Shown piece after piece: positions 1 to 64,000 of a stretch of 64,000 nucleotides of DNA. The notes below the pieces were generated by a model, which searched no databases, was not told where the DNA came from, and was given only the letters and a program-made list of their open reading frames with translations. This stretch comes from Tribonema minus (lineage: Eukaryota; Sar; Xanthophyceae; Tribonematales; Tribonemataceae): positions 248,001 to 312,000 of the forward strand of contig JAFCMP010000135.1 in the NCBI GenBank assembly GCA_017506865.1, in the 5' to 3' direction. Position numbers and translations under genes: made by a program. Every line of letters begins with the position of its first letter. Position 1 is the first letter of the stretch.

Positions 1-164
1 GCATAGCTTGGTCAACCAAGAGCTGTCGGCAGTGTCATCGTAGGCGTTTGCATCTTGCCATGCACGGGATGGGGCACCTGGCTATCGCTGCTGCTCATGG
101 CCTTGCGTTTGTTGCCATCAGAACTGCATGTCTTGCCTCGAGGACTGGGTTGCGTCTCGTCTAG

Positions 165-200
<36 letters not shown>

Positions 201-468
201 CGCGCACGGGTTCCATCGCGTCCGCCGCGCGGCATCGAGTTGGCGCTCATGCGTGGAGTTGGCGCTCGTGCGTGCCAAGCGTACAGCTCAAGTGCAATCG
301 CGTCGACCCGCGCAGTGCAGTTTGCCCCCATGCGCTGCGTGCGACGCCGGCGGCATCTCTCACGCCACCCTTGAACTTCATTCAAGCCGTATCAAGCGGA
401 AGCGCGTCGCCCCCTGCGTCAGTGCTCAACCCGAGCACCCCTGCTCGCTGCACCCCCTTTCCCCGCAG
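1..468. other. Upstream sequence with no supported gene
   Basis: The stretch holds a long open frame on the plus strand that is an artefact of GC-rich sequence and a (TG)n run. A plausible 3' splice site (pyrimidine-rich, ending CCCCGCAG) closes it and would open the first recognisable exon of the next gene. No promoter or start codon could be assigned. Confidence 0.4.
169..196. repeat. (TG)n microsatellite
   Basis: An uninterrupted TG run of about 14 units. Comparable runs occur at 14816-14833, 37998-38046 (as CA) and 47267-47293. Confidence 0.95.
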
Positions 469-3400
469 CAGCCGCAGCAGCTGCAGCAGCAGTACCAACA
501 AGCAGCGGCGGCGGCGCCGGCGCAGGCGCCGCACGCGCGCGGGCGCGCCGCCGCCGCTGCCGCCGCCGCCGCCGCCGTGCAGGCCAAGCCCGCTGCCGCC
601 AAGCGCGCGGCCAAGACGACCAGGGCCAGCAAGAAGCGGCAGCGGCAGGTCGAGCAGGAGGAGGAGGAGGAGGACCAGGAGCGGCACTTTGCGCTGAGCG
701 CTGCTATCCCGGCGCTGAATGGCAACGGCGCAGCGGCAGCGGCGGCAGCGGCGGCGGCGGGCGCGTTCGCGTACCCGCGGCAGCTCAGCGCTGCGCGCGG
801 CTTCGGCCCCGGCGGCGCACCCCCAGTGCTCAATCCATACCGCCGCGCCGCTGATGCCGCTGGCGCTAACCCTGGCGCGAGCCCTGGCGGCAGCGCGAAT
901 GGCGCGGCGGCAGCGGCGGCGGAGGCGCGGCGCGGCGGCGGCGGCGGCGGCGGCGGCGCGCAGGAAGTGAAGGAGGAGAGGGACGTGAACATGTGGGCGC
1001 CGCGCGATGAGGAGCGCGAGGCGCTGCACTGGCTGCTGCAGATGGGCTTTCAGGTGGGGGGCGCGCGCGCGCGCTGGCAGTTGGAGCGTCTCTCTCGCTG
1101 TCCCTCGTGAACTTCAAGTTCTTGAACGCCACCAGTGTCGCCGGGGCCGTGTAGGCCGCGTGCAACAATGGCGGCATGTCATTCCCCCCTAACCCCCGCC
1201 CCCCCCCCCTCCCCCAAAAAAGAATCATGCATTCCCGAGCCAGAGCATCGGTTTGTGCAGGGAAGCCGATAGCCAAGCGGTGCAGGCACAGCGCTGGCTG
1301 ATGCAAACGGATTCCCAGTACGCGTACACGCGAGTTAACACGACTGCCGCAGCGTTGGAGCTTTCACAGTGACTCCAACATCTCCACGGCTGCAACATCT
1401 CGCGCGCTCCACTTTCCGCGGCCACACACATGGTGCTCGCATGCCCTCCTGAGTGGGATGTCTCCACGCTGCAGTTTGCAGGGTGAGCAGCGTCACAGCG
1501 CGGTGCGCCGCACTCTGACGAGCGCCTCACGCGGCAACTGACCGCGTGCGCACGCCTCGCAGTCGGATGAAGCCGTCATGGGCATCCGCAGCGTCAAGGA
1601 GCGCGCTGCGGCGGCGGCGGCGGCAGGGGCGACCGCAGGGGACGGCGGCGGCAGCGGCGGCGGCGGCGGCGATGACGGCGGTCACGACAGCGATGACGAA
1701 CGCGCTGCGAATGGCGCGGCGCAGCTGATACATGGCGTGCGGAAGGCAGGGATGTGCGACGAGGAGACGGCGGGCGTCGTGCAGCAGGCGTCGCGGTGGC
1801 TGTGAGTGCGCGCGCCGCGCCCGACCCTAGCCCTGCTGGAAACGAATCAAAAGATCGTAGAGCTCTAGGTGACAAGGAGTGGATGGCAAGTGCCTTCCGC
1901 CAATGACCGTTGTCGCCGCTGCTGCAGTCATTGGCCACGAGTCAAACTGCGCCATCATCCTTAATAATCCTCAGAGCTACAGCCAGCCTTGCCCCCGACC
2001 CTGCGCTCACAAGCGTCACTATCCCAATCCTGCGCTCACAACGGATGCGGTCCCGCGCCAGATGTGGATGTTCTCCTGCGCCCACACGCGTCTTCATCCG
2101 CAGCATGTTCGGTCGCGGTCGCGCTTACACATGTCAATAATCGGGTGGGGGGGTAGCATGGGGGAGGGGTGATGGGGGGGGATTGCATGGCCCGCTCATC
2201 GTCACCATGGTGACCCATCCATTCGATGATGGGAGAGGGCAGCATCGCTCAAACTGCGCCGTCGCACCGCATCACCCCCCTTCCCCTCCCCCAACCCCCC
2301 CCCCCCCCCCGCATGTGCAGCCTCCGCCAGCGCAGCATCCGCTGGCACAGCCAGCAGGAGGACCAGACGCGGCTCATGCGCGATCACGACCTGGAGCACG
2401 CCGCGGCGATGCGTGCGCAGTCGGAGCTGGCGCTGGAGGCGGAGGGCGACATCCTCGGCGCGCCGCTGTTTGCGAGTTCCACGCTGCTGGCGGAGCCCGC
2501 GGACGGTGCGTGTGCACATGTAGTCGTTATGCGGGCATCGCTAGCGGTGCGCGTGGTGGTGTGTGATGCTGTTTGCAGCGTCTACGCTGCTGGCGGAGCC
2601 CGCCGATGGTGCATGTGCACATGTAGTCAATATGTGGTGTCCCTAGCGGTGCGAGCGGTGCGTGATGCTGTTGGTAGGGTCCGTGCTATGGCAGAGCCTG
2701 GCGGTGGCGCGTCGCGCGCGGTGTCATTATGCGGGTGTCGTTGGCGGTGCAAGTGGTGTTTGTTGCGCACTGTGTTGAGACGGGGCGCCGCTGCCGGCAG
2801 GGTTCCGTACTACGGCGGAGCCTGCTGACGGTTTGCCTCGCGTGCGGTGCCGTGCATGTGCCCCTGTGGCAGCCTGGCAAGCTGCCTCTCACTGCCACCC
2901 TGCACTTTCGGTGCTGTGCAACACACACGCAAGGGTGTCTGCATGGGGCGACTTGCTGCCTCGCCATCGAACGCCGCACTGCAGCGCTGCGGCACACGCC
3001 AGCGTCGACGCGCCGCGGAGTGAGCTTTGAGTTGAAGTTGACTGAAGTACTCGTGAGCTTTCCTTGCCTCTCCCCATACTGCACACAACTGTTGATGCCA
3101 CCCCGATCTGCGGTGATGCATGAGCATATTCCTGGTGATGCGGCGGCTGCTGGCGGCGATACATGCATGATGATAAAGCACACGACGCGGTGCTTGCGGA
3201 GCGCTGCGTGCGCGTCACGTGGCCGCGCTGACAGCGCCTGTGTGCTGCATTCAAGTAAGTGTATGGAGGCCAGGGCAGTGACGTCTGCGTCTGCCGGCAA
3301 GTGTTGACGCGGCAAGGACAGCGCATGTGCGCTGCATCAGAGCAGGTGTGTGGAAGCCAACGCGGTGGCGCCTGCGTCCGCCGACGAGTGCTGACGCCGC

Positions 3401-5767
3401 CAGCTGGCACCGTGGAAGAGGGGCCTCGCGGCTGCCACAGCAGTGGCACATGCGGGATACGGCACTGGCGGACCATGCGGCGTGAGCTACATGCCGGACA
3501 GCTACATGCCAATCAGCCTCCCCGATGCCCCCCATAGTCTGTCGTCACGCGCAGCACGGGGCACCTTTGCTGTGCACGCTGTCTGCAGCACATACCGGCT
3601 CGCCTGTCATTGCAGCGAGCGGTACATTCACCAGTGTCGTTGGCCCTCGCGGTCGATCGTGGAGTGCGCAGGTGGGTGCGCGGTGCTGCGGCGGCTGCTG
3701 GCGGCGATGGAGGCGGGCGAGCTCGCGCCGAGCTGCGCCATGGCGGCGCTGCGCGAGAGCGCTGTGCGGCTGCTGCTCATGGAAATGCGCACACAGAAGT
3801 GGTGAGTCGAGCGAGCCGAGAGTCTCGTCCATCTGCCGGTGTGTGCATGTGTTTTGTCGTACTTTCACAGTGTGATACGACGAAGCTGCGTGCAGCAACA
3901 TGTTTGCCTAATGAGAGCGCCGTGCGACTGCTGCTCATGGAGATGCGCACGTAGCAGTGAGGGTCTTGTCCGTCCGCCGGTGCAGGCGCAAGCAGGTCAT
4001 TGCGTGCATGCAGAGCAGCGCGCCGACACACGCCAGCCTGAGCAATCTACTGCCCAATACCAGCACTGAGCAATCCCCCCTCAACAGTGGCAGAGCGACA
4101 ACCACTCTGCGGTCGGTGCCAAAAGAGCGGACGTGTCTGTGCGCCTGGCTCTGCCATTCACTGCCCCTCAGCCATGGTGGTGGCGCTGTTGCGGCGCGCT
4201 GCCCTAGCCGCTAGCATGAGTGCTGGGCATGAGGGCTTGGAATGCTGAGCGCTGCGCCTGGCGCGTCACCACTTGAGGTAGCTGGTCAAACTTGTGCTCA
4301 CCAGCCTGCATTGCTGTGCACCGGCAGAGGGTGGCAGAGGCAACAGAGGACTGACACTTGTGTGCCGCTTCGAGTGATGCATGCGTTGGGATCTGTTAAT
4401 CGAAATGAAACTGATTCAACTGCCAGCATGCAACAACTTCAAATTGCAAGACATTGAGGCTGCGCTGCATCCTGTGCTGGGCTTTGCACGAGAGCACCGT
4501 CAAGCACGGCGACTACCGCTGAGCGCTGCGCTGGTGCCGCGTCGTTTCTGCCGCCACGCGCAGCGCCAGGTGGTGCACACTGCGCCGCTGCACGAGATCG
4601 ACCAATGCCGCAGCGGCGCCGGCTATGCAGTGGAGAGATCCAGGTTCTGTGCCGAAAGATGCCCGGGGGAGCTGCATGGCGGCTACAACATTGGTTGTAG
4701 CGCACCATGCTTCAGACCCCGTCATGACGTGCGCTGCGCGGTCTGATATCACCTCCCTACCTACCTACCCCCTTCCACATCTCCACCCTTACCCTAGCCC
4801 CAACCCTAACCCTAATGTGCAGGTACAACCAGGCGTCCGCCATGGTGCGCGGCTACTTCTGCCGCGTCGCCGCGCGCACGGACGAGCGCTGCGGCGGCAG
4901 CAGCGGCGGCAGCAACGGCGGCGGCGCCGCCGGCAAGGCCGCGAGCGGCAAGAAGCGTCGCAGCAGCAGCAGCAGCAGCAGCAGTGCTCAGCAGGAGGAT
5001 GACGCCGCCCTGCAGGCATGCGCCGACGCGCTGACAGAGGAGCTCAAGAGCCTGGAGGCCATCCACGCACGTGAGTGCGAGGTCCCAGAGTCACTGTTAC
5101 TGAGTCTGGCAGCGTCTATGAGAGTCGACAAGTAGTGCGCGCGGACTGTCGCCCATGAGGCGCATGCGGGAAAGAGTGCAGCACGTGCTTTAGCAACGTG
5201 CACAGTCTCTGGAGGGATCGGAAAACCTTCAAAGCTATGGGAGCTGCAAGACGTCCCCATGATCCACCATTGGCGCTGAGGCCGCGGCGCTGGCTGGTAC
5301 TGTCGGTGTGCGGGCACGCTGGAGCATATGCGTATGCGTACCAGGTGAAAGACGCAGCTCAGCACTCAGAACGTTCGGAAGGATCTGTCGGCGCGCATGT
5401 TAGCATCAATCCGGTTTCTGCCAGGGCGTCGCAGCAACGCTCAGCATCGCCCATGACATCTTTGTCACTGCGAGGGCAACGATGTTGCCCTGTCTGCACA
5501 TGGAGCATCAGCATCAGACACTGCTCAGCGCTGATGCCACAAGATCCCCCCATTTTCCCGCCTCCTGTTTTAGGGTATCCCGGCACCAGCATGGACGTGC
5601 CGCGCGAGTTCCGCGAGTGCGCGCCGCGCTCCACTCTTGAAGATGATGGCATTGAAGAGGTTGAACTTGAAGCGCCGTCGACCGGCGATGCAGCGGCGGC
5701 GCAACAAGCTGAGGGCACAGCAGTAGCCGCTGCGCCGCCGCCGCCGGAGATCATAGAGCTCGAGTGA
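469..5767 (+). CDS. Uncharacterised UBA-like, low-complexity protein (six exons, 5' end uncertain)
   Basis: I do not recognise the family. Six exons join in phase: about 469-1053, 1563-1801, 2321-2505, 3672-3801, 4823-5070 and 5574-5767, all with GT-AG borders. The first exon is mostly Gln, Ala and Lys runs and ends in EREALHWLLQMGFQ, continued by SDEAVMGI in exon 2; this MGF-centred pattern resembles a UBA (ubiquitin-binding) helix bundle. Exons 3-5 are helical and rich in Glu, Arg and Leu (for example ESAVRLLLMEMRT). Exon 5 carries a Ser run, then ELKSLEAIHAR, which is faintly RWD-like. The protein ends acidic, in PPPPEIIELE. A link to the ubiquitin system is only inference. The start codon was not found; the acceptor at 467-468 suggests that the gene begins further upstream. 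The third and fourth introns contain copies of the exon edge before them. Confidence 0.55.
1838..1951 (+). mobile_element. Short interspersed element, copy 1 (intronic)
   Basis: This copy begins near GGAAACGAATCAAAAGATCG and ends near CATTGGCCACGAGTCAAAC. Four relatives lie at 44974-45080, 54879-55006, 61783-61892 and 63479-63592. The copy sits in the intron 1802-2320, same strand as the gene, and lacks an internal segment of about 20 bp present in the others. No coding capacity of its own is credible. No terminal inverted repeats or tRNA-like boxes were seen. Confidence 0.8.
2480..2860 (+). repeat. Tandem copies of an exon end plus donor site
   Basis: The end of the exon 2321-2505 (CTGCTGGCGGAGCCCGC, then the GTGCGT donor) recurs in the intron at about 2584-2632, 2682-2720 and 2807-2860, each followed by similar intron sequence (GTGCATGTGCACATGTAGTC in the first copy). 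The copies decay with distance from the exon. Confidence 0.75.
3915..3962 (+). repeat. Second copy of an exon end inside the following intron
   Basis: The sequence coding for ESAVRLLLMEMRT at the end of exon 3672-3801 is repeated here with few changes and is followed by a stop codon in that frame. The splice to 4823 keeps the frame when this copy is treated as intron. Confidence 0.75.
4786..4816 (+). repeat. Interstitial telomeric repeat at a 3' splice site
   Basis: Degenerate and perfect CCCTAA units run directly into the acceptor GTGCAG at 4817-4822 and so occupy the place of the polypyrimidine tract. Confidence 0.85.
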
Positions 5768-7053
5768 TGTCCGGCGAGCTGCTATGATATGCAATCGGTA
5801 GTGGCTATTGACGTCAAGTGGCGTGTCGCACGCTTCACAAAGGAAATGGCCCGCTCCAAAGCACAAGAAGCACTGGAACGCGTAGGTGGCGGCCATGCAG
5901 CAGATTGCACGCAAGAGCGCCCCCTTGGCGCGAGGTGTCACGTGCATGCTCAATGACGCATGCACGGCTGCTTGAAGTTGCATGCACCTGCAAGCAAGTT
6001 GCTTGCGCCCCTGGCTCACTACTCGGTGGTGGCTTAATCACAGCATGGACCATGCGTGAATGACACAGCAGGTCTGGTCGTGAGTCATCGCGAGTGCATT
6101 TGGCACACTGGATCTGGAACAGCCACGTAATGTCACCTCGTCGAGCAAATGAGTGTTCATACGCCTCTGAATGTTGTCACTTCAGCTTCTGCTGCGCATA
6201 AGTTGGATGACAACATGCCAGCAACGATACTCAAAGCATGAATCTGTGCAGAGTATGACGGCTGTCAGTTTTCATCTTGCTGTTTGCACACGTTGTCTGC
6301 ATTGAAACATGCATTAAAAATGCATCTCCAGTGAAGTTCCCCACCCCCTCTTTCGGTGGAATTCACGCGTTGGGGGTACAGGGGTTAAAAAATGTCGGGT
6401 GAGGATCGGTCTCGGGGGAAAAGTCTGAGAGTTCACTTTTTTAAATCCGGCTCTCGGATCACAAACTCGCACATCTCCTCACCACCCTGCCATCCCCGTC
6501 ACCAGCAAAGGAGCGCCCCGGAACCTCGTCCATGTAAGCGCCTTGGAACGCTGCACGCCGGATTTGCATCAATGCTCTGTGGCTGTTGGCATCCAGATCC
6601 TAGTTTTCAGGTTTGGCTTCTGTTCAGCACCATCCCTCTGTTGCGACGGGCATGCGGGAGGCTCCTTTCCTGATCGAGCTGACAGGAATATTTGCAGCAC
6701 ATCATGCTTTAGCATGCTCAGTCCGTCATCACATAAGATCACACATGACATAGGACGCCCATTATTCTTCCAGATCACCAACTCGGAAGTTTGGACGTGT
6801 ACCTGTACTGTTTCAGATAGAGCTGAGCAGTCTCGGCTGGTTCTGTCATCAGAGCCTGGGCACTGGCCATCTGCTAGCTGTGCCTCTTTGAGCATTTTCA
6901 CTCGCAATGCAGAGGAGATCACTTCTGTGTTTGCGCGAACCTCAATCACATACGTCCGGCCAAGCTATACATCGCCATTTCATCCGCCCATGTCATGCAA
7001 TAACTGAGCCTGACCGAGCGCTCTCTCTTCCCTGGTCCCTCGCAGACTTCATA
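5768..7053. other. Intergenic region with an odd, lower-GC open stretch
   Basis: No gene is supported. Around 6569-6969 the minus strand stays open for about 130 codons without low-complexity runs (for example VKMLKEAQLADGQ and LVIWKNNGRPMS). It has no ATG at its start and no recognised domain. It may be a decayed element or an isolated exon. Confidence 0.3.
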
Positions 7054-9568
7054 ATGATCGGCCAGAGCACATGTACGGTCGCGCTGTTCTGTATCCTCTG
7101 CGCCTGTGCGTCCGCCAAGTCGCTGCGCGGCGGCCGCCACCAACAGCGCCGCCTTAAGATCTCTCCAGACTACCAGGGCACACCCTACGAAGCGAACCCC
7201 ATCGCCATCCCGGGCATGCTCCAGGCAAGTTCGCTGCACCCTACATGCTTTCAATTGCACCCACTATTCAATCTGAAGAAATATTATGCAGTATGTTGTG
7301 CGAGCTGTGCACATTGATGCATCACATGCTGAGAAGAATGCAATCTGATGTGTGTGAGCTGTGCGAGTCAGTCAACGCTTGACACGCTCGCGCCTGCGAC
7401 TGCATGTAAATTTACTCGTGTTCACACAAATTCTGCAATCTGTTGTGTGAGTGGCGACGGCATGTACATAGACTCGTTTAAAGAAGTTGTTGCAATCCGG
7501 TGTGTATGAGATGTGCGCATCAAGCAACATTTCGCACGCTCCCGCCCTCGATCGCGCATGATGTATGCATCAGGCAACGTTTCGCACGCTCACGCCCTCG
7601 AACGCGTATGAATTCACCCGTGTTCACAAATCCTGCAATCTGTTGTGTGAGTGCCGACGGCATGTAAATGCTCATGCTAACGCTCTCGACCGCGCATGAA
7701 TTCACTCTCGTGCTGTGCAGGTGGAGCTTTTTGACAAGGGCGGCGAGGGCGTAGGCTACCACGACATCAAGGACCCCGCCGCGAAGGCCAAGGCGCCCCC
7801 CAATGTCATCCGCCAGGACTCGCCGATACAGATCAACGACGAGGGGCCGGACGTGAACGGCTCCGAGGCCGTGGGCCAGATCGGAATAGGCATGGGAATA
7901 GGGGGCGAGTGGCTGCGGTGAGTGAGAGGAAGATGCGTGAAAGTGAAGTTGGTTATTTGTGAAATGTCAGCAGCACATGTGCAGCAGGCTTGTGAAGTGA
8001 AAAGGCGTCTTTGTCTTGTGTCTGCGGTTGGCTCTGCTCCGAAGCCAGCTGGGCCCAGTGATTTTCAGCTCTTGTGTAGAGGGAGAGGCGTTGATACGAG
8101 TATGCTTGACTTCCAGAGTCTAGAGTCGTTTGAGATGCAGGCGTGAATTCGCAAGTGCAACAAAAACAGTTTATTTCTTCATCACGTAGTTTTGTCTCAT
8201 CACGTAGTTTTGTCTCAACAAAAACAGTTTATTTCTTCATCAAGTAGATGTCTTGCTTTCTGCAGCTGTGCACAGTGCACCTCCTTGAACGACTCAAAGG
8301 CTTGCACGTTGTACTGTAGCATCTGCAGCATCCCACATTTTAAATGCCCCAGTTTGGCACATTTTCCAATCTGAAAGTATCATTGGTGATGATTGCAAGC
8401 CCTGTTTGTTTCACGTCAGTTATGGTGAGTATATCAGTCATCAAGTTTGCGCGCGGAAGGCGCGTCTGCAATAGTGGCACGCACATGAACACAGCTTACA
8501 TGACAGACATCATTAAGTATGTTTAAATACAAGATAAGCTGGTGAGCAAACGTGAGGTACACGCATTGAAATAACACCATCGCAACTAGGAAGAATGAGT
8601 GCACTTATCATGTTGTACTGCAAAATACTTGCTTGACAGCACCTGTGAGTAAATAAGCAGTTGAACCAGAAAAAAGTGTGTTCAAGTCATGTGCGTCGGA
8701 ACGGGTGGCTTACAAGTGGGCATGGTCGCCACAAGCGCGCTCGTACAGTGATGCCTTTCTTGCCATGTTATTGGACTCATCAATGTCCATGGATGCAGCA
8801 GGTGGCATTTTCTTTTGAGTGTTGCGTGTTGGCAAGTTTCATGTTCGCTTCAGCAAGTTGGGAGAGCAAGCGCTTGCCGCCTACAAAACGTGACGATAAC
8901 TTGAAGCATCCGCACCGCGAGTTTCACATCATCGGGTCGCGGCCGCGCTCCTCTGCCTTCACATGAAACAGCTTCAGCCCAGGTCACCTCACTCATGCGC
9001 GCGCAGTCAAAGAACATGAGTTTAGAGTGAGGGTTGCTAGTAGCTGCCCTCATGCCGCTCACTGCCGCTAGCCACTCGCGCATGCAGCAAGAGCTAAATT
9101 GACACTTTGCCTCACGCGCTGCCGCTGCGCAGGTACACGATAGAGGCGACGGAGACCGCCACGTACCGCCCCATCTGGCGCATCGCGACGTACGACCCCA
9201 AGGGCGGCGACAATGTCGTGCAGACGAACCTCGCGCTGGGCACGGGCGCGGAGGCGAACCCCTGCACAGGCGACCTCCCCGTCGCCGGCGGCCTCGACAT
9301 CAAGGTCAACACGGGCGGCTACAAGACGTTCAAGAGCTACACGTCCAAGGACCCCATCACGATACCCAAGGGCGCGCACGTGCTCACCGTGTGCCTGAGC
9401 GACGTCGTGGATTTCGAGATGAACTACATTGACTTTGAGGTCGTCGGCGAGGGCGGCGCGACCGAGGCGCCTTCCGCCGCGCCCTCCATAGCGCCTTCTG
9501 TGATGCCTTCCGCGGCGCCGTCCGACGCGCCGAGCGCCGCCCCCTCGGCGGCGCCCGTCGCGGCGTAA
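7054..9568 (+). CDS. Secreted CBM6-like carbohydrate-binding protein with PSxxPS tail
   Basis: Three exons, 7054-7224, 7721-7917 and 9133-9568, give 267 residues in one frame. The start is the ATG heading a signal peptide (MIGQSTCTVALFCILCACAS). Residues from about 58 to 220 look like a family 6 carbohydrate-binding module: FDKGGEGVGYHD near its start, GEWLRYTIEATE in the middle and FEMNYIDFEVV at the last strand. CBM6 modules bind polysaccharide chains, so an extracellular or wall-associated lectin is likely; no catalytic domain is present. The C-terminal 35 residues are PS-A-PS repeats (PSIAPSVMPSAAPS), a wall-protein linker common in stramenopiles. The first intron starts with GC (CAG then GCAAGT), not GT. 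The specific ligand cannot be read from the sequence. Confidence 0.85.
7330..7715 (+). repeat. Intronic tandem repeats leading up to an acceptor
   Basis: Sequence preceding the acceptor at 7720 (CGCGCATGAATTCACTC followed by GTG) recurs in altered form at about 7405-7455, 7555-7590 and 7600-7650. The units are joined to CTGCAATCTGTTGTGTGAGTG, which is itself present twice. Confidence 0.65.
8157..8247 (+). repeat. Short direct repeats in an intron
   Basis: CAACAAAAACAGTTTATTTC with its flank occurs twice about 60 bp apart, separated by a doubled TCATCACGTAGTTTTGTCTC unit. The stretch is AT-rich compared with the exons and lies in the intron 7918-9132. Confidence 0.8.
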
Positions 9569-10834
9569 AGCCCTCTTATTTCTTAGAATGTGTGCCCCGC
9601 GGCAGAAGGAGAGGAGCGCGCGCGGCACGGCGGCGGCGACGCGGCTCTCCATCAGAGTGGTGTTCGCGCGGCGGGGCTGTGAAGGTCCCTTCCTTTCCCC
9701 CATTCCGGTAGCGAGAGAGGTGTCCCCGAGCGTGTGGTGTGGCGCTGCCCCCGTCCCAGGCAGCTGCTGCGGTTCCCCTACGTTTATTCTCTTGCGCGCT
9801 GTCGCTGCGGCCTCCTTGGTGGCCGGCGGCGCGGCGGCAGAGTCCCCTCCCTCAGCACTATACCTACATACTCCTACCCTCCTCTTCTGCGGCGTGTGGT
9901 CCTCATCCCAGAGCGGTAGTGCAGCGGCAGCAGAGTCGAGACAGGATGCGGCACCCATGTCCGCTGCAGATTCGTGCATGTGCGATTGTGGTCGGGAGCG
10001 GAGGAAAAGCGGGAGTGGGGGGGGGGTGAACCGGCGCCCTGTTGTGCACGGCAGCCTGTGCCACCTGTGTGTGTTCCGTTGCGTGTGAAGCATTGCGCTC
10101 ACCATGGGCCATTGTCGATTGCAAGTTGCTGTTTTTGGGCGCAGCTTTCTCTCTAGCGGCAAGCCAACGTGGCCTGCTGCTGATACTGCGGTCACATGAC
10201 GGTGAAGAATACCAATGTTGATTGCTGCACATGAGTGTGTCTTGTCTTCTGCTTTATCGCTTCTGCTTGCCTGCCTGCATGCGTGGGCATCACATGTACA
10301 CTGAATGTATTGCCATAACTGCTTCTGTACATGACTTGGTCTTCATTGTGGTATGAAAAGCACTCATGTGCAGGCAAAGCGGTCGATCATCGTCATTTGT
10401 AACATGCATAGGTTAAACCCTTGCCGATAGAACGTTGATGACAACACACAAAGTTCATACGCGCAAGCAAGCCAGCCTGCATCTGACACCAGACATTGCA
10501 CAGTATCCCAGTACCGGTAAGGAACACCTAACACAAGTAATATGTGCACAGGATGGCGAACTTGTAATGGACAGCTTCAAGCGCTGGACCCAACGGTGCA
10601 TAATTTCATCTTGCAAAATGATGCCATGTAGAGTTGACAGCAGTTGTAAGACAGGGTGGTTGTGTGATGTAGGAGGTATTGGAACAACACACAGTAGTGT
10701 CCACACCCCTGTTACTTCAACTGAAAAAGAACTTCAACTGCAAGTTGAAGAAAACATTTGATCGGGGTCGTGCGCGCAAAGGAACGCGGTCAAGGAAATA
10801 TTGCAGCAAGCGATGTTATGATCGCTGCGACATC
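9569..10834. other. Intergenic region, nothing assignable
   Basis: This is the 3' flank of the CBM6-like gene and the 5' flank of the PXMP4-like gene. Open frames here are GC-driven and show no domain, and no RNA gene was seen. Confidence 0.4.
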
Positions 10835-13800
10835 ATGGCAGGCGAAGGAGCGCCCAGCGGCCTGGCTACAGAAAGCTTGTTGCGGGCGCTGCGAGGAGCA
10901 AGAAATGGCAAGTACATTTGGAGATCCAACTATCGGATTTTGAGTGTGAGCACCGTATCATACAATGGTGCTGACCGGCGTTCTCTCATGCTGCTCTGGT
11001 GCGCCGTCTGGCAGGATTCATTTACGGCACCCGAGTACGATTTCCACATGGTAAGCCGACACAAATGCTTTTGGCTGGATCCTTTTACCATCTCAGTGCA
11101 TCCGCTGCTACGCCAAGGTCCTTGTGAAGTCACAGCAGTTAGTGGTGCACAGTTTTCATTGATTCTGTCGCGCTGATGTAGCGCAGCAGCCGCTGGGCAG
11201 CAACGTATGGAATTGCGATCGTTCGTCAATCTTGGATTGCAGCAACGGAGTTTAGATCTGCCAGTTGCAAAAGCTGGTGCTGCCGCCAGACCCGCTCAGT
11301 ACAAGTTACGCGCACGATGGGGGGCCACCTGGTGTTGACACGACAACGTTATCTGACTCCATGACGGCACCTCTCGTGTCAGTTACGGTTTGCGCACTGC
11401 TGCTGCTGAGCGTTGCTGCCGACGCTGCGCCCCCTTGCAGCGCTGGTCATGGCGCTCCTGTTCAAGCACGGCAACGCGCTGCAGAAGATGGACAGTGTGT
11501 GGAGCCTGACGTTTGAGCACGGGAAGGGGCTGGCGATGTTTGCGGTGAGTCGCAGTTGCACTTTGATACACCCGTGCGGTACGTAACCCGTCACAATCGG
11601 GGGCTTTGCTGTCGTACATGTGGATGGTTGTGTGCACTGGCCTGTCACCAGTTGCTGTTTCCAGTTTGGGCGTTTGAGTGCGCGGGGCGGCACTGCGTCT
11701 CAGTCCCGCAGAGCGCACTCTGCATTGCAGTCATCGTAGCTGCGTGGCCGGGCATCCTTTTGAGAAAGTGAAAACATTGAGAGCACGTCCGTGCGCTGCA
11801 CTTGTTGGGGGGGGGGGGGCAGACAAACCTCAAGTTTTTCTGCATGTGCAAGTTCCTGCCGTGACGCGCCTGATGCCTCCGACAGCATGCCTGTGTTAAA
11901 GTTGTGGGAGGTGCACAACTCTTGTTGTGTGGCCGTTGATGTCGTGAGCAAAGTGGGGAGGGGGGGGGCATCTAGCGGGACAGATCAACGTGGCGTCGTG
12001 AGGCTGTACTGCACTGTACTTCAAGTACTGTACAGGAAGGCACACACTGAGTGCTCTGTGCTGAGATTGCTTACTGTTGTCCGCTTGCCAGCTTTTGGCC
12101 CCTTGTGTAATGATGCCCTTTCAACCTGATCTACCTACTACACCTGACTTGACCGCACACACACATTGATTCGTCTCCATTGCGTCCTGGGAAGCGTGTG
12201 CATGCACTGACTCCGCTGACATGTATTCCGTGAAGACTACAGCAGGCGGGCACAACCGCGGTGGCTTTCATCACGCAAGACACATCACAACGACGACGTG
12301 GAGGTCATGGAAGTTGTGCGATCGATCAGGCGCATGTACACACATTTTTGATAGAGACCGCCGCATCATGTCATCTAACACGTCATTCAGCTCACAGCCA
12401 CGACACACACGACCATATACCCCTTGCTACCCCCCCCCCCCCCCCTTGTTTGAGGGCATCTGCAAAGCGCCTTGCACCAACGCCCCACCCCCCCCTGTAA
12501 CAGGTCATCTACAAGGCCCTCATGCTGACGCCGCTCTCCCCCTCCTGCCCCCCCCCCCCCCCCCCCCTTTACGCTGTAAACAGGGCATCTACAAGGGCCT
12601 CATGGAGCTCATGGAGCGCTGCGACGTCCTGCCGCGCAACCTGCGCGCGCTCGTCGCCGGCGGCGCCGCGGGGCGCCTCGTCTGGGCGCGCTACACCGCC
12701 GTCAACTACCAGATCGTGCTGTACCTCATGTCGCGCGTCGCGGTGGGCGGCGCAATGCGCCTGTCACGCGGCCTGCCGGCGCCGCTGCGGCGCTGCTCGT
12801 TCGAGGGCGTGTACCCGTACCTCGCGACGGCGTGCTGGGCGGTGGTGATGCACCTGTTTGAGAACGACGCGGACGTGCTGCACCCGTCGCTCGGCTCGTC
12901 CATGGAGTTCATCTACCACGACTGGTGAGTCGTGCAGGTTTGAAGTTTTGAGCTTTTGAAGTTGAAAGTTTTGAGCTTTTGAAGTTCACTTGGAATGGTG
13001 AGTCACCCCATTGAAGTTCATCCACTACATTGTCAATTCTCCAGTAGTCAATTCACCAGTACCACATATGGGTGCTGTGCCCGAAGCTCGGCTCGACTAC
13101 ATTGTCAATTCTCCAGCAGTCAATTCACCAGTACCACGTATGGGTGCTGCGCCCGACGCTCGGCTCGTTTACGGAGTTCATCTACCACGACTGGTGAGTT
13201 GCGCGGGTTGAAGCTTTCAGCTTTTGAAGTTCACTTGGACTGGTGAGTCACCCATTAAAGTTCACCCACTACTGTCAATGCACCAGTACCACGTATGGGT
13301 GCTGCGCCCGTCGCTCGGCTCGTCCATGGAGTTCAGCTACCACGACTGGTGAGTCGCGCGCTGAAGTTTGGTGCGTCAGCCTTTGAAGTTCACTTGGACT
13401 GGTGAGTCTTACCCGTTGCAGTTCATTCATCACAGTTGGCGAGTCACCTAGTGCTTATGGGTGCTACACCCGTCGCTCGGCTCGTCCATGGAGTTCATCT
13501 ACCACGACTGGTGCGTCGCGCGGGTTGAAGTTGCATGCTTCTACTTTTAAGATGGCCTTTGAAGTTCACTTGGACTGGTGAGGTACCCTTTGTAGATCGT
13601 TGTGCACCGCTTTGAGAACGACGCCGACGTGCTGCACCTGTCGCTCGGCTCGTCCATGGAGTTAATCTTCCACAACTGGTGAGTCGCGCGGGTTTGAAGT
13701 TTTGAGAGTTTGAAGTTCACTTAGACTGGTGAGGCACCCTTTGCAGTTCATCCACTATTGTCAAGCTCACCAGTATCACATATGGGTGCTGCGCCCGTCG

Positions 13801-14643
13801 CTCGGCTCGTCCATGGAGTCCATCACGACTGGTGAGTCGCGCGTTTGAAGTTGCATACTTCTAAGATAGCCTTTGAAGTTCACTTGGACTGGTGCATTTC
13901 AAGTTGCATACTTCGAAGTAGCCTTTGAAGTTCACTTGGACTGGTGAGGTACCCTCTGTAGAAACAATTCATTCATTGACTACCATTGGCGAGTCACCTC
14001 ATGCGTACAGGTGCTGCACCCGTCGCTCGGCTTGACCGTGGGGTTCGTCTACCACTCTCGGTGAGTCGACTCTTGAAGTAAAACGGAACGGATCGAAGCC
14101 CCCTCTCTCCACTCATCCGAGCAAGCTGATGTGGCCATGAGGGGGGAGGGGAGCGCTTGCGCATCATTGTCGAGGTGCATAGGGTTAGGGGTAGGGTTAG
14201 GATTAGGGTCCTCCGCACGCGCTTGAGCGGCACCCCCCGCCACTGCGCGAATCCACGACACGTGGCCTGCGCACAACAGCGTACGATAGAGCTCCTGCCA
14301 CGCGCACGCTGGGCAGTGGGTATACTGCACTCCAATCAACCTCTACACGCACCTGCACATGCCTTCAGGCATGGGCTAGGGCCGCTTCTACACTTCTATA
14401 CTGCATGAATCCAGCCAGCCGTTTCCTGAGCATCTGACGCATGCCCCCCCCCCCCCCTGCAGCCACTGCTGGGAGGAGTTCAAGGCCATGCTGCCGCTGC
14501 GGCAGACGTGCGCCATCGTGGCCGCCTACGCAGCCTATGCGCTAGTCACGCACCTGCCGGGCGTAAGAGGGGGGCCAGGGGAAGGCGGTGGCCAGTGCCC
14601 GCGGTTGAAACCGCCTGCGGCGTGCGGCGGAGGCGTGACCTGA
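10835..14643 (+). CDS. PXMP4: Peroxisomal membrane protein 4 (PMP24) homologue
   Basis: Five exons, 10835-10907, 11015-11050, 11441-11544, 12584-12924 and 14463-14643, join in phase to 244 residues; animal PXMP4 is about 212. The order of landmarks matches the PXMP4/PMP24 family of the Tim17/22/23 superfamily: RGARNGFIYGTRVRFPHA, then LVMALLFKHGN, LTFEHGKGLAMFAGIYKGL, a Gly-rich segment (LVAGGAAGRLVW), NYQIVLYLMSRV and near the end LHPSLGSSMEFIYHD. It is expected to be a multi-pass protein of the peroxisomal membrane; its transport role is not settled. The start ATG gives a short N-terminus. The second exon is only 36 nt. The first intron has a GC donor. The C-terminal 30 residues are Gly/Pro-rich and not conserved. 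The last intron holds six copies of the preceding exon end. Confidence 0.86.
13060..14072 (+). repeat. Array of six duplicated exon ends with donor sites
   Basis: The last 40 nt or so of exon 12584-12924 (GCTCGGCTCGTCCATGGAGT through to CACGACTG) plus its donor and intron start recur at about 13155-13205, 13310-13360, 13470-13522, 13611-13690, 13797-13843 and 14011-14070. Five keep GTGAGT and one has GTGCGT. The copy at 13611 reaches further into the exon (codons for FENDADVLH). Units are spaced 140-215 bp and share the filler TTTGAAGTTCACTTGGACTG. Confidence 0.92.
14181..14210 (+). repeat. Interstitial telomeric repeat (intronic)
   Basis: AGGGTTAGGGGTAGGGTTAG and variants, inside the last PXMP4 intron and on the G-rich strand relative to the gene. 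Confidence 0.85.
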
Positions 14644-14812
14644 ATGGCCTCCGTGGGGGTGCTTGAGGGAGCGTTTGGGTGGAGTCGGGCATTGTTCTGC
14701 GTGTATATGCCATTGGGCTTCGGGCGCGCACGCGCGCGTGATGGTGGCAATGTACAGCACAATTTTGAAACGTCAAGGCCGGCCACGATGTCCCTTTCTC
14801 TCTCTGTGCGTA

Positions 14813-14844
<32 letters not shown>

Positions 14845-15131
14845 CGCGCCCTGTGCATGCGTGTTTGTATGTGTGTCGCGTGTGCTGCGTCGTCACCTGC
14901 CCGTGGGCATGCACACGAGAGTGTGGGCGCTGCCCCGCTTGCATGCGCGCTCTGTCGCCGCTTTGCAGACACGGTCACCACACAAGAAAAGGCGCTGCTG
15001 AAACGAACGTCTCTCAAAAAGTGTTATGAATGTAGAATTAATGTCGCGCCCCGCGTGACACTCGTCCTCCCAGAGGAACACATGTGTATGCGAGCGTGAT
15101 GACACTGGCAGTACAGCAGCAAACCCCACAT
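14644..15131. other. Short convergent intergenic region
   Basis: This lies between the stop of the PXMP4 gene on the plus strand and the stop of the TPR-like gene on the minus strand. It contains a (TG)n run at 14816-14833. No gene is supported. Confidence 0.5.
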
Positions 15132-17692
15132 CTACCCTTTTTGCTTGCCCTTCCGCTTCCCCCGGTTGCCCTTGGCCGCAGCAACCTCAGCCCTGCCCGG
15201 CGGCAGCACCCCCGCAAACCGAAACCCCCCACTCAGCACCCCATCCCCCCGTCTTGCCCCCCCCACCACCCATCGCACCCCTAGCGCCCCCCTGGGCACC
15301 CCCTCGCCCCCGCCCCCCTTCCCCCCCGCCCCCCACCTCTGCCCCTGCACCGCAGCGAGCGACGCGTGCGCCGCGCGCGTGCGCGGATGATCGCAGCCGA
15401 GCTCCGTCGCGAGCGCGCGTTTCGCGACGGTCAGGCACTCGTGCGCGGCGGCGACGCGACCGAGGGACAGCAGGCACGCGGCGGCGCTGGCGAGCGCCGC
15501 CGCTGCCTCGGCGCACACCTCCGCCGCCGCCGCTGCTGCTGCGGGCGCGTCTTCGTCGGGCGGGGGCGGCGCTGCTCAGCGAGACACAAGCGGTGCGGCG
15601 CGGCGGTCACAGAGATGGGGCGCCCCTCAGGTCGCAACAGCAGATGTTGCGCGTTCAAACGAGCGAGTGTGGCATGGCAGTGGCACAGCATGCTTCCGCC
15701 GTGGCGATACATGCAAGAGGACGTCGGTGCTGGCTGCTGCTGCCTTCAGGCCGTGACAGCACACCTGAAAGCGCTTAGTGCAAGTGTGGCATGGCAGTGG
15801 CACAGCATGCGTGCGCCACGGCAATACATGCAAGGGGGCAACAGTGCTTGCTGCTGCTGCTGCTGCGGCAGCGGCTGTTGCGGCTGGCGCCGCCGCAGTC
15901 TGGCTGGTCAGCAGCGTCGCGCATCCTATGCAAACAGCAAACGAATGAATTCGAGTGGAGAAGATGCTGGCAAGCATCATGAAGGCTACTTCGTGGTGGG
16001 CACTCTCTGGCAATTGCCATGGCCGCTGGTCGGCAAAACTTACCGTGGGCTGACGGCGCCGCTTCTTGATCGCGCGCCGTGACGCTCTCCGCTGCCAACG
16101 ACGCCAGAGTCGCAGACAGCGCAAAGCAGCGCAATGCCGCTGCCGCGCGACCGCGGTAGAACCACTGTGCGCCAAGCGCGGAGCAGCACACTGCCGCGCT
16201 GCCGGCGCGGTCCCAGATCGGCTGCGGCGCCGCCTGCAGCTGCGCCGCCTTTGCTGCCGCCGCCGCAGCCGCGGAGGCCGCAGCAGCGGCAGCAGCCGCA
16301 CTGGCAGCGGCGGCGGCGGCAGCGGCAGCGGCAGACTTGGCATTTGATCTGCCTGCACCCTTCGCTAGGCCTGCAGCGGCCCTGGCTGGAGCAGCAGCGG
16401 GACCTGCGCCCGGCTTCTTAGCGCCGAGAGCCGCAGCAGGCACGGCGGCGGCGGCAGCAGTGGGCTGTTGCTGCTGCTGTGGCGGCGGCGGCGCCGGCGG
16501 CGGAGTGCACTGCCGCAGCGCCCTGCACAGCGCCGCCAGCGCGCCGGCGGCGTCGCCCGCTGCCTGGTGCACGCTGGCCTCCGCCAGCGCGAGCGGCACG
16601 GCGCTCAGCTCCGCGGGCGCGTGCCACGCCGCCGCCGCCGCGGCGATCGCCGTCAGCGCCGCCGCGAACTCGCCCGCGGCCTGGTGCACGAGGGCCTTGT
16701 CAAGCATGGCGCGGATGGCGCGCGGCGCGTGCGGCGGCACGGCCGGCACGTCGAAGGCCACCAGCGCCGCCGCCGGCAGCGGCGGCTGCGGCGGCGGCGG
16801 CGGCGCTGTCACGGCGTGCGGCGCAAAAGAAGAAATGGTGGTGTAATGGGGCTGAGGTCGGGGAAGAGCGCTGTGAGGCCGATGGCAGCGTGGACATTGG
16901 AGCGATGCAGTGCCGCAGAAATGCGCTGTGCTGCAAGGCCAAGGGTGCGCGCCTGTGGGGTATGCTGTTGGAAAGGAGGTGCTCGTTTGCGCATAGCATA
17001 CCCTAGGAGAAGGGTAGGGTCCAGATCTAGGCATCTCTCTGGCAGGCTCTCTTAAGATCTGGGGAAGGTTGTGCCCCCACGAGTGCAAGGCAGCGCGCTG
17101 GTCTGCGCGCCTCCCTGGCGTTCAGGCCACGCAACGCGAGCAGCAACACCTACCTGCCATGGACCTGCGCACCCGCTCACGACTGGAGCACCTGCACTGA
17201 CGCCCCCTGCCTGCACCGCACAGACAAGTAAGCCCAGCGGGCACGTCCCACACTCAGCTCCATCTACTTCAAAGATGAAGTGCGCACGCCTCACAAGCCA
17301 GCTCATGTGGCTGAAGTGCACACGAGCCAGGCCATGGCCGAAGTAGGTACCTGTCCCGCGCCCCTCTGCCTCCACCATATCCACCAGGTCCAGCGGGCAG
17401 CGCTGCCCCGCGCAGAGCGCAGCGCGCGCCGCGCCCTCGCAGCGCGCCAGCAGCGGCAGCAGCGCCGCCTCCGCGCGCCGCGCGCGCGCGCCGTCCGCCG
17501 CTGAGCGCTGCTGCTGCTGCTGCTGCTGCTGCGATGAGCGCTGCCATGCTGAGCGCTGCTGCTGCTGCGGCGCGCCGTCCGAAGGCGCGGGTTGAGCGTC
17601 ATCGATGCTCGCGGCTGAGCCGTGTGCGGCGCCTGTTGAGCGCTGCAGGCGCGGCAGCGGCGCGCCTCTGCGGCGGCTGCCGCTGGGGACCT
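15132..17692 (-). CDS. TPR-like repeat protein, low-complexity rich (5' end uncertain)
   Basis: Three exons on the minus strand join in phase: about 17692-17351, 16805-16044 and 15571-15132. The first has Gln runs and then an Ala/Arg-rich helix ending in CPLDLVDMVEAEGRG. The second has two helix pairs typical of tetratricopeptide repeats (AMLDKALVHQAAGEFAAALT; ALAEASVHQAAGDAAGALAAL), a Pro/Gln/Ala linker of about 100 residues, and a third unit (ALGAQWFYRGRAAAALRCF). The last adds a repeat of the kinesin-light-chain kind (GRVAAAHECLTVAKRALATE, GCDHPRTRAAHASLA) and a Lys-rich end, KGKQKG. TPRs bind partner proteins; no partner or compartment can be named. The start lies upstream of 17692 and was not identified. 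The final intron contains a tandem duplication. Confidence 0.55.
15655..15840 (-). repeat. Tandem duplication inside an intron
   Basis: The unit containing GTGTGGCATGGCAGTGGCAC and GATACATGCAAG occurs at about 15668-15720 and again at 15782-15832. The unit is about 115 bp and lies wholly within the intron 15572-16043. Confidence 0.85.
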
Positions 17693-18255
17693 GTGAGAGC
17701 AGCGCGGCGGCGCAGCGCACATGTGCGCGTGTCAGTTTTGGTCACAGAAGGTTGCTGTGGGTGCATTGTCACACGCGGGCGCTCTCGTTGAAGAGTGCGC
17801 CACGATGGCTGGCAGGCAGAGGAAGCGGTTGCCATTGGCATCGCCAGCGTACTGCCAGGGATGACTACGTAGAATGAGACTGCAGTCTGGAGTTGGCAGC
17901 TGTTTCGAGATGATGTCATTATTGACCTGCTCTGCCGCAAAAAGAAGAAGGTGGAGTCATCTCCAGCCGCAGCCTGAGTCGTCTCAAACCAGTGTGACGT
18001 CATGCCACGAAAAGGGCAGATCACTCACAAACCTCCTTTGATGAAGTTCAGTGATCTTGACTGACACAGCAAACGCAAGCTCAGTACGCCAAATGACCTT
18101 CACAGCAGGGCTGCGCTGCTTCCTGTCGATGCTTCTCCCTTAAACGGCCAATAGCTCTCTCATGCCAGTGGCATCGGTGCTGAAAGTGGCATGGCGGTGC
18201 ACTCAAACCGCCATCCGAAGGGCACCCAGAAGGAACCCGCATATGCACGCTATCG
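17693..18255. other. Intergenic region, nothing assignable
   Basis: This lies between the uncertain 5' end of the TPR-like gene and the 3' end of the next minus-strand gene. It may contain the missing first exon of the TPR-like gene, but no start with a usable donor could be singled out. Confidence 0.4.
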
Positions 18256-20448
18256 CTACACGGCACATGCCTGCAGCTGCAGGTGGTGCAGCAGTGCTCG
18301 CAGCGCCTGCACGTCGTACTCGACGGCGGCCGCATCGCCGCCGCCGCCGAAAATGTCGCTGTCCGCTCGCTCGCGCGCCATTGAAGTTGAAGTACACATC
18401 AGCGCTCCCGCGTGCTCTTCGCGCAACGCCGCCGCCGCCTCGCGCCACCGCCGCTGACCCATCGCTGTGGTTGTGCCCCTGAGCGTTGCTGCAGGTGTTG
18501 CAGCGCTCAGCGCTGCTGTCGCCGCCAGCTGCGCCTGCGGCTCCGCGGGGCCTGCATTATATGTTGAGCAAAGTGCGACGGCAGCAACGCTCAGACACAG
18601 GGAATGGCAGCAGCGGGAAGTTCCGCGCGGCGCTTATTGGATTGAGCACTGCCCTAGGCCTGCATGTACAGCAAACTGTACATGTTATGCTAGTGGCTGC
18701 ACTGTGAGGCGGTTGGCAGGCGCTCTCACAGCACGTGTGCTATCGTGCTGAGCAACTGACATGCAATGGTCCGCTGCGCAGCGTCGCACTGCCTGCCTGC
18801 GCTGCACCGGCCGCCTCTCACGTTACGAGTGCGCTCCCCTAAGACCACCGCCAGAGCGCATCGCACTGCGCCGCGGCGGCGGCGGCGGCGGTGGCGGCGG
18901 CAGACGACTGCCCGCCACAGCGCAGCAGGTGCACACGCAAGAGCGGCTGCGCAGCACAAGGCGCCGCTTGCCTGCGATGAGCGGGTAGGCCTGTCTCAGC
19001 GGCTGCGCCGCCATCTCCGCCAGCCGCGCAATCACCTCCACAAACTGCGGGTACAGAACCCCGCCGGCGCCGGCATCGCCCCGTGCTGCGCTGCTGCTGC
19101 CAGGGCGCGTTCCGTCGCCGCTACTGCCGCCGCCACCGGTGGTGCCCCCATGCGCAGGAGCAGCTGTGATCAGCGGCTCTTTTCTGGCGCTGCTGCTGCT
19201 AACGCGTGAAGTGGTGTTCAAAGGCTGCGTCAGGACAGCGGCGCACTTCGCCCAGTGCGCCGCGCCCTCGCTGTCTGTGAATGCTTCCAGCAGCTGCTGT
19301 GCAGTGAGCAGTCGCGTCGCTGGCGGCGGCGGTGCTGCCGCCTCCTCCGCCACGCGCGCCGCTGCTGCTTCCGCTACCCTCCGGTCAAAAGTACCAATTG
19401 CGGTAGCACTAGGTGGTTTAGCCTTCAAAGCCGTTGTTGCCGCCGCCGCCGCCACCGTCGCCGCCGCCGCTGCCGCCGCCGCCGCTGCCGCCGCCGCCGC
19501 TGCGCTCTGGCTGCTGCTGCCGCCGGGCGCGCACAGCAGCGGCGCGACGCGCGCCACAAACGCTGTGTGCGACACACGCAGGTTGTGCGCACGCGCCGTG
19601 CCCCAGTGCGCGCGCGCGGCGTCGGCGTCCGCAGCGCCGCTCAGGCACATGCCGAAGAGCGCTGCGAGGAGCTCGTGGCTGTTGCTGAGCGCTGACACGG
19701 CAGAGGGCTCGCGCAGCACGCGCGCCGCCGCGCCGTAAACGCCGCCGCCGATGCGCTCGAGGTCGCTCGGCGCGCCCGGTTTTCTGCGCGGGCGCGGTAT
19801 CTCCAGGCGGTGCGGCGACCAGAACTTGTATATTTCGAACAGCAATCGGCGCGTGTATGCGCTCTCTTTGGTGTCTGGTGTGGTTTCATTCTCAGTTGCA
19901 AGGGCTTTGAGGCGCGACAGTGAAGCGCAAGCCGCAGCGAAGCCGTCACCGGTCATCACGCTCTGGGCATCTGCGCTGTGAGTCGCCCATTCGCGGTCTA
20001 TGTCTGCAAGCGTCATTTTATTGTCGGCACAGCCGTACAGCAGATACACGAAGTCTGAACGGCTCAGCTCCGTCAGGTGAAACAGGGGCAGCAGCCCCGC
20101 CGCGCCCCTGACCACCAGCAGCACAGGCAGCCTGTCGCACTTGAGCTGCGCTGCCCTACGCTTGCGGTCTCTCTCTCGCAGCTGCTGTTTGTGCGAGTCC
20201 TGTTGGCATGCAGCAAAGTCGTGGCTGGCGTCATGCAGCACCCCAGGTGTCGGCAAGGCTACGATAGAAGCTCGTTGAGACGCCAGCGCAACACGAGGTG
20301 CAGTCGAGGGTCGGCGAGGCTGCAATTCATAGGACGGCCTTGCGTGGGTCGCCGAGAGTGGTCGTTCAGCGGGCTGGTACTGCAGTCTTTCAGAGTGAGA
20401 GTGCGTCTGGCTAAGCTGTATGCTCGACAATTCAGCAGCTTCTAGCAT
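18256..20448 (-). CDS. Uncharacterised helical protein of about 560 residues
   Basis: I do not recognise the family. Two exons, 20448-18972 and 18464-18256, join in phase across an intron whose donor is GC (GCAG then GCAAGC). The start is the first in-frame ATG (MLEAAELSSIQLSQ). Residues up to about 130 are polar and Arg-rich. The central part is helical, with LTELSRSDFVYLLYGC and KMTLADIDREWATHS, which loosely recalls an EF-hand helix without clear Ca-binding loops. A block around SHELLAALFGMCLSGAADAD follows, then an Ala run and the segment VLYPQFVEVIARLAEMA, a pattern seen in many ciliary and EF-hand-like proteins. The last exon ends VQALRALLHHLQLQACAV. A cytoskeletal or ciliary role would be a guess. 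Confidence 0.5.
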
Positions 20449-21869
20449 CCGCTCCTGTGCGCTGATGACTGATGAAGCAGTCACCGGCTACGGCAGCAGA
20501 TCCTGCACACTCGACTTCCGTAACTGACGAACGCTTTGAAGGGGGCCCCATGCATGGTGCATTTGACACAAAAAAAAAATTGTGTAAAAAAAAAAAAAGG
20601 AAGCCAAGAGCAGTGACTTCAGTCCCCGAGTATTTTGTGGAGCAGACAGAGAGATGCTGCGATGCAGGGATGATCACTAACACTGCTTCGGGCACATGGT
20701 CGAGCATGAACCCTACGTGATCTGGTATTGCATGTGATCTTAGTATTGACGTGAGTCAACTACCATGTGCTTGAGATGAAGAACGCTCAACTTGCAGCAC
20801 CAGTGTGTATGCAAACAACGTTACACAGCAGTAGTGATCATCCAGCCACCGCAAAATTCAACTTCAGCTTGGCTTTCAAACAACGTGCCAATGTGCAGGA
20901 TTATTGCTGGCGCCAGAGCAACACATTATCATTCACTGAAACAGTCTCATCAAGCATTACTTATGCACAAAGAGCTGCGCTCTATCGGTCTTGCTTGCTG
21001 CCGCATCAGGCTCGGTCCCCAGGCCCAGGTCTTGTGCGCTCTGCAGCTTGTACTTCTACTTTGAAGTACATGACTGTGTGCTCCGTAGCTTTTACATCGC
21101 AGCACTCCTTGGAACTGGCCTATTCATCGAGCAGTGTGCGCGATCTGGCACACACGTCTATTTGTAGGGCTGCACAGCTCTCAAGCAGCACCCGCCTCTG
21201 ATCTCCGATCCTGATATGTGCATGCGTGTTAATCTACCCGCCACAGCCGTGTTGCTGCACTGAGTCTTGACTGTGCGCCCACGTGCAGTCGACATAGTAG
21301 TGCGATGAACGCACTATGCATTGCACTGTCTCACAAGCACCTGGACGAACTCACGCAGCCCCGACATCCCATCCCTGGGAACAAAGCGAGTCCACGTGGT
21401 ACAGGATGCCGCTGAGGGCGGCACATGGCGCGTCCCGGCATGCCTCTATGCTGCTGCTCCGCTTGCCGATTGTCCAGCGCTGCTGACACGACTCTCAAGG
21501 GCACGGCGTCCTCCCGTCTAGTGCCCCCGCTCTCCATCAGCTGCTTCTGCTGCCAGCGCTGCTGCCGCTGCTGCTGCCGCTGCTGTTGGCCGTGCTGCAG
21601 CCGCCTGAGCCAAGGCGCACTGCCCTGCGGCGCCGCTGTGGCACCTGCCATCGCACAGCTGATCGCTGGCACCAAGCGGCTGGCTCTTGGACCACATGCC
21701 AGTAGAGTCTCCAGCACAACTATCTTTGACCGCTGAAGGCCTCCGCTCCCCCTCCTGCGTCTTCAAGCACCACTTGCCGGCACCCGTGTGACCCGGCGCT
21801 GCGCCTGCGCGCACCGCACGCGCCTCCTCACTAAACCCCGTGCTAGGGTTACGGTTAGCGTCCGCGCGT
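20449..21869. other. Intergenic region between two minus-strand genes
   Basis: No gene is supported. It contains two A runs at 20571-20599, an ordinary-composition stretch, a Gln/Ala-coding GC-rich patch at about 21430-21640 that is open on both strands, and a short telomere-like block (AGGGTTACGGTTAG) at 21844-21857. Confidence 0.4.
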
Positions 21870-24800
21870 TCACCCCATGTCCGTGCGCTTCAGCAGCGAC
21901 AGCAGGCGCCACCCGGCCTCGCCCTCCGGCGCCGCCGCCTCGCGCGCGCGCCGCGCCGCCAGCGCGCCGCCCGTGAGCAGCGCCGGCAGCGCGATAAAGA
22001 GCGTCTTCTCCACGAGCAGCGCGATCACGTCCAGCGTCTTGAGTGTGGCCTTGCGCGCCTGCGCACGTACAAGTATGGGTATTGTGGGTATGCGAGGAGG
22101 GTTCAAAGTGAAGTTGCGATACGAGCTACTGTTGCTCGAGCTGCATGTCAATCTGTCATCTTCAGGTAATGCAGAGGCAGCAGCGCTGGTTGGTGCCGCC
22201 GATGAAGTACTGCAGCGGCGAGCTCTGGCGCGCCGACGCCCGTCCACCTCTTCGACCGCACGTAAAAGCATCAACACCTATAACTTGCCAGACCATTCAC
22301 GACCTGGGCGCACGCAAATGGCTTGTCTCTCTTATCTACGTTTTTTTGTGGTCAATTGTATCATGTCATGCCGACAGCGCGGTCCCCTATTCCTCACCCT
22401 AACCCTGACCCTGACGGTTGTGCTTATTGCACCTTGCTCACGCTGCCGTTGTATTAGCTGAGCATCAACAGCTAGTGTACCTTGAAGCCGTTTCACTCAT
22501 GCATGCGGTGTACCATGGGCTCGCAGACAGCAAAGTCACAAATGTTATGAGAACATGGCTGAAACCTTGGTAGCACCGTGCTCTGCCTCCGGGCGTCCAC
22601 AGCTGCCGGGTCAACAAACTCACACCGTTGAGCATTCTCGTCCAATGTCGATGAGCTTCACAAGCTCCACCTAACAGGCCAGCTCCTCCTTTACTTCGTA
22701 CTACCTGCTACTTAAGTGCTCCGCTTCCTGCACTAACTTCTGCACAAGTGTCGCTGATGCAGTGCACGCCATGCTTTAAAAAAATGACCTTCTTGACCTG
22801 GCGAGTGCACTAGCTTCCAGTCACGGCACGCGTCACGCTCCGCCAACGCGCCGCCAACGCCGGCATTACCCGGGCGCACGCTACCAAAGCATGGAACAGG
22901 CGAGTGTACTACCAGCCTCCAGTCACGGCGCGCATCGTCGCACTCCGCGATAGATATACTACATACCGTAGCGGCGCCGTCCTCCACCTCCTCCACGTCC
23001 CCCGCCTCCAGGTCCACCACACCCGCGTCCGCATCCTCCATCTCCGCCAGCATCACCAGCTCGCCCTCCAGCACGTCCTCGACAGCGGCGGGCGGCGCGC
23101 GCGGCGCCTCCGCAAACGCCACGCCCCCCGCTTGCGACCACTCCGCCTCCACCACCACGGCCTCAAACACGGCATCCTGAGCGGCGGGCGCAGGTGCCGC
23201 CGCTGCCGCTGCGCGCGGCGGCGCGGCGCCGGTGCTGCGCTGAGGCGCGGCTGCGGGACCTGCGTCGGGGGTGTACACTTGTCGCGGCGCGGCGGTGGCG
23301 GCAGCGGCAGCGGAGGGCTGCTGCTCTGCCGTGGTCGCGCGCTGGAAGGGCGCTGCAGAGACGTCGACAGTGTCTGCTGCAGTGGCATCTGCATTAGCAG
23401 TGGCAGCGGTGGCTGCGGCGGCGGATGCGGCGGCGGCGGCAGGCGCCGCGCCGGTGCCGTCCGCCGCCGTGCCTGGAGCACTGCTCCTCTGCTGCTGCTG
23501 CTGCTGTGCGTATTCGAGTCTCAGCGCCGGTATCAGGGACTCCAGCGGAGCGCCGCCGCCGCCCTCCGCGCCCGCCAGCCACGCGCGCAGCACCGCGGCG
23601 ACGGTGCCGCCGTCTTGCGACGAGCTCTCGTCCATGACCGTGGCAAGGAGGGACAGGGCGGCCGTCACGCGCGATCTGGCCTCCGTCAGCAGCAGCGACG
23701 GCACGGCCACAGCCGCGTTCAGCGCCTGTGATGATGATGGGCGGCGAACAGGGGGCGCATGTCATCAGGCAACAGGGGCGCATATTATCAGGCGTGGCCG
23801 CACAGCATCGAGAGAGCAACATGGTAAGCGCACTTTGGAGTGCGTGGTAAGACCAGCGTGGCGGCGGCAGCCAGGGTCCGAGCTGTGTGCAGCTGCTGCG
23901 CGCGCAGCCTGTGAGGTGGTGTTGACACGGTTGAGGATAGCAAACCGCTGCAGCTTGACCTTATCAGCGCTTCACACAGCAACGCTCCAGTGCCAGCACT
24001 TCAACATCAGAGCTGCGCCACCCCTCGCGGCAGCACGGTGCAGGCAAGGCAGCAAGCGAGACATCAGCACGCAGGGGCAGCTTGTCGTGTCACCTGCATC
24101 AGTGCGAGCGCTGACGCCGCGCGCGTCACCGCCGCCTCGTCAGCGTCATGATCACGCTCCCCCTGAGTCGCCCCCGTTGTAACTGCCGTAACCGCTGCAA
24201 GCGTTTCCTGCAGCTCCTCCAGCTGTGACAGAACGCCTCCCGCCCGCGGTGTAGCTGCTTCGATCGCCGCGCCATGCCGTTCCAGCGCGCCCGCCACCAT
24301 GTCGAGCGCTGCTGCCACCGCCTGCTGCTGCTCGCTGAGCCTGTGTCACCGAATTGATCACACCGTGGCACCGTGGGAGGGGGGGGTTGAACTCAAAAGC
24401 CTGGCAGTATTAAGAGGTGCACAACGCAGTGATGAGAGGCATGCGGTGTGGGCAAAGGGGGAAGGTACAATGCTTGGCAGAAAAGGGATGAGCACGGCAG
24501 AGCGACCTTGATGGCAGGACAGCACGACTGGAACTGCCAAATACGCTCCGAAGCTCATAGTCTGCGCTGCAGTGCATACAGCATCTCATGTCAGGTGCTT
24601 CCCAGCCCAGACTTGGCACCAACCTCTCAGCGAATGCAGCAGCTCCCAACATCCAGTATCCCAGTGCCGCTGCCGCTTTGGCATGCCTCGCAGATGCGCA
24701 CCAGGCCCTGTCACACACACATACACAGTACCCTTGCCAACAGCTTTAAACTACTACACTGTACACTGATATAAGCAGTCATTTCCTGCAGAGCTGCCGT

Positions 24801-27800
24801 GCTGCGACTGTCAAGCGCGCACCTGGCGCGCTCCTGCGCAGCAGCGCTCAGCTCCCGCTTGACGCGCCCCTCCGCTGCCGCCGCCGCCTCGATCTCCGTC
24901 AGCTCACGCAGCAGCCGCGCCTCCACCGTCGCCGCCATGCGCGCCGCTGCGCTGCCGTCGCGCGCCGCCGCCGCTGCCGCCTCTGCGCTGCCGCCGCCGC
25001 CGCTATCGGCGCGCGCCGCCAGGCCCAGCGCCAGGCACGCGCGCTGCAGGCAGTAGCGCACCTCCTCCAGCAGCAGCGCGGGGCGCGCGCACATCTGCGC
25101 AAAGAGCCACTCCCCCTCCACAGCGCCCACCACACCTGCCGCTGCCGCCGCCTCTCCCGCCCCCGCCTCTCCAGCGTCCCGCAGCGAGCCTCCGTCATCG
25201 TCATCGTCGCCGGCAGCAGCGGCGCTCGCCGGAGGCTCCGTCGCTTCTGCTGCCGCGGCAGCGGCGCTGCTGCTGCTGCCGCCGCTGGGCAGCGCCCTCG
25301 CGACCCCGGCAGCGCTGCCGCCGCCGAGCGCGCTCTGCGCGGCGCCGGAGAGCGGTATGCCGACGCGGCGGAGGACCTGCGTGGTGCGGCGGCCGGGCTT
25401 CTCATAGCGCACCTCCTGCTCCACGGCGTACGCGAGGTCGTCCGCGGCGCCCACCGCCGCCGGCAGCGCTCCGAGCAGCTTCTGCATATGTACATACCCG
25501 AGTGCGGGGAGGGGGGGGGGGGGGGGGGATGCAAGGTTGGAGGGGGGGCGGGCTGCGGTGGAGAAGGCGGTGCTGTGCGTGGGTAGGTAGGTTTGCAGGA
25601 GAGACAGCGCTGTGCGTGCTACCACACAGTGGTTAAGCATCCAGCCAGGTGTAAGCGACCTTGTCCCTGGCCCAATCGCATGTGCAACATGTGGATATAT
25701 GGCAGTCAGATCAAGACTTGCGGCAGTCACTGGAAATGTGCAGCGGTGTTACAGGCAAGGGACGAAGCGCAGAGTCGCTTCGCGTACAGCGGTCCAGGTG
25801 CCAGCCACATGGTTCATCAGCCAAGGCAATGTGTGCACGTCCATCACACTATGCGCACAAGGGTGAACGTGGCGCCTAGAACGGCTGGCCATGAAGGTCT
25901 GCGCGTTAGCCGCTGCTACGCCTCGGACGGCGCCGGCCAACGCAGACGCACGCCTCCGCCGTCTGCCGCGACACAGAGAAGCGCGGCGCAGCGCTACTTG
26001 CCTCCGGCAGTGATGCGTTGCGCTTGCGCTTGCCGCGCGCGTACGCCGCACGCAGCCGCGCGTCCTGCAAAATCACACAGGGACACACAAAGCAGGTCCA
26101 GTTCGGACGCAAATCAGGACTGTTCATAAAGGTTTTGAGCTGCCAAGAAACAGTGGCACCAGTGAGGGTGTGCCCTATGGGTATGATTGCATTGTGCACA
26201 CTGCGAGAGAAGCTGGAATTGCATTCAGCAAGTTGACTGACTTGCATGCTACAAGCAATTGTTTGTTACTCCAGCTTCGTGGCGTCCAACAGTCATGATG
26301 CTTCACTTTCAGAACACATGAACTTGATAGCAGTATGAGCACGTGTCAGCAAGCGCGTCGATTCTTGCAGCTCTGGCTTCATCCATCATCAAAGCTTCTC
26401 AATTGCTGGCTACTGCATTCATTGCGTAAAAAGCGGCCTCAGCAATACACCTGACCGTGCTGCGCTTACACCAATCTAAAGACGTGGCCTCTGAGGTTGA
26501 ACTTCAACTTCAACCCAATGCTATGGCGATGCGACGGTGAGCACGTTGGATGCTGCTTCAACAAAAGTACGCATCGTCGGCACCGCTCTACTTCAACTTG
26601 AAGAATGACGCACCAGCCGCCCCCTCCCCCCTCACCTCATCCTCAAACCCCTTGAACGCGTCCAGCAGCTCCGGCGCCGCGCCGCCCGCGTTGACCTCCT
26701 CAAACGGATTCACCCCCAGCTGCAGCAGCGTGAACCCCAGCCCCAGGTCCAGCGCCGGCGGCGCCGCCCCCCCCCCCGCCGCGCCGCCGCCGCCCCGGGT
26801 GACGTTTCGCGCGGGCGCCAGCAGCATGTCTGGGCGCGCCGCGGTGGCGGCGGCAGCGAGAGTGCGGCGCGCGTCGTACGTCGCGCGCTGCACGATGGCG
26901 TTCGTCACGCCGAGCACCGTGTTGATGTCCACCTGCACCTGTTGTTGAGAGCGGCGCGGGAAATGGGGAGGGGGTGCGTTACCGCTGCGTCTGCTGGCTT
27001 GCGCCCCACCCCCCCCGTGCGCGTTTGAGAGTCGCTCCCCTCAAAGGGGTGCTGGTGTGATTGAGGCGGATTCAGGAAACGCGGCCACTGGCCATATGTG
27101 TATTTCAGGTGCCTGCGGGTGTTTAATGATCGCGTGTCGAACTGTGCGGGCTCACACCAGTGTCCAAGCCTGTCGTGCTCGCAGAGTGCAAGTGCGGTGG
27201 GCGCTGGACGGACAGTCGCTGTGACGGCACGCGAGGCTATGTCTGTGTATGCGGCCAGCTCCTGAATCCTTGCGTTGGCCAGAGCTGCTGCGAGTTGTCC
27301 TGCATTGACATTGACGTCGTCTAGCGTTTGGTGCAAGGGCCGTCATCGGCTGCACTGGCAACGGCGCAGCCCTGTTCTGGAACAGTAAGGCAGTGTGATG
27401 CACGCCGCAACAATGGCGGTATGGATGTCGCTGGTTTCAACTTGTTCATCAATGTTGAACCATGCTTGTCTTCCGTTGGTGGCGCAGTCGATCGCTTTGC
27501 CCCCCAAGGTGGCGATGAGTGCAGCAGGAGCCACGCCAGCAACATGTGGCAGTGGGTTTCATCCCAACAGGTGTTTAGAGGGGTGTACTGTGAGTGCGCA
27601 GCCCAGGATTGCCCTGCCCTTGCGTGATGTCATCATGCGCGTGCTCAGCTATGACACCCAGGCTATGTGAAAGACCACACCAAGCGTCGGGGCCGTTGCC
27701 TGATGATGGCATAACAGTTGAGCTTGGAGATGTCGCCTTTTGCTTCAAAGCCAACTGCCTGCTTTCATCAGTCAGTTGCGGTTGCAAGTGGCGCGACACT

Positions 27801-28463
27801 CAATCCAAATCATTCAATGGCTGATCCTGACAAAACTGCCAGCGTGTGCCGCCAGCAGGTCTGCTGACACCAGCACACTGATTACCGCAACAATACATGT
27901 ATGCATACCTTGTTTTGAATAGCTATCGCAGCCGTCTCCACCGCCGCGCCGACCTTGGCCACAAACGTCCCCCACCCCAGCGACAGCCCCTCGAAGATCT
28001 GAAAGGTCGCGGATGAATACTCCCCCGCCGCAGCGCCAGCCCCTTTGCCGCCCGCCGCCGCTGCGTACTCGTCCTGCAGTCCATCGAGCTGCTGCTTTAA
28101 CCCCTCCTTCATGGCCACGCTGGACATGAATTCCTGGTCCTGCATGAGCTCTCTGAGCACTGCGGCATCAATGTCGCTGAGCCTGGGCTCCGGCGAGCCG
28201 GCTTCGCTGTCACCGTCGCTGGCGCTGGCGTCGGCGGTGTCATCGGGCGGGCCTCTGCTGGTAGAGTCGCCGTCGCCAGCGGCAGCAGCAGCCGTCGCAG
28301 TTTCGTCTACGATGTCTGTTGCGAAGACAGCGACGTTATGCCGATATCGTCGACGTGCAAGAGCCGTGTGCTGGTGCTGTTGCGGCGGGCCACTGCACCC
28401 ATAGGTGGGTGCTGGGCTGGTGCAGCGCACTGATTGCGCCTGTGGCCGCAAGCAGACCTGCAT
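21870..28463 (-). CDS. Uncharacterised seven-exon protein of about 920 residues with a possible C-terminal membrane helix
   Basis: I do not recognise the family. Exons 28463-27909, 26938-26636, 26064-26002, 25481-24823, 24340-24094, 23725-22967 and 22058-21870 join in phase to 924 residues. The start ATG (MQVCLRPQAQSVRC) heads a basic, Ser/Thr/Gln-rich region with no acidic residues for 45 codons, which would suit an organelle-targeting peptide (inference). Then follow an acidic linker, a folded part (LSDIDAAVLRELMQDQEFMS; IFEGLSLGWGTFVAKVGAAV; VLGVTNAIVQRATYDARRTL), a basic 21-codon exon, Ala-rich helices (LLLEEVRYCLQRACLALGLA; LSQLEELQETLAAV), a disordered region with Gln and Ala runs, and a C-terminus with KTLFIALPALLTGGALAARR, a likely membrane helix. 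The third intron has a GC donor. The 22967 to 22058 join is phase-consistent, but an extra exon there is possible. Confidence 0.6.
22395..22417 (-). repeat. Interstitial telomere-like repeat (intronic)
   Basis: CACCCTAACCCTGACCCTGA inside the last intron of the preceding gene. Confidence 0.75.
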
Positions 28464-29079
28464 GCGGCAAGGAAACCAGAAACAAATGAGCCTGAAACCA
28501 TTTCGCGGCAGCTCTGCAGCAGCGTAGAGCTGTTGCACCGCTGCAGCAGCAGCGTAAGACGGCACAAACAATAGCATGACGACATCGACGAAAAATCGGG
28601 CGGGCTTCTTGCAGGAATGCACACGGATAATGGCATGTGAGCCTCAGATTAGCTTACCCAGCAGCGGACTGTTGGCAAGTGCACAATCCACAGAATTGGT
28701 ACAAGCAGAGTCACGCGGGATGGGGAAGCGGACCCCCACATCGTGCCCTGTACGCCATGTGTGGCAAAAGGACAAACTTCAACTCTGACACTTCACTATT
28801 GAAGTTGAGGTTGGAGTCATGGGTTTGGAAAGGGGGCGTTCCGCTCGCTTTTAAAAAAAACTTCACGTTTGTATTTGAGTTTTTTTCAGTTGCAGGGACC
28901 CCCGCCCTGTGTTGGTTAGTACCGGATGTCGATTAGCTGCGCCAAGGAGGCCGTGATGAGTCTGCGACATGACGTCCGCTCCAGCGCGCATATGCATGCA
29001 GTTACAGTGTACACGCTGCTGTAGCGCGCTGGCGGTACTGCACCACGCTCCTCGCCACAGCTGCCCATGCCGTGCGCCA
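28464..29079. other. Short intergenic region
   Basis: It holds A and T runs and a cluster of AACTTCAA/TTGAAGTT motifs (about 28770-28815). No gene is supported. Confidence 0.4.
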
Positions 29080-29583
29080 TCACTCTCCACGGGGCGCCGC
29101 GATGGCACGTGGAATGTGCAGCCGCAGCAGCGGCTGTTGCGCCGCCGGCCCCGCGTCTGCCCCTACCCTGCGGCGCCGCAACACGCCATCGTACAGAGCC
29201 GCCGCCGCGCCATCGCTGCCGTCAAGGCAGAGCGTGTCGCTTGGAGTCGTCAGCGACCGCGGTGCGAGCTGTCCCGTCAGGCGCAGGCTCTCCGCCATGG
29301 TGCCGCTGTCGCGCCACAATATGTATGTCACGCACTGAAGGGCGAGGTCCAGGCACGCCGGCAGTGGCGGCAGCGGCGACCCCGCCACAGCGGCTCGTTG
29401 CACCGCCTCTGCCGTTACCAACCTCCGCTGCTGCCGCCTCTGCACAAGTGCACGCGCGTCCGCACTGTTCATGACGAGCGCCAGTTCCGCACCTGCGCTC
29501 GCGCGGCGCGCCAGCACGACTGTATTGGAGTCGTCGTCGCCACGCAGCGCTGCCGCCGCGTCGCCACTTGTGCGCTTTTTCAT
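29080..29583 (-). CDS. Hypothetical single-exon protein of 167 residues
   Basis: Starting at the first ATG (MKKRTSGDAAAAL), this frame runs to a stop at 29080 without interruption. Unlike the Ala/Arg shadows nearby, its composition is balanced: acidic and basic residues are mixed and hydrophobics are periodic (LPACLDLALQCVTYILWRDS, SDTLCLDGSDGAAAALYDG). No family is recognised. It could also be an internal or terminal exon of a larger gene. Confidence 0.3.
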   Translation of the reverse strand: MKKRTSGDAAAALRGDDDSNTVVLARRASAGAELALVMNSADARALVQRRQQRRLVTAEAVQRAAVAGSPLPPLPACLDLALQCVTYILWRDSGTMAESLRLTGQLAPRSLTTPSDTLCLDGSDGAAAALYDGVLRRRRVGADAGPAAQQPLLRLHIPRAIAAPRGE

Positions 29584-30485
29584 GATCCAGTGTGGCACCG
29601 ATGTTGGTACCGGCACCACGCAGTGACTCAAACTTCGCAAGAGCGTGCATGGCAAAGCGCAGGTGCTGCTACATTCGTGCCGCCTCGCCTCGCGATGTTA
29701 CCGCTGCTGAGTCCGCCGCTGCCATCTCCTGCATATGTACGCTCGTGTGTCGTCGCATCCCCAGCCAGCATAGCATGCCTTTGAGATTGCTGGTACTGAA
29801 GAACAATTGTTGCTCTGTTGGATACCTTGCAATTGAGCAGTTTCAAAGCTGCTGTGACTGCTTCCTCAACTGTGCCAAAAGCTTGTTGCTGCTGCATCGC
29901 AAAACTGAACAACCTGCACGCCGCACCTGCCTGCGTGCGACAATGATGCACTGCACGTGTGTGCGCTGTGGAGCATGAATGTGCCGGATGGAATGAGGTG
30001 AGCATGTCTGCACTCACAGAGGTGCGCTCTCTAAGCAGAAACTGCTTCGCTTGTCTTGAGATCCTGCCACGCATGTCATACGCAACGTGCGCCCAGGTAT
30101 GATCGATGCAAAGCACCTCATCGCCAGTACAGCATCCTGCGCACACAACCAAAGACAGAAGACACCGGATATGCATATGTGGTCTCACTGGCAGACCAAC
30201 ACATGATCAGAAGACTTGCAGCACAAGTGCAGCTGGCGCTGGAAGCAACAACGTTACAGCAGTCGGCCATTACTGCCGACAAGGCGCAAGCGGTACATAG
30301 GAAAATCCATTCACATTTTTTTGCTGTCTCACTGAAGCTCTCAGCTGTCGTGCACACATACTGGTCTGTAATGTTCAAAGCTGCGCCATCACGCAAAGTG
30401 CTATCACCGAGCTCTCTGACACTGATCGACCTGACGTGCTGCGCTACAACACTTGCACTTCGCCTACGCTGCACCATCTACGGCG
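29584..30485. other. Intergenic region, nothing assignable
   Basis: It is lower in GC than the flanking exons. No domain, RNA gene or clear repeat was seen. Confidence 0.4.
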
Positions 30486-31631
30486 TCATGCTGGCGGGCA
30501 GCCGTTGGCGCGTGCCCACTGGAACACATGTCTGTGCTGATTTTTCTTTGCATAGGAGCACGTCCGATGGTCCCAGGGGCACCCATTGGCACGCGCCCAC
30601 TGCAGTACCTCAAGGTGCCCCTGCTCCGCAGCTTGGCTGCATGTGTTCTCATCCCATGGACATCCGTTGGCCCGCAGCCACTGCAGCATCTGCAAGTCCC
30701 CTCTTTCTGCAGCCGCGCGGCATGCCCAGACGTCCCATGGGCACCCGTTGGCATGCAGCCACTGCAACACCTCTAAATGCCCGCCCGCAGCAGCAGCCTC
30801 GCTGGACCCGCAGCCCCATGGGCACCCGTCGGCATGCAGCCACTGCAGCACTTCCAGGTATCCTCGCCCTGCAGCATGATCGCATGTGCGGTAATCCCAT
30901 TGACACCCGTTAGCGCGCAGCCACTGCAGCACCTGCACGTGCCCTGCCTTTGCAGCAGCAGTGATGTATGCGTGACTTTCCCATGGACACCCGTTTGCAT
31001 CCGCCCACTGCAGAACCGCCAAGTGCCCACCTAAAGCAGCGGCCTCGCATGTTTGTGAGTTCCACGCACAGCCATGTGCACGTGCCCACTGCAACACTGC
31101 GAGGTGCCCTGCCTTCGCGGCTGCGTTGCACGTCCCCGCATCCCAAGGACAGCCGTTGGCGCGAGCCCACTGCAGCACGCCGAGGTGACCGTTCCCAGCA
31201 GCTCTCCTGCACGTAAGTCTGGACCAGGGGCAACCGTTCTGTCGCAGCCACTGCAGCATGGCCAGCTGACCGCTCTCGGCAGCTACCCATGCGTGCTGTG
31301 CTAGCAGCGCTTGGGCGCAAGCGTTGTGCACATGACGCAGCCCCATGAAGTCGCCGCGCCGTATGCACGTCTTGTAGGCCATTTGCGGTTGGAGGCCATT
31401 CTACAACGCCCAATTGACAAGGCTGGCGCTGGCGACAGCTTCCTCCGCCAAGGTCGGCCAGTGCTGCTTGACAGGCTCGTGGACCTTCTCGGCTGCAGCG
31501 AGGAAGGCCGTGCACGTGCTCCTGACCATGAGTGAGGGAGGTAGGAAGGCCACAATGGACTCCATGAGCACAGGAACGAGTACGGGGTGTTCTGCTGCCT
31601 CCCTCCTCCTCAAGTTCCTGATGCGCGGCAT
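30486..31631 (-). pseudogene. F-box plus ankyrin-repeat gene split by one in-frame stop
   Basis: The first 76 codons from the ATG at 31631 contain an F-box-like helix pair (VLMESIVAFLPPSLMVRSTC). A TAG at 31403-31401 ends that frame. The same frame then continues, and from the ATG at 31382 runs 298 codons of ankyrin repeats of the form GHLEVLQWARANGCPWD, about eight units of 27 residues each, ending at 30486. F-box plus this ankyrin type occurs in large families in brown algae and other stramenopiles and in giant viruses; the F-box would recruit a substrate to an SCF ubiquitin ligase. Because frame and repeat register continue across the stop, a single nonsense change or base error is the simplest reading. 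Translation from 31382 alone would still give an F-box-less ankyrin protein. There is no intron, unlike all neighbours, which fits a retro- or virus-like family. Confidence 0.88.
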
Positions 31632-33460
31632 CCTCGTGCGAGTTGGATCTTTGTTCGTCCAGCCGAAATTCGCTGCTGATGCGCTGAGCAGTTGCTGGTT
31701 GCGTCTGGAGATATACAGGCGTGCAGCGTGCTGTGGCTAGGCGGCGTGCTGTGGCTAGGCGTGCAACTCTTGCTACTTTTGATCTTCAACTCTTAGTTGA
31801 ACTGTGTCAAAGCTCAACTTCTGGAAGTTGAACTATCGGAAGGTGAAACCTTCGTGAAGTCCGAGATGACGGCTACTCGCAATATTGCAATGCCCAGATC
31901 CGGCCAACGCCTTGAGCACTTTTTCTTGCCCGTTCAACAGGCCATGCTGGGCCCCCGGGGGAGATGTGGCCATTGAGGAGCCCGCGACATCACGCGCGAC
32001 GCTGTCGCCAGCACACAAGCCTTGTGACACTGAGCGTGCGGATGTTGGTCGCCGAAGATGGCCTACCTGGCGTGCAAACAGCGTTGGATATTGCAGGCCT
32101 GCGCCTATGACTGGTAGAGCCCGCATCGCTTAAGCTGCCCGTGTGGCCCGAGCTCAGAGCTGCCCACACGTGGGACGCATGCATCAGCCGCATACATATC
32201 AAAATACCTTACTTGTCGCAAAGAGGAGCGTGCGACGGCCACATGTGCATCTTCTCAGCATCAAGGGGGCAGTTGTAGGTTGATGGGTGCCTGTGCGCCC
32301 TATGTGTACCAGCCAATAGGTGGAGGGCATCTGCTGCTGCGCCGCACAGCGCATGCGTTCAATGGTGTCCGTGCGGACGGCTGCGCAATCGTCGGAATTG
32401 TTTCCCATTTGCGCGCCTAGCTGTTGTCAATGCAACGCATCTCGGTACCCGCAGCTTCGATGCACTGCAACGCACGTCTTTCAGCCCTTGAAGACCAAGT
32501 CCACATGCACAATGCTGGCGCTGGCTGGATTGCAGGACTTCAAGTTGCCTGGGCCGTTTACCATTGCAAGCCAGGAAAATAGCAAGTACCATCATCAGAG
32601 CTTACCTTCTTCCTTTGGAGCTCTGCTGTACAGCAAGGCCACCACTCACTTTAAGAAGCAATCGGGATGTTGAGCTGGTGGGTGCATCTGTGAGTATGAG
32701 CACTTGAATTGCAACTCGTCAGGCATACATGTAGCCGTTGGCTTCTTGTTCTGGCGGCTGCCTCTGCAGCAATGCTTCAATGCACTGCGGCTCTGCACAA
32801 ATATGCACTCTGTCGAAGCAAACATGCCCCCTTGATCAATGTGCAAGGCCTCAGATGTACGCGTTATCTTGTATCTTGTTGCGAGCTGCGGCACAGCTGG
32901 TCAACGCTGACTGCAGTGAAGTCACACCTGGTCAATGCTGACCATGGTGAAGTCACCCACATCAACCCAATTAGACGGCTGCCTGCTGCAGCGTGGGTGC
33001 AAACAAGCTGCACAACACTTGTGGATGAACACACTTTAGTTCTGCAGAGAATGCTGCTGTGCAAGCTCTTGGGTCATGATTATGTCACAACAATCAAGCT
33101 CAAAGCAGCAGCCGCAGAGCGGTGAGTGCGCGAGAAGCACGAACTCTCTTGTGGCCACATCGTTTAATGCCGAATTGTGATATTGCAAACGCAGCCTTGC
33201 GGCGGCAGCACCGTTGTTCAAGCCCTTGGGCCCTGACAGCCTCTCGCAGAGGACGCGTGAGTGGCGCCGCTTGGTGCTGCAAAGCTGTCGCTGCCAGTGG
33301 TGCCGTAGCGTACGTGCCCTTGTCAGCGGCCGCTTGCCATTCTAATGATATTGGCCAACACGCACGCCGACTGAACAACTTGCAGCGCCCAATGACGCCC
33401 CGCAAGCCGTGCGAGCATCGTTGCAAAGCAAGCGCCACGGCTCGTATGCCGCTTAGTAGC
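31632..33460. other. Intergenic region, nothing assignable
   Basis: This is the 5' flank of the ankyrin gene and the 3' flank of the FO synthase. It has AACTTC/GAAGTT motif clusters at 31785-31850. Open frames are short and inconsistent. Confidence 0.4.
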
Positions 33461-36400
33461 CTACGCTTCTGCAGCACACGCGCGCGGCGGCGTCGCAATT
33501 CGCTCGTCGAATGCGGCCCCGCCTATGTCAGCGTGCGTGCGCTCGAGCAGCGGCTGCAGATCTGCGGGCACCCACTCGCGCAGCCTGTCGTGCACCGCCA
33601 GGCGCTCGCGCAGGCGGTAGCCCGCTGCATTGAGCACTGCTGCAAGCTCGTCGACGGCGGGGAAGTCATAGGCGGAGTTGACCTGGGCGTGACCGATGCG
33701 ATTGGGGGACATTGGGGGACAGCGCGAAAGTCAGACGTCATTACTACGTATTTTGAAGTACACGCCGCCTGGTGTCTGCGCCATCGCTCAAATGGGGTTG
33801 CCGTGCAAAAAGGGTGCAACAGGGCTCAACGAAGACGCACCGTGCGTGGCGCTGCATGCATGGTGTGCGTCGTGGCTGAGTGTGACAACGGCTCAAGCAA
33901 GTGATGCAGGGACACGCCGCGTCTATGCCACAAGGCGCTGCGCTGGCGACACGCACTCAGCACCAGGTCGCACGCGCGCAGACGGCGACCAATCAAAGTG
34001 GCGCTGCAATGGATCATGCAGAGGACGCGGGCATGCGTCCCACACTCAATCTCAAACGCCTCAACTTCACTTGTACTTCAGAAGTATGAGTCTTGTGTAC
34101 TTTTCATCAGTTCTTGCTCAGGGCGCGAAGAAGCCTAGATGGTGGGTGTCCAGCCTGCAACCAAAATCTACAGTGTCTTTGTGAACACTTTGAAAGTGTC
34201 TCAATGCGCATTGCCGATAGCGTCTGAACGACATGACCATGTGTGTCTTTTTGTACTTTTTACTCATTTCGCTTCGCCAGGGGCGCGAAGAGCCCTCTCT
34301 TTGGATGTGCACTCAATGCAACATTCCTTCTCCGATGAGAGACTCAAACGCAAACAGGCTTCCCCCTCTTCACACTACCACCAACACCCCACAACCAAAC
34401 TTTTGTACTTCATTATCAGCACCTCGTCCAGGGGGCTGATGCCGCCCAGGTCGCGCGCGCCCGCGTCGAGGCACTCCAGCAGCACCCCGCGCGCGCGCAC
34501 GAGGTTCGGCGGCACCTGCACCACCACCTGCGGCGGCAGTATGGCGCGCGCCATGGCCACAATCGCTGGCACAGCGCTCAGCGGAAAGCCCTCGAGCCCC
34601 GCACGCGTGCCCGCCGCGGGGCTGTAGGGCTGGATGATGCACTCCTGATCAGGGTCGGGGTTAGGGTTGGGATTGGGGGGGGGGGGGTGAAGGTCAACTT
34701 GGCAGTGCAGCATCGGGGGTTCAGCACTGGGGGGGGGGGGCTGGCACATGCGCGCGTGGTTAAGAGACTGCTTGATGTTGGGTGTGCGCATGCCGGGCAG
34801 GACAGGCGCCAGATGAGGGGCGCGACTCAACAGCAGGTCGAAACTGCAAGACTGTGTGCAGCGTTCTGTACATGCGCTACTGCACCGCCGACTGCTGCAT
34901 ACATTTGAGCAGACATATGAGAGCGCGGCATGCGTGTACACTGTGAAGTGTGCATCAGACTGTGGCCGCCTGATTACACATGCCTACGCTGCACTGCGAC
35001 AGCGTCGGCGCAGTCCCTACCACAGCGCGCCTGTTGCAGAAGCAGCTGCGCAATGCAATCGCATCGCGTGAAGATTGCCGAGCGCTGCCACTGGTGTCCC
35101 ATCTACTCCAACGGCCACGTCACATCAGGCGCCGACGCGCAATACTTTCCTGCCTCTTCATTTTGTGTTGGGGGGCCGCAAAGACGTGTCGGCTCACGTC
35201 TCCGCGCTGCTATCGACCCCCTTCAGCAACTGTAGTGCGCTGCATGGAAGTTCACCTGTGTATCGCAGCGCAACAAAGGCGATGGCGCGCCCAATCACAA
35301 ACACCTGGAACCTCCTCAAATCCTTCCTACTGCCCCGCGCCCCCGCAAAATCAATCGACTCTGAGTACGTCACCTGTATGTGGCCGTAGCGCTGCGCGAC
35401 ATCAGCGATGGCGCAAGACCAACACTACACTATTGCAAAACCACCGCAGTCACAGAACCTGCTAGCTGGCTTGCACCCCCTTCACCAGAAGTAGCCTCAC
35501 AGCCTCCGACATCCAGTTGAAGTACACGCCTGTATGTGGTCGTAGCGCACCGCAACGTCCGCAATGGCGCTCGGCGACGCCTGCGCTGCACCCCTTCATC
35601 GAAATTAGCGCGCCTTACAGCCTTCAACATCAACTTTGAAGTCACGCTTGAGGAATGCACCTGTATGTGGCCGTAGCGCAGCGCGGCGTCCGCGATGGCG
35701 CGCAGCGCCGCCTCCGCTGCACCCCCTTCATCAAAAATACATTCTCAGGCCGCCTTCAACTGCCCCGCACCCCCATCAAGTCAATGACTTTGAGTAATTC
35801 ACCTGAATGTGGCCGTAGCGCAGCGCGACGTCAGCGATGGCGCGCAGCGATGCCTCCGTGTCGCCCGCGCCCTCGCCGACGCCCAGCAGCACGCCCGTCG
35901 TGAAGGGCACCTTCAGGCGCCCCGCTTGCTCGAGCTGCGCGAGGCGCGCTTGGGGGTCCCTGCCGTCAACATACAGAATACATAATTTTTCATCATGCAT
36001 CTACTTCAACCAAGCTGCTCAAGAGGGGCCTGGACCATCGTGCCGCACGAAAGATATTAGCGCGTGGCTTGTATGTTTCACGTGTGTGTAGCGTGCCGGA
36101 TTGCGCGCGTTCTGGGACCAGTGTGGTGGTTTAGGGTTAGGGTTAGACAATGCGTCGGTGCCGTGCGCGCGTGCGTTACGACAGAAACGCAACTGCTGCA
36201 GCAACAGCGACAAGGACAGGAGCTTCCAGGTGCATGTGCTGCTGAGTACTGTGGAGCACACCTCTGCTACACGGTATCAGATGACTGATTGCAGTCATTG
36301 GAGCAGGGGTGCTCTGCTTGAGCAGTGTGCGGGGCAAGGGGGGGCAAAGGCTACTGAGCATGTCAGACAACGCGCTGCGGTGAACCCCAAAAATCGCCTC

Positions 36401-39400
36401 TACACTCAGCGTTGTGACAAAGTTCAATGTGCAGGCCTGCCCAGGCTGCCCTGGCCCTTAATAACAGTACACGTGACGTGACAACTTTTTCAGAATGCCA
36501 AACCTCCAGGCTATGATGAAAGTATGACCATATGAATAAAGCAGGAAGACAAGGATGTGGTCAACTTGGTCAGCAACCATCAACGCAAAACGCTAAGAAG
36601 GGCAGTGGACACCCTCCTCCTGAGCCCTTCGCCGTAGCTGTTGACCAACTACTCGGACCCTTGCCCCTAGGCCAACAATAGCAGTACCGTAGTTTACTGC
36701 CAAGGTTTCACGCATCTCGAACGCCTACCAGCCGTGTAGCTGTTGCGCCACTCTGCCCCACTCTCCCTGGCGGCGATAAGCTGAGTGCGCACGCCTATCA
36801 TTTGTTGCAGTACGCTTTTCTGGCAGTTGCACCTCACGGCGGCACACACCATACACGCTTCCTAACTCTAACCCTGCCCTCCATGATCCATGCGCAAACG
36901 TCTTGTGGCCAGCGCGAGTTTTTGAGAGTAAGAAACAGGAACAGCTTGTCATGGCTCTTAGCGGAACCAGCACTGTTGGGCTTTGATCATTGTGAGGCCT
37001 AGCTAAGTACTTGCAGTGCCCTACCATCAAACAGAGCAAACACCTCAGCAGAAACCACTTCCTGCTGCCAAAGTGCTTTACAAAGAGCGAAACGCTGCCA
37101 ACTGCACCTCTTGCTGGGCGCGTGCCGGTGCACGCCGCCGCGCGCCGCCAGCGCCGGCGACAGCTGCTCGAGCATGAGCCCCATGCTGACGCTGCGCGCG
37201 CGCACCGCGGCCATCTCCGCCGCGCTGAGCGGCCCCACGTTGACGTGCGGGTGGAGGCCGAGGCTGAGCGCTGCCTCGCAGAGGGACAGTACGCGCGCGA
37301 GCCAGGGGGCGCGCAGCGCGGACGAGGGCGCCACCTCGCCGCTCATGATGAGCACTTCCCTGCGTGGTTTCGGGCGCGCGCGCATGCGCGTGTGCACGGA
37401 GCGTGTCAGCGCTCGTCTGCATGGGTGCGCGTGTGTGTGCGCGCAGAGCACCTGCGCACCCCTGCGCCAACCGGTCTGAGTCAGGGTCAGGGGCGAGCGG
37501 ATGAGGGGGCCACCTCGCCGCTCATGATGAGCACTGACTTGCGTGGGCGCGTGCGCGCGTGTGCACAGCGTGTCAGCACCCGCCTGCATGGGTGCGCGTG
37601 TGGCTTGATGAGGGTTAGGGTTGCACTAGGGATAGGGTGTGGTCAAGGTCGGGATCTCCCCGTGCGAAGGAGGCGTGAGTGCTATGGTGAGGCTTCTGCT
37701 GAAACCTCTCAAAGCCCTGGGGCAATGGGGCGAGTGCGTAGCTCTGGTGTTGCTTAGTTATATGGTGACATCGGAGCCTTAGTCTGAAAGTGAGTGCAGG
37801 GATCAGGGTACGAGCAGGGAAATCAGTATCGCGTGCGCGCCAAACAAAAACACAACGGCGAACACACTCAGTCCACTCTTGTGTCACGCCGCACAGGCGG
37901 CGCGGCGACGAGGGCATGAAAGCTTGCTGAGCATCGCTGCAGAGTGCTCACAACTGAGAGAGCGAAAACAGAGCACATGCACGCACACATACGCGCGCAT
38001 ACACACACACACACACACACACACACGCACGCACACACACACACACAGAGCGTGCACAGCATTGCTCTCACCTGACGGTGCCCTGGCGCATGGCAGCGCT
38101 CATCTGGGCGGTAGCGTCATCAACGCTCAGCCACGACGCCGCGCCGCGCCGCGGGTCCGCGCGGAACGTGCAGTACGCGCAGCGGTTGAAGCACTCGTAC
38201 GTGGGCACCACCGTGTACGACGCTGCAGAGCGTGTTGTGGAAATAGTGCAAGGCGGATGCGGTGAGTCGACTCGAGGAGGCTAGTTAACACTCTTGAGAA
38301 AAGACTGGGAAGATCCTGGCCCATACCTGACAAGTGAGGGTGGCGCGGACATACTTGAAGTAGCACCCCCCCGAGATGTTGCTCAACGGCCATCTGTTAC
38401 AGGCGTGCTTGAAAATGAAGAGAGTGACAGTACGCATACGCAACACTCACAGGGCTGCGTGAACGTGAAAACGTGATTCTGAGCGTCAGTCGCACTCAGT
38501 CGCTTGCAGCCACTGCCATAAATCTCTGGCGCATTGCTGCAAGCCATATTTGTCGTGTTCAAATCCGCCATACCTGCGCCGCACGTTAACACCCCTTCTG
38601 GCATGCGGGAAAGCTTACACCGCTTGTGATGCACAAGGCACAACATTCACAACACGGAACCACATACAACACGCCTCCACGATCAGCTTCCCTGTACAAA
38701 ACTCAAGTTTGAACTTAGGCATGAGGCCTCGCAGACTCACCGCTGTACGTCACGGTGCGCTCCGCCGCCGCCGCCGCCACTGCCGCCATGGTAAGGCGCC
38801 GCCGCTGAGCACTGTCATGCGGAGCGCTGCCGTACCATAAACCATTGCCGCAGCCGCCGTCGCGCCGCCTGGGGCTCGCTGCCAGCCAATCACTCTGGCG
38901 CGCAGCGCTGCTGCGTCCGGCTACGGTGGGCGCGTGCGCCGCCGCAGCCCCCGCTGCTTGCGCAGCGGCTAACATCGACACGCTTCTACTGCGCACGGCA
39001 AAGGCCGTAGCAGCGCAACAGCGCGTCTGCGATCGCCGAGCGGCTGCCGTCGTCAGGCCGCGCCGCGCGCCGCCGTCGCCGCCGCCACCGCCGCTCCTGC
39101 GCACCCCCGCCGCCGCTGCCGCAGCAGCAGCGGCGGCAGGCGCCACGGCGCCGCGGTCAAAGCGCCGGTCGCGCGCCGCCGCCAGCTGCGCGAACGTCCC
39201 GAACGCCGCCGCCGCCGCGTCGCCGCCGCCGCCGCCGCCGCCTAGCCGCGACAGCGCCGCGGTCGCGATGGACGGCTCCAGCGCAGCATCTACGGCGCCG
39301 GGGGTCGCGGGGTTGGCCGGAAAGCGCGCGAGCGTCGCGTAGAGCGTGTTGCGCTGCGCGGGTACGCGGCCGGCGTCGCGCGCGGCGGCGCGCAGCTGCG

Positions 39401-42400
39401 CGGGTGTGGCCAGCTGCCCGTGCGCCGCGCCAGCGGCGGTCGATATGGACTGGGGGGGGGGGGGGGGAGGGGGGGGGGGCGCAGGGGGAGGTGGGGGGGG
39501 GGGTGAAGGGGGGTAATTGCAGCGAGCGGGGTCAGAGTTGTTGAGGGTCACAAGTATTGGGGCGCGGGGGTAGCAGGCGGTATGGGATACGAGTGCGTCT
39601 TCGGGTGGATTTGGGTCAAGTGGGTAGCAGAGGCGGCGATGTGCCGGCTGCGCGGGCGCGGCGCCTGCACGCCATCACGGGAACAAGCACGGGGCAGCAG
39701 GACCACTATAAATTTCTGCTGCAGATGATGGCGACGCGCAGGAGCGCAGGCGCGGGTGCGCTGCGCCAGCGGCAATTTGGCACTGGGTCAGAGATTGAAG
39801 CAGCATAGTACGTGGCAGATTGAAACGCGTCCAGTTTGCATACCGTCAGTTACGCACCGGTCACTTGTGTGTGTTTCCAAACTTCAAGTACTTGAAGCAC
39901 GCACCTCATTCATCAGCGTGCCCCCCAGGTCATTGGCGCCGCAGTCGAGCAGCAGCTGCGCCAGCCGCAGCCCCTCCTTCGGCCAGCTCGCCTGTGAAAA
40001 GGCGCATTTGCCAAGTATGATCAGAACAGGTGCAGGCGCCACAGTAATGAAATGAATGAGTTGTTGTGCAGTGCTTCAAGTGCCTCCCCGTGCGTCAAGC
40101 CCAGCCTTGGCCCGCCCCTGCAGCCTGCGTGCGGTTGCTGCTTGTGCTGCTGCTGCTGCGACGCACGTGCTATACTTGAGAAGTGGCCGTCCTCATGCTC
40201 AAGTGACCCTGGCGTGCTTGCGAGAAGCTTCTGCCAACCGACATTTGACCAGACGAGCACTGTACAGTACTAGCAAAACAGCTACCTTGCGCTCAATTTT
40301 GAAGCGCATATGCCGTATAACTGCGCGCAGGCACACACAAACCGGCAAGTATACAAAGGCGCATGCCCGCAGCAACAAGGGGCTCATGGCTCCTTTCAAT
40401 TGAGTTTTTTTTTGCGCCCAACGATGTTGAAGTTGAAGTTGAAACCACAGACAATTCCACACTCTTGTGAACCTGGCGTGAAGGCAACATCATACGTAAG
40501 CAGCGTGCTCTGGGCCTGCAAATGCACCTTGCATCAGGCTGGGCGTGCATGAGAACCTCACTGAGAGGGCCGCGGACTTTGGTCTGCAAAGCGATGGCGC
40601 AGCAGTCTCGCAGTGAATGTGTCTTTCTCACAGCACCGCTCTGCGCTTCATGATGCCAAGAACGGCGACGAGAAACGCGGCAAAGCAACTGCCGATCACC
40701 TGCGTACAGCACTGCGCATGATGGCAGAGGAGCGATGGAAAAATGAAGGGCGGCGGCAAGTCACCTGTATGTTGACAATGCCGCGGGCGGGGTCTTCGGC
40801 GTTGTCCAGCATGATGCGCGCGACGGCGTGCATGGCGACCACCTGCGCGCGTACAAAGCAGCCATTTGCAACAGAGCAAGAGAGTGTGCATAGCGACCGC
40901 CTGCGCGCATACGCAGCAATGATTTTCAACAGAGAAAGTGAGGGTGTCAATCACCAATACCCACCCCCGAGCGTGCCGTCACGGTCCACGCGGTGTGCAC
41001 AGGCATGAGGGCACTGAGGATGATGGTGGCGTCACTGGTAACACGAAATTGAGTGCTATCGCGTATTGTAGCAACCGGTCGTGGCGCCCTCCCCCGGAAT
41101 GACACTGCCCCGTGATGACACGGTGTTGTCCAGATGGGAGTGTTGCAGCATGTTCTTCAACTTGAAGTGCGCTCTTGCTTTCTGACCGCCTATGCGTGCT
41201 GCGCAGTTGTCACTCGGATGACTGACATGCGGTCGGGGGCTTGAGCACACGGGGGGGGCAGACGAGGCACAGGGCAGTTCAGAGCACTCCCTGCCCTCTG
41301 CCCCTTCCCCTGATGTAATATGCACATGCCATATGCCTGCAGCTTGACAACGGACAGTTCTCGGCGCGCAACGCGTCGCACAGACACGCGCGCACAGGCT
41401 GCGCTCATGTTTCCCACGAGGCTGCGAAACCGCCGTGTAACTGCCGTGACCACGCTCAGGTCTGCTATTGCACCAGCGGGTGCCATGACCGCGTGGACAT
41501 GACCTGTCCGAGTGGAGGCAGGCTTAAACACCTGTCCGAGCGAAGGCATGCTTTGACCTTCCTTGTTGGGATGTCAACAATCCATGCAATGAATGGATGC
41601 AATCAACACTCCGTGTTCGGATGCAATGCCGCACCTCGCTTCCCGTGGGCCCCGCCCGCATCGGCACCATGTCATCGGCGGCTGCCAGGGGGTCATCCCC
41701 CTTGGAAGCGCTCCCACCAATTGCTGCTGCAGGGGCAGTGACCCCCCCAGCGTCTGTGCTGCGCGCAAGCCGCTGCGCCTGCTCGCGGCGCCACATGGGC
41801 GCCTCCGCAGCGACGAAGCTCAGCGGCACGAACTCTGTGAAGCCGCCAGTGCGCGTCTGGATGTCCCTGGAGGAGCGATGAAGGCAGCGATGGTACTCAA
41901 GGTGAGCATGCGTAGTAGGCTCCTGATAAGGTGGATTTGGCGGCTAGAAGGTGTGGTGAGCGGCGGTTCTCGGCCGAGCCTTGATGGGCTTAGTGCATAG
42001 TTCAAGTTGAAGATTTACATGCATACGCTGCATTTTTTTTCGCAGGAATTTGCAAGGGCAGGCGAAGCGGGCCCGCTCACATCCTTACACATCCCGCAAA
42101 CATGAGCATGTTCATGACAATTAGTCGCTGTGCAGTGCTGACTGTAGCGGTACCACTGCCGTGAAGAGACAAACAATGGGGATGGGTACTGTGCGCAGGC
42201 ATGCACGCCAGTGCTCAATTTGGTCTGTGCAGCAGTGCTCAACCGGCACATGCATCAGTGATTGAAGGAACATGCGCAGCAGCGCTCAACCGGCACGGAC
42301 AGCAGTGCTCAAACCGACATGTGCAGCAGCGCTCCACGCCCATGCGCAGCAGTGCTCGGCCCACCTAATGAGGCCAATATGTGCTGCACAGTGCTCTGCG

Positions 42401-42516
42401 GTCTCCACGTGCCCATACATGATGGTGCTAGTCGCTGCGCACGTGTCGGCGGCAGCAGCAGCAGCGGCGGCGGCGGCGGCGGCGGCGGCAGCAGCAGCAG
42501 CGGCAGTGGCAGTGGC

Positions 42517-42567
<51 letters not shown>

Positions 42568-45500
42568 GCAGCAGCAGTGGCAGCAGCAGCAGCGAGCGAC
42601 GTGGGTGAGTCAGTGGCGCTCAGCGCACGCCTGAAAGACATACGCTACGGCGGCAACTGAACAGGTACAACTTCGCACGAACACATCCCGGTCTCCATAG
42701 TGGTGCGCGCCCCAGCGATTGCCGCAGTGCGTCACCGCCATGAGGTATGTGTATCAGCGCTCACCTGCAGTACTGGGCGCTTCTCAGCGCGACTCGCGGC
42801 CAACTGCAAGGCGCTAATCGGCAAGCAACCGTGATAGACTGCGAAAAGCAGGCAACGACACAGGAAGCACCGCTGGGTTGCATCCCCGCGCGAACGCAAA
42901 CGCCATGAGCTCCATCGTGAGACTGCTTGCTGCAGAGTCGAGTCATCGACTCGCGACTTGATCGATCTGCAGCTCACTCTTCGCCCCCGCCCACGCGCAA
43001 CAATGCAGAGAGCACGACACGCACAAGAACATCAGAGTTTGTGCAACACATCTGCGTAAAGGCGGTCGCCGCACTGCGTCGTCACCACCGGGCTCGGCAT
43101 GGCTCGCGTGTCTACACGCAGCGCCGATCGGCAGGCACACGGAGCAGCGGCGCTCACTCTTCAGGCCCGCCGCATGCGCCGCCGTTATCGCCTCGACCCA
43201 ACACGCAGTAGAGAGTCGCCCCGCTGCAATGCGCGTGCGTACCGCGTCATCCAGTATCTCCGCCGACGTGCCAGGCAGGCTGTCCACCTGCAGCGGCGGT
43301 GGCGGCAGCAGCGGCGGCGGCGGCGGCAGCGCACGGGCACATGCGGGGGGCACACGCGCAGTCAGCCCTGACCTGCCCATTGACGTTTGTTGCTAATTTG
43401 TCTCGTGTACTTTACGTAAGGCACGCTTGCCAGCAGCAGCGACGCCGCACGCGCATGTATGCAGTCAGCTCTGGCACCTTGTGGTAAAGCACCCACGAAT
43501 ACACGTACGTGGGGCACTTCACATCGTGGCACGCCGATCTGCAGCTCTGCACGGCAACTGCGGCGACTGCGCCCGCATGCGGCAGCAAGGAGGACGCCGA
43601 CACACAGTCAGCCCGGTGCCTGCGCTTGCCGGCACGACAACAGAAACGCTGCCTGCAATGCGCGTTCCAGGGAGCTCCACAGCGCGAGCTTGCGACTCTC
43701 TTACATGTGCAATACTGTGGGTCATGGACAGAACACTGGTGCACCTGACAACACCCCCAGCCTGCGCCGGTGAGTTGCTGCATGGAAGCGCTTGCGCTAC
43801 AAAGCACGGAAGCGCGGACAGCCATTGCCGCGACCAAAATGCGACCGCGCGTGCTGCCTCGCGCCGCCGACCGACCGCGCGCGCACCGCTGCTGAAGGGC
43901 GCTGCTGATGCTACAGCAGTGCACACGGCTGCGGTCAGAGATGGCGGATGCTGGGCCGCATTGTCAGACCGAGCGCACACGTCGCTGAACATGCGTCCAG
44001 CAGCGGGAGCATTGCGCGCAGGCGCACCTGCAGGCGCGATTGCCCACAGCGCACGCGGCAGCCAGCCCCCTCACGCATCCTCGCGTCACCAGTCGACAGC
44101 ACGCATGCGCGTGGCTGCCGAGGACGCACACTGCCTCCCGCAACAAGGGGGACAGCACGCATGTGAGGTTCTGGGATGCAGCAGCGCAGGTCCATCACCG
44201 GTTGACTGGCACAGGCCAATGACACGAGGCACGTAGCTGGAGCAGAGCCCCACTTAGCTGGCGGGCAACACAGAACGGCACGTGCACGGGCGCACGCGGC
44301 GGCAGCGGCGGCGGCAGCGGCGGCGGCAGCGGCGGCGGCGGCGACTCACCCCCGCGTCCCTGAGGCGCTCCACGAACGCGCCCACGCTGCAGCCGCTGCG
44401 CCGCGCACCGTACACGACTTCCTCCGGCGAGAACGCGTGCAGGTGGACGCGCGGCAGCGCCGCCTTGAGCGCTGCTGCGATCTCCTCGTACAGCGTCCCG
44501 CGCATGCCGGGAGGGAGCCCCGCCTGCACGCAGACCTCGGTGGCGCCGTAGGTCTCCGTCGCCTCGCGCGCGCGCCGCACGATCTCGTCGATCTGCCGGC
44601 GGGGGCCATGGGGGGGGGGGGGGGGGGGGCAGGGGGCACATTCAGACAGACTACGATGTTCTGGTGGCATACAAGCCGTTCTAGCAAGCTGGAAGGGCGC
44701 AATAGGCAGACGCGTTCCAGAAAGTGATGAGATGAATGCACGTCTCCAGCAGCTCACGGACGCGCAATGCTCAGCGCGAACCTTCGCGCAGACGGCATCA
44801 ATTCAGATGGATACGTACCCCGTGCCTGCCGCCCTTCCTCAGCTCTTACGGTTACGCTTAGGCTGTGCTCTACAGAGCGGAGCACATAAGTCGACGAGTG
44901 ACGTGACTGCTGCCTGCCTATCTCTGGCATGCCTGCTGTGCTGGCGCGGGAACCCTCACTGACAGTAGTATACATTGCCAATTGCGCAGCAGCGGCGACC
45001 GCGGTTACTGGTGGAAGGCATTCAATCTGACGGCTGACCACACCTTGTCACCTAGAGCTCTACGATCTTTTGATTCATTTCATATGTGCAGCTCTCAGGC
45101 GATCCATGTATCCTCAACACTTGAGGCTACGCTTAGGCTGTGCTGTGCAGAGAGCATTGCCCAAGTCAACTAGTCACGTGACTGCTGTCTACCTCTCGCA
45201 TGCCTGCTCTTCATGCCTGCTGTGTTAGCGCAGGAACCAACCCTGATTCATACTTCGAAGTAGTAGTATATGTGCAGGCTCTTAAACGCTCCATGTATGC
45301 GCGCCGCCGCCGCCTCACCGGCAGCAGGTACGCCTCCGCGTCCACGCCCGTCCGGCTGAAGGCGCAGAAGCCGCAGCGCTTGACGCACGCGTTGGTGAAG
45401 TTGATGTTGCGGTTGACGGCGTACGTGACGACGTCGCCGACGCTGCTGCGCCGCCGCAGCTCGTCCGCGGCGGCGGCGACGGCGCGCAGGTCGCCGCCGC

Positions 45501-45606
45501 GCGCGCGCAGCAGCTGCGCGCCTGTGCGGCGCAGCAGGGCGCGTTGCAGCAGGAAGAAAGCATGAGCGCGTGTATGTGGTGGTTGTGGTGGCGATCGCAT
45601 GCCCAT
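33461..45606 (-). CDS. FO (deazaflavin) synthase, CofH-CofG fusion, thirteen exons
   Basis: Thirteen exons join in phase to 946 residues: 45606-45319, 44592-44350, 43287-43158, 42434-42365, 41866-41635, 40842-40765, 39991-39905, 39449-38741, 38222-38072, 37359-37108, 35959-35803, 34644-34423 and 33682-33461. The N-terminal half is Cof[20 protein letters not shown] with the radical-SAM cluster motif CVKRCGFC, then [48 protein letters not shown] and [14 protein letters not shown] linker of about 190 Ala/Gly-rich residues follows. The C-terminal half is Cof[17 protein letters not shown] with cluster motif CFNRCAYC, then [52 protein letters not shown] and ARDLGGISP. Together they make FO (8-hydroxy-5-deazaflavin) from tyrosine and the riboflavin precursor 5-amino-6-ribitylamino-uracil, using two SAM radicals. 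In algae FO serves as antenna pigment of photolyase-type enzymes. The CofG half is of the cyanobacterial kind. The start ATG is the first available; a short upstream exon is possible. Confidence 0.94.
34651..34681 (-). repeat. Interstitial telomeric repeat at a 3' splice site
   Basis: On the gene strand CCCAACCCTAACCCCGACCC runs into the acceptor CTGATCAG of the exon starting at 34644. Confidence 0.85.
35250..35720 (-). repeat. Array of four duplicated exon ends with donor sites
   Basis: The end of exon 35959-35803 (codons for [14 protein letters not shown] plus the donor) recurs on the same strand at about 35716-35658, 35590-35528, 35420-35371 and 35295-35253. Written on the plus strand each copy contains a form of CCTGTATGTGGCCGTAGCGC, and similarity falls with distance from the exon. 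Confidence 0.9.
36130..36147 (-). repeat. Interstitial telomeric repeat (intronic)
   Basis: TTTAGGGTTAGGGTTAG on the plus strand in the FO synthase intron 35960-37107. A second, weaker block (CTAACTCTAACCCT) lies at 36862-36875 in the same intron. Confidence 0.85.
37495..37640 (-). repeat. Duplicated exon start with acceptor, plus telomere-like block
   Basis: Positions 37495-37600 repeat 37318-37440: the first 40 nt or so of exon 37359-37108 (codons for [13 protein letters not shown]), its acceptor region and the G/C-alternating intron sequence in front. A telomere-like GAGGGTTAGGGTTGC follows at 37610. Confidence 0.85.
37998..38046. repeat. (CA)n microsatellite
   Basis: A CA run broken once by CGCACG, located about 30 nt beyond the donor of FO synthase exon 38222-38072. 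Confidence 0.95.
40873..40918 (-). repeat. Duplicated exon start with acceptor
   Basis: The sequence repeats 40829-40870, the 5' edge of exon 40842-40765 with its acceptor and intron end. It keeps the pattern GTGCATAGCGACCGCCTGCG against GTGCATGGCGACCACCTGCG in the exon copy. Confidence 0.8.
42228..42360 (-). repeat. Tandem repeats of about 25-30 bp beside a donor site
   Basis: Five units of the form GCAGCAGTGCTCAACCGGCA (plus strand) lie directly downstream of the donor of exon 42434-42365. The core resembles the exon's own GAGCACTGTGCAGCAC. Confidence 0.8.
42452..42597. repeat. CAG/CGG trinucleotide repeat
   Basis: Long CAG and CGG runs (an uninterrupted CAG stretch near 42530-42565) inside the FO synthase intron between exons 43287-43158 and 42434-42365. 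Confidence 0.95.
44974..45080 (-). mobile_element. Short interspersed element, copy 2 (intronic)
   Basis: The reverse complement of the element: on the plus strand it reads from TTGCCAATTGCGCAGCAGCG to GAGCTCTACGATCTTTTGAT. It lies in the first FO synthase intron in the same orientation as the gene. Confidence 0.85.
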
Positions 45607-47214
45607 CAGGAGCAGGAGAGTGTGTGGATGCCTTCTGCTCCCGATGGCGTGCTGTGCATGTGTACTGGCGCACGATCTTCATTGATGGAAGGCAATCTAT
45701 TAACTGAAGTGACGACCGTAGGTCATGCAGTGACATGACGAATCAATGCAGACACTGTGTATTACGCTGCGTGCTTGCTGACGGTCATGAAATAGTATTC
45801 TTGGTATGGTGAGACTGTATGCCATTGGCGCGGCGGCATGACGGCTCAGGGCTGGCATTTGCCTCTGTCGTATGCCTGCGCGCACCTCTCTCACGTGTAC
45901 TTGGGTTGCTGCGCATTTGCGCCTGTTTCAAAGCATGCGTAATGACCACACCGCCAGGCACGTCCCGACTGCCTCACACAGCGTGACAAACGTCTTTCTA
46001 CCTATGAGGTGTTCGTAATCGGCACCAGCCACAGATCAGTCTTTTTGGGCTTCGTGCAGTTACAACTGCTGTCGTCTGACCCATGCCGTCACGGTTCGCA
46101 AGCAAGCAGACAAGCCTGTATTTGCAATACGGGAATGGCAACAGCTGTTGCCCGAGCACAACAGCTCAATCACTGTGTTTGCGTGCTGTTGTGTCTGGGC
46201 CATGGTACAGTAATAAAACCCAAGGTACGGATCGCGTCGTTGTTAACCAGCTGATATTGTTGCACCAGACTGCGCTGTAAGTTGGTGGAACCATCTCGCC
46301 ACCCTTGCATTTGCTTAAAAAATCTTCACCTTCATATACAGTCCAGCAAATGACACCTATTGCATTGCTCTGGCATTCATATAGGGCATCCAGACAGACT
46401 CCGCATGATCAGGGGAACATCCAACCGCCTTGCTGTGTCGTCGATGTTGCAGAAACGACAAGAGATTTTAAGGCTCAAAATGAGATTTGCTTTGAGAGTC
46501 CTCGCTGTGCACGCGAGAAAGCCCAACCGACTAGGGCGCTTGTCGACTTCAGTCGACAACATTCCGAGTTGAAGTTCAAATCCATGGTATGGGAAGCCGC
46601 AGGATGCGTGCAGCCAAGATTCACGTGTAATTTTCACCTTCTGAGACAGTTATCACTTGTCCGCCATATGCAAGCGCTCGGTCCAGGATGGCCGCCACGC
46701 TTTTGGTTGCCTGAGTCAGGGTCCTGTCCAGCATGCTCGTCCCCTCCAAGTTAAGCGACCGCCGCGAGCGCTGCCCAGCTGAAACTTTGCTAAAACAGAG
46801 CCATTTTCATGTCTGCCTCTCTTGGCGGCAACCTGATCATGATCAACTTCAAATGATGAACTTCAAATAGACCCCGCAGAAACAGTCCAACACCTGAACC
46901 GTCGTAGGGCTCCTGGTCCGCGCAGTGACGTACATATGGCCAGCATGTACCATGTACCTGAGGCAGCTCAGATATTTATCCCAATATGACGCAAGGCATT
47001 GCCGCGCGGTTTGGTCAGAAGCGAGCACGAAGTGACTTCAGTGGCAAACGTAGGTTGATGGATGTATATTCAATTGCCTTTCTCCATGTGAAGTCGTATC
47101 TGCACAGGGGGCCAGTTTCCTTCCCCTCTCCACGTCACAGAGCAATTGTATCATTACACGCCTAGTCTACAGCTACTTGGTGTTTCGGTGTGGTGATATG
47201 TGCGCACGGTTGCA
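45607..47214. other. Intergenic region upstream of the FO synthase
   Basis: No gene is supported. This is the expected promoter side of the FO synthase. It is lower in GC from 45990 to 47200 and has a doubled AACTTCAAAT at 46845-46868. Confidence 0.4.
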
Positions 47215-47905
47215 ACCTATGTAATGCTGTATGTATGCCATTTATGCATGCGTCATGCGCAGCAAATGTGTGTGTGTGTGTGTGTGTGTGTGTCAGCTCT
47301 GCATCATGAAGCTGCAGCTGGTGGTTCTACGTGCCTGCATGCCGCATTTCCTGTGCCTGAATGCCTGTGCGACACGCTCTCCCCCCACTAGCTAGCGATG
47401 CTGCCGGCGCAGCAGCAGTGTCCATGCATCCACTGGCAACTGCGGCAGCGCGTAGCTGTAGATTCTATGTAATGCTGTACGTATAGACCATTGTTATGCA
47501 CGCGTCGTGCGCAGCACGTATGTGCCAGTTCTGCATCAGCTGGTGGCGTTGCATGCTGTGTGCTGCACTTCCTCTGCGCAAATGCCTTGTGCGACGTGCT
47601 CTCCACCCACTAGATAGTGATGCTGCCGGTGCAGCAGCTGCGTCCACGCATCCAGCTGCAGCAGCGGGTAGCTACATGTAGTTTCTATGTAATGCTGTAT
47701 GTGTGCCATTTTTATGCACGCGTCATGCGCAGCACATATATGTGTCAGTTCTGCGTCAACTGGTGGCGCCGCTTGCCTGCGTGCCACACTTCCTCTGCGT
47801 AAATGCCTGTGCGACACTCTCTCCACCCACAAGCTAGTGATGTTGCCGGCGCAGCAGCTGTGTCCACGCGTCCAGCTGCGGCAGCACGTAGCTGTAGTTT
47901 CTCAC
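47215..47905 (-). repeat. Three tandem units of about 230 bp built on the 3' end of a gene
   Basis: Units run about 47215-47460, 47465-47690 and 47690-47905. Each contains a version of the codons for VLPQLDAWTQLLRRQHH, and two also carry a tract around GTAATGCTGTATGT and GCACGCGTCATGCGCAGCAC. The unit at 47690-47905 is the functional gene end. The stop codon is changed in the middle copy. A (TG)n run sits in the first unit. Confidence 0.85.
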
Positions 47906-50360
47906 CATCGCGTAGTAGCCCGCGAACAGCTCTGAAAGTCCCTCCACGCTCGCGACGGCGCGTTTAAACGCCACCTGCGCGCGCGCCCCCCGCCCCACTC
48001 CTCGCCACGCACCAGCAGATACGCCGCCAGCGTGCGGTCGTTTGCGGTGACGCCGTCGCTGCGCGCGTCCCGCGCCGTGTTGAGCGCTGCCAGCACCTTC
48101 AGCGCCGCCAGGTACCCCCACCGGTTCTGCGCGAGCCAGGCGCCCATGGGCTGCAGCGTCTCGCGCCACACACGCAGCAGGCGCGGATCTGCCTCCAGCG
48201 CCGCGCGCACCTCTGCGGCATCCGCGCCCCACGCAAAGTGCGCGCGCACCGCGCCCAGCGTCGCAGGCGCCGGCAGCTGCGCGGCGATTTCCGTGCTTTG
48301 CTGAGCGCTGATGGCGGAGGGCGCGCGCGCCGCGGGGAGGCGCGGCGGCAGCGCCGCGTGCAGCGTCGCGAATGCGTGCACGTGCCGCGTGACGGCGGCA
48401 CCCGTGGCGGTGTTCCTGAAGCATGGCTGTCCACACATGTTGAACAGCATGTGCAGCATGTGCAGCGCAGTGTCGATGAACTCGGCGGCGGCGGCGGCGC
48501 GCGGCTCGAGCACGCGCCGCAGCGCCGTCGCCACGTCGCTCATTACGTCGTGGCGCACCAGCCGCTGCAGGAAAGACTCGAAGACGGCCTGCGACCTGGT
48601 GCCCAGTGTCCCTGCCTCGCATGCACTTACGAAGGCATGCTGCATGATGGAGACTTCGTCGGTTATGTCGTGCATGCTGCGCGTCAGCGCGCCCAGAGCC
48701 GCCGTCGGCTCGCGCAGCAGGAACTTGACGGCGAGCACGTCGCCGATGAAGGCGCCGATGAACGACTGCGCTTCCTGCAGCGCCGCCTCCGCCGCGCACG
48801 CGCGCCAGAAGGCGCAGCGCTCCGCGTGCGGCGTGTCAACGTGCACGACGCGAATCAGCCCCCACCGCACTTCACGGGGCTCTGCCGCCAGACTCTGTGC
48901 GTCCACCAGCGCCGCCAGCGCCGCCGCCAACGCCGCCAGTGCCGCACAAGCGTCCGCATCGGTGGCGGCGGCGCAGTACGCACGCACTGCGGCATCAACG
49001 CCTGCGGCGGCCGCTGCCAACGCCGCTGCCGCTGCCGGCGTCGCTGCCGGTGCGGCGCATTGACACAGGCTGCGCACACCTCTGCACTGCACCGCGCGGC
49101 GGATGCGCATGCGGCGGAGCAGCGGCCTGGCACCAAAGAAGCGGCAGGTGCGCTCCAGGTGCGCCAGATCCACCGGGTGCAAGTACTCAGCGAGGGCCAT
49201 GGCAGCATCGTGCGTCGCCGCCTCCAATGCCCTCAGGACATGCCCCACAGACGTGAGCTTAGCGGCAGCAGCAGCGGCGCCTGCGGCGCGCACCCCGGCG
49301 CTGCCAGCAGCAGCGGCGCCACGTGCGGCCCCGTGCTGCCCTGGTGGTGCCTGCAGCTGCTGCTGCTGCAGTTGTGCGCAGCTATCCTGCGAAGCTTCGG
49401 CGTCGCGCGCCAGCTGCAGCTGCGCTGCCTCGAGGCGCCGGCACTCGGCGGCATCGCGGGGCGTGGGCGCGAGGTCGGCGGCGGCGGCGTATGCGGTGTT
49501 GGCCTCCGCGTGGCGGCGCAGCGCAGCGTGCGCCGCGCCGCGCCGCGCCGCGCGTGCGCTCTGAACCACGACGGCGCAGCGTCAACGGCGGATGCCGCGC
49601 GCTCCAGCGCGGCGTCGGCGTTGCCCCTGCGCAGCTCGATGAGGCTCATGTTCGCGCGCACTTTGCTGACCTCCAGGGCGCAGGCGTCGCGCTGCTGCGG
49701 CGTGATTTCTGTCATGCTCGACCCCATGCCGCGCATGACACGCAGAGCCTCGCCGTAGCCACGCAGCGCGCCCGCCAGGTCGTTCGCGGAGAACCTGAGC
49801 GCTGCCGCCTCCTTCAGCATGATGTACCGCGACCCAGGGGCGAGGGCCTCAGCTTCATCGCCTGTGCCTGGTGGGGCTGGTCCCAGGCAGGTGCAGGCGT
49901 CGCCTATGTGCATCTGGAGGGCTCTTCGCACACCGGCAGGGTCGCTGCCGCAGAGTCGAAGATGGGCCAGAAAAGCCTTGCTCGCAGGCTGCTGCGACAG
50001 CGTGACGCTGCTGCCTTCCGATGCGAGGATGGCACGTAGTCGGGCAACGCCCAGGGCGCTGCAGGCGTCGAGCGTAGCGGCCAGCACCGCGAACCGGCGG
50101 CAGTCGCGGAACTCACTCTGGAGGAATGCATCCACGGCGCAGCTGGCCATGCTGCTAACCATGGCGGCTATGCTGTCGGAGTCTTCGACGTCTGTGAGTG
50201 GGAAGTTCGACATGGTGTCGAGAGCCAGCCTGGCGGCAGCTCCGCAGTCATTCCACGTATCGTCTGGCGCCCCTACCAAGCTTTTCAAGCGCACCATGGC
50301 ATGAAGCTTCTCCGATCCCTCCTCAAGTTCTGGGCCGCCATGTCTGCAGGTAGTTGTCAT
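47834..50360 (-). CDS. TPR plus F-box protein with a frameshift in a 5-bp repeat
   Basis: From the ATG at 50360 (MTTTCRHGGPELEEGSEK) the frame encodes helices including a TPR block (EAAALRFSANDLAGALRGYG; SLIELRRGNADAALERAASA; APSWFRAHARRGAA). At (CGCCG)4, 49531-49550, the frame changes: the repeat register clearly continues (LRRHAEANTAYAAAADLAPT) in another frame. Next come Gln/Ala linkers and an F-box-like segment (ALAEYLHPVDLAHLERTCRF), then a helical domain of about 400 residues without a recognised name (FIGAFIGDVLAVKFLLREPT; VMSDVATALRRVLEPRA; LHMLFNMCGQPCF). Near 47990 the frame changes again, which a 38-nt GT-AG intron (48012-47975) would explain, leading to SVEGLSELFAGYYAMVRNYS and the stop at 47834. 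TPR plus F-box suggests substrate recognition for an SCF ubiquitin ligase (inference). Without a corrected repeat number the gene would be broken. Confidence 0.6.
49531..49550 (-). repeat. (CGCCG)4 repeat at a frame change
   Basis: Four perfect 5-bp units inside the TPR region. Three units would keep one frame across the site. Confidence 0.9.
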
Positions 50361-52409
50361 AAGGTGCACTGGTTCTTCAAAGCTTTCGCTGTTGGTGTCT
50401 CCGGATCGAAAGGCGCGTCACACTGTCCTCAACCTTGAACCTCTTCAACGATCGAGTCGCGCTTGCGGTACGGCCCTCGTGCAGATGATGGTGGCGGACT
50501 GACAGATTGGTAGCCGTGCAGCGCTCCCGCCAGGTCTCCCTGCGAACCTGTAAGCTGCTCCCTCCTTCAGCATGACACAACCAGAGCCCGGCCCCAGAAC
50601 TTCGTCTGCATTCAGATACGCAGGACATCAACACAAGATAGATTTTTAGCTATGCTCAGCTGCATTCACGTACACAAACGTGCTACCTAAACCGGGTTCG
50701 TTCAACGCCAAAAACGGTAGACACCGCTCCGACGACGACGGGGAGGGCGCGCAGGAGCCAGCGCGCCAGTGCAAAGCTTGCGACTATCAGCCGCAACACG
50801 TGCAACGGCGCAGGTCAGCGTACACAGAGGCAGCGCGGTGTGACAACATGGCGCGTCACACCCTTGATCTCAACTACAAAACGCGCGTTCACGTTGGTGA
50901 AGCGGGGATCGGCGTGAAAGCACAAGCTATTTGGTCCGAGCACCCATAAGGAAAGTGCTGAAATCAGAACGCGAGGTGAGCTCACCCGGAACCCACGCTG
51001 AGCATGTGGGTGTCAAGCTATCTGAAGCTACCAGCGCGTGCTCGCCCAAGCTCTACCCCTCTACGGTATGAGCTCAGAGCCTGCGCGATGCAACTCCAGC
51101 TCACATGATCGATATCAACACGGACATGTCAGCTCCTCGTGACGGCTGCTGGCGCTCTGCTCTGTGCACACCCGCCTGTATGCTCACCAGGCTGATCACA
51201 CGAGCACGTTATTTCTGGCGGCTCACCTTCAGCATTGTCTCTCGTGTTTGTTCAGGTTGCCGAGACATTCAGCTTGAAAAAGTCCTGGCGGCTGCTCAGC
51301 AAGCGACGTCAACGCCGGTCATAGACCCTGAGCACACCGGCGATGGCAGCGACACAGCGACGCACTCTCCACGTCAAGCAAGCCAGTGCTTTCACTGCAC
51401 CAGGAGTTGTTGCTGTCAGACTGCGCGTATGAAGCCATGTACGTCTCATCGGTGATCACATGTGTTTGAGCGCCCATTGGCCACATTGAAGATGACTCAG
51501 TGAGGTGTCCACCACAGGCGCCATTGTCCTCATTTCTGCCAGGCTTGATGCAGAATCGAACTCAATACCCTACCTCATAAGTATCTTGCTGGTGACTTGA
51601 CACCTCAGCCACAGCGCTCGTAAGAACGTGGACATGGCTTACCTGGAACCCACTCTGCGCAATATCCTGCTGCACACTGGCAGCTCGCGGTGTGTCAGCC
51701 CGAAAGAAACTGTGAGCAGCTGGTCAGACATCTTCAACACGTTGGCTGCATATGTGGTGCCCGTCATGTTGAGGACTGTTGCACGGTAGCAATGACTCAG
51801 AGGTGATTGTGAGAGCAGCAAGTGGTGAAGTACTTGGGATGCAAGTGCGTCAGCAGCACGCCCACTGGGCCTATCACGAACTCACTGATATCCTGGACCA
51901 GACAAGTGTGTTGGACGCGCTGCATGGGGACGGGGCGCCGGGGCGGGGCGGGGGGGGGTATCAAAAGATCAGCACTGTGACAGTGCTCAGGCTGCAGCTG
52001 CCTAGGTCCTCATACTCTGCTTGTGCGACTGAGTCATACATCACGGCATCGAGGCGATGCCCAACAGCTGTTGCGGTGCACCGGTGGTCATGTAGGGAGC
52101 TTTGTAAAACGTCACGTCCCTGCATGTACTGGGCATTTTACAAGCATCCTTCTCTGTGTCCTGAATGTGGCTTCACTTCTGTGTTGCAGTTTTGCCTCGC
52201 TACATGATGAAAGACCATTTGACCTTCAATAGACTGATGATCACACTGCCACGACTTGTGGGGAAAAAGTGAGACAGAAGCCCAAGGCCCTTGGTCTGTT
52301 GGTGTAAGTGATCACCAGGTGGAATATTCAACCCCCAAACTTCAAGACCCTGCAGCAACAGTTCGAGTCATCTCCCCAGCCTCGCGACTCATGCTCATGT
52401 GCAGTAGCG
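50361..52409. other. Divergent intergenic region
   Basis: This separates the minus-strand TPR/F-box gene from the plus-strand sulfotransferase and should hold both promoters. Small open frames (for example near 50680-50949 and 51105-51455) show no domain. No RNA gene was recognised. Confidence 0.4.
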
Positions 52410-55400
52410 ATGCTTATAGCCGGTCTCAGATGCTTTCTGAGTATGACTGTCGTCGTGGTGCTCGTCATCTATGCTCCGACTGCGCTCGTCCTGTTTCAAA
52501 CACAGCAGGACCCAGCTTTGTTGTCCTCAGTCTCGGAGCATGTTTCAGAGCATGTCGACTTAGAGCGCGACAACAGCACGATGACTATGATGCAGAGGCT
52601 AGAGACAACAGCAACGACTGAGCAGGCAACGACACAGCACCAAGTCGCAACTGCTGATGTTGTCGTTCACCAGAACGACACAGCCGCAGTGGTGGTCGAC
52701 GACGAGCAGCCGCAGTACGCGACGGTAATGATCGTGGGACACGGCCGCAGCGGCAGCACGTTTGCTGGTTCTCTGTTCAACAGTTCGGAGTGGGCGTACT
52801 TCTTTGAGCCGCTGAAGGTTCTGGCGTATCCTGGAGCAGCTGAGCTATTTGATGAGCGAGTGAAGCAACGCAAGCCCACAAGCTGCAGGTAAGACGGTGT
52901 AGCCACTGTGAGCGCAAAGGCATTCATTGCTCGCTCAGGTCGCGGCCAAAGTCGAAAAGCGCCCATTATGCACTCAAATTTGTCCTCAGTTCACAAAAGC
53001 TTTACCTGGTATATGGCTTGCGTCTTGACACGTGCGTCAGCACAAGCATGCAAACTCAAGTGGAACTGCATCGGTACTGATGGTTGTTGCACGCGAGCTA
53101 ACCCTCTGCAGAGAAAGAGGCAAGACTTCAGCAGCCGACAACTGTCTTATGGCAGGTTACCAGCTGTACGGACGCTTGAACGTTTTCAAGCCGTGCGCGT
53201 GGTCGTGCTTTGAAGTGCACGTGCTGCAAGTTGAGGTCCAATGTGTGCCCCTACCCTGCAGGCACAGCCATTCCTTGGCTGCGGCAGCGTGTGCAGTGCC
53301 TCACCATACACTCGCACACGCGGTATACAGCGTACCAGGTCATCATCATCTTCACCTCCAACTTGTCCCCTCTGTGCCCGCCCCCCCAATGCGCCAGGCG
53401 CGACCCCCTCCAGGTGCGCCACGAGGTCCGCTGCCCTGTCGCCGACATGCTCACGCTCCTCGAAGTGTCGCGCTGCGGCAGCAGCAGCGGCGGCGGCGCG
53501 CTGCCACGGCGCGTGGCGCGCCTCGAGCTGGCTGGCGCGCACGGCGACGCGCTGCTGCGCCAGCTGCTGCCACCCGCTGCTGGAGCGGCAGCGGCACCAC
53601 TCGGCGGCAGCGGCGGCGGCGGCGGCGGCGGCGGCGACGGCGGCAGCAGCGGCGGCGGCAGCGGCGGCGGCGGCACTGGCAGCGGCGGCGGCGGCATGCC
53701 GTGCGACCGCCTGACGCGTGCGGGTGGTGTCGCCGTCAAGACGATCCGCATGAACGGGCGGCTGGCGGAGTTCATGGAGGTTGCGTCGGCGCTGGGCGGC
53801 AGCATCAGCGGCGGCGCGCGTGTGGACCTCTGGATCCACCTGCTGCGCGACCCGCGCGCCGTTCTTGCATCACGGCTGGGGCTCACGTGGGTGAGTACGG
53901 AGCGAGAGATGGAAGTGGGTGACTTCTGCTGTGTTCTGTCGGCGGCGCTGCACACAGCGGGCAGTTGCCACGCTATCTACACACGCGACATATCATCGCG
54001 GCACCTGCAGTAGGTGTCACTTTGCACACCTTGCTGTCAGCTGCGCCATTACTGATGGCCTATTAGCTGCACGCAGCTGCGCTCTTGCGAGGTGCGCTCA
54101 ATAGAAAGCCGCTGGCGCTGAACAGGACGCCCGACAACTACAGAGCTCGGCTGCACCAGTGCCGCCGTCGAGTGGAGTGGCGGCCGTGGTGCCACCCTGC
54201 GGCAGTCAGGCGCAGCGTACAGAATAGCGCAAGCAGCAGCGCATCGCACACATGCGCGGCGGCAGAGGGTCAGCACGCCGCGGGTGCGTGCACAGGACCG
54301 CGTGCACGCGTCACTGAAGGCGCTACGAAAACTTGCAACCCGCTGCCCCTGCAGTTGTCAGCACCAATTGCGCACAGCGCAGAGCAATTCAAGCGGCAGA
54401 GCATGGTGTGCTAGGCGCACGCGGGGGGCATAACTTGTGCAGCAACGCGCGCGCGGTGCAGTGTGCACACACGCAGTGGCAGAGGCTGAGCACTGCGGGT
54501 GTGTGCATAGGACCGCTTGTACATAGGACCGCCTTAACGCGTCATCAGGGGCGCTCCGAAAACGTGCACCCCGCTGCCCCCGCTGCTGTCCCCACGGCCA
54601 CGGCTGGTGACAGCGCTGCCGTGACACTTTCTCCCTTGTGTCCTTGTTCTACGCGCTCACGCCGCTGCTGCTGCGCTGAGCGCTGCCATCGCAGGGCAAG
54701 CCCGCGGACCGCGGCTACAAGGCGACCTACCGGTGGGCCGAGGAGCTGTGCGCGCTGACCGCGAAGGACCTCGCAGCGGATGCTCAGGTGCGTCGCAGCA
54801 ATGCTCAGCTAGAGTGATGTTTACTGCAGCAGCGTACTTCTAAGTATTTGTTTTTGGGGCTGCTGATGGACGATGAAAAAGGAATCAAATGATTGCAGAG
54901 TTCTGGGTGACAATTGACCCTTAAGGTGTGGTTGGCCGTTAAATTGAATGCGTTCCACAAGTTACCGTGGTCGCCGCTGCTGCAATCATTGGCCACGAGT
55001 CAAACAGTGCCACCATATCCACAGTAGGCACGAAGACTTCTGTGTGCAAGATGATGTTCTCTCTTGCACCGGAGCAGGTTGCATTTGCATGCTGCCGCAG
55101 CGGGGGAGGGCACCAGCAGGGTGGTGCCCTGCTACTGAGGGCTGCACGCTTGCGTGGCGCCTGTGCCCAGCGCGAGGGCTCGCTTGTGGCGGGGGTGCGT
55201 CAGCGAGGCGCTCTGTGCGGCCGGACCACTTGAGAGGCGTGTTGTGCCACCCTCGTCTCCCAGCGAGCATGGCATAGGATATCAGCAGGCGTCGCACCGC
55301 TCGCCGCCGCGCGCTTACCGCACAGCGTCGGGCGTGGACGCACCGCGCAAAGAGTTCCGTGAAGCTGCACTTCCTCAACTTGCATTCCGAAAGAGTTTTG

Positions 55401-56062
55401 TTCGGGGCGCATCATCGCATGCATCATCCGTGTTCGCTGCTCAGCATTGGCGCTCCATCAATCGACTACAGTCTCCCTCGCCGCGCCGCCGCCGCTGCTC
55501 CTCTGACCCTTCCCCCCCCCAGCTTCAAAGCATGTCCCGCATCCCTGCTCACAAACGCCACCACTGCCCAAGAAGCGATCTGAGCTACCTACTTCCCGAT
55601 TACTACTCACTAATTGCTTTCATCATTAAAGCGCGTGGTCCCCCCCCCCCCCCCGCCCCCCCCCCCCCCCGCCCCCACAACGCTCAGCCCGCCTACATGC
55701 TCGTCAAGTACGAGGACCTCGCCGTGCACGTCGAGGACACAGTCACCGCCATCTTCTCCCGCCTCGGCAGGCCCGTGCCCGCCGAAACACTAGCGCGCGC
55801 GCGCCGCAACGACGCCCTCACGCGCGGCGCCGCCACCGCGGAGGAGCGCGCGCGCGCGTACCGGGCCGCGCAGGCGCACCCCTACGCCGCGACGCCGCGC
55901 GACGCCACGCGCCACCTGGAGCGGTGGCGCGGCGTGCTGTACAAAGTTGAAGTTGAGGCGGTGGAGGCCGGGTGCCGCGAGCTGCTGCGGCTGCACTACC
56001 CGCCCCCCGCGGAAGCGGCGGCAGCGGCGCCGGCGGAGGAAGTGCGCAGCGGCGGCGGCTGA
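52410..56062 (+). CDS. Golgi-type carbohydrate sulfotransferase
   Basis: Four exons, 52410-52888, 53398-53890, 54695-54787 and 55688-56062, join in phase to 479 residues. The start ATG heads a type II signal anchor (MLIAGLRCFLSMTVVVVLVI), followed by a Thr/Gln/Val-rich stem of about 75 residues. The PAPS-binding 5'-PSB loop is VMIVGHGRSGSTFAGSLFNS and the 3'-PB motif is WIHLLRDPRAVLASR; both are diagnostic of the sulfotransferase superfamily, closest to carbohydrate sulfotransferases. Later come RGYKATYRWAEELCALTA and MLVKYEDLAVHVEDT. The enzyme should transfer sulfate from PAPS to a glycan in the Golgi lumen. Exon 2 has an insertion of about 55 Gly/Ser/Ala residues between the two motifs, which is not a family feature. 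The glycan acceptor cannot be predicted. Confidence 0.88.
54245..54600 (+). repeat. Tandem duplication inside an intron
   Basis: Positions about 54250-54362 and 54462-54598 share GGCAGAGG, GTGCATAGGACCGC-like and AACCCGCTGCCCCTGC-like blocks in the same order. The intron is 53891-54694. Confidence 0.7.
54879..55006 (+). mobile_element. Short interspersed element, copy 3 (intronic)
   Basis: The longest copy, from GGAATCAAATGATTGCAGAG to CATTGGCCACGAGTCAAAC, in the sulfotransferase intron 54788-55687 and on the gene strand. Confidence 0.85.
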
Positions 56063-58498
56063 TGCGTGCGGCTCAGCGCGTGGTCGCTGCTCAGCGCTGC
56101 GCTGCACTGCTGAGTTGAGCGCTGGCGCAGCATGTATGCACGTCGCGCTGTATCAGGTCGCACAAGGCGCCTAGCGCGTCGTCGCAGGCGATGTGCGTCA
56201 GCCCGCTGCGGCTGCGCTGCCTGCGCGCCGAACCGCCGCCGCCCCTGCGGTGCGCACGGCGACGCCCTCACGATGATGACGTGCTTGGCAGTGGCTACCC
56301 ACCATGTTGCTGTCGCACAGTGAAAACGTGCATTGCCAGGGTAAGCACCGCATGCCGCGCGGCGCTCAGCCGCTGCGGCGGCGTTTGTCGCACGCCGCTG
56401 CCACGACGACAGTGCCCAGAGTCAGCGAGCCGGTGACAGAACATTGGCGGCACGCACAGCATCCAAGGCCACAGCTGCAGTGCACGTGCAGCGTGACGTT
56501 CTCCGGAACCGTCGATGCAAGGCCGCATGTGCCACAGCCGCAGAGGACTTGCGGCAAAGTGTGCACTGCGGGCTGCTGCCGCACGCCAATACTGAGCGAC
56601 TCTGTTGCAGGCGCTCGAGGCTGACAGAAGCGCGCGTGCGCTGCAGACAACGCCGCCCGCGGCATCTGCAGGACAAGATCGCACGCTGGCGCAGAGCCTC
56701 GGGGGCGCGCGGGACAGCGGCCGGCGCAGCAGCAGCTGCAGTGCGCAGCATGGCGCAACTGCGCACGCTTTGCACGTCGCACTTCGCATGCTGCGCGCAC
56801 GCACAGCACACGGCTAGTGACACGGCGGCACTAGAGTTGGTATCAGCGGCAGTGCATCGATGTGCCGCCATGGCCCTCTGCTGCTCACTTGCTGACGGTG
56901 CGACGCGGCGCAGCCGCAGCATGAAGCATGCGCGGCAAGTGTCCATAAAATCGATGGCGGCCCATTGCAGTGTCCGCTGCGGAAGAGTCCATGGTGACCG
57001 CTGTCCAGGTGCGGCAAGCTGCATGTCAGCTTCCGGGGGGGGGGGGGGGGGGGGGGGGGGCATTGCGGAAGGGGAACGCACCGCGCTGTCGCAAAGGCCA
57101 AACCGGACCAGCGTGTCGATCAATGCACCACAACGCCACATCTGTATGTACCTCAAACGCTCATCATCGTTGGTGACGCTGCTGTGCCTTGATGCTTGCC
57201 ATGACCAGCATGCCAGCCACTTTTTTTGTGTTGCGCATCGTGCAGCGCATGCTGTTCAAGCAGCGCTCAATACTTGCCTGTCTGGTCTGGCCTACTTTGA
57301 TTGCAAGACATAGAGCAATAATATACTGTACTTCTTTGCAGTAAGCACTATTGCTCTGATATGACGTCGGGTATGTATTTTTGTTGTGTGTGTGCATAAT
57401 CAGGTACCATGGGTACACATACTGGTTGTGTATTTGCGTGCCGCTACAATGAGAAACAGCAAAGACAGTAACCCCAGAAGACGCAAATGGCAGGCAATCG
57501 TTCCAGTATCGGAACGCCGAGCTGTCAATTACGCGCCTTTGAGCCGCTGTGATCCATATCGTGTATGCATAAGCTGCACTGTGTTGTTGATGCAGGCCAG
57601 AGGAAGCAACTGTAGTTGGAGCGTTGCCACTTGATGTTTTTGGTCACAAAGGGCACCTCCACCCTCAAAATCATGCATAGCGGGATTGGGGGGGACATAA
57701 CAACTGTTGCATGACCGCGCCCATCTAAGCTGCCCTGCGCATTGCAGACAATCTGTTGTAGGTCTATGGACTAATCTACTAGTAGAAAAGGTTCCAGTAA
57801 TGGCAGCAGCCCTGCTCAGCAGAGTACAACGCGGCCCGTGCACAGACTTGTGCTGCCGCCGACACCTGCAGCTTTCCAGCTGATGCTGCCGCCAGCAAGG
57901 CTCGCAGTACGCACAACTGGTCGTATCTGCAATGGCGGCGACGTGGAAGAGTTGCACGCATCGCCAGCTTGCGCGCAGCCTGGAGATGCACAATGACGGA
58001 GTGCCCCCCAACAGCATGAGTCCCGTATGCGACTTCTGCTCTCGCTGCCAGCAGCGCAGCTTTACTCGGCGCCGCCATTGGCGCTCGTGGCGTGCGTCAA
58101 CTGCAGCACGTGATGCCATGTCCAAGCAGCCCTGCACACGTGGCAACGGTCAAAGCGACACGCGCTCCGGCGGTTATTGCAGCGGCGCCACTTTCCGTGG
58201 GGTCAGTGCAAGACGTCTGCTGCCGCACTTGCCGTGTCCGCTGCTGCCGCCGCAAAGGTTGGTGCGGTCATCGCACCCGCCGTGGCAGCAGCGACTGCTG
58301 CTGCACACTTGCTGCACACGTCACCCGCAGTATGCGCGTGATGAAGCTCGCACGCGGCGGCAAGCTCCGCAAAGCGCCTGCGCAGCCTGCCTTCTTTCAC
58401 GCCGTCTGCGCTGCCGCGCGCCCATGGCAGCACGCAAAAGCGCGACATTGCAATGGCGCTGCACACTGGACACGGGGCATGCCGCCACGAGCGATGGC
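56063..58498. other. Convergent intergenic region, nothing assignable
   Basis: Ala/Arg/Cys-rich frames are open on both strands over 56350-57160, and none shows a domain. It contains a pure G run of about 24 nt at 57037-57060. Confidence 0.45.
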
Positions 58499-58532
58499 TC
58501 ATGAGCGGCTTCCGCCGCCGCCGCCGCGCCAG

Positions 58533-58584
<52 letters not shown>

Positions 58585-59650
58585 TGCCGGCCGCGGCGTC
58601 CGCGTTGCACGCGTCAATGGCGGCGATGTAGTGCACGACGGACAGCGCGGCGCCGCGCGCGCGCATGCGCGTCACGAGCGCGAACGCCTCCTCCCACTCT
58701 CCCGTGCGCTTCATCGCCTTGAGCGCGCCCATGTACGTGCCGGGCGCCGGCGCGAGGCCCGCGCGCTCGAGCGCCGCCAGCAGCGCCGGCGCCGCGCCGC
58801 GCAGCGCGTTCGTCGCCGCCGCCGCCGCCGCGCCGCGCGCTGGCACCGGCGCCGCCGCGATCGCGTGCAGCGCCGCGGTGAAGTGCGACGCAGTGAGCAT
58901 GTCGGGCGGGATGCGGCGGTGCGCTGCGAGGGCGCGCGCCGCGGCGCCGCAGCGCCCGCAAGTGTCGAGGTAGGTCTGGTGGTGGGAGGCGTCGGCGGCG
59001 GCGCCGAGGCTGCGCAGCAGCGCCTCCGCGGCGTCCCACGCGCCGACGCTGCAGGGGCAATGGTGGTGGGATGGGCAGCGGCGGTCGGAGGCGTCTGAGT
59101 GTCTGCAAAAGAGAGGGTGCCTCAGGGTGCCTTGCGCAGCGGATGCAGTGTGCAGGAACCGTAAAGTGGGAAGTGACAGACAGCAACAGGCGCTGTGACG
59201 GCGGCAAAAGCGAGCACACGCCCACACGGCGTTGACCACGTGAATGCATACACACACACCGCACGCAAACACACGCGCTGTCGGTGCGACCCCGACGCAC
59301 CGCGTGAGCGCCGAGATGGCGGCGTTCGCGACGGTGCCGCCGCCCAGACCCTCCTTCTTCGCCGCAGCGTACAGCTCGAGGACGCCGGCGCGGTCGCCGC
59401 CGGCGCCGCATGCGCGCAGCGCGACTCTGTACGCGCGGATGCCGCGGAAGCGCGCGGCGGCGTCGCTCAGCAGCACGCGCGCCGCCGCCGCGCCCTCGAG
59501 GCTGGCGGCGGCCGCGCACGCGTCGAGCGTCGCCAGGAACGTGCTGCAAGGCGCGGAGGGGGGGCGGGGGGAGGGGGGGGTTGAGCGCTGAGGGAGGGGG
59601 GTGCCAGGGGTGCGCATGGTCAGCGGCGCCACCTCGCGAGGTAGGTGCCG

Positions 59651-59684
<34 letters not shown>

Positions 59685-62600
59685 GCTGCCTCGCTGGGGA
59701 ATGTCGCGTGCGCTCCGCAGCGTGCTACTAAGGTACACGTGGTGGCGGTGAAGCGCTTTCGGTAGGTAGCTGTCAGGATGCGATGGATGCAAGCGCATCG
59801 CCATGTGAAGCTTTTATGTACATGCACATCTATACATGATGTACATACTGTTTTACTTCTGCAGCAGCACCCAGCTCAGAAACGGTTCCGGTGTGCGCAG
59901 GCAAGCAGCGCGTGGGGTTCCGCGGCAGCGGAAGCTGCGCATGCGCCGTGCGCGTTGCCGCCGCACGACGCAACACTTGCAGGTTGGAGGACGCAGTGAG
60001 GGCTGCATTACACACGGCGCGCTGCAACCGATCCTGGGGGCGATGCTCAGCGCATGCCTATGGTGGTAAGTACTTCAAGTGTGTACTTGAAGTGCGAGCG
60101 ATCCGCCCTCGCTCGCGCTGCGTCGCGCTTGAGGCGAGACGCGCGCACCGCTGCCGCACCAGCAGCGCCGGTGCGCTGCGAGAGTCACTACTTGAAGTTT
60201 GTACTTGAAGTGCGTGCACTTGAAGTGTACGTGGCGCGTCGTCTGCTCACGTTTCGTCGGGCTCGATGCCGCGCCGCCGCATGTCACCGATCAGGCCCAG
60301 CGCGTCGCGCAGCGCACCCGCGCCGGGGGCGCGCGCGCATGCGGACGCCGCCGCGCTGCGTCAAGTGCGAAGAAGCAGAGAGAGCACATGAGTTGAAGAC
60401 AGGAGGTCCTTCAATAAATTCGGTGAACCACGTGTGTGCACAGTCAGGATGTGTACAAGAACCGAGTCTTTGAGTACTACTCGCGGCGCGCACGCGGACG
60501 CCGCCGCGCTGCGTCAAGTGCGAAGGCGCAGAGAGAGCACATGAGTTTATGATAGGAAATGATTCAAGTAATCTGGTGAAGCACGTGTGCACAGTCAGGA
60601 CGAGTGCAGGTAACGAGTATTCGAGTACTACTCCCGGCACGGGCGCGCGCGCACGCGGACGCAGCCGCGCTGCGTTAAGTGCAAAGACGCAGAGAACACC
60701 TGGGGTGATGATAGGAAGTAATTCAAGTTTGGTCAATAACGTGCGCATGTCTGCCGCGCTATCAAGCGCGGTCGTCGGTGGCGTCGCAAGCTGATGTTAG
60801 GGAGTACTTGAAGTAACTTGGGGAGCAACTGCGCCAAGTGCAAAGGCGAAGGTAGCACACGGTTTGTCATAGAAGATACTTCAAGTGTTTGATGAAGCAC
60901 GTGTGCACAGTCAGGACGAGTACAAGTAACGAGCATTCGAGTACTACTCCCGGCACGGGCGCGCGCGCGCATGCGGATGCCGCCGCGCTGCATCAAAGTG
61001 CGAAGGCGCAGAGAACAAGAGATTTGATGATGGGAAGTACTTGAAGTAATTTCGTAAACAACGTGTGCACAGTCAGGACGAGTACAAGTAACGAGTGCTC
61101 GAGCACTGCTCTGCTCCCGATAAATCTGGAAATTTACACGTGTAATCAAGCACTTTTGGCAAAACTTAAAATTCACACGAGTACTACTACAGTTCTACTT
61201 CCTCCCCTCAATATGCGGGACGGGCCGCGCTGCATCGAGTGCCAAGGCGCAGAGAGCACGTGGGTTGATGATTGGAGGTTCCTACTTCAAGTAAATTGGG
61301 GAGCAACTGCGTCGAGTGCAACGGCGCAAGGAACACATGAGATGACAACAGCAAGTACTCTCAGTAATTTGGGGAAACAATTGCGTTGAGTGCAATGGAG
61401 CAGAGAACACATGAGATGATGACACGGAGTACCCCAAGTAATTTGCTGAAGAATGTGTGTGCAGGTCCGCCGTGCCGTGCCGCCATTAGCTGCGTCGCAC
61501 GCGGGGTTACCGTGCGCGACGCAGATGAGTAGTAGTGGCACGCGATGGCGATCACGGGCGGTGACGCGATCCCACGGAAGGAGTCAGTGTCGGTGCAAGA
61601 GCTCGCATCAGCGCAGACATCTGCGATACACCGCGCCGGCTTCAGCCAACTTCACTTCATCCCATGTGTAGCCATTGAGAAGCACAAGCTGCAAGTCTTG
61701 TGTAGAGCTTTGCGTAGCTCATGGGCGCGACTGGGTACCATAGACTTCGTAAAACTCCTTTACAGCATTCAAGGGACAATATGGAAACAAATCAAAAGAT
61801 CGTAGAGCTCTAGGTGACAATGTGTGTTAGCCGTCAAATTGAATGCCTTCCACCAATGACCGTGGTCGTTGCTGCTGCAGCAATTGGCCAATATGTTACA
61901 GTTGAGAGCAGCTCATAGCTCAAGTTCTTGTCTGTGGGGGCTCAGTCATGGCGCTCATACCTGTGAAAGCTTCAGCCAACTCCACATCCACCATGTGTAG
62001 CCATAGAGAAGACGTGACTCTCCACGAGGGCTAGCCCTAACCCTAATCATAAGTTGATGTGTAGCCATCAGCTGTTTGAGAAGACACACAGGCTCAATTA
62101 ACGCGGTCACGACACTCATACCTTCTCTCATGGTTCGGAATGCACTGTGACTGATTTCGAAACAAGAACGTACTTCAAGAAGTATATATATTTCCAACAC
62201 CATTCTGGCTCCAAATGCATTTCCTCATGGTCCTAGACGTAACCCTAACCCTGAGTTGATGCGGTCATGGCGCTTACATACCTGTACATGTGCTGGTCCG
62301 ACATGACATCGCGTATGTAGCCATCCGCCGTTTGGGAAGACACAAGGGCTCAAGTAGCATGGCCACAACGCTCGTGTTTGAGAAGACAGAAGGGCTCAAT
62401 TAGCGCAGCCACATCGCTTGTATCTGTACGTGTGCTGGTCCGGCGTGTCGCCGCGCCGCTGCGTCTTCTCCAGCAGCGACAGCGCGCCGCTGCGTCTCCT
62501 CCAGCAGCGACAGCGCGCGCGCGCCGTGTATAACTCGCCAAATGTCTCGATAGTCAATGCCTCCACCGCACAACACTGAGCAGCTCAGACTTACAGGTTC

Positions 62601-64000
62601 TCATCTGGGGCTCAGTCAACGCAGTCATGAAGTTCATACCTGTACGTGTGCTGGTCTGGCGTGACGCTGCGCCGCTGCATCTCCCCCAGCAGCGACAGCG
62701 CGCGCGCTGCGGTCGCTGCGCGCGCCAACCATGTGCGGCCATCAGCCATTTGAGAAGAGACAAGGGCTCAATTAGCACGACCATGATGCTCATAGAAGTA
62801 TACGTACCTGTACGTGTGCTGGTTCGGCGTGACGCCGCGCCGCTGCATCTCCTCCAGCAGCGACAGCGCGCGCGCGCGGTCGCTGCGCACGGCGCAGGCG
62901 CCGATCACGACGTTCCAGGGGGAGGCCTCGCCTTGCACTTCCTGCCGATGCGGGGGGCGAGGGGCAGCAGTTGTACGAAGTTTGGGAGGTTTAGGGCTTT
63001 TATCCAAAACGTTTTGATTACATTTTGAGAGATCACGTCGTTCCACGGTGCGGCGGCGCCTTGACGTTTGCCTGGCGGCTTAGTGTCAGGGATGCACAGG
63101 TATGCATGTAGAGCAGTATTGAAGTTTGGCATGAGCTGCTGAGCCTGAAGTTGTACGGCGCAGAGAGGTTTGGGCTTTTCTTTTGTTCCTTGACATTGTG
63201 AGAAATCACATCGTTCCACAGTGCGGCGTCGCCCTGAAGAAGACTTCCTGGCGGTGCAGGGTCGGGGATGTGCCCATGCATGCATGTAGAGCACTGTTGA
63301 AGGTTTGGTCTGAGTTTGTGCTAGGGCGCGGCTGCGCCTCCGCCTGCTGCAAGCGCTGACAGAACCTAATAAATAATGAATATGCATGGCGCGCTCGCGG
63401 CGGACAGGCCCCCGCACCTCCTCCGCCGCCGCAACAGCAGATTTCACTGGATAACTATTTGATATGGTGGCTGTTGGACCCGTGGCCAATTGTTGCAGCA
63501 GCGGCGACCACGGTGTTTGGTGGAAGGCATGCAATTGGACAGCTAACCACACCTTGTCACCTTGAGCTCTACGATCTTTTGATTCTTTTTCATTGAACTT
63601 CAGCTCTAGCTTCAAATTGAACACTCGTCGAGGCACGATCACGCGCTACTCAGCAGAAGTTGCGCCTCTCGGCGGCAAAGGGGAAAAAGCGCGCACTGTG
63701 CACCAGAATCATCAGGCCTGAATTCGCTACGCTGCGGCGAACGAAGCCTGTCGCCGCCTCAACAGCTGTACGTTGCAAGTGCTGCCTGCTTGCCTGGGGC
63801 GGCGCCTCCAGCAGCAATGCAAACAGCTCCTCATATGCCTCGTCCGACATCTCAGGCGCGGCTGGCGCCGCTGCTGCCGCGCCCATCTCCCTATCCCCTG
63901 CAGCAGCAACGCCCACCGCATCTGCGCCGCTGCTGCCAGCCGCACCCACGCCACCGACGGCGCTGCTGCCCTCAGCTTCGCCGCTGCCGCCGCTGCCGCC
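58499..64000 (-). CDS. Pentatricopeptide-repeat (PPR) protein, 5' end outside the window
   Basis: Five exons join in phase: 64000-63794 (continues beyond the window), 62941-62808, 60355-60251, 59543-59301 and 59048-58499. The repeats read across the splice junctions. Exon 2 gives WNVVIGACAVRSDRARALSL then LEEMQRRGVTPNQHTYS; exon 3 gives AAASACARAPGAGALRDALG then LIGDMRRRGIEPDET; exon 4 gives TFLATLDACAAA. The last has HHQTYLDTCGRCGAAARALA, GTYMGALKAMKRTGEWEEAF and VVHYIAAIDACNADA, then a Gly run. The [N/D]P-[DN]xxTY spacing is that of classical PPR motifs, which bind RNA base by base, usually in plastids or mitochondria; the targeting end is missing here. The first exon in the window is Ala/Gly-rich with the helix SDEAYEELFALLLEAPPQ, and its donor is GC (CCAG then GCAAGC), the least certain junction. 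Confidence 0.88.
60356..61425 (-). repeat. Array of about seven duplicated acceptor/exon-start units
   Basis: The start of exon 60355-60251 and the intron end before it (plus strand GCCGCGCTGCGTCAAGTGCG, then AAGGCGCAGAGAGAGCAC) recur near 60483-60545, 60636-60700, 60820-60865, 60950-61020, 61225-61265, 61300-61345 and 61376-61420, shortening with distance. Each unit also carries ACTTCAAGTA/AATTTGG-type filler. Confidence 0.9.
61783..61892 (+). mobile_element. Short interspersed element, copy 4 (intronic)
   Basis: From GGAAACAAATCAAAAGATCG to GCAATTGGCCAATATG, in a PPR gene intron but on the strand opposite to the gene. Confidence 0.85.
62031..62047 (-). repeat. Interstitial telomeric repeat (intronic)
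   Basis: CTAGCCCTAACCCTAAT. A further block, GTAACCCTAACCCTGAG, lies at 62239-62255 in the same PPR intron. Confidence 0.85.
62278..62735 (-). repeat. Array of three duplicated exon ends with donor sites
   Basis: The 3' half of exon 62941-62808 (codons for LLEEMQRRGVTPNQHTY and the donor) recurs at about 62730-62638, 62525-62422 and 62312-62280. The middle unit itself contains an internal repeat of CTCCAGCAGCGACAGCGCGC. Confidence 0.92.
63029..63256 (-). repeat. Two duplicated exon starts with acceptor region
   Basis: The 5' edge of exon 62941-62808 (codons for QGEASPWNVVI) recurs at 63080-63029 as QGAAAPWNDVI and at 63256-63200 as QGDAALWNDVI, each followed by similar A-rich sequence. The copies lie upstream of the functional exon. 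Confidence 0.88.
63479..63592 (-). mobile_element. Short interspersed element, copy 5 (intronic)
   Basis: The reverse complement of the element: plus strand from GTGGCCAATTGTTGCAGCAG to GAGCTCTACGATCTTTTGAT. It lies in a PPR gene intron on the gene strand. Confidence 0.85.

Follow-up and report, generated by a model that had tools for sequence, protein, structure and literature searches.

In the stretch of Tribonema minus DNA that we analyzed (the window, 64,000 nucleotides of contig JAFCMP010000135.1), a PXMP4/Pmp24-like gene lies on the plus strand at 10835..14640, with exons at 10835-10907 (ending in a GC donor), 11015-11050, 11441-11544, 12584-12924, and 14463-14640, whose splice sites are predicted. 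We placed the start of exon 4 at 12584 by its presumed likeness to human PXMP4, whereas an ab initio HMM gene finder opened this exon at 12398. With 12924 joined to 14463, the model is open, encodes 244 amino acids, and matches Pfam family PF02466 (Tim17/Tim22/Tim23/Pmp24) above the cut-off (E=1.6e-8); it is the single gene among the matches listed in our genome search. Intron 4 (12925-14462) closes with a poly-C tract and the acceptor TGCAG (14444..14462, plus strand), placed from the sequence and the open join.

Within this intron, the end of the preceding exon is copied repeatedly. The source segment, 12875..12930, comprises the last 50 nt of exon 4 and the real donor, GTGAGT (12925-12930), and six copies follow on the same strand: the first (13144..13199) has its exonic part at 13144-13193 and GTGAGT at 13194, with 5/50 exonic differences; the second (13299..13354, GTGAGT at 13349) and the third (13461..13516, GTGCGT at 13511) show 2/50 and 1/50; the fourth (13603..13684, GTGAGT at 13679) matches 12849-12924, that is, 76 exonic nt, 26 more than the other five, which hold 46 to 50 nt from 12875; the fifth (13786..13837, GTGAGT at 13832) carries a 4-nt deletion and 2/46 differences; and the sixth (14011..14066, GTGAGT at 14061) is the most decayed, with 9/50. 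The fourth copy is 90% identical to its source over 115 nt; a protein search with PXMP4 picked it up as well, and the matched stretch contains four stops. A repeat search likewise returned seven in-register copies, the exon plus the six, at spacings of 269, 155, 162, 168, 157, and 225. The number of decayed exon-end copies and their donors, five GTGAGT and one GTGCGT, are as the initial annotation had given them; its exonic length of about 40 nt was too short.

That intron 4 carries exon-edge copies far beyond shuffle expectation is confirmed by a 48-nt edge probe (12885-12932), which we searched against the intron, the window, the minus strand, and 500 dinucleotide shuffles. The six strong intron matches score 54 to 91, against 30 for the best shuffle; the minus strand gave a single match of score 18, equal to its threshold of 18, and elsewhere in the window the plus strand gave one that just reached its threshold of 22. 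Counting the real donor, 12925-14072 contains nine GTGAGT, where the remainder of the plus strand would predict 0.44. Three of the six copies equal the real donor site exactly from −5 to +6, and donor bases are changed at 1/36 positions compared with 23/296 for exonic bases, numbers too small to tell whether selection keeps donors in the copies. Tandem arrays are hard to assemble, but we regard an assembly artefact as highly improbable here: the exonic part of the copies differs from the exon by 2 to 18%, which makes a simple assembly duplication unlikely; the copies differ among themselves too; and edge copies recur on contigs C135, C18, and, at exons from ab initio models, C334.

Beyond the six copies, the same probe gave 11 weaker matches in intron 4 (scores of 18 to 24; shuffles averaged 0.62, with a maximum of 3). 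Six of these sit on a second-tier family, GAAGTTCACTTGGACTGGTGAG, with seven plus-strand copies in 12975..13962 (starts at 12975, 13220, 13379, 13555, 13706, 13869, and 13921). Its consensus shares 12 identical nt with the exon edge, at a score reached by 2/5000 consensus shuffles and 0/5000 edge shuffles, and on this likeness the family probably represents older edge copies. Young plus-strand duplications are nested in the array as well: head-to-tail units of 72 nt (13024..13167) and 52 nt (13844..13946), each pair 94% identical, and a 23-nt unit directly after the real donor (12943..12986). With head-to-tail periods of 23, 52, 72, ∼155, and ∼330 nt, the array is a nested tandem repeat of minisatellite-like form. 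Minisatellites and higher-order tandem repeats also consist of head-to-tail units with nested periods, but here the founding unit includes the edge of an exon along with a donor-type splice site.

The copies in PXMP4 are best read as intronic, as had been proposed, and have a non-coding look. The putative join that restores PXMP4, with its 244-residue product, spans the entire array, and changes in the copies fall on codon positions 1, 2, and 3 in a ratio of 7/12/4, so that positions 1 and 2 are not avoided. Reading on past the real donor meets TGA directly, at 12926-12928; because the frame adds this stop at once, any use of an inner donor would be visible. Among 81 acceptor-donor combinations tried as cassettes, 13 keep the frame and none reads a copy in the frame of the exon. 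With that stop beyond the donor and no cassette repeating the PXMP4 peptide in frame, the suggestion that some copies would yield in-frame repeat proteins fails. The same results bear on a reading in which the copies are retained as coding exons, alternative or cassette, several of them entering the protein. In tandem exon duplication, an exon's sequence is repeated in the next intron, and several copies here do have intact splice-site sequence; however, such a duplication takes in the complete exon, in frame and with a splice site at either end, whereas here only 46 to 76 of 341 nt were copied, with one splice site, and the copies are decayed and apparently non-coding. Elsewhere, the copies in 72235-72711 resemble entire exons and may be real tandem exons, and some donor copies of an ankyrin exon, described below, have an open frame (a copy on C18) or an AG upstream, one of them equaling its exon at 59/59 positions. 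Other donor copies on C135 have TAG, frame-breaking gaps, or no donor, and at the ankyrin exon of C135 the acceptor-side copies continue into intron sequence with no donor-like site at the break, as judged by eye. We find it improbable that the copies are coding exons.

Edge copies are not confined to this donor. Before PXMP4 exon 4, a plus-strand acceptor-edge copy (12499..12524) consists of CAG and 21 exonic nt and is 92% identical to 12579-12604; a weaker one lies at 12453-12465 on the same strand. Upstream, the intron that follows an ab initio exon ending at 3801 contains a copy of its last 47 nt (3913..3959, plus strand; 41/47 identical) with TAG in the exon's frame and no donor. An HMG-box exon, a parallel supported by homology, has two acceptor-edge copies. 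Several of the edges are weak, among them a predicted "exon" at 91600 that has an in-frame stop inside and may be a 49-nt exon. The array is not a single accident, as had been claimed, although most of the other edges come from ab initio gene models. Repeated intronic sequence that carries splice sites could also suggest a mobile, introner-like element, and the intron flank at the ankyrin exon has short stretches that match sequence on other contigs; yet the source of each copy is the neighboring exon, and we find such an element scarcely credible. A search for a dispersed or introner element in the 158-Mb genome, in which the best candidates were scored and common words skipped, matched the PXMP4 and HMG units to their own loci only.

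We counted complex direct repeats of at least 30 nt within 1.5 kb in 264 kb of C135 and 50 kb of C334. Short duplications in these 314 kb are overwhelmingly direct (252, versus 13 inverted; 237 versus 13 in C135 and 15 versus 0 in C334). For 74 arrays, the smallest offset per array is 58 to 1045 nt and the best identity per array 67 to 97%. The array offsets show no sharp peak at a nucleosome-like period, and the word TTGAAGTT is not significantly linked to arrays (10 of 47 noncoding arrays contain it, 7.0 expected, p=0.16). In a microhomology check of 19 young duplications, 16 have a matched run within −9 to +5 nt of the unit length.

In the 264 kb of C135, using ab initio models, 9/111 donor edges and 8/113 acceptor edges are copied into their own intron (17/224 together), as are 13/171 probes from the intron interior, compared with 1/79 and 1/87 of probes placed 80 nt inside the exon. 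The minus strand gave none in any probe class, and in shuffles one intron-interior probe reached the score. As edges and intron interior are copied equally often, the duplication process looks blind to exon-intron borders, and no preference for borders is established by this comparison. Against circular shifts, edges are in excess (22/244 observed, 8.3 expected), but among exons scoring at least 30 the excess is not significant (7/147 versus 5.2, p=0.29). A coverage test found exon interior in duplicated segments (149/2087) as often as intron interior (154/2608), and exon interior is therefore not spared by duplication as such. The exonic side is the better conserved one in 16 of 22 edges (p=0.003), a figure biased by how the copies were found; part of this conservation arises because the exon does not drift. 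For the initial proposal that introns here grow by tandem duplication across exon-intron borders, the recurrence at several edges holds, and a preference for borders is not shown.

We consider it likely that the intron grew by repeated short local tandem duplication that seems border-blind, acts throughout the stretch examined, and sometimes spans an exon-intron border, with the exonic part of the copies at some loci later kept like their own exon. A duplication spanning a donor would leave two near-identical exon-end and donor segments; if the outermost donor were still used, as we infer, the protein would be unchanged, the inner copy would turn into intron, and the intron would become longer. 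At acceptors, the mirror image would apply, with the last acceptor used. Units that duplicate again would build a nested array with periods like those of PXMP4. We propose that exon edges are among the sequences hit because splicing removes the surplus copy and thereby makes it tolerable.

The closest parallel to PXMP4 is the ankyrin exon of C135 together with the one close paralogue found, on C18, where edge copies flank both exons on both sides. The paralogous exons differ at codon positions 1, 2, and 3 in a ratio of 6/3/24. Their acceptor-edge copies have different breakpoints at the two loci, while for donor copy 1 the first nucleotide is the same in both (−90/−89). In this donor copy, 12 sites spanning −64 to −1 sort by locus, with each exon sharing the state of its own copy. 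Site −71, the only one within the homologous part that groups copies against exons, lies before all 12, an arrangement with a chance of 1/13. Concerted evolution by gene conversion would leave the repeats of one locus more alike than their paralogous counterparts, despite predating the split, and would leave mosaic boundaries. On C18, mismatches between the exon and its copy form such a mosaic, falling from 8/30 before −60 to 3/60 after it (p=0.005), whereas on C135 their density is unchanged (3/30 versus 3/60, p=0.40). The C135 copy that equals its exon at 59/59 matches in its intron flank at only 0.57 over 40 nt. At some loci, the exonic part of a copy was later kept like its own exon, probably through gene conversion in which the exon served as the fixed template. 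This step is weakened because copies are also grouped against exons at −108 and −94, outside the homology between the two, and at −90, right at its edge, and because C135 has no mosaic. As regards gene conversion alone, it is a serious possibility, somewhat short of even, that the copies are young and that exon and copy resemble each other at either locus through separate duplications after the paralogues split. The differing acceptor breakpoints fit this; at positions that have changed in the C18 exon, older states persist in copies; a frequent, border-blind process can strike one spot twice; and a common origin of the donor copies is backed by only one site inside the homology. The shared donor copy start and base at −71, together with the shift in mismatch density on C18, argue against separate duplications. 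A more far-reaching version of our preferred account appears doubtful to us: in this alga, duplications across borders would act as a neutral ratchet that lengthens introns, while the copies evolve in concert with the exon, whose edge, as a selected master, would overwrite its decoys through gene conversion, the splice site included; introns would thereby retain stocks of near-identical splice sites able to write back into the exon, and splicing would then choose by position, not sequence.

Published work, as far as the sources consulted describe it, includes a tandem duplication across an intron-exon border that, as here, passed existing splice signals to the copy. In that account, one duplication gave a new intron, with support from RNA-seq and relatives; here, an existing intron appears to have lengthened repeatedly, in many nested steps, at either exon edge and in several genes, with no new intron. 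In Drosophila (PMC2891723), in the part of the study consulted, novel intron positions arose by sliding or tandem duplication; exonic sequence was likewise duplicated and one copy intronized, but these were coding duplications with a proto-splice site that placed introns at new positions, apparently not one-edge arrays inside an existing intron. Within the sources it covered in part, our literature search found no description of exon-edge copy arrays inside introns.

Intron growth and the spliceosome's choice among near-identical sites are long-standing questions, studied mostly through artificial constructs. Constructs with duplicated splice sites let similar sites compete at set distances, as is reportedly done in "Splice site proximity influences alternative exon definition" (PMC9225289); PXMP4 intron 4 provides such a series naturally, its real donor and six strong copies each standing at a set distance from a single acceptor. 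In a genome where exon edges are copied into introns again and again, one could measure directly how segments duplicate and decay, how splice sites survive, and how often exon and intron exchange sequence by gene conversion. On the host side, a green alga was rejected in favor of a lineage with red-type Rubisco, probably a haptophyte or stramenopile: an rbcL fragment matched red-type Rubisco at about 115 to 117 bits and green-type Rubisco at about 66 bits, with red and green type presumably given by the organism labels of the matched PDB entries.

The five exons of PXMP4 (10835-10907, with a GC donor; 11015-11050; 11441-11544; 12584-12924; 14463-14640) give a stop-free model of 244 aa that matches the Pfam family Tim17/Tim22/Tim23/Pmp24 above the cut-off (E=1.6e-8); no such match came from a partial protein that lacked the first exons, and a comparison of the protein with solved structures returned no match. 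The setting is GC-rich, with genes made of exons and introns and with poly-C acceptors. In agreement with the initial annotation, the real donor at 12925 is followed, within the intron 12925-14462, by six copies (c1 to c6) of the end of exon 4 plus its donor. The exonic part spans 46-50 nt, from 12875, in five copies and 76 nt, from 12849, in c4, so at least two different exon breakpoints are involved; differences from the exon amount to 5, 2, 1, 4, 2, and 9 exonic sites from c1 to c6. The intron also bears a second tier of weaker copies (11 matches with scores of 18-24, compared to 0.62 per shuffle) and young duplications of 23, 52, and 72 nt inside the array, and the acceptor of the same exon, with 21 exonic nt, is duplicated 80 nt upstream. 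The array has the look of a nested tandem repeat founded on a sequence that contains an exon edge. Downstream of it, the intron carries an interstitial telomere-like stretch of the TTAGGG type (14181-14209), and a similar piece, GGGTTAGGG, is found in L036 near position 64315 of contig C18.

The initial annotation had also proposed that some copies would yield in-frame repeat proteins, a view that our data do not support. Reading on across the real donor in the frame of the exon gives GAC TGG TGA, so the use of an inner donor would terminate the protein immediately. When cassettes of 20-260 nt were assembled from [CT]AG acceptors and GT-type donors in the intron, 13 of the 81 combinations kept the frame and were free of stops, and none of these 13 read a copy in the frame of the exon. 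Changes in the copies fall on codon positions 1, 2, and 3 in the ratio 7/12/4, that is, with no third-position excess. The copies look non-coding. A search of the genome (158 Mb, 554 contigs) placed the PXMP4 gene at one locus and also matched the c4 region at 45% identity with four stops within, which independently points to decay of this copy.

Tandem duplication spanning an intron-exon border is itself already known: it created a new intron in a potato RdRp gene (PMC4974935), and cases of duplicated exonic sequence that became intron are described in Drosophila (PMC2891723). Arrays of a single exon edge within an existing intron, recurring across genes and possibly homogenized by the exon, were not found in the portions of the literature searched. 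To address generality, we took the 200 kb adjoining the window together with 50 kb of contig C334 and used provisional ab initio gene models, built from sequence with a small HMM. Complex repeats of at least 30 nt lying within 1.5 kb are far more often direct than inverted (237 versus 13 in C135, the contig that holds the window at 248001-312000; 15 versus 0 in C334). Wide variation in offset and a range of 67-97% in best identity among the 74 arrays counted suggest that duplication has been ongoing through a long period. Further edge copies on C135, each including the exon edge and in most cases also some of the splice site, adjoin exons starting or ending at 3801, 85286, 98372, 106294, 106449, 123419, 194762, and 198109 (counted from the window start). 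The exon at 98372 encodes half of an HMG box (Pfam score above the cut-off), and a genome search did not find this unit elsewhere; the first of its acceptor copies lacks the AG and the second retains it. Large arrays with periods of about 220-248 and 153 also occur in the window at 47217-47902 and 60324-61475, adjoining predicted minus-strand exons.

Two cases, numbered in the same way, were set aside, and they remain in the edge, coverage, circular-shift, and exon/intron-side counts when they pass the filters. At 91600, whose predicted exon has an in-frame stop, 91432-91480 is copied from 91600-91648 (46/49 matches, 168 nt upstream, no clear donor), so that an exon of 49 nt has probably been duplicated almost in full. 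At 72988 the copies look like whole exons; the tandem units of ∼200 nt (C135 72230-73258, beyond the window), with predicted exons of 162 nt that are about 88-94% alike, are possibly a true tandem-exon case.

The 306 predicted C135 junctions were filtered for an intron of at least 150 nt, an exon of at least 60 nt with a score of at least 10, and a nonrepetitive probe. Copies in the adjacent intron were found for 9/111 donors and 8/113 acceptors, compared to 1/79 and 1/87 for probes placed 80 nt into the exon; no class had a hit among the minus-strand controls, and in the shuffle control one intron-interior probe attained the score. Edges (17/224) exceed exon interiors (2/166, p=0.003) and are copied at the same rate as intron interiors (13/171). 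Against circular shifts, edges are in excess at exon scores of at least 15 (22/244 versus 8.3 expected, with 0/400 shifts as high) and at least 20 (17/203 versus 7.0), and not at scores of at least 30 (7/147 versus 5.2, p=0.29). Coverage of donors (13/112, p=0.05) and acceptors (14/132, p=0.08) is marginally higher than under shifting, and exon interiors (149/2087, partly owing to repeats within one exon) are covered as often as intron interiors (154/2608). We conclude that the duplication process does not avoid borders; of the general process across borders proposed in the initial annotation, the recurrence of edge copies stands, but a preference for borders is not established.

At 16/22 edges (46 copies), conservation is higher on the exon side of the copies than on the intron side (means of 0.82 versus 0.71, p=0.003), a figure biased by a copy search that demanded more exonic than intronic match. 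With whole PXMP4 units aligned, the exon differs from c1-c5 at 14/246 exonic and 57/314 intronic sites, and c1-c5 differ among themselves at 49/484 and 111/614. Since the exon itself does not drift, the twofold exon-copy difference is as expected. The lower exonic difference among the copies is not, and is consistent with gene conversion or with faster mutation of intronic sequence.

An ankyrin exon at 106294-106449 of C135 (Pfam ankyrin matches below the cut-off) is flanked by edge copies: upstream lie four of its acceptor edge, including one that retains only about 9 exonic nt, and downstream lie four of its donor edge, including one that lacks a donor. The genome search found one close paralogue, on contig C18. 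The exons differ at 33/156 sites, 24 of them third positions (p=4e-6), so both are real coding exons, and both loci bear edge copies on both sides. On the acceptor side the copied exonic lengths, judged by eye, are unequal (about 55-57 and 9 nt in C135; about 68, 37, and 11 nt in C18), which suggests separate events. On the donor side the first copy begins at the same base in both loci (-90/-89 relative to the exon end) and shares a base at -71 that neither exon has, which suggests one old event, although one such site is weak evidence, since the pattern recurs at -108 and -94, beyond the homologous part. Yet each copy sides with its own exon at 12 sites from -64 to -1, of which 10 are third codon positions, and the bases that open the intron are likewise locus-specific (GTGAGG versus GTAT). 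The C18 copy differs from its exon at 8/30 sites before -60 and 3/60 after (p=0.005); the corresponding C135 values are 3/30 and 3/60 (p=0.40). Gene conversion between the exon and its intronic copy would account best for the whole pattern, with renewed duplication from the same breakpoint as the alternative. Protein-level selection leaves the agreement at synonymous sites unaccounted for.

Two minor observations concern the wider sequence. The octamer TTGAAGTT/AACTTCAA (e.g., at 10730, 12950-13960, and 46839-46868) is the most overrepresented complex 8-mer of the 314 kb, with 126 occurrences on both strands, 31 times the composition expectation; C135 noncoding blocks hold 103, compared to 3-7 in five shuffles, and 5/111 are coding. 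In the contexts printed its flanks appear unrelated, and the two orientations are similar. For TTGAAGTTGAAGTT, with 2,420 occurrences in the genome, the control is void because the word is its own reverse. Finally, L009, a short rbcL fragment on C334, matches what we take to be red-type Rubisco at up to 117 bits versus ∼66 bits for the presumed green type, so a haptophyte or a stramenopile is the probable host. L009 and a second short rbcL fragment, L010, lie on 2-Mb contigs and probably represent plastid DNA that has entered the nuclear genome.
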